A stretch of 22,973 bases of DNA from a virus. Below the pieces are notes generated by a model that did not search any database, was not told the origin of the DNA, and saw only the letters and a list, made by a program, of their open reading frames with translations. Each line of letters begins with the position of its first letter. Position 1 is the stretch's first letter. The position numbers and the translations under genes are program-made. Below, piece after piece: positions 1-22,973 of the stretch. The stretch is taken from positions 1 through 22,973 of IMG/VR virus record IMGVR_UViG_3300043496_000082; one strand, 5' to 3'.

Positions 1-68
1 GCTCGGATACCAAAACCGCGGCCGAATCGGAGCGCGGCCGCGCGCGGGTCCGTGCCGAATCCGCCTGA
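1..68 (+). CDS. 3' end of the HNH endonuclease gene (duplicate copy from the terminal repeat)
   Basis: The first 68 bases repeat the last 22 codons and the TGA stop of the HNH gene that is complete at 22558-22920. The copy has no start of its own and exists only because the circular sequence was cut inside this gene. It should be counted once. Confidence 0.85.
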   Translation, partial: SDTKTAAESERGRARVRAESA

Positions 69-121
69 ATCCCCAAACCGGGGGGGGGAGGGGCGAAGAA
101 AAAAGCGAAACCGCCCGAAAC
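1..121. repeat. Left copy of 121 bp terminal direct repeat (circular contig)
   Basis: These 121 bases are identical to the last 121 bases of the window, including the run of nine G. The HNH gene ends inside both copies, and the order HNH then terminase across the junction is the usual order in cos phages. The simplest reading is a circular molecule whose ends overlap by one assembler k-mer (121 is an odd, k-mer-like length), giving a true length of 22,852 bp. A genuine short terminal redundancy is possible but less likely. Confidence 0.9.
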
Positions 122-205
122 CCAAAAGACGGCAAAAAATCCGGCACGCAAAACCCAGCACGCACAACGACTTACAGGCGCTAAATTCAGCAAAAATGTC
201 AGATT
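69..205. other. Non-coding packaging region: candidate cos site and terminase leader
   Basis: This 137 bp gap between the HNH stop and the terminase start is the largest gap in the left part of the genome and has no convincing ORF. It starts with a G9-A-G4 run (79-93), then a purine-rich stretch with six A-tracts (99-104, 108-110, 118-120, 124-127, 134-139, 150-153), some spaced close to a helical turn. CGAAACC occurs twice, 10 bp apart (106-112 and 116-122), and CACGCA occurs twice (145-150, 160-165). In HK97-like phages the cos site lies beside HNH and terminase genes, so this is the best cos candidate; the cut site itself cannot be read. A weak -10-like TAAATT lies at 182-187. Confidence 0.45.
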
Positions 206-2071
206 GTGCAATTATCGTCACATAACGTGGACACTCCGGTACAGCCAACATTCGGCGGCGATTTCGCATCCTGGGTGAAACCGGTCAACAAGGGCGGTCG
301 ACCCCGCCTGGACGATGACGAGAAACGCCGGCGGGGCACGTTTGAGCCGGGGCGTTCCCAGGAAGCACGCCAGGCGGATCCGACGGCGCCGATGGTGCCC
401 CCCCGGGACTATCTGGCGCTTGCGGCCGGCTACGTCACCGGTGTGCGCGACGGCTCGACGCCGGCGTGCGTGTGGGTCAAGCTGGCGATCGAGCGCCAGG
501 GGCGCGACCTGGCGCGGGCGGCGGCCGACGATCCGACCTTCCCCTACGTCTGGTCGGAAGCCTACGTGCTCGACGCCTGCCACTTTCTCGAGCAGTTGCC
601 GCATACCTCCGGCAAGTGGGCGACGCCGACGCTCGAGCTCGCGCCATTTCAAGTGTTTTTCGTGGCGCTGCTGTTTGGCTGGCGGCTGCGCTCGGATCCG
701 GCGCGGCGCCGGTTTACGAGCGTCTATCTCGAGCTCGGGCGCAAGGGCGCGAAGTCGACGCTGATGGCGGGCTTTGCGCTGTATCACATGCTGCGCGAGG
801 ATGAGCCCGGCGCCGATGTCGTGTGCGGCGCATCCACGGGCGCCCAGGCGCGGATCGTGTTCGAGATTGCGCAAAAGATGGTGCGACGCTCGGCGTGGCT
901 GCGGGCGCATGGGCTGCGCGTCTTTGCCAAGTCGATTTTCATTGACGCCGGCGCGACGATGCGGCCGATCAATGCGAAGGCATCCACACAAGACGGGCTC
1001 AACCCGTCGTGCATCGTGCTCGATGAATCGCACGCGCAGTCGTTCAAGCTTCATGACGTGTTGAAGTCGGCCCAGGGCGCGCGGCTGAATCCGCTGATGC
1101 TCTGCCCCACGACGGCCGGCCACGATTTGCAGTCGGTCGGCTACGCGCTGCGCGGGACGCTGATCAAGGTGCTGCAAGGCGTGGTGACGGCCGACCATAT
1201 GTGCGGGCTGATCTATACGCTCGACGAGGGCGACGATTGGCGCGACGAGCGGGTCTGGATCAAGGCGATGCCGATGATCGGCACGACGCCGACGCTCGAG
1301 TGGGTGCGCGGGTACTCCGTCGATGCGCAAGCCACGTCGGGGCTCGAGGCCGAGTTCCGCGTCAAGATGTGTTCGCAGTGGGCGAACGCGGCGAGCACCT
1401 GGCTATCGCTCACACAATGGGACGCCTGTGCGGCGCCGATCACGATCGATCAGTTCGCCGGCGAGCCCTGCTACATCGGCGCTGACCTGGCGCAATTAGA
1501 CGATCTGGCGGCCGTGGCCCATGTGTTCGAGCGGGACGCGGTGCTGTATGCGTTCGTGACGCTCTACATCCCGGCGCTCGTGATTGCGGAGCGCGCGCGC
1601 GCGGTGCCGGAGTACCGGGCGTGGGTGAAGGCGGGGATCGTCAAAGTGACCGAGGGCAACATGATCGATTTCTCGGTCATTGAGGCGGATATCCGCGCGG
1701 CGGCGCGGCGGTTTCTGGTGCGGGATATCGTGTTCGATCAGTTCGGCTCGATTCAATTGGCCGGCGCGTTGGCGAATGACGGGCTCCCGGCGCGGATTGA
1801 AGGCAAAAACGCCAAGACCTGTACACCGCCGGCGCGGGAGCTCGAAACGCGGGTGAAGCACGGCCGATTGCGGCACGACGGCAATACGTGTCTCCGCTGG
1901 CAGGCGTCGAATGTGGTCGTGACGCGGCGGACGGACGACACGATCGTCCCGAAAAAAGAAAGCGCGGAGTCCGCGAACAAGATCGACGCGATCGACGCGA
2001 TGTTGTGGGCGATCGGCGGCTGGCTGCGCGGGCAGTCGCGCCAGGTCGACTATCAAATGGTCATTGTCTAA
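206..2071 (+). CDS. terL: Terminase large subunit (TerL)
   Basis: ATP-driven DNA packaging motor and nuclease that cuts phage DNA and pumps it into the prohead. The 621-residue product has an HK97-type ATPase with a Walker A variant GRKGAKST (178-185), Walker B CIVLDESHAQ (269-278) and a TTAG coupling motif (302-305). The nuclease half has acidic residues at D427 (IGAD), D511 (VFDQ) and D594/D597 (KIDAIDAM). Translation starts at a GTG with no clear ribosome site; a later ATG at 392 (residue 63) is an alternative and would give a more typical length. The extra N-terminus holds GGRPR and RRGTFEPGR, which loosely recall the start of small terminase subunits. No separate small subunit gene was recognised. 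Assignment to TerL is firm; the start is less so. Confidence 0.95.
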   Translation: MQLSSHNVDTPVQPTFGGDFASWVKPVNKGGRPRLDDDEKRRRGTFEPGRSQEARQADPTAPMVPPRDYLALAAGYVTGVRDGSTPACVWVKLAIERQGRDLARAAADDPTFPYVWSEAYVLDACHFLEQLPHTSGKWATPTLELAPFQVFFVALLFGWRLRSDPARRRFTSVYLELGRKGAKSTLMAGFALYHMLREDEPGADVVCGASTGAQARIVFEIAQKMVRRSAWLRAHGLRVFAKSIFIDAGATMRPINAKASTQDGLNPSCIVLDESHAQSFKLHDVLKSAQGARLNPLMLCPTTAGHDLQSVGYALRGTLIKVLQGVVTADHMCGLIYTLDEGDDWRDERVWIKAMPMIGTTPTLEWVRGYSVDAQATSGLEAEFRVKMCSQWANAASTWLSLTQWDACAAPITIDQFAGEPCYIGADLAQLDDLAAVAHVFERDAVLYAFVTLYIPALVIAERARAVPEYRAWVKAGIVKVTEGNMIDFSVIEADIRAAARRFLVRDIVFDQFGSIQLAGALANDGLPARIEGKNAKTCTPPARELETRVKHGRLRHDGNTCLRWQASNVVVTRRTDDTIVPKKESAESANKIDAIDAMLWAIGGWLRGQSRQVDYQMVIV

Positions 2072-2088
2072 GCGCGGAAGGGGGCACC

Positions 2089-2280
2089 ATGCCAGAGGAT
2101 CCACCGACGCGGGTGCGCAACGTGGGCGGCCGGCCGCGGGTGCCGGCGGCGGAACGGCTGGTACGGACGTATGTCTCCCTGCGGCCGGCGACCTATGACG
2201 CCTTTGCGCGGAAAGCGTTAGCGCTCAATGTCTCGATTACGCGGCTGTTGCGTCAGGAGCTCGAGCGGGGCCGGCGGTGA
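2089..2280 (+). CDS. Small ribbon-helix-helix-like DNA-binding protein
   Basis: A 63-residue basic protein with a purine-rich ribosome site (GGAAGGGGG, 2076-2084) five bases before the ATG. After an N-terminal GGRPR motif, residues 26-60 read as a short beta strand (RTYVSLRP) followed by two helices, the pattern of Arc/CopG-type ribbon-helix-helix proteins. Sitting right behind the terminase, it could be a DNA-binding packaging accessory or a regulator of late genes. GGRPR is shared with the TerL N-terminus. The fold is inferred from pattern only; the function is unknown. Confidence 0.7.
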   Translation: MPEDPPTRVRNVGGRPRVPAAERLVRTYVSLRPATYDAFARKALALNVSITRLLRQELERGRR

Positions 2281-2537
2281 CACGTCGGCGCCAGGCGCCG
2301 CGGCCGGCGGCGTTGACCGATCCGGAGGATCCGGGGTGGGTGCTGTCGGTCCACTTGAACGAGGCCGATATGCGCGCGGTCGCGGCCGGCGTGTTGCCGG
2401 CGTGGTTGCCGGCGGAAGCGGCGCGGGCGCTGGTGTGGTTCGATGAAGGCATTGCGGCCGGGCTCGAGGCCGACGCGCGCGCGCGGCGCCGACGCGACGA
2501 CGAGCCCGGCACAGTTGCCGCTACGGCTCGAGGCTGA
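2277..2537 (+). CDS. Hypothetical protein in the packaging-capsid interval
   Basis: An 86-residue protein starting at a GTG that overlaps the previous stop (GTGA), the coupling seen throughout this operon. It begins with a basic proline-rich stretch, has a central acidic and hydrophobic part (residues 15-65, with WVLSVHLNEADM and LVWFDEG) and ends in an Arg-rich tail. I do not recognise a family. Its end overlaps the next gene by about 23 bp if that gene starts at 2515. Confidence 0.6.
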   Translation: MTRRRQAPRPAALTDPEDPGWVLSVHLNEADMRAVAAGVLPAWLPAEAARALVWFDEGIAAGLEADARARRRRDDEPGTVAATARG

Positions 2538-2703
2538 CGGGCCGCCGGCGCTGCGGCTCGAGCTCGATCCGGTCGTGGGCTCGACGGTCCTGGCCGACGG
2601 CCGGCGCGTCTGGTGGCGGCAGTACGCGATCTGCATCGATACCGGGTGGCGCGGCTGGGCGCCGGGGCCGATCGGCCGGGTGGAGTTTTCCCACATGACA
2701 TAA
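2515..2703 (+). CDS. Small hypothetical protein upstream of capsid gene
   Basis: A 62-residue protein if translation begins at TTG 2515; an in-frame ATG at 2443 would add 24 residues but would overlap the preceding gene by 95 bp, which is out of character for this genome. The body is Trp-rich and looks like a folded beta domain (RRVWWRQYAICIDTGWRGW, residues 30-48). It ends at TAA 2701-2703, inside a pair of direct repeats. No family was recognised and the start is uncertain. Confidence 0.5.
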   Translation: MPLRLEADGPPALRLELDPVVGSTVLADGRRVWWRQYAICIDTGWRGWAPGPIGRVEFSHMT

Positions 2704-2728
2704 CCGGTTTTCCCACATGAGAAAACCG
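2685..2728. repeat. Paired 14 bp direct repeats overlapping a stem-loop
   Basis: GTTTTCCCACATGA occurs at 2685-2698 and again at 2707-2720, 22 bp apart. The second copy forms the left arm and loop of a perfect 8 bp inverted repeat: CGGTTTTC (2705-2712), loop of 8, GAAAACCG (2721-2728). It lies just before the capsid gene. It may be an operator, an RNA element or a weak terminator; there is no T-run after the stem. Confidence 0.6.
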
Positions 2729-2760
2729 TGGCGCCGGCGGGGCCGTGATTTACTCGGCGC

Positions 2761-4635
2761 GTGGATTCCCCGCTCGGATCGTTTCTGCTGGTCAAGAGCG
2801 TCGATGCGCCGGCGCGGACGTTTCGCGGGATTGCGACGACGCCGGCCGTCGACTCGGGCGGCGATAGCGTCGATCCGTTCGGCGTCGTGTACGCCAATCC
2901 GCTCCCGCTGCTCCTGCATCACGATCCGAAACAAGTAATCGGCCAGGCGACGTTCGGCACACCGACGTCGGCCGGGATTCCGTTTACGGCGTCGATTCCC
3001 GTGATCACGGAGCCCGGCGCGTTGCGCGATCGGTGCGACGAGGCGTGGCAGTCGATTGTCGCGGGGCTGCTGCAAGCCGTGTCGATTGGCTGGTTGCCGC
3101 TGGCCGACGGGATCGAATACCTCAAGAGCGGCGCGCGCCGGCTGCGGAAGATCGAAGTTCGAGAATTATCGTTGACGCCGATCCCGTCGAATCGGGAAGC
3201 GGCGATTTTAGCGTTCAAGTCACTCGGGGCCGCGGCGGGCTCGTTCAGTCCTGGCGATACAGGGCGCATCACAGGATCAACCATGACCACCAGCGAACAG
3301 ATCACGGCGCTCGAGGGCGACAAGGCGGCGGACGTGTCCCGGATGGGCGAATTGCTCGGCGGCGGGCCGGCGCTTGAGGGCGAGGCGGCGACGGAGTACG
3401 ACGGCCTGATTCTCAAGGTCAAGTCGGCGGAGGACTCGATCGGCCGGCTCAAGGCGTTTGAAGCGGCGAACGTCGGCAGCGCGCGGCCGGTGACGCTGGC
3501 GGCCGGGGCGCCGCGGCCGTACCTGCGGCCCAAATCGCAACTGCCGGCCGGGACGCTGGCGGCGCGCTACTGCATGGCGCTGATTGTCGGCAAGGGCTCG
3601 CGCTCGGACGCGGCGGATTATGCGGCGGCGCGCTGGCGCGACACGCCGGAGGTCGGGCTCGCGTTCAAGGCGGCGGTCGCGCCGGCGACGACGACGGATG
3701 CGAATTGGGCCAAGCCGCTGGTGCAGATCCCGGGGTTCGGCCAGGAACTGATCGAGCTCGTGCAGCCACTGAGCGTGATCGGCCGGCTGACCGGATTATC
3801 CGAAGTGCCATTCGGCGTGCCGGTGCCGATCGAAACGGCCGGCGCGACGGTCAATTGGGTCGGGGAAGTCAAACCCAAGCCGGTGAGCAAGGGCGCGCTG
3901 ACGTCGGACTCGGTGCCGAACAGCAAGATTGCCGGGATCATCGCGTTTTCCGAAGAGCTCGCGCGATCGTCCAGTCCGAAAGCGGAACAGGTGTTCCGGA
4001 AAATGCTGGTCAACGGGATCGCCAAATTCCGGGACGAGCAGTTCTTGGATCCGGCGGTGGCGTCGGTCGTGGGCGTCAAGCCGGGCTCGATCACCAATGG
4101 CATTGTTGGCACGCCGGCCACGGCGGATCCGGCGGCGGACATCAATTTGATGTTGTCCAAGTTCGTGATTGCGGGCATTCCGCTCTCGAGCATCACGATC
4201 ATTCTGTCGGAGGGCAATGCGTTTGCCCTGGGGTTGCAGCGGACGCCGATGGGGGAGCCGATGTTCCCGTCACTCGGCGCGGAGGGCGGCACGATCGGCG
4301 GGATTAAGGTGCTGGCGTCCAATGCGGCCAAGTCGAATGTGATCGGCGTGTCGACGCCGTACATCCTGGTTGCGGATGACGGCGGGATCACGGTCGACCT
4401 GTCGCGGGAAGCGTCGCTGCAGATGTCGGATGCGCCCGTGGACGACGGGACGCAAGTGCTCGTCTCGCTCTGGCAGAACAACTTGATCGGGCTGCGCGCG
4501 GAACAGTTCATCGGCTGGAAACGGGCCGTGTCGGGCTCGGTGCAGTTGGTGACCGGGGCGGCGTACGCGCCGACGGTGATCAACCAGGGCGGCACGACGC
4601 ATCAGGGCGGCCTGCCGATCGGCGGCAAGCACTAA
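2761..4635 (+). CDS. Prohead protease fused to HK97-type major capsid protein
   Basis: A single 624-residue reading frame encodes both the maturation protease and the capsid shell protein. Residues 1-150 are an HK97 (S78/U35-type) prohead protease: FRGIATTPAVDSGGDSVDP (21-39), the catalytic-His region LLLHHD (50-55), catalytic Ser in AVSIGWLP (106-113) and VRELSLTPIPSN (133-144). Residues 175-250 are a predicted coiled, charged scaffold-like delta segment, and about 260-624 the HK97-fold capsid domain. Translation starts at GTG 2761. At residue 175 an internal in-frame ATG (3283) has AGGA seven bases upstream (3273-3276), so a separate capsid precursor of 450 residues may also be made. In most relatives the two are separate genes; fusions are known. 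Confidence 0.92.
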   Translation: MDSPLGSFLLVKSVDAPARTFRGIATTPAVDSGGDSVDPFGVVYANPLPLLLHHDPKQVIGQATFGTPTSAGIPFTASIPVITEPGALRDRCDEAWQSIVAGLLQAVSIGWLPLADGIEYLKSGARRLRKIEVRELSLTPIPSNREAAILAFKSLGAAAGSFSPGDTGRITGSTMTTSEQITALEGDKAADVSRMGELLGGGPALEGEAATEYDGLILKVKSAEDSIGRLKAFEAANVGSARPVTLAAGAPRPYLRPKSQLPAGTLAARYCMALIVGKGSRSDAADYAAARWRDTPEVGLAFKAAVAPATTTDANWAKPLVQIPGFGQELIELVQPLSVIGRLTGLSEVPFGVPVPIETAGATVNWVGEVKPKPVSKGALTSDSVPNSKIAGIIAFSEELARSSSPKAEQVFRKMLVNGIAKFRDEQFLDPAVASVVGVKPGSITNGIVGTPATADPAADINLMLSKFVIAGIPLSSITIILSEGNAFALGLQRTPMGEPMFPSLGAEGGTIGGIKVLASNAAKSNVIGVSTPYILVADDGGITVDLSREASLQMSDAPVDDGTQVLVSLWQNNLIGLRAEQFIGWKRAVSGSVQLVTGAAYAPTVINQGGTTHQGGLPIGGKH

Positions 4636-4716
4636 TCAGCGGCCACGGCGCCGGCGTCGGGCTGCGGGGCTGGGATCCGCGGCGCGGCGCCGGCGTTGTC
4701 GTGAGCAGGGGGGCGG

Positions 4717-6141
4717 ATGCGGTTACCGTTTGGCTTTACGTTGTCGCGGGCGCGGCCGTCGGCGGGGGCGAAGGGCGGCGGCGGCTGGGCGCCGGCCGTG
4801 CGGGAACCGTATACGGGCGCCTGGCAACTGAACGACGAGCAAACCGCGGGCGGCGTGCTGCTCAATCCGATTGTCTTTACGTGCGTCGATCTGATTGCGC
4901 GCGAAATTGCCAAGATGCGGCTGCGGTTACTCGAGCGGGATGCGCTCGGGATCTGGCATGAGGTCAGCAATTCGGCGTACTCGCCGGTGCTGCGGAAACC
5001 GAATCGCTACCAGACGACGCAGAAATTCATTGAAGCGTGGTTGCTGTCGAAGCTGGTCCACGGTAATACCTACGTCTTAAAGCAGCGGGACGCGCGCGGC
5101 GTCGTGGCGGCGCTGTACGTGCTCGATCCGACGAAAGTGGCGGTCCTGATTGCGTCGGATGGCGGCGTCTATTACGAGCTCAAGCGCGATGACCTGCAAG
5201 CCGACGGGTTCGACGGCGCGCGGGCGCTCGACCTGGCCGAGAGCGATCGGATCGTCGTGCCGGCGTCGGAAATGATCCACGACATCTACGCGGCGCTCTA
5301 TCATCCGCTGATCGGCGTGTCGCCGATTTATGCGTGCGCGACTACGGCGCTCCAAAGTACGTCGGTGACGGATAACCAATCCGTGTTTTTCGCCAATGGT
5401 AGTCGGCCGAGTGGCATCCTGACGGCGCCGGCCGGGATCGGTGACGAGCAATTGGCGAAGGTCAAAAAGACGTGGCAAGAGGGGTACTCGGGCCAGAACG
5501 CCGGCAAGACGGCGATCATCGGCTTCGATATGAAGTATCAGCCGCTGACGGTGAACGCGGTCGATGCGCAGCTGATCGAGCAATTGAAATGGGGCGCGGA
5601 AACGATCTGCGCGTGCTTCCATGTCCCGCTGTACATCGTCAATCAGGGCCAGGCGCCGGGCGGGCTCGATGCCGAATCGTTGGTGCAACTGTTCTACTCG
5701 CAGTGTTTGCAAAGCCTGGTGACGGCGCTCGAGTGGTGCATGGACGAGGGGCTCGAGCTCGCGCCGTCGTTGGGCACGGAGTTCGATATCGATGATCTGA
5801 TCTGGATGAATACCGACGTGCGCACGAAAGCCGCGGCGGAGTCGATCGGATCGGGGGCGCTGTCGCCGAATGAGGCGCGCGCCAAGTACTACGGGCTGGG
5901 GCCGGTCGTGGGCGGCGCGTCGCCGATGGTGCAGCAACAGTACTTCAGCCTGGCGGCGCTGGCAGAGCGCGATCGGGATGCGCCGTTTACGCGGGCGCCA
6001 GGCGCGGCGCCGGCGACGCCGGCCGCGGTGCCGATCGCGGAGCGGGAACCAGACGGCCAGGCGCCGGCGACGAAAGCGATCGAGATTGATGCGGGGGCGT
6101 TTCTCGCGGTCCTGACGAAAGCGATCGGGGTGGCGGCGTGA
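4717..6141 (+). CDS. Portal protein (HK97 family)
   Basis: Forms the dodecameric ring at the capsid vertex through which DNA enters and to which the tail joins. The 474-residue protein shows the family pattern near its start (VFTCVDLIAREIAKM, about residues 53-67, then PVLRKPN and LLSKLVHGNTYVLKQRD), followed by the conserved central region (SVFFANGSRPSGIL) and a disordered Ala/Pro-rich C-terminus. The ATG follows a strong purine run (CAGGGGGGCGG). The 81 bp gap before it is GC-rich and non-coding. Placing the portal after the protease-capsid gene is a rearrangement of the usual terminase-portal-protease-capsid order. Confidence 0.95.
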   Translation: MRLPFGFTLSRARPSAGAKGGGGWAPAVREPYTGAWQLNDEQTAGGVLLNPIVFTCVDLIAREIAKMRLRLLERDALGIWHEVSNSAYSPVLRKPNRYQTTQKFIEAWLLSKLVHGNTYVLKQRDARGVVAALYVLDPTKVAVLIASDGGVYYELKRDDLQADGFDGARALDLAESDRIVVPASEMIHDIYAALYHPLIGVSPIYACATTALQSTSVTDNQSVFFANGSRPSGILTAPAGIGDEQLAKVKKTWQEGYSGQNAGKTAIIGFDMKYQPLTVNAVDAQLIEQLKWGAETICACFHVPLYIVNQGQAPGGLDAESLVQLFYSQCLQSLVTALEWCMDEGLELAPSLGTEFDIDDLIWMNTDVRTKAAAESIGSGALSPNEARAKYYGLGPVVGGASPMVQQQYFSLAALAERDRDAPFTRAPGAAPATPAAVPIAEREPDGQAPATKAIEIDAGAFLAVLTKAIGVAA

Positions 6142-6605
6142 CACTTGAGCAATTGGCGGAAGTCACTGGCGCGATGTTTCGCGCGGCGCTCGGGGATCTG
6201 GCGGTCAAGTTCGCGGAACTGTCGGCGGACGTGCGCGGCCGCGTGGCGGCGCTCGAGGCGCGGCCGGCGGTGCCGGGGCCGGCCGGCGTCGACGGGGCGC
6301 CAGGCGCCGCGGGCCAGGATGGCGCCGACGGGTTGACGTTTGGCGATCTGGTGATCGAGCAACTGAGCGAGCGCGAGGTGTTGGTCAAGGCGATTGCCGG
6401 CGAGCGGGTCAAGGAGCTCGGGCGCCTGGTGTTTCCGGTGGTGCTCGACGCCGGCACGTATACGGCCGGCCGCCTGTACGAGAAGGGCGACGCGGTGAGC
6501 TACGACGGGTCGTTGTGGATTGCGCGCCAAGCGACGACGGCGCGGCCGGCGACGGCGGACGGCGCCGCGGGCTGGCGGCTGGCGGTCAAGCGGGGCGGGC
6601 GATGA
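6138..6605 (+). CDS. Collagen-like virion protein with carbohydrate-binding-like C-terminus
   Basis: A 155-residue protein starting at GTG, overlapping the portal stop (GTGA). Residues 1-42 form an amphipathic helical region that could trimerise. Residues 46-65 are Gly-X-Y repeats (GPAGVDGAPGAAGQDGADG), as in phage collagen-like fibres. After a linker helix, residues 104-151 (TYTAGRLYEKGDAVSYDG, WIARQ, then a late Trp) match the pattern of CBM5/12-type chitin/carbohydrate-binding modules. Its position between portal and connector suggests a head decoration or neck fibre that holds the virion to surface sugars. Domain calls are by pattern; the role is inferred. Confidence 0.75.
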   Translation: MTLEQLAEVTGAMFRAALGDLAVKFAELSADVRGRVAALEARPAVPGPAGVDGAPGAAGQDGADGLTFGDLVIEQLSEREVLVKAIAGERVKELGRLVFPVVLDAGTYTAGRLYEKGDAVSYDGSLWIARQATTARPATADGAAGWRLAVKRGGR

Positions 6606-6931
6606 GTCCGACGCCGGATCCGGTGGTGCCGGAACTGGTGACGCTGGCCGACGCGAAGGTGCATCTGCGGATCCGGGATACCGATCACGATGCCGATGTC
6701 GACGCGAAACGCTCGGCGGCGTCGGCGATTGTGTTTCGGCATTTGAAGCAACAAGCCGATCCGGCGTGGACGGCGACGACGGTGCCGGGCGATGTCAAAA
6801 GCGCGGTGTTGGTGCTCTTGACGTTTCTCTATCAGGAGCGCGGCGACGGCGTGGCGCCGACGAGCGCGGTTGAGGTGTGGGCCTGTATTGATCGGATCCT
6901 GGCGTGGCGCCGGGATCCGGCGGTGCTCTGA
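6602..6931 (+). CDS. Head-tail connector (HK97 gp6-like)
   Basis: A 109-residue adaptor that binds under the portal and extends the neck. The start at ATG 6602 overlaps the previous stop (ATGA). Family features are VTLADAKVHLRIRDTDHDAD near the N-terminus, a helix with SAASAIVFRHL, a Pro before VKSAVLVLLTFLYQERGD, and a C-terminal helix. The length is typical. Neighbours (portal before, head-tail joining protein after) support the call. Confidence 0.88.
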   Translation: MSPTPDPVVPELVTLADAKVHLRIRDTDHDADVDAKRSAASAIVFRHLKQQADPAWTATTVPGDVKSAVLVLLTFLYQERGDGVAPTSAVEVWACIDRILAWRRDPAVL

Positions 6932-7278
6932 TGCCGGTCGGGGAGTGGCGCAACGTCGTGGCGCTCGAGGCGCCGACGCCGGTCCGGGATGGCGAGGGCG
7001 GCTACGTCGATACCTGGGCGCCGCTCACGCCGGGGTTGTGGGATTGCAGTATTCGATCCGCGGGGCCGCATGATCTCGAGCGGTCGGCGGCCGGCACGAC
7101 GGCGGCGTCGGCGTCGCATGTGCTCGGCGGGCGCTATCACGCCGGCGTGACGACGCAAACCCGGATCCGCTACACCGATCCGGATCGGGGCGAGCGGCTG
7201 TTCTCGGTGATCTACGTCGAAAATGTCGGCGAGCGCGGCGACGCGATGACGCTGCTGGTGACGGAGGTGGTCGAGTGA
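6931..7278 (+). CDS. Head-tail joining protein (head closure, SPP1 gp16-like family)
   Basis: A 115-residue protein that closes the capsid exit and receives the tail. The start ATG 6931 shares its A with the preceding TGA. It begins with a short beta strand (WRNVVALEAPTPVRDGEGGYVDTW), has a central region with ASHVLGGRYHAGVTTQTRI and ends with LFSVIYVENVGERGDAMTLLVTEVVE, the usual all-beta head-closure pattern. Order and size match the family. Confidence 0.85.
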   Translation: MPVGEWRNVVALEAPTPVRDGEGGYVDTWAPLTPGLWDCSIRSAGPHDLERSAAGTTAASASHVLGGRYHAGVTTQTRIRYTDPDRGERLFSVIYVENVGERGDAMTLLVTEVVE

Positions 7279-7697
7279 TCCGGGTGCTCTGGGATGGGAT
7301 GGACGATTTGAAAGCCGGGTTCGGCTCGTTGCCGGCGGACCTGGCGGCGGCGGTGGTGCCGCTGGCGCGGACGGCCGCGGCGCGGGCGGCGGGACGGATC
7401 CGGGCGGGCTACGTCAAGAAAACGGGCGAGCTCGCCGGCGGCGTGCAAGTGCTCGAGCAACCGACGGGGCCGTACGGCGTCACGGTGTCGGTGGTCAATC
7501 TGACCTGGTGGGCGCGGGTGTACGAGAAGGGCTCCAAGCCGCGCTATACCGGGCGCCGCGGCCGGGCGCGCGCGTATCGCGGGATCATGCCGGCGCGGCC
7601 GGTGTTTGGGCCGATCATGGGGGCGGAGCGCGCGGCCTTCGATCGGCAAGTGGTGGCGGTGCTGCGCCAGGCGGGGTTACAGGTCGATGCCGCGTGA
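7275..7697 (+). CDS. HK97 gp10-like tail component
   Basis: A 140-residue neck/tail-terminator family protein. It begins at GTG overlapping the previous stop. The N-terminal part is helical and Ala-rich (residues 10-45), followed by KKTGELAGGVQV and the characteristic ARVYEKGSKPR region (about 79-89), then an Arg/Gly-rich loop and a C-terminal helix. It lies between head closure and the tail completion protein, as in HK97-type phages. Confidence 0.85.
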   Translation: MIRVLWDGMDDLKAGFGSLPADLAAAVVPLARTAAARAAGRIRAGYVKKTGELAGGVQVLEQPTGPYGVTVSVVNLTWWARVYEKGSKPRYTGRRGRARAYRGIMPARPVFGPIMGAERAAFDRQVVAVLRQAGLQVDAA

Positions 7698-8115
7698 TAG
7701 TGCGGCGCTCGATGCGGCGCTGGTGGCCTATCTGCAAGCCGATGCGACGTTGGCCGGGCTGCAACCGGATGGCGTGTTTCTCGATGACGTGCGGGCCGGC
7801 GCGCGGCGCTTTGTCGTGGTGACGCTGCTCGAGGCGACGGACGTGGACACGTTCGCCGGGCGCGCGGCCGAGATCGTGCGCTATCAGGTGACGGCGGTCA
7901 GTCATACGGCGGTGGCGACGGCGCAGTCGGCGCGGGCGGCCGGCGTGCGGATCGATGAGCTCTTGCAAGGCGCGGCACTGACGGTGGAGGGCTATCCGCC
8001 CGGCGTGACGCTGGCGCGGTTGACGCGGATCCGGCTGCTACAGGTGTACGACGAAGATCGCTCGATGCGGTACTACATCCGCGGCGGCAATTACGAACTC
8101 TTTGCACCGAATTGA
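7687..8115 (+). CDS. Tail completion protein (gp17-like, DUF3168 type)
   Basis: A 142-residue protein starting at ATG 7687, overlapping the previous gene by 11 bp. It opens with SAALDAALVAYLQADATLAG, has a central RRFVVVTLLEATDVDTFAGR strand region and closes with MRYYIRGGNYELFAPN, the ending typical of this family (aromatic-x-x-GG-x-Y-x-L). It likely forms the ring that ends the tail tube at the head side. Confidence 0.85.
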   Translation: MPRDSAALDAALVAYLQADATLAGLQPDGVFLDDVRAGARRFVVVTLLEATDVDTFAGRAAEIVRYQVTAVSHTAVATAQSARAAGVRIDELLQGAALTVEGYPPGVTLARLTRIRLLQVYDEDRSMRYYIRGGNYELFAPN

Positions 8116-8130
8116 ACAGGAGATAAGACG

Positions 8131-8544
8131 ATGGCGATTCTGACAGGGCGGTACGGGGAAGTTTCGTATGCAACGGGGGGCGCGGTGCCGGGGACGCCGG
8201 CGCCGATCATCTCGCTCAATGCGTGGAAAGCGGATTTCTCCACGGAGTACGAGGACGTGACGAGCTTCGGGGATGCCAACCGCGTCTATGTACCGGGCAT
8301 GCCGAATGTCGAGGGCTCGTTCGGCGGGTTCTGGAACTCTGAGGAACTGACGCTCTTTATCGCGGCCAAAGCGACGGAGCCCGGGACGTTGAAGCTGACG
8401 CCCAACAAAAACGAGCCGACGTTTTTCTGGGAAGGGCTCGCCTATCTCGATGCGTCGATCGATTGTACGTTGGCGGTGCCGAAAGTCACCGGGACGTTCA
8501 AAGCCGGCGGGCCGTGGACGGGGCCGGATGGCGGGGTGCTCTAG
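8131..8544 (+). CDS. Major tail tube protein
   Basis: A 137-residue beta-rich protein expected to stack as rings forming the tail tube. It has one of the best ribosome sites in the genome (AACAGGAG, 8116-8123, spaced 7 bases), fitting a highly expressed structural gene. The N-terminus (GRYGEVSYATGG, then ISLNAWKADF) and the later VTSFGDANRVYVPGMPNVEGSF pattern match short siphophage tube proteins. It sits just before the tail chaperones. Confidence 0.85.
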   Translation: MAILTGRYGEVSYATGGAVPGTPAPIISLNAWKADFSTEYEDVTSFGDANRVYVPGMPNVEGSFGGFWNSEELTLFIAAKATEPGTLKLTPNKNEPTFFWEGLAYLDASIDCTLAVPKVTGTFKAGGPWTGPDGGVL

Positions 8545-8547
8545 CGG

Positions 8548-8850
8548 ATGTTTCGCGCGTTGATCGTGCGCGGCGCCGGCGGCTCGTTGCTCCTGGGCGG
8601 CTGTAGTACGGCGGCGGTGCTCGGGCCGTGGACGATCACGAAACGGCCGGCCAAGGAGATCGCGGCCGGCGGCGGCGCCTGGGCGCTGACGGCGCGGGTG
8701 ACGCGCGTCGATCCGTTTCTGGTCGGCCGGCGGCCGCTCGCGTTCACGGCGCCGCGGACGCGTGGCTTTTGGTTCTGGCCGGTGCGGACGCTCGAGATCG
8801 CGGCGGATCGGAGCTCGGTGCGCGCGGTGCTCGAGTCACCGGAACAATAA
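8548..8850 (+). CDS. Small tail-region protein of unknown function
   Basis: A 100-residue protein between the tail tube and the chaperones. It is mostly predicted beta strand, with RTRGFWFWPVRTLEIAADR (residues 70-88) and an ending of ESPEQ. I recall similar small proteins in this position in other siphophages but no function. LLLGGC near residue 19 resembles a lipobox, but the segment before it contains Arg and is not a good signal peptide. The start ATG lies 3 bp after the preceding stop. Confidence 0.75.
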   Translation: MFRALIVRGAGGSLLLGGCSTAAVLGPWTITKRPAKEIAAGGGAWALTARVTRVDPFLVGRRPLAFTAPRTRGFWFWPVRTLEIAADRSSVRAVLESPEQ

Positions 8851-8864
8851 CAAACGGGGGATCG

Positions 8865-9251
8865 ATGGGGCGCTTTGTCCGGCCGGAAACGGTCAATCTG
8901 ACACTTGAGGGCGGCGATCGGCTGACGGTGCGCAAGCGGCTGTCCGCCGGCCAGCAGCGGGCGCGGTTGGCAACGTGCTACATCACGGGGCCGGATGGTC
9001 AGGCGCGGCCGGACGTGTTTGCGATGGGCCGCGCGACGATCCTGGCGTTTCTCGTGGATTGGACGGTGACCGATGAGGGCGAGCCGGTGCCGATCCGCGG
9101 GCTGTCGATCGACGAGCTCGGCGCGGTGATCGATAACCTTGAGGGGCCGGATTTCCGCGAAGTGCGCGAAGCGATCGAAGCGCATGAACGGCGCGAAAAC
9201 GAGGCGCGGGAATTGGAAAAAAAAACGGTGCTAGTCGGGAGTGGATCGTGA
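8865..9251 (+). CDS. Tail assembly chaperone (G-like)
   Basis: A 128-residue protein that, like lambda gpG, should coat the tape measure during tail assembly. The start ATG follows ACGGGGGATCG. The N-terminal beta region (VNLTLEGGDRLTVRKRLSAGQ) and FLVDWTVTDEGEPVPI (residues 62-77) are the family pattern. Near the end, codons 118-120 (GAA AAA AAA) lie in a run of nine A, a classic slippery site, and the reading frame one base back is open to 9382. The zero-frame product ends eight residues later. Confidence 0.88.
   Translation: MGRFVRPETVNLTLEGGDRLTVRKRLSAGQQRARLATCYITGPDGQARPDVFAMGRATILAFLVDWTVTDEGEPVPIRGLSIDELGAVIDNLEGPDFREVREAIEAHERRENEARELEKKTVLVGSGS
9217..9226 (+). promoter_or_regulatory. 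Programmed -1 ribosomal frameshift site (A9 run)
   Basis: Nine A then C. In the zero frame the run contains the heptamer A AAA AAA (9218-9224), a canonical tandem slippery sequence. After a -1 slip, translation reads AAC GGT GCT AGT from 9224 with no stop until 9382. Tail chaperone genes of siphophages use exactly such a slip at this place. I did not find an obvious pseudoknot by eye. Confidence 0.82.
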
Positions 9252-9382
9252 TGGATCTCACGATCGCGCGCCGGTGCGGGTGGCGCTATGAGTGGGTGGC
9301 GGCGCTGGATGCGGACGTGTATACGGTGCTGCTCGAGGAACTGACGCGCGAAGATGACGAGCGCGCCTTGGCGCGGGGCTGA
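9224..9382 (+). CDS. T part of the frameshifted tail assembly chaperone (GT-like)
   Basis: This 52-codon stretch is read by a -1 slip from the upstream chaperone gene to give a 172-residue fusion. Its sequence (IARRCGWRYEWVAALD, then DVYTVLLEELTRE) fits the usual second half of siphophage chaperones, a GW-x-x-x-W helix followed by an L-x-E-L helix. An in-frame ATG (9251) overlaps the zero-frame stop, but an independent start is less likely than the frameshift. It ends three bases before the tape measure gene starts. Confidence 0.78.
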   Translation, partial: NGASREWIVMDLTIARRCGWRYEWVAALDADVYTVLLEELTREDDERALARG

Positions 9383-9385
9383 GCG

Positions 9386-11326
9386 ATGACGGTTACCGGC
9401 AAATTCATCGCCGATTTCTCGGATTTTACCAGCGCCGTGCAGGGCGCCGTGAAGGATCTGGGCGGGCTCGAGGCGGCCGGCGACGAGGCGGCGGCGTCGA
9501 TGTCGGATCTCGGCAATCCGGCGGCGGTCAAACAGACCACGACGGCGACCAAAGAGCTCACCGGCGCGACGGAGGGCGCCGGCGGGGCGTTTGCGTCGTT
9601 GGGGCGCCAGGTGGCCGGGGCGTTGACGCTGGGGGCGCTGACGGGGTTTGCGAGCGCCGTGCTGGATATGGCCGGCGATATTGCCAAAGTCGCGGAGGCG
9701 ACGGGGCTGACGACGGATGAAGTGCAACGGCTGCAAGCGGTGTCGAACGCCACCAGCGTGCCGATGGAAACCTTAGCGAAGGCCAGTACCAATCTCACGT
9801 TAGCGATCGGGGGGCGCAGCGATAGTCTCTTGGCGGTGCTCAAGGAGCTCGGGATCGAGTTCTCGAGTTTTGCGAAGCTGTCGCAAGGCGAGCAATTCGA
9901 AACACTCGCCAGGGCGATCGGCGCGGTCAAGGATCCGGCCGATCGGCTGCGGTTGTCGTTCGAGGCAATGGGGACCGCCGGCAAGCAGAGCGTCGGCGCG
10001 ATGCGGACTGATATCGGCGAGCTCGGCGACGCGACGTGGAAGATGAGCGAGCGATCGATCGAAGGGCTCAACAAGCTTGATACGGCCTGGAAGAATCTGA
10101 AAACGTCGGCCGGCGCGATTGCCGGCAATCTGACGCTGCTGATCGAAAAAGCCGGCAATGATCTGGGGCAATATTTGTCGCGGTTCAATCTCGAGAATTT
10201 CGGCGAATCGACGGCGGAAACGCTGAAGCGGTACGCCGATGAGAACGATCCGACGGGGCTGCTCAGGGCGTTTGCGGCGATTCCGAAAGCGGCGAAAGCG
10301 GTGAGCGATGCGCTGCCGCCGGTGACACTCTCGATGGCCGAGTTGACGGCGGAGGAAAAGCGGCTGAAAGAGGAAGCGGAAAAGATGGCGCCGATCTGGG
10401 CGGCGCAAGCGGCGGAGCTCAAGAAACACGCCGAAGCGATGATCGAATTAAACAGCGCCGGCGGCGATTGGCGCGCGACGCTCGACGGGATCGGCGGTGA
10501 AACGGTCGAAGGGATTAAGTACTATCTCGAGGCCGGCGTCGCGCAAGGCACGCTGGCGACGGCGTACGGGCTGACGGCGGTACAGGTCAAGGCGGTCGCG
10601 GAGGCGCTCAAGGAGGAAACCGACGCGTCGAAGGCCGGCGCCGCGGAAAGCGCGCGCCAGATGGGGCTGATGACCGCGCGGGCGGATGCCTATGAGGCGC
10701 TGGTACAGAAACAACTGACCGGCGATGCCACGACGCGCGCGTCGGCGCAAGCAAACGCGGACGCGGCGGCGCAAGCCTACGCGGTGGCGCTCAGTCACGC
10801 CGATCAGTACACCGCGACGCGGCTCGAGCAGTTACGCGGCGAATCAGAGGCCGCGGACGAAACCTTGCGCAACTGGTCGGCCACGGCCGAAGCGACGATG
10901 ACGCAAGTCAAGGGCGCCGCGGAACAAGCCGGCGAAGCGCTCGGCATTGTCTCGGCGCGGCTCGGCGGGGCGAATCAAGGCACGGTGTACGCCGGCGGCG
11001 CGACGTTCCCCAGTAGCGAGTCGCTGTGGGCGGCGTCGATGGCGCCGGGCTCGATGCTGGGCGGGCCGACGCTCGCGGAGTCGCGGATGCGCGCGGAAAT
11101 GAACGCGCGATTCAATACGGCGATGGCGTCGACGCAAAACGCGGAGAGTGATTTTTGGTTGCGCCAGATTGGCTTACCGTCGACGGGAACCGGGGTCACG
11201 GTGCAGCGGGGCGCGGTCGAAATTAACTATCCGATCATGAATGATCCGGGGGCGCTCGATCAGATCGCGCGGCTGGTCGGTGATGCCGTGATGGCGCGGA
11301 TTACGCGCACCGGGGCGGTCGTATGA
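9386..11326 (+). CDS. Tail tape measure protein
   Basis: A 646-residue, largely helical protein that sets tail length and travels through the tube at infection. It has a beta N-terminus (VTGKFIADFSDF), Ala-rich heptad-like stretches, a hydrophobic GALTLGALTGFASAVLDMAG segment around residues 78-97, and the common LTTDEVQRLQAVSNATSV motif (112-129). Residues 340-520 are low-complexity Ala/Glu-rich helix. The start follows the chaperone stop by 3 bp. Using the usual rule of about 1.5 angstroms per residue, it predicts a short tail of roughly 100 nm. Confidence 0.92.
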   Translation: MTVTGKFIADFSDFTSAVQGAVKDLGGLEAAGDEAAASMSDLGNPAAVKQTTTATKELTGATEGAGGAFASLGRQVAGALTLGALTGFASAVLDMAGDIAKVAEATGLTTDEVQRLQAVSNATSVPMETLAKASTNLTLAIGGRSDSLLAVLKELGIEFSSFAKLSQGEQFETLARAIGAVKDPADRLRLSFEAMGTAGKQSVGAMRTDIGELGDATWKMSERSIEGLNKLDTAWKNLKTSAGAIAGNLTLLIEKAGNDLGQYLSRFNLENFGESTAETLKRYADENDPTGLLRAFAAIPKAAKAVSDALPPVTLSMAELTAEEKRLKEEAEKMAPIWAAQAAELKKHAEAMIELNSAGGDWRATLDGIGGETVEGIKYYLEAGVAQGTLATAYGLTAVQVKAVAEALKEETDASKAGAAESARQMGLMTARADAYEALVQKQLTGDATTRASAQANADAAAQAYAVALSHADQYTATRLEQLRGESEAADETLRNWSATAEATMTQVKGAAEQAGEALGIVSARLGGANQGTVYAGGATFPSSESLWAASMAPGSMLGGPTLAESRMRAEMNARFNTAMASTQNAESDFWLRQIGLPSTGTGVTVQRGAVEINYPIMNDPGALDQIARLVGDAVMARITRTGAVV

Positions 11327-14037
11327 GCGTGTACCCGGCCACGGCGCAAGTCGGGCATCGCTTGAACGCCTTTCGGTTGAATTATCTCGAGGGGCGGATC
11401 TACATCACGATCGGCGGCGGCGCCGCCGGCGCCTATCCGGTGCTGGTGGATTCGCTGACGATCAACGATCGGCTGAACGAAATTCCGAATACCTTGGTGG
11501 CGACGGTGCGCGGCACGGCGCCGATTGAGGGCCAGGTGGTGCGGGTGACGCTCGGGAGCCAGAACGGGATCCCGCTGTTCGTCGGCAATGTGTTGCGCGT
11601 GTCGCGGGTGTGGGCGGCGAAAAATCCGGCGCATCTGCTGTATCACATCGAAGCGACGGATCCGACCTGGCGGCTCAATGCGGTGTTGTTCTCGGCGCGG
11701 TATAAGAATCAATCGGCGTCGGCGATCGCGGCCGACATTCTGACGCGGGCGCCGGCCGGGTTTACCGCGAAGATTGAAGCCGGGTTGCCGGTGCTCGATG
11801 AAATTTCGTTCACCAATGTGGCGATCATGGATGCGCTGACGCAATTGGCGACGCGCATTGGCGGGTATACGCTCTGCGACTATCTCGGCGCGGTCTACCT
11901 GTTCACGACGCCGGACACGACGAGTCCGCCGGCGGCGCTGAACGCGGCGCATACGAGCCTGGCCGGCGTGTCGTACGTCCGGGATCTGACGCAGATCATT
12001 ACGCGCGCGGTCGTCGAGGGCGGCGGCGGCAATGCGTTGACGAATCTCCCGGCGGGCACGACGTCGATTCCGGTGGATGTGATCGGCTGGTACTCGAGCG
12101 CCGGCGGCTACGTGCGCAGCGGGCCGCAACGGATTGCGTATACCGGGATTGCGGCCGGCGGCGCGGGGGCGTTTGCCGGCGAAGGGACCACGCCGACGAG
12201 CGCGCCGACGGTGGCGCCGGCCGGCCATACGGCGGCGCCGGGGCTCGAGCCGGGCACACATTCGTACGCCTATACGTGGGTGACGGGCAATGGGGAATCG
12301 TTGCCCAGTCCGCTCGCGGCGGTGCTGATGGAAGGGCCGCGGCCGGCGTTGTCGCCGGGGGCCGGCCTGGCGGGCTCGGCGGCCGTGGATGGCGCGTTGA
12401 CGGTCGGCGCCGCCTATACCTACGCCTACAGTTTTTCGGCGGCGGCGGCGGCGGGGGACGTGAGCGGCGCGCAAGCGTCGGCGCTGTCCGTGACGAGTGC
12501 GGCCACGGCCGGGGCGCGGGCGCAACCGGCGGCGCCGCGGCTGGCGACGGAAACGAATCCGAATGTGGCGGGCAATCAAGTCGCCGGCGCCACGTACACC
12601 TACGGCTATACCTTCTCGATGGCGGCGACGTGGAGCGATCTGAGCGCGGCGACAGAATCGGCGCTGTCGGTGGTGGCGGCGCGGGTGATCGGGACGCGCG
12701 TGATTAGCGGCACGACGTACGCGGAGCCGGTGGCGGTCTGGGTGAACATGCCGGCCGGCGGGCCGGCGTACAAATGGATTCATCTGTGGCGCTCGCCGGC
12801 CAATGGCGGCGCCGGGGCGCTGAAGTGGATCGGCGCGCAGATCCCGTACATCGCCGGCGCCGGTGAGCAGTACTACTTGGACACCCTGGCGGATAGCAAC
12901 TTACAGCCCCAAACGCCGGCCGCGGGGGTGCTCTCGCAAGCGATCGTCGTGACGGTGCCGGCGGCGGCCGCGGTGGGCGCCTATCTGTGGATCCATGTGT
13001 GGCGCTCGCCGGCCAATGGCGGCGCCGCGGGGCTGAAGTGGACCGGCGCGGCGCTGCCGTTTGCGGCCGGCGTGGCGGCGACGTGGACGGATACCTTAGC
13101 CGATGGCAGTTTGACGGCGGCGGCGCCGCCGGCGCAAGGCGTGAGCGTGAATCAAGCCAGTGTCGCCGGGGTGGCGCCGGGGCCGCTCGGGGTATCGTCG
13201 CGCAAGGTCTACCGGACGGCGGCGAACGCGGCGCAATTGAAGCTGTTAGCGACGCTGGCCGACAACAGCACGACGACGTTGCCGGCGCTCGACACGACGC
13301 CGGATGCCGGGTTAGGCGCCAATGCGCCGACGGTCGATACGGCCGGCATTGTGCAAACCGCGAAAATTATTCCGGCCGGCTCGAGCGCGATCCGGCTGAC
13401 GAGTACGGGGCCGTTTGCGAGTGCGGGCGGCTACGCGATCGTCGGGAACGGCCAGGTGGTGCGCTATACCGGGCTGACGGCGACGGACCTGACCGGGATT
13501 CCGCCGATCGGGGTCGATGGCGCGTTAGTGCAGTCGGTGCCGTGGGGGACGGCGGTGACGGTGGCGCCGGCGCTCCTGGGGACGACGGGCGTCGTGTGGC
13601 CGCTCCTGAAGGGGGATCCGGTGAACGTCGTGGCGCTGGTCAATGACACGGCCGCGCAAAGCGCGCTTGCGGCGCTGATTGGCGGCGACGGCGTGCGCGA
13701 ATCGCTGCTCCAAGATGGGCGGATCTCGTTGACGGAGGCGACGGCGCGCGGGCGGGCGCTCCTGGCCGGCCATAAGAGCGTGCGGGAAACCTTTGCGCAC
13801 AAGTCGCGGGACATCAACACGCGGAGCGGCGCGACGGTGGCGGTGGATCTGCCGGCGCCGACGGACATTCACGGCGTGTATCGGTTACAGGATGTGACGA
13901 TTTCAACGTTCAATCCGCGCGGGATCGTGCCGCCAACCTTTGACAGTACGTCCAGTTCGCAGCGGTTTACCTTTGAGGATTTACTGCGCCAGGTGGCGAA
14001 CACGACGCCGGCGCCGTCCACGGGAGAGGATCGCTAA
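11323..14037 (+). CDS. Tail hub/fibre protein with tandem beta modules
   Basis: A 904-residue distal tail protein starting at ATG overlapping the tape measure stop. Residues 1-240 look like a baseplate-hub domain (LVDSLTINDRLNEIPNT, then LFVGNVLRVSRVW, IATQLATRIGG-like region, RDLTQIITRAVVEGG). Residues 290-670 are Ala/Gly-rich repeated modules of fibronectin-III-like character (YTYAYSFSAA and YTYGYTFSMAA; two WRSPANGGA repeats; then SSRKVYRTAANAAQLKLLATL-type repeat). The C-terminus (about 780-904) returns to a hub-like ending (HGVYRLQDVTISTFNPRG). It probably joins the tube tip and carries receptor-contact modules. Function inferred from position and patterns. Confidence 0.82.
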   Translation: MSVYPATAQVGHRLNAFRLNYLEGRIYITIGGGAAGAYPVLVDSLTINDRLNEIPNTLVATVRGTAPIEGQVVRVTLGSQNGIPLFVGNVLRVSRVWAAKNPAHLLYHIEATDPTWRLNAVLFSARYKNQSASAIAADILTRAPAGFTAKIEAGLPVLDEISFTNVAIMDALTQLATRIGGYTLCDYLGAVYLFTTPDTTSPPAALNAAHTSLAGVSYVRDLTQIITRAVVEGGGGNALTNLPAGTTSIPVDVIGWYSSAGGYVRSGPQRIAYTGIAAGGAGAFAGEGTTPTSAPTVAPAGHTAAPGLEPGTHSYAYTWVTGNGESLPSPLAAVLMEGPRPALSPGAGLAGSAAVDGALTVGAAYTYAYSFSAAAAAGDVSGAQASALSVTSAATAGARAQPAAPRLATETNPNVAGNQVAGATYTYGYTFSMAATWSDLSAATESALSVVAARVIGTRVISGTTYAEPVAVWVNMPAGGPAYKWIHLWRSPANGGAGALKWIGAQIPYIAGAGEQYYLDTLADSNLQPQTPAAGVLSQAIVVTVPAAAAVGAYLWIHVWRSPANGGAAGLKWTGAALPFAAGVAATWTDTLADGSLTAAAPPAQGVSVNQASVAGVAPGPLGVSSRKVYRTAANAAQLKLLATLADNSTTTLPALDTTPDAGLGANAPTVDTAGIVQTAKIIPAGSSAIRLTSTGPFASAGGYAIVGNGQVVRYTGLTATDLTGIPPIGVDGALVQSVPWGTAVTVAPALLGTTGVVWPLLKGDPVNVVALVNDTAAQSALAALIGGDGVRESLLQDGRISLTEATARGRALLAGHKSVRETFAHKSRDINTRSGATVAVDLPAPTDIHGVYRLQDVTISTFNPRGIVPPTFDSTSSSQRFTFEDLLRQVANTTPAPSTGEDR
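12785..13026 (+). repeat. Tandem 213 bp coding modules in the tail hub/fibre gene
   Basis: A 29-base identical block occurs at 12785-12813 and again at 12998-13026, both encoding WRSPANGGA followed by LKW. The distance is 213 bp, or 71 codons, so two homologous modules of about 70 residues lie in tandem. The third module (around 13190-13310, KVYRTAAN) is a more diverged relative. Confidence 0.8.
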
Positions 14038-14765
14038 TGCCAGTCAATCGCGCGCCGTTTAATGCGCTGGTCGATGACGACGGGACTAATACGATCGGCA
14101 CGCCGTGGAACAAGGCCGCGATTAAAGGCGTCGTGCTCGATCCGGTCGATGCCTCGGCGGCGTTTATTAATCAGGGCAACACGTTTACGGGTAATCAAGA
14201 AATCCGAAAGGATGCGCCGCAACTGATCCAGCACGATACCTCCGGCGTGGCGAACGCGCGGCGCGTGTCGGCCTTTACGTACGGGGGCGCGTTCTTTATT
14301 CAAATGCTGGACGATGCCGGGGCGTATCAGGTGAACGCCTTGGAATTGACGCGGACGGGGGACGCCAAGATCGGGCGCGACGTGTACGAAAAAGGGCGCC
14401 CGACGCCGATGGGGCATTGGGTCGATTTCACGCCAAGTATCGGCGGCGGCGGGACCATGACGATCACGACGCTCCACGCGGCGCGCTACATAGTGATCGG
14501 GAAAACGATGACGATCAGTTTGTATGCGTCGGTGACGATGTTGTACGGGGCGACGTTCCAAAGCCTGACCTTACCGGGCGGGGCGGTGGGCGTGGGGCTG
14601 TCGGCCAACCCAATGCTGTACGCCGGTACCGCGCAGGGTACGGGCCTCGCGCAAACCCAAGCCGGGGTGGCGACCTTGAGGTTCTATCGCGACTTAACGA
14701 CGGTGACGACGTGGCAGGACGGCGCGTATACCCTCGGCACGACGGCGACCTTTGCGATTCAGTAA
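14037..14765 (+). CDS. Tail fibre / minor tail protein
   Basis: A 242-residue protein starting at ATG that overlaps the hub gene stop (TAATG). The N-terminus (FNALVDDDGTNTIGTPWNKAAI) is typical of phage fibre proteins with a short attachment segment. The middle (INQGNTFTGNQEI, then THTS-like strand region) and the beta-rich C-terminus with repeated aromatic residues resemble trimeric receptor-binding fibre tips. I infer a receptor-contact role from position and composition only. Confidence 0.7.
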   Translation: MPVNRAPFNALVDDDGTNTIGTPWNKAAIKGVVLDPVDASAAFINQGNTFTGNQEIRKDAPQLIQHDTSGVANARRVSAFTYGGAFFIQMLDDAGAYQVNALELTRTGDAKIGRDVYEKGRPTPMGHWVDFTPSIGGGGTMTITTLHAARYIVIGKTMTISLYASVTMLYGATFQSLTLPGGAVGVGLSANPMLYAGTAQGTGLAQTQAGVATLRFYRDLTTVTTWQDGAYTLGTTATFAIQ

Positions 14766-14777
14766 AAGGATCACGAC

Positions 14778-15143
14778 ATGGCAGTTCCGGTTACGGTGCA
14801 ACAAATGGCGCTCCTGAGCGATTGGGGGCCGGGCGGGTTTATGGAGCGGGTGCAAGCGACGATCGCGTATGTCGCCGGCGCCGTGCTGAATGAGGGCGCC
14901 GCGGAACCGTTCCACCAATCGCGGGCGTACTACGCGCAACGGGTGATCGGGAATCCGCGCCAGGGCGCCGATCAAGCCGGCACGCAAGTCGTGATGGGCG
15001 TCAACGTGGTCAACGCGACGACGTACGACGAGGCGGCGAAAACGGCGACGTGCACGATCGCGGACATCGATTTGGAAGCGCAGATCCGATCGCTCTGGAA
15101 CAGCCTGGCGGCGATTGATACGGCGGCGGTGCCGCCGGCGTGA
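14778..15143 (+). CDS. Hypothetical protein after tail genes
   Basis: A 121-residue protein with a good ribosome site (AAAAGGA, 14765-14770 region, 8 bases before ATG). It is soluble and mixed alpha/beta (VQATIAYVAGAVLNEGA, RAYYAQRVIGNPRQGAD, then TCTIADIDLEAQIRSLWNSL). I have seen similar short proteins behind tail fibre genes of small siphophages, but no function is known to me. It could be a virion component. Confidence 0.7.
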   Translation: MAVPVTVQQMALLSDWGPGGFMERVQATIAYVAGAVLNEGAAEPFHQSRAYYAQRVIGNPRQGADQAGTQVVMGVNVVNATTYDEAAKTATCTIADIDLEAQIRSLWNSLAAIDTAAVPPA

Positions 15144-15418
15144 CGCCGGCGCGCGGCCTGGCGCTGACGGTCCTGCTCTTTCTCGGGCTGTGGCTGGTGC
15201 TGACGCTGGCGATGGGGTGTGCGGTGTCGCATACGCGCCGGCTCGAGGTCGAGGCGGGGGCGCCGCGGGTGCCGGCGGTCTGTGACGACGGGGCGGCGCC
15301 GCGGCTCTTGACCGATCCGGCGTGTGCGGCGGCGGGGTGCGGCTGGTCGTGTCTGCCGGGGCGCTGGACGGCGCCAGGCGGGGCGATCGGGCTGACCGAT
15401 AGGGGGTGGCCGTGGTGA
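15140..15418 (+). CDS. Membrane-anchored, Cys-rich small protein (possible lysis protein)
   Basis: A 92-residue protein starting at GTG overlapping the previous stop. Residues 7-27 form one strong hydrophobic segment (LALTVLLFLGLWLVLTLAMGC) ending in a Cys, so it is either a signal peptide with a poor lipobox (LAMGC) or a membrane anchor. The outer part has four more Cys (C48, and three in DPACAAAGCGWSC). Together with the next gene it may form a lysis cassette, the anchored protein resembling an outer spanin in layout. The lytic role is inferred from position and topology only. Confidence 0.55.
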   Translation: MTPARGLALTVLLFLGLWLVLTLAMGCAVSHTRRLEVEAGAPRVPAVCDDGAAPRLLTDPACAAAGCGWSCLPGRWTAPGGAIGLTDRGWPW

Positions 15419-15549
15419 ACGTGTCGGTAATCCTGGCGGGGCTGGCGCTGGCGCTGGTGGTGGTCAGTGCGGCCGGCAAGGCGCCGCTCTGGGCGGCGGT
15501 GTTTGTCCTGGCGGTCTGGGCGTTGCTGGTGGCGCTGCCGGCGCGCTAA
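15415..15549 (+). CDS. Two-helix small membrane protein, holin candidate
   Basis: A 44-residue protein starting at GTG that overlaps the previous stop by 4 bp. It is almost entirely hydrophobic: a first helix (VILAGLALALVVVSA), a short polar turn (GKAPLW), and a second helix (AVFVLAVWALLVALP) ending with Arg. Two-helix hairpins of this size are typical of small phage holins, and it follows another membrane protein at the end of the late operon. No homology can be claimed. Confidence 0.6.
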   Translation: MNVSVILAGLALALVVVSAAGKAPLWAAVFVLAVWALLVALPAR

Positions 15550-15560
15550 ATGGCGGCGTG

Positions 15561-15815
15561 ATGGCACACTGGCGGGACATCACGACGGTACCGAAGGATG
15601 GCACGTACGTGCTGTTGTGGGAGCTGGTGCCGCCGGGCCGGTGGGACGTGTTCAAGGATCCGGCGGCGGCGCCGGGCGCTCGAACGACGGTCGGCCGGTG
15701 GGTGTGGACGGAGGCGTCGGCGGGGGAGTGGTTGCGTTATGGCGTCGGGCGCATCTGTGCGGATCGGTTGACGCATTGGATGCCGTTACCGGGGCCGCCG
15801 GTGCCTGATCCGTGA
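15561..15815 (+). CDS. DUF551-like small protein
   Basis: An 84-residue protein (GTG at 15558 is an alternative start). It opens with WRDITTVPKDGTYVLLWE and closes with THWMPLPGPP, the characteristic beginning and ending of DUF551 proteins, which occur widely in phages but have no known function. It is the last gene of the rightward late operon before the attachment region. Confidence 0.75.
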   Translation: MAHWRDITTVPKDGTYVLLWELVPPGRWDVFKDPAAAPGARTTVGRWVWTEASAGEWLRYGVGRICADRLTHWMPLPGPPVPDP

Positions 15816-15818
15816 AAG

Positions 15819-15843
15819 TGCGCGGCACGGATGCGCGGCACGG
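15819..15843 (+). repeat. Tandem TGCGCGGCACGG repeats left of attP core
   Basis: TGCGCGGCACGG occurs at 15819-15830 and 15832-15843, a 13 bp period. The shared core GCGGCAC recurs on the other side of attP at 16065, 16078 (again 13 bp apart) and 16158, all in the same orientation. They are candidate arm-type binding sites for the integrase or an accessory protein. Confidence 0.55.
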
Positions 15844-15888
15844 CCGGTAAGTCATAGCAAACAAAGGGGTCTAGCGTGGCGGCGGCGT

Positions 15889-15935
15889 GCCTCCTAAGCG
15901 GGTTGCCGTGGGTTCAATTCCCACCGGGCGCACCA
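15889..15935 (+). other. attP: attP core: 3' part of a tRNA-Arg(CCU) gene
   Basis: These 47 bases match a tRNA from the last two bases of the 5' anticodon stem to CCA: loop CTCCTAA (15891-15897, anticodon CCT), stem strand GCGGG, variable loop TTGCC, T-arm GTGGG-TTCAATT-CCCAC, acceptor strand CGGGCGC, discriminator A and CCA. The 5' half is missing and no partner for the acceptor strand lies upstream, so this is not a functional tRNA gene. Integrases often use tRNA genes this way: recombination would restore a complete host gene. The integrase gene lies 237 bp to the right. Confidence 0.88.
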
Positions 15936-16040
15936 TCTTTTCCTCAAGGAACTTCCACACTTTCGCTCTTTTCTTCGTGGTCCGATACCACACGGTTACG
16001 CTTTCGGTAATCGTGAAAAACATTCAGTAAAACTCACAAA

Positions 16041-16122
16041 CGGTCACAAGCGGTCATGAAGTGTGCGGCACTGTCGTGCGGCACGGCGGGCGCCCGCCTC
16101 CAGAGGCGGTCAGGGCCGGTCA
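16041..16122 (+). repeat. Two pairs of CGGTCA direct repeats (candidate arm sites)
   Basis: CGGTCA occurs at 16041, 16051, 16107 and 16117. Within each pair the copies are exactly 10 bp apart (one helical turn), the first pair preceded by A/G and the second by G/C. This is the layout of paired integrase arm-type or excisionase sites beside attP. Confidence 0.5.
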
Positions 16123-16166
16123 GACGGTGCCACACGCGGCGAACCGTGTGGCACCGTGCGGCACTG
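16063..16166 (+). repeat. GTGCGGCAC motifs right of attP core
   Basis: GTGCGGCAC, a near-palindrome (GTGC-G-GCAC), occurs at 16063-16071, 16076-16084 and 16156-16164. The first two are 13 bp apart, as are the related repeats left of the core. Confidence 0.5.
16124..16157 (-). terminator. 13 bp perfect stem-loop after the integrase gene
   Basis: ACGGTGCCACACG (16124-16136) and its exact complement CGTGTGGCACCGT (16145-16157) enclose an 8-base loop. It lies 14 bp beyond the integrase stop, where a transcription terminator is expected, but it lacks a T-run. It could instead be a protein-binding site of the attachment complex, since one arm overlaps a GTGCGGCAC motif. Confidence 0.5.
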
Positions 16167-16171
16167 GGGCG

Positions 16172-17329
16172 TTATAGGGTGGGTTTGGCGGCGGCCTGGC
16201 GGTCGCGGGCGCGCTGGGCGGCGATGGCGTCGCGGGCGGCGCGGAGGTGTTCGGGCACGGCGCCCTGGGCATAGCGCAGCGTGGTCCGGCGGTCTTTGTG
16301 GTCGAGCAGGAGGCCGGCGGTTTCGATGCTGGTGGCTTGGGCGGCGGCAAACGCGAAACTGTGCCGGAGATCGTACGGGCGCATCGTTTTGGCGCGCGCC
16401 AGGTCGCCGGCCAACTCGGGGCGGTTTTCTTTCAGGAGCTCGGCGATCGCGGCGTCGCGGGCGGCGGTGAAGGTCCGGTACATCGACGCGCGGGATGGCG
16501 GCGTTTTGGCCTGGGCTTGCCAACAGCCCGCCGCGGCGAACGCTTCGAACGCGGCGATGCCGTCGGCGTCAATGGCTTTGGCTTGGGCCAGGGTGCCGGC
16601 GCCTTTCTGCCGGCCGCCCGGATAGATGACGCGGGCGACGAGATCGACGTCGGATTCTTGCATCCGGCACAGTTGGGCGGGCGTGACGGGGCAATAGGCG
16701 AGGACGCGGAAGCGCGCCTTCGTGCGGGACGGCTGGCCGGCCTGGCCGGTGTCGCGCATGTGCGCCAGGATGCGATCGACAAGGATCGTCGGCTGGTCGC
16801 GGCGCGCGGCGTCGGGTTCGGCGTCGCGTTCCACGTCACGGAAGGGGTTATAGGCGCTCTTGCCGTCCAGTACGGTGTACATATTCGACAGGGCGGTGCG
16901 GTACTTGTTGCGGGTGCTGGCGCTGCCCTTGAGGCCATTCAACAAGCGGCGGAGCTCGCCGGGCTCGAGGCGGGCGCGGCTCTTGTCGCCGATCTGATCG
17001 GTCCACCATTTCAACTGTTGGCGCCGCTCGTCGGCGCGGCGTTTGGTCAACTGCGCGGTTTTCAAATAGAGCTCCACATCCGCGGCGAGCGTGCCGCGTT
17101 TGGCCGGGGCGGTGCGCTGCTCGGCCAGGGCGGCTTTCTCGCGCAAGTACCGCGCCTGCATGTGCGCCAGGTGGTGCTTGTAGTCGGCGGGGCTGGGCTC
17201 GAGCGGAAAGCGGATTTCCGGACTGCTCTGCAAATTCTTGCCGGCGGATCCGATGCGCGCGACGACGGTGTACCCGGTGGCGTCGCGGTAGATCCCTTGA
17301 CTGACGCGGACGCGCTTACTTCGTCCCAT
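16172..17329 (-). CDS. int: Tyrosine recombinase integrase
   Basis: Catalyses integration of the phage circle into the host tRNA-Arg gene and excision. The 385-residue protein starts at ATG 17329 (MGRSKRVRV), overlapping the upstream regulator by 14 bp. Residues 80-165 form a SAM-like core-binding domain; the catalytic domain follows. Visible catalytic residues are the beta-hairpin Lys (QKGAGT, about 242), R322 in RPYDLRHSF, H344 in LLDHKD and nucleophile Y353 in LRYAQ. Box II has Tyr (319) in place of His. The place of the first catalytic Arg (usually G-x-R-x-x-E-L) reads CPVTPAQL (213-220), with no Arg. The attP site just beyond the gene supports an active integrase. Confidence 0.93.
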   Translation of the reverse strand: MGRSKRVRVSQGIYRDATGYTVVARIGSAGKNLQSSPEIRFPLEPSPADYKHHLAHMQARYLREKAALAEQRTAPAKRGTLAADVELYLKTAQLTKRRADERRQQLKWWTDQIGDKSRARLEPGELRRLLNGLKGSASTRNKYRTALSNMYTVLDGKSAYNPFRDVERDAEPDAARRDQPTILVDRILAHMRDTGQAGQPSRTKARFRVLAYCPVTPAQLCRMQESDVDLVARVIYPGGRQKGAGTLAQAKAIDADGIAAFEAFAAAGCWQAQAKTPPSRASMYRTFTAARDAAIAELLKENRPELAGDLARAKTMRPYDLRHSFAFAAAQATSIETAGLLLDHKDRRTTLRYAQGAVPEHLRAARDAIAAQRARDRQAAAKPTL

Positions 17330-17498
17330 GGGTGGCTTTCCTCTCGAGGGCGTCGTTAACGAGGGCGTTGGCAAGCGTGATCTTGATCCACGCCGCGCGG
17401 GCGACGCCGATCCGTGCACTGACGCGGTCAATGTCGGCGAGCAGGGCGGTCGGGAGATCGAGTGTGATCCGGATCGGGCGGTTGGCTGGTGTAGGCAT
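17316..17498 (-). CDS. Ribbon-helix-helix regulator
   Basis: A 60-residue protein with the CopG/Arc pattern: strand PIRITLDLP (8-16), helix TALLADIDRVSARIG (17-31), turn, helix RAAWIKITLANALVNDAL (34-51). It overlaps the integrase start and is probably co-transcribed with it. The ATG has no ribosome site; a TATGAT box lies 6 bases upstream, so the message may begin at the ATG itself. It likely represses or tunes its own promoter and the integrase. Confidence 0.82.
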   Translation of the reverse strand: MPTPANRPIRITLDLPTALLADIDRVSARIGVARAAWIKITLANALVNDALERKATHGTK

Positions 17499-17504
17499 GG
17501 CGGC

Positions 17505-17525
17505 ATCATAGCACAACGCTATGAT
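17505..17525 (-). promoter_or_regulatory. Inverted repeat operator overlapping a -10 box
   Basis: ATCATAGC (17505-17512), spacer ACAAC, GCTATGAT (17518-17525) is a perfect 8 bp inverted repeat in an AT-rich island. Read on the minus strand, 17510-17505 is TATGAT, a near-consensus -10 box placed so that transcription would start at or next to the regulator ATG (17498). No good -35 is seen. A site of this size suits the ribbon-helix-helix dimer or the XRE protein. Confidence 0.55.
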
Positions 17526-17532
17526 GCGCGGC

Positions 17533-17811
17533 TCAGTCGAGGACGGGGATCGGGATCACGACGGCGTCGGGCGTTTTGCCGAGTTCTAAGGGCTCGAGGC
17601 CGGCCAGGGCGTCGGGGGTCGTGTGGAAATAGTCGGCGACGGCGGCCACGGTATGTCGTGACTGCGGGTGGCGCGCGTGCTCGAGCGCTTGGATTGTCAC
17701 GATGGATCGGCCGACGGCATAGGCGAGTTCGGCTTGGGTGATCTGCCGCACCGCGCGGAGCGCGCGCACACTGGCGCCGATCCGGATGCGCTCATTTTCC
17801 GAATAACTCAA
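17533..17811 (-). CDS. XRE-family transcriptional repressor (CI-like)
   Basis: A 92-residue protein with a lambda-repressor-type helix-turn-helix: TQAELAYAVGRSIVTIQALEH (25-45) followed by a third helix and TVAAVADYFHTTPDALAG (54-71), the usual ending of the domain. The C-terminus is a short extension without a peptidase domain. It starts at TTG (17811) with no clear ribosome site. It is transcribed leftward, opposite to the early genes from 17977, the classic position of a lysogeny repressor. Confidence 0.85.
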   Translation of the reverse strand: MSYSENERIRIGASVRALRAVRQITQAELAYAVGRSIVTIQALEHARHPQSRHTVAAVADYFHTTPDALAGLEPLELGKTPDAVVIPIPVLD

Positions 17812-17845
17812 GCATCACAGTATGTCACTAGCGGTCAGAACGTAG

Positions 17846-17861
17846 TCACGCAATGTCGTGA
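17846..17861. promoter_or_regulatory. Candidate repressor operator
   Basis: TCACG (17846-17850), spacer CAATGT, CGTGA (17857-17861) is a 16 bp dyad directly upstream of the -35 box of the rightward promoter. Related GTCAC half-sites occur at 17824-17828 and 17891-17895, on both sides of it. The XRE protein encoded next door is the likely ligand. Confidence 0.45.
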
Positions 17862-17862
17862 T

Positions 17863-17891
17863 TTGACAGTGAAAAAAGTACGGCGTAAAAG
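17863..17891 (+). promoter_or_regulatory. Rightward early promoter
   Basis: A perfect TTGACA (17863-17868), 17 bp spacer and TAAAAG (17886-17891, four of six matches to TATAAT) in an AT-rich divergent intergenic region. It would start transcription near 17898, some 80 bases before the first early gene, and overlaps the operator-like repeats expected for lysogenic control. Confidence 0.6.
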
Positions 17892-17976
17892 TCACACTTC
17901 GTCGGCGACGTTCAGACTTGGTTAAATTCCGGCCATGACTGTCTAAATTGCTCAGTTTCTAGGCGGAGCCTTACTT

Positions 17977-18282
17977 ATGGGCGACTCGGAGCGACTCGAG
18001 GGGATTACACCGCGCGCGGCGAAAGTCGACGAGACCTACCGCGCGGCGCTCGGGCGGGCGCGGGCCGGCGAAATGCTCACAGCGGTTGAGCTCCGCGCCA
18101 TTCTGCGGATCAGTGAATCGACCTTCCGCCGGCATCTCCGCGCCGGCGAGTACGACGCTTTCCGGTGTCACCCGCGGATCGGGCCGGCGCGTTATGCCGG
18201 GCTGAAAGTCGCGCGCTACGTCGACGGCGAGGGCGTGATCGATACCGATCGCGTTTTCGGTCGGCGCAAACGGTTGGCGTAA
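17977..18282 (+). CDS. HTH protein, excisionase or Cro-like
   Basis: A 101-residue basic protein, first gene under the rightward promoter, with a ribosome site AGGCGGAG (17961-17968). Residues 33-66 hold an HTH_17/MerR-like winged helix (MLTAVELRAILRISESTFRRHLRAGEYDAF), a fold shared by excisionases and small phage regulators. The C-terminal part (GLKVARYVDGEGV) would be the wing and recognition end. It is best placed as excisionase (Xis) or as the early antirepressor; the sequence does not decide between them. Confidence 0.7.
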   Translation: MGDSERLEGITPRAAKVDETYRAALGRARAGEMLTAVELRAILRISESTFRRHLRAGEYDAFRCHPRIGPARYAGLKVARYVDGEGVIDTDRVFGRRKRLA

Positions 18283-18294
18283 GCGGGGGCCGTC

Positions 18295-18507
18295 ATGCCT
18301 GACACCCTGCGCCGGTGGGCGCTGTTAGCCGTGGACCGTACCGACGACGGGTACGACCAACTCACGGAATTTCTCCAATTGCCGGGCGGGGTGCTGTTCC
18401 GCGACACGATCACGGCGGCCGACACGGCGCCGGCCGTGGCGCTGACCTATGCGCCGGGGCTGACGCTCGAGGACGCGGCGCCGGGGCCGCGGCTGGCGCG
18501 GACGTAG
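18295..18507 (+). CDS. Hypothetical early protein
   Basis: A 70-residue acidic protein starting at ATG 12 bp after the preceding stop, with a GCGGGGG purine run upstream. It has a helical N-terminus (TLRRWALLAVDRTDDGYDQL) and a beta-like middle (GVLFRDTITAADTAPAVAL). No family recognised. Confidence 0.6.
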   Translation: MPDTLRRWALLAVDRTDDGYDQLTEFLQLPGGVLFRDTITAADTAPAVALTYAPGLTLEDAAPGPRLART

Positions 18508-18511
18508 GCCG

Positions 18512-18799
18512 ATGGACGATCGCGCATCGGTCACGCATTTCGCGCGCGGGCGCTCGCGGCCGGGAGCGCGGTTCGTGCGCGCGGCGTGCGGCTGCTTGTT
18601 TCCTGGCGCCGCCGATTGCGCCGATCCGTCGTGTCCGGTCTGCCGACAAGCGATCGGCGTGGCCGGCCGCCGGCGGATTCCGGCGCCGGTGCCGGTCGGG
18701 CTCGAGCCCGCGTGTCCTGGGTGCCAAGAATCACGATTGATCGAGTGTGATGCCGGCCTGGCGGTCTGTCTGGTCTGTTCGTGGGTGTGGCGGCTGTGA
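18512..18799 (+). CDS. Zinc-ribbon protein with two four-Cys sites
   Basis: A 95-residue protein with ten cysteines. The first cluster is C26, C28, C36, C41, C44 (CGC, ADC, CPVC) and the second C68, C71 (CPGC), C79, C86, C89 (CLVC), each able to bind zinc. It ends in CSWVWRL. Small double zinc ribbons like this are common among phage early proteins and often contact nucleic acid, but no precise role is known. It ends with a TGATG overlap with the next gene. Confidence 0.65.
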   Translation: MDDRASVTHFARGRSRPGARFVRAACGCLFPGAADCADPSCPVCRQAIGVAGRRRIPAPVPVGLEPACPGCQESRLIECDAGLAVCLVCSWVWRL

Positions 18800-19074
18800 T
18801 GGATCATCCAGTGACGAAGACGCCCCTCCCCTCGACCCTCCTAAAGCGCAAGGACACGCCAGAGCACCGCAAGTATTGGGAGTTCGTGGAGCGGACTTCG
18901 CTACAGGTGCGGGCCAATCCTGAATACCACCGTGGGTGCCCATCTGGGGCACGCGGACCCAAACATTGCAACATCGCGGAAGGCCAGTGCGCCGATGTGA
19001 TGGAGACAGCGCGGAAGGAAATGGTTGAACGCTACGGCGAGTCTTGCCGAGTTGAGGTAACACGTTATGTCTGA
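18799..19074 (+). CDS. Hypothetical protein with different codon use
   Basis: A 91-residue protein starting at ATG overlapping the previous stop. It is charged and rich in Lys, Arg and Glu, with three Cys (54, 63, 70) in the pattern C-x8-C-x6-C. Codon choice (AAG, CTC, ACG and less GCG) and the absence of CTCGAG differ from most of the genome and are shared with the following gene. No family recognised. Probably part of a recently acquired pair. Confidence 0.6.
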   Translation: MDHPVTKTPLPSTLLKRKDTPEHRKYWEFVERTSLQVRANPEYHRGCPSGARGPKHCNIAEGQCADVMETARKEMVERYGESCRVEVTRYV

Positions 19075-19516
19075 CCAGCCATCACATCCCTCGACCCTCG
19101 TGGACGCCCTCGAAATGATTGCGAACGGTGGTCCACTCACCGGCCAGCGCGGTGGTCCGATGAAGATGTATCAAGCGCAAGCCGTGGCAAAGGAGGCGCT
19201 GGAGCAGAGCGCGGAGCCGCTGAAGGCGGACCCGTGGGAGAAGGTGAAGCGGCACCTGCACAGCCGCGTTGAGCGTGGTGACGTTTACATAGCTGACGAG
19301 GTAGACGCCGCCCACGCCGCCGACCTCGCCAAGCACGCCGCCGAAGTCGGAGCGGCCTACTGGCGCGGGTTTCAGCAGGCCACCTACAACAAGCCGGGAT
19401 GCCTCACCACGGCTGACGAACTTATCGCGGTAAAGAAGGAGCACGCCGCCGACACGGCCACCATCGCAGACCTGCGGGCGGAGATCGAGGCGATGCGGAA
19501 CGGGAACGCTACATGA
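19067..19516 (+). CDS. Hypothetical protein with C-terminal coiled coil
   Basis: A 149-residue protein overlapping the previous gene by 8 bp. The N-terminal third (STLVDALEMIANGG, then MKMYQAQAVAKEAL) is helical; residues 60-105 are charged; the C-terminal 35 residues (ADTATIADLRAEIEAMR) form a likely coiled coil. Small phage early proteins with such an N-terminus are common but of unknown function. It shares the atypical composition of the preceding gene. Confidence 0.6.
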   Translation: MSDQPSHPSTLVDALEMIANGGPLTGQRGGPMKMYQAQAVAKEALEQSAEPLKADPWEKVKRHLHSRVERGDVYIADEVDAAHAADLAKHAAEVGAAYWRGFQQATYNKPGCLTTADELIAVKKEHAADTATIADLRAEIEAMRNGNAT

Positions 19517-19638
19517 CGACGGCGCGGTATCTGTGGCGCGTGGTGGTGGGATGCTGCAGCGGCGGCTGGCGCCTGGCGCCGGCGACGACGGGCGGCCGGC
19601 TCGAGGCGTTGCGCCGGCTGCTCGAGGGGGCGCGATGA
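19513..19638 (+). CDS. Small hypothetical peptide
   Basis: A 41-residue ORF linked by ATGA overlaps to both the gene before and the gene after. It has a hydrophobic-basic start (RYLWRVVVGCC) and an Arg/Leu-rich helix (LEALRRLLEGA). The double overlap suggests a real translated gene, but no similarity is recognised. It could be a translational coupler for the replication gene. Confidence 0.45.
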   Translation: MTTARYLWRVVVGCCSGGWRLAPATTGGRLEALRRLLEGAR

Positions 19639-20030
19639 CGGCGCCGGCGCGGTCACCGCTGGCGGCGGAGTGGTTTTGGATCGATCGGTGGCGGGGCTCG
19701 ACGGCGTGGTCCCTGCCGATCGACGCGCGCGGGCTGTATCGGGAAATGCTCACGGCGGCCTGGTCGCGTGGCGCGGCGCTGCCGAACGATCACATCCAAA
19801 TACAACGTTTGATTGGCGTGACGCCGGCGGAGTGGCGCCGCGGGTGGCCGGTGATCTGTCAGTACTGGCGCGTGGACGGCGCGCTCTTGGTGAACGACAC
19901 GCAACGCGAAGTGTACGCGGAGGCGATGGCGCGGTTTGAAAAGGCGACGGCGCGCGCGTCAAAGGGCGGCCAGGTGGCGGCGGCGCGGCGTCGGGCGCGC
20001 GGGCCGCGGCTCGAGCTCGCACGGCGATGA
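19635..20030 (+). CDS. DUF1376-type phage replication protein
   Basis: A 131-residue protein of the DUF1376 family, winged-helix proteins linked to phage replication initiation. The family pattern is clear: EWFWIDRWRGSTAWSLPIDARGLYREMLTAAWSRGAALPND (12-52), then RLIGVTPAEWRRGWPVICQYW (58-78), VNDTQREVYAEAM (86-98), and KGGQVAAARRR (110-120). It ends shortly after this core, so the usual long C-terminal segment is missing. It is the only replication candidate in the genome and lies directly before an iteron-like array. Start: ATG after GAGGGGGCGCG. Confidence 0.82.
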   Translation: MTAPARSPLAAEWFWIDRWRGSTAWSLPIDARGLYREMLTAAWSRGAALPNDHIQIQRLIGVTPAEWRRGWPVICQYWRVDGALLVNDTQREVYAEAMARFEKATARASKGGQVAAARRRARGPRLELARR

Positions 20031-20033
20031 GCG

Positions 20034-20115
20034 GCGCTTAGGTAGGTGCTTAAGTGAGTGCTTAAGCACTTTGTTAAGTATGTGCTTTGGTGCGTGCTAG
20101 GGCAGTGCTTGGGCA
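20034..20115 (+). repeat. 12 bp iteron-like repeat array (candidate replication origin)
   Basis: Seven degenerate units with a 12 bp period and consensus near GTGCTTAAG. The GCTTA block recurs at 20036, 20048, 20060, (20072 degenerate), 20084, 20096 and 20107. The third unit sits in a perfect 14 bp palindrome, AGTGCTTAAGCACT (20057-20070). The array is AT-richer than its surroundings and abuts the only replication gene. An origin with iterons is the likely reading; because 12 is a multiple of 3, a decayed coding repeat from the replication gene is an alternative. The rest of the gap to 20188 is AT-rich without other signals. Confidence 0.5.
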
Positions 20116-20188
20116 TATGCGCGAGTAGTGCATCACTTAATCACTACAAGTACAACAAGCTGATCCGATCGTTTCTTCTAAGCCGATC

Positions 20189-20425
20189 ATGGTACTGATT
20201 CCAGCATTTAGAACCTCAGAACGGCCGGAACGGCGCCGATCCGTGGTGCTGGCGATTGCGTCGGCGGTGCTGCGGCGTGATGGTCCGTTTGCGACGGACG
20301 CGGACTATTCCGACGCGGTGAAATGCGAATGTGCGCGGCTCCGGGTGCCGTATGCCGGGCTGACGGTGGCTGATGCCGTGGCGCTCGTGCGTGCGCGCCG
20401 GGCCGGTCAGGGCGGCAATGGGTAA
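20189..20425 (+). CDS. Hypothetical protein next to the repeat array
   Basis: A 78-residue protein. The start ATG (20189) has no ribosome site; an in-frame GTG at 20243 is an alternative. The predicted helical body (VVLAIASAVLRRDGPF and ADYSDAVKCECARLRVP, then TVADAVALVRARR) resembles a small helical domain, possibly DNA-binding. Its C-terminus overlaps the next gene by 8 bp. No family recognised. Confidence 0.55.
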   Translation: MVLIPAFRTSERPERRRSVVLAIASAVLRRDGPFATDADYSDAVKCECARLRVPYAGLTVADAVALVRARRAGQGGNG

Positions 20426-20645
20426 GCGCTATCCGAAGCGGTGGGCGTCGCCAGGCGTGGCGGATCGGGATCTGCGCTGCGCCTATTGCTTGATGGATCT
20501 GGCGCTCGCCGATCGGCCGGTGCAGGCGGTGATCGGCTCGGCGCGGTATTGCTCGCGCGGGTGCGCGACGGCGGCGGACGAGTATCAACTACAGGTCGAC
20601 GCGCGCCGGGCGGCGTTGATGAAACGAGGGCGTGATGTCGTATGA
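20418..20645 (+). CDS. Small zinc-finger protein
   Basis: A 75-residue protein with one zinc-binding pattern: C21-x2-C24 (CAYC) and C45-x3-C49 (CSRGC), in a context (GSARYCSRGCATAADEYQ) like small MYND/HNH-associated fingers. The N-terminus is strongly basic. The start at ATG 20418 overlaps the previous gene. No function known. Confidence 0.6.
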   Translation: MGKRYPKRWASPGVADRDLRCAYCLMDLALADRPVQAVIGSARYCSRGCATAADEYQLQVDARRAALMKRGRDVV

Positions 20646-21339
20646 GTTTGTCGTGTTTCCGGATCCGCTGGAAGCGGTCGTGGTTCTGACGCTCGACGCC
20701 GGCGCGGCGCTCGCCGGCGTCCCGTACGTCGATGCGAATGGCCGACCGGGGCAAGTCTGCACGGTGTACGACGGGGCGCCGAATGGGCACGGCGCTGCGC
20801 TCGAGGTATCGGCGCCGGGCTATGTGCCGCTAAAGCTGCGCGGCGTGCTGTGGCTCAACGACGGCGACAAAAGCGCGCGGCTCCAAGTCGATGATTATGA
20901 CTTGCAAGTACAGGGCTCGACGCCGGGGCCGGACGTGCCGCCGATCAATCCCGATCGGTCGCCGGCGGACATCATTCAAGGCGTGTATGAGTCGACGCGC
21001 GCGGACCTGTCGACGCATGAGGGGTGCGGCAAGTTCACCGAAGATTGCTGTACGGCGCTCCACAACGAGCACAGTAACGCCTGGGGCCACATTGCCAAAG
21101 AGCCCGCGCAAAATCAGTACAACGGCCATGCCGTCGATGCGGTGATGCTGCTCGGCGCGACGCCGGACGATACGGCGCCAGGGATCTACGACATCATCCA
21201 AGATTCCGTGAGCGCGAACGCGACGCCGGCGTTCAACTACAAAGAGGGGCCGAATTACGAGCTCTGGTACTACCCGGCCGCGGTCTATCGGATCGGCGTG
21301 ACGCGCGCGGGGCGGCCGGTGCTGCGCAAGGTGCCATGA
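20635..21339 (+). CDS. Two-domain Cys/His/Asp protein, possible peptidase or lysin
   Basis: A 234-residue protein (GTG at 20632 is an alternative start). Residues 1-92 are beta-rich and resemble a carboxypeptidase-regulatory-like sandwich (VVLTLDAGAALAGVPYVDANGRPG, then LKLRGVLWLNDGD). After a Pro/Asp linker, residues 110-212 hold GCGKFTEDCCTALHNEHSNAWG (130-151) and NGHAVDAVMLL (163-173), a C..H..D order recalling papain-like phage peptidases. I recall the pattern from uncharacterised phage proteins but cannot name a family. It is a candidate for the otherwise missing endolysin or for a virion peptidase; uncertain. Confidence 0.55.
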   Translation: MSYEFVVFPDPLEAVVVLTLDAGAALAGVPYVDANGRPGQVCTVYDGAPNGHGAALEVSAPGYVPLKLRGVLWLNDGDKSARLQVDDYDLQVQGSTPGPDVPPINPDRSPADIIQGVYESTRADLSTHEGCGKFTEDCCTALHNEHSNAWGHIAKEPAQNQYNGHAVDAVMLLGATPDDTAPGIYDIIQDSVSANATPAFNYKEGPNYELWYYPAAVYRIGVTRAGRPVLRKVP

Positions 21340-21548
21340 TGCGGCGGCCGGCGCTCCATGCCGTGACGTTCGTTGATGCGGCGCTGAATTGCATTATTCG
21401 ACTCGAGCGCGAGGGCGACGAGCTCGCGCAACTGTTGGCGGCGGCCGATCGGCTGGCGGCGGATCTACCGGATCCGGCGTGGCAGATCTGGCGGCTCGAG
21501 CTCGCCGCGGTGCGCGGGCGCCAGGCGGAAAGCTCGGATCGGTGGTAA
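21336..21548 (+). CDS. Hypothetical small helical protein
   Basis: A 70-residue protein starting at ATG overlapping the previous stop (ATGA). It is mostly helical and acidic (VDAALNCIIRLEREGDELAQ, then AADRLAADLPDPAWQIWRLEL). No family recognised; possibly a regulator or anti-host protein by its location. Confidence 0.55.
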   Translation: MMRRPALHAVTFVDAALNCIIRLEREGDELAQLLAAADRLAADLPDPAWQIWRLELAAVRGRQAESSDRW

Positions 21549-21550
21549 GG

Positions 21551-21820
21551 GTGCCGACGGTGCTCGAGCGGTTCGGCGCGTTCGCGCGCGATGCGTTCCC
21601 GCCTTGGTTCACGGCCGGCGAGCGCCGGCACTGTGAGCGCGCGTATGTCGCCGGCGCCGCGGAGGTGTTGGCGCTGGTCGATGCGTTGACGCTGGTCGAT
21701 GCGTTGGTGCGCGGTGACGATCCGGCGTGGGCGGAGCTCGGGACACTGGCCGATCAAGTGGCGGCGTATCGGGCGGCCGAAGGGTTGCCGGCGCCGGCGC
21801 GGCGCAAGGGGCGGCGCTGA
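21551..21820 (+). CDS. Hypothetical helical protein with internal repeat
   Basis: An 89-residue protein; the GTG at 21551 is chosen, with GTG 21542 possible. It is helical (VLERFGAFARDAFPPWFTAGERRH, then AYVAGAAEVLALVDAL) and carries a short tandem duplication (ALVDALTLVDAL). It ends with a basic tail and a TGATG overlap with the next gene. No family recognised. Confidence 0.55.
   Translation: MPTVLERFGAFARDAFPPWFTAGERRHCERAYVAGAAEVLALVDALTLVDALVRGDDPAWAELGTLADQVAAYRAAEGLPAPARRKGRR
21672..21706 (+). repeat. 18 bp tandem repeat in coding sequence
   Basis: CGCTGGTCGATGCGTTG occurs twice with an 18 bp period (21672-21688 and 21690-21706), encoding a duplicated LVDAL unit. It is in frame and likely a recent slippage duplication. 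Confidence 0.7.
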
Positions 21821-22248
21821 TGTTGCTGTTGGTGTCCGGCGCGACACAGTACCCACGGTCGGCGGAGGTCGGGCATTTGGTCGTGCCGAAACAATGGAGC
21901 GCGGCGCAAGCGCTGACGCTCGAGGCCGATCGGTGGGCGATGGATAACGGGTGCTTTGGCGGATTCGACGAGGGCGCGTTTATGCGGATGCTCGAGCGGT
22001 TCGACGGTGTGCCGGGCTGCTTGTTCGTGACGGTGCCGGACGTGGTGGGCGATGCGTCGTCGACGCTGGCGCGGTGGCCGTTCTGGTCGCGGCTGGTGCG
22101 CGGGCTCGGCCATCGGCCGGCGTTGGTGGCGCAGGATGGGTTGACGGCGGCGCGGGTGCCGTGGGACGAGCTCGGCGCGTTGTTCATCGGCGGGAGTACG
22201 ACGTACAAAGAATCCAGTGAGGCTACGACGATCGTCGGGCTGGGTTGA
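21820..22248 (+). CDS. Truncated TGT/DpdA-like phage protein (N-terminal part)
   Basis: A 142-residue frame starting at ATG overlapping the previous stop. It matches from memory a family common in actinobacteriophages: WAMDNGCFGGFDEGAFMRML (41-60), CLFVTVPDVVGD (68-79), ALVAQDG (100-106), VPWDELGALFIGGSTTYK (112-129). Some members are annotated as tRNA-guanine transglycosylase or DpdA-like, enzymes that exchange guanine for a deazaguanine base; the true activity of this family is unproven. Full members run about 50 residues further through a WVH-x-GRVNS region. Here the frame stops early and that region is missing. Confidence 0.65.
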   Translation: MLLLVSGATQYPRSAEVGHLVVPKQWSAAQALTLEADRWAMDNGCFGGFDEGAFMRMLERFDGVPGCLFVTVPDVVGDASSTLARWPFWSRLVRGLGHRPALVAQDGLTAARVPWDELGALFIGGSTTYKESSEATTIVGLG

Positions 22249-22370
22249 TCGAGAAGGCCGGCGCCGATTCGTTCGACGGGTCAGGGTTTTCGATGTATCC
22301 AGATACGCGGATTCCGATGGTCGCCGAATGGCGCGACGCATTGGCGCAACAACCAGGGCTCGGGCTATGA
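22245..22370 (+). pseudogene. Detached C-terminal remnant of the TGT/DpdA-like gene
   Basis: In the -1 frame relative to the upstream gene, this 41-codon stretch reads LIEKAGADSFDGSGFSMYPD and so on to a stop at 22370. GADSFDGSGFS is the expected C-terminal signature of the same family, so the ancestral gene continued here. About 20 residues (the WVH-x-GRVNS region) are lost between the halves along with a frame change, which points to an internal deletion. The remnant's stop still overlaps the next gene's start (ATGA), as an intact gene would. Confidence 0.65.
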
Positions 22371-22567
22371 GCAATCGCCAGTACTACGATCGGCGCCGGC
22401 TCGGGTTGTGCCCGGATTGCGGGGTGTCGGCGCGGCCGTTCGTGTATTGCGCCGTACATCGGGCGCAACGGCGCGCGCATCAACAGATGGAGCGCGGGCG
22501 GGATCGTGCGGGGTATAACCAGTACCAGCGGGTCTACCTGGAAGGGTGGCGCCGGCTATGCCGATGA
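22367..22567 (+). CDS. Small zinc-finger protein upstream of HNH
   Basis: A 66-residue basic protein with one zinc-finger pattern, C15-x2-C18-x9-C28-x2-H31 (CPDCG ... YCAVH), followed by an Arg-rich helix (RRAHQQMERGRDRAG). The HNH protein just downstream begins with a similar Cys/His finger, suggesting related DNA-binding modules or a partner. Its stop overlaps an ATG within the HNH gene. Confidence 0.65.
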   Translation: MSNRQYYDRRRLGLCPDCGVSARPFVYCAVHRAQRRAHQQMERGRDRAGYNQYQRVYLEGWRRLCR

Positions 22568-22920
22568 AACCGCGGCGGCGTTGCACGGTGTCACTGTGCG
22601 GCCAGGATGCGACGCCGGGCGCGTCCTACTGTGCGACGCATGCGCGGGAGGATTATCGGGCGTCAGACTCGACACGGATCCGCGGCTCGCGGCTGCAACG
22701 GTTACGCAAGCAACTATTTATGCGGTTCCCGCTGTGTGTGACGTGTCAGGCGGCCGGCCGGGTGACGATGGCGACGATCCGCGATCATGTAGTGCCAATC
22801 GCGGAGGGTGGCACGGAGGATGACCGCAACGTACAGGCGTTGTGCCAGGGGTGCTCGGATACCAAAACCGCGGCCGAATCGGAGCGCGGCCGCGCGCGGG
22901 TCCGTGCCGAATCCGCCTGA
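22558..22920 (+). CDS. HNH endonuclease, terminase-associated
   Basis: A 120-residue nuclease of the type that stimulates cos cleavage by the terminase in HK97-like phages; it is adjacent to terL across the circle junction. ATG 22558 follows GGAAGGG; GTG 22546 and ATG 22564 are alternatives. An N-terminal finger (C9, C14, C25, H28) precedes a treble-clef zinc site (C60, C63, C96, C99) framing the ββα-metal motif: DHVVPIAEGG (76-85), N91 in NVQALC. The third motif position, usually His in LC..CH..KT, is Ser here (LCQGCSDTKT), a variant. The last 68 bases lie in the terminal repeat. Confidence 0.88.
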   Translation: MPMKPRRRCTVSLCGQDATPGASYCATHAREDYRASDSTRIRGSRLQRLRKQLFMRFPLCVTCQAAGRVTMATIRDHVVPIAEGGTEDDRNVQALCQGCSDTKTAAESERGRARVRAESA

Positions 22921-22973
22921 ATCCCCAAACCGGGGGGGGGAGGGGCGAAGAAAAAAGCGAAACCGCCCGAAAC
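22853..22973. repeat. Right copy of 121 bp terminal direct repeat
   Basis: Identical to bases 1-121. It contains the last 68 bases of the HNH gene and the first 53 bases of the non-coding packaging region. It marks the closing overlap of the circular genome. Confidence 0.9.

Follow-up and report, generated by a model that had tools for sequence, protein, structure and literature searches.

Canonical phage DpdA is the enzyme that inserts 7-deazaguanines, and it shields phage DNA from restriction (Hutinet et al. 2019, PMC6884629), and singleton groups of DpdA, whose function has possibly diverged, were noted in the same work (PMC6884629). Within the PHROGs collection, canonical DpdA corresponds to PHROG 887 and PHROG 7068, as found in, for example, Seuratviruses and Rosebush-type phages. 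The presence of preQ0 synthesis genes in the genome that carries canonical dpdA is typical, not obligatory. A shorter family, PHROG 15826, is listed in PHROGs as being of unknown function and is annotated in actinobacteriophages as a DpdA-like tRNA-guanine transglycosylase (TGT). Its members include gp54 of Mycobacterium phage Majeke, gp81 and gp40 of Arthrobacter phages Sonali and Aoka, respectively, and gp03 of Rhodococcus phage ReqiPine5, each about 200 amino acids (aa) long and encoded in one frame. The original prediction had assigned the locus studied here to a family known from actinobacteriophages, and this family indeed turned out to be PHROG 15826, with 37 to 50% identity to the four proteins just named. 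Unlike these proteins, however, the copy described here lacks positions 141 to 157 and is frameshifted.

The stretch of DNA that was analyzed (the window; 22,973 bases) is a contig from an uncultured phage, IMG/VR record IMGVR_UViG_3300043496_000082, the ends of which carry an exact 121-bp direct repeat, yielding a circle of 22,852 bp. Since it encodes a terminase, a capsid with protease, a portal, an integrase-like protein, and an HNH nuclease, we consider it to represent a small, probably temperate, tailed phage. A scan of the whole circle produced no further copy of the PHROG 15826 gene. Among the neighboring genes, the one encoding a 235-aa product yielded no viral relatives in our neighbor-gene scan and the HNH gene yielded one, on a contig without a match to the window terminase. 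Elsewhere in the window (positions 19533 to 20190), a gene for a 165-aa DUF1376 protein is followed by approximately 160 bp in which no clear gene is seen but GTGCTTAAG/TTAAGT words recur; this segment may be a control region or an origin.

Two adjoining open frames on one strand of the window matched the family. Against a profile of 14 relatives, the front half aligned over profile positions 1 to 140 (21820 to 22239; 221 bits; E value, 6e-67) and the back half over positions 158 to 200 (22233 to 22361; 40 bits; E value, 1e-11), in different frames and far beyond chance, confirming that the two are parts of one broken gene of PHROG 15826. The front half also matched the PHROG 15826 profile itself (7.1e-29 over profile positions 18 to 143), whereas the back half alone reached 0.087 against PHROGs, compared to the 1e-11 obtained with the closer, 14-relative profile. 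In the numbering of an intact relative (L003), the front half retained invariants W39, D42, G44, D74, Q105-D106-G107, G124-G125, and K130, while the back half retained R159, G167, D169, D172, and W190. The expectation that both family ends would be present in different frames, separated by an internal deletion and a frameshift, was thus borne out: columns 141 to 157 are absent, and the back half lies in the -1 frame. The gene borders were likewise said to be intact, with an ATGA overlap; both are indeed intact, but ATGA describes the downstream border only, the upstream one being a 1-nucleotide (nt) TGATG overlap (Table 1).

Table 1. Features of the broken gene, its surroundings, and related loci in other phages
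Feature	Coordinates	Strand	Remarks
Exact 121-bp terminal repeat, first copy	1-121		Exact match to 22853-22973
Large terminase gene	206-2071	+	Comes after the HNH gene once the circle is closed; same arrangement in L002
Upstream border, TGATG	21818-21822	+	Stop of preceding gene overlaps start codon by 1 nt; intact
Front half, 142-aa open frame	21820-22248	+	Homologous to family positions 1-140
Back half, -1 frame, GYDDRRAGLIEKAGADSFDGSGFS...GLGL*	22221-22370 (stop, 22368-22370)	+	Homologous to family positions 158-200
Deletion junction	22233-22239	+	7 nt homologous to both gap sides (columns 139-140 or 158-159, by frame); from profile match and alignment
Downstream border, ATGA	22367-22370	+	Overlap with next gene; intact
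Next gene, small Cys-rich protein	22367-22567	+	ATGA overlap with broken gene
HNH endonuclease gene, 3' of broken gene	22546-22920	+	Pfam HNH, E value 7e-9
Exact 121-bp terminal repeat, second copy	22853-22973		Exact match to 1-121
Arthrobacter phage Sonali	L060:2884-3501		Short family (gp81)
Arthrobacter phage Sonali	L143:1041-1931		Canonical DpdA (gp87)
Escherichia phage phiG7	L059:2953-3545		Short family in two overlapping frames
Escherichia phage SHIN8	L062:2953-3545		Short family in two overlapping frames

Alignment with full-length relatives placed the gap at 17 columns (141 to 157), which in those relatives read approximately VAKARxxWVHxGRVNGK. From ATG to stop, the gene measures 551 nt, whereas 202-aa relatives have 609 nt. 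The net deficit is 58 nt (19.3 codons); the original prediction had put the loss at about 20 residues around a WVH-x-GRVNS region. The motif lost with the block, (W)VHxGRVN, includes three invariant residues, H150, G152, and R153. Family-invariant columns number 28, and all 24 of those outside the deleted block are kept; since HxGR(VN) is deleted and A142, H150, G152, and R153 are gone, the window copy, judged by its sequence, is a pseudogene of PHROG 15826 rather than a functional member. A single 58-nt deletion would explain both the missing block and the frame change, and the 7 nt at the junction are likely the remnant of a short direct repeat.

In our preferred reading, which we consider highly probable, the gene recently lost its function: one deletion of approximately 58 nt, probably by slippage between short direct repeats, would have removed positions 141 to 157 from a TIM-barrel protein of 202 aa belonging to the TGT/DpdA superfamily (PHROG 15826) and, by the same event, have shifted the frame of the 3' end. 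All that could still be made would be a 142-aa fragment without barrel strand 148 to 151, HxGR, and the second acidic motif (D169/D172), and the outcome would be a young pseudogene with untouched neighbors and borders. With that strand and HxGR deleted and D169/D172 separated, activity should be abolished, and the enzyme is almost certainly inactive.

Given that the source is a metagenome contig, that the 7-nt junction stretch fits both sides (making a shortcut in the assembly graph conceivable), and that no decay of the two halves is visible, it might be argued that the gene is intact in the real phage and that the contig merely misses some 58 nt through an assembly or sequencing artifact. 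We consider this unlikely. The circle closes on an exact 121-bp overlap, as expected of a de Bruijn assembly with a k of 121, in which case every junction-spanning 121-mer would have to occur in the reads, and a 7-nt repeat would be far too short for a misjoin. Moreover, the window's large structural genes have open frames from end to end.

A total of 133 records were scanned, 11 of which were repeats of the same contig, leaving 122 distinct records, including the window. The full gene was present in one frame in 128 of the 133 records, the remainder being the window, L020, L047, L059, and L062. Counted over the 121 distinct relatives, the gene was whole in 118; the three exceptions (L047, L059, and L062) carry frameshifts elsewhere in the gene and represent two independent events. 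L020 has one open frame, bearing an insertion: at L020:3923-4573, an extra insert lies 5' of the HxGR motif, and the frame continues into a longer protein that runs off the end of the locus. Relatives naturally lacking the middle segment, which would have spoken against a loss, were looked for among these 121, and no such short form was found. An intact gene in sister phages, on the other hand, was readily found. The nine nearest relatives (L002 to L010; 55 to 68% identical over the front half) all have whole genes, in single frames of 202 to 207 aa, and in the nearest syntenic sister, L002, the terminase of which is 64% identical to that of the window, the intact gene is followed by a gene with an HNH-like motif and the terminase gene, the same order as on the circular map of the window. 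A terminase with an even higher identity (91%) was found in L050, an 8-kb contig that ends short of the broken-gene region, and exact and degenerate pattern scans returned no contigs nearly identical to the window.

The frameshifted gene in L047 (L047:3932-4485), a Micromonospora andamanensis locus of the PHROG 15826 family, is broken near profile position 90, which constitutes a third independent break in the family. In Escherichia phages phiG7 and SHIN8, the two halves are annotated as hypothetical proteins of 94 and 109 aa and are encoded a few genes after canonical DpdA; between these phages, the back half is identical and the front half is 98% identical. Unlike in the window copy, the break lies near position 90, no block is lost, and HxGRVN is kept, so that this frameshift is an event independent of that in the window; the split gene could represent either a pseudogene that arose independently or a frameshifted gene. 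We also observed a family match in Erythrobacter phage ZS04 (PV416405.1, 63963 to 64490), inside a region annotated as encoding a DarB-like antirestriction protein, which suggests that the family can occur as a domain of a larger protein.

How long ago the window gene was broken can be gauged from the state of its halves. Departures from residues conserved in the nine nearest relatives number 1 to 2 here, compared to 0 to 4 in intact relatives, and the dN/dS ratios of both halves versus L002 and L003 (approximately 0.2 to 0.4, with dS near saturation) are similar to those among relatives. In a simple neutral simulation, the probability of keeping all invariants and both frames was 0.07 at 0.04 substitutions per site and 0.03 at 0.05, which would set an upper limit of roughly 0.04 neutral substitutions per site on drift since the break. 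With all 24 other invariants retained and selection patterns in both halves like those of intact relatives, these comparisons support a recent break, as originally proposed. The decay-free state of the halves fits a retained fragment function equally well. One such function would be a new role for the 142-aa front half, for instance in partner or DNA binding, in line with its being constrained on average and with the retention of all of its invariants. We find this hardly credible, given that constraint predating a recent break explains the pattern equally well and that the survey of 121 relatives contained no shortened relative of this kind. Folding of the front half as a lone sequence gave a pLDDT of 45, which is uninformative without an alignment.

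Besides a shed function, the original prediction had allowed for a split protein. In such a protein, the halves would be translated separately, or joined by -1 frameshifting, and would work together. The frames do overlap (22221 to 22248), a TTG codon at 22245 overlaps the TGA stop at 22246 to 22248 (TTGA), both halves look constrained by dN/dS, and the same family is split in Seuratviruses phiG7 and SHIN8. Yet, even when fused, the product would be 17 residues short and would be without strand 148 to 151, H150, G152, and R153; neither half supplies the barrel strand or HxGR. The Seuratvirus split, located elsewhere in the gene and with HxGRVN kept, has a different architecture. For the back half to retain D169/D172, its translation would have to begin at a TTG codon; inspection by eye revealed no strong ribosome-binding site. 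A functional split protein is therefore highly improbable, and of the two original options, we favor that of a shed function. Programmed frameshifting was rejected for the same gene, as it cannot restore the deleted block.

What the intact protein does can be approached through its fold. The model of L003 is a TIM barrel (pLDDT, 89.5; pTM, 0.88) in which strand 148 to 151 falls inside the deleted block. It aligns over its full length with TGT (Z about 14; 191 to 196 residues; root mean square deviation, 3.2 to 3.5), an enzyme about twice as long as the intact family member, but pyruvate kinase (Z of 15) and ribulose-phosphate epimerase score similarly. As TGT is tied with other barrels, the fold points to a TIM barrel and does not by itself name the enzyme. 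No convincing match for the family was found in Pfam or NCBIfam, and near-matches to a glycerophosphodiesterase sequence in the PDB (E value, 0.001; positions 130 to 180) were discounted, being attributed to a common barrel motif. By analogy with DpdA and TGT, the wild-type protein may exchange bases at guanine positions in DNA or RNA.

As a single case, the locus represents ordinary phage gene loss, leaving a young pseudogene of a family about which little is known. That an accessory and possibly DNA-modifying gene was lost so recently suggests that it is dispensable in the present host of the phage. Intact and broken copies, including those in cultured Escherichia coli phages with canonical DpdA, provide natural pairs for finding the role of the family. 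A more far-reaching idea, to which we would give only a small chance, is that the short TGT-like family forms a second system, separate from DpdA, for exchanging or recognizing bases. This system would have been repeatedly and independently broken (in the window phage, the Seuratviruses, and one Micromonospora locus), either because its usefulness is tied to a host defense that comes and goes or because the modification is targeted by a host system.

In summary, the label "TGT/DpdA-like" holds as far as distant homology and fold are concerned, but does not extend to canonical DpdA. Intact relatives matched PHROG 15826 only and did not match the DpdA profiles (PHROG 887/7068), indicating at the sequence level that the two families are separate. 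Canonical DpdA usually measures approximately 300 to 380 aa, versus approximately 200 aa for PHROG 15826, and is often made together with FolE, QueC, QueD, and QueE, whereas no QueC or QueD family members were found in the window or in the contigs of the nine relatives, most of which are possibly partial; a modified base, if any, would then need a precursor from the host. Both types can occur in one genome, as in Arthrobacter phage Sonali, which encodes gp81 of the short family as well as a canonical DpdA (gp87) with QueC, QueD, QueE, and FolE. The distant kinship between the families is visible when the profile of the short family is compared with that of eight canonical DpdA proteins from phages (E value, 3e-5; 88 columns aligned, in the front part), and in the DSGAF/DNGAF, IGG, H..G, and later Asp motifs, which, by eye, occur in a common order in canonical DpdA and the short family.
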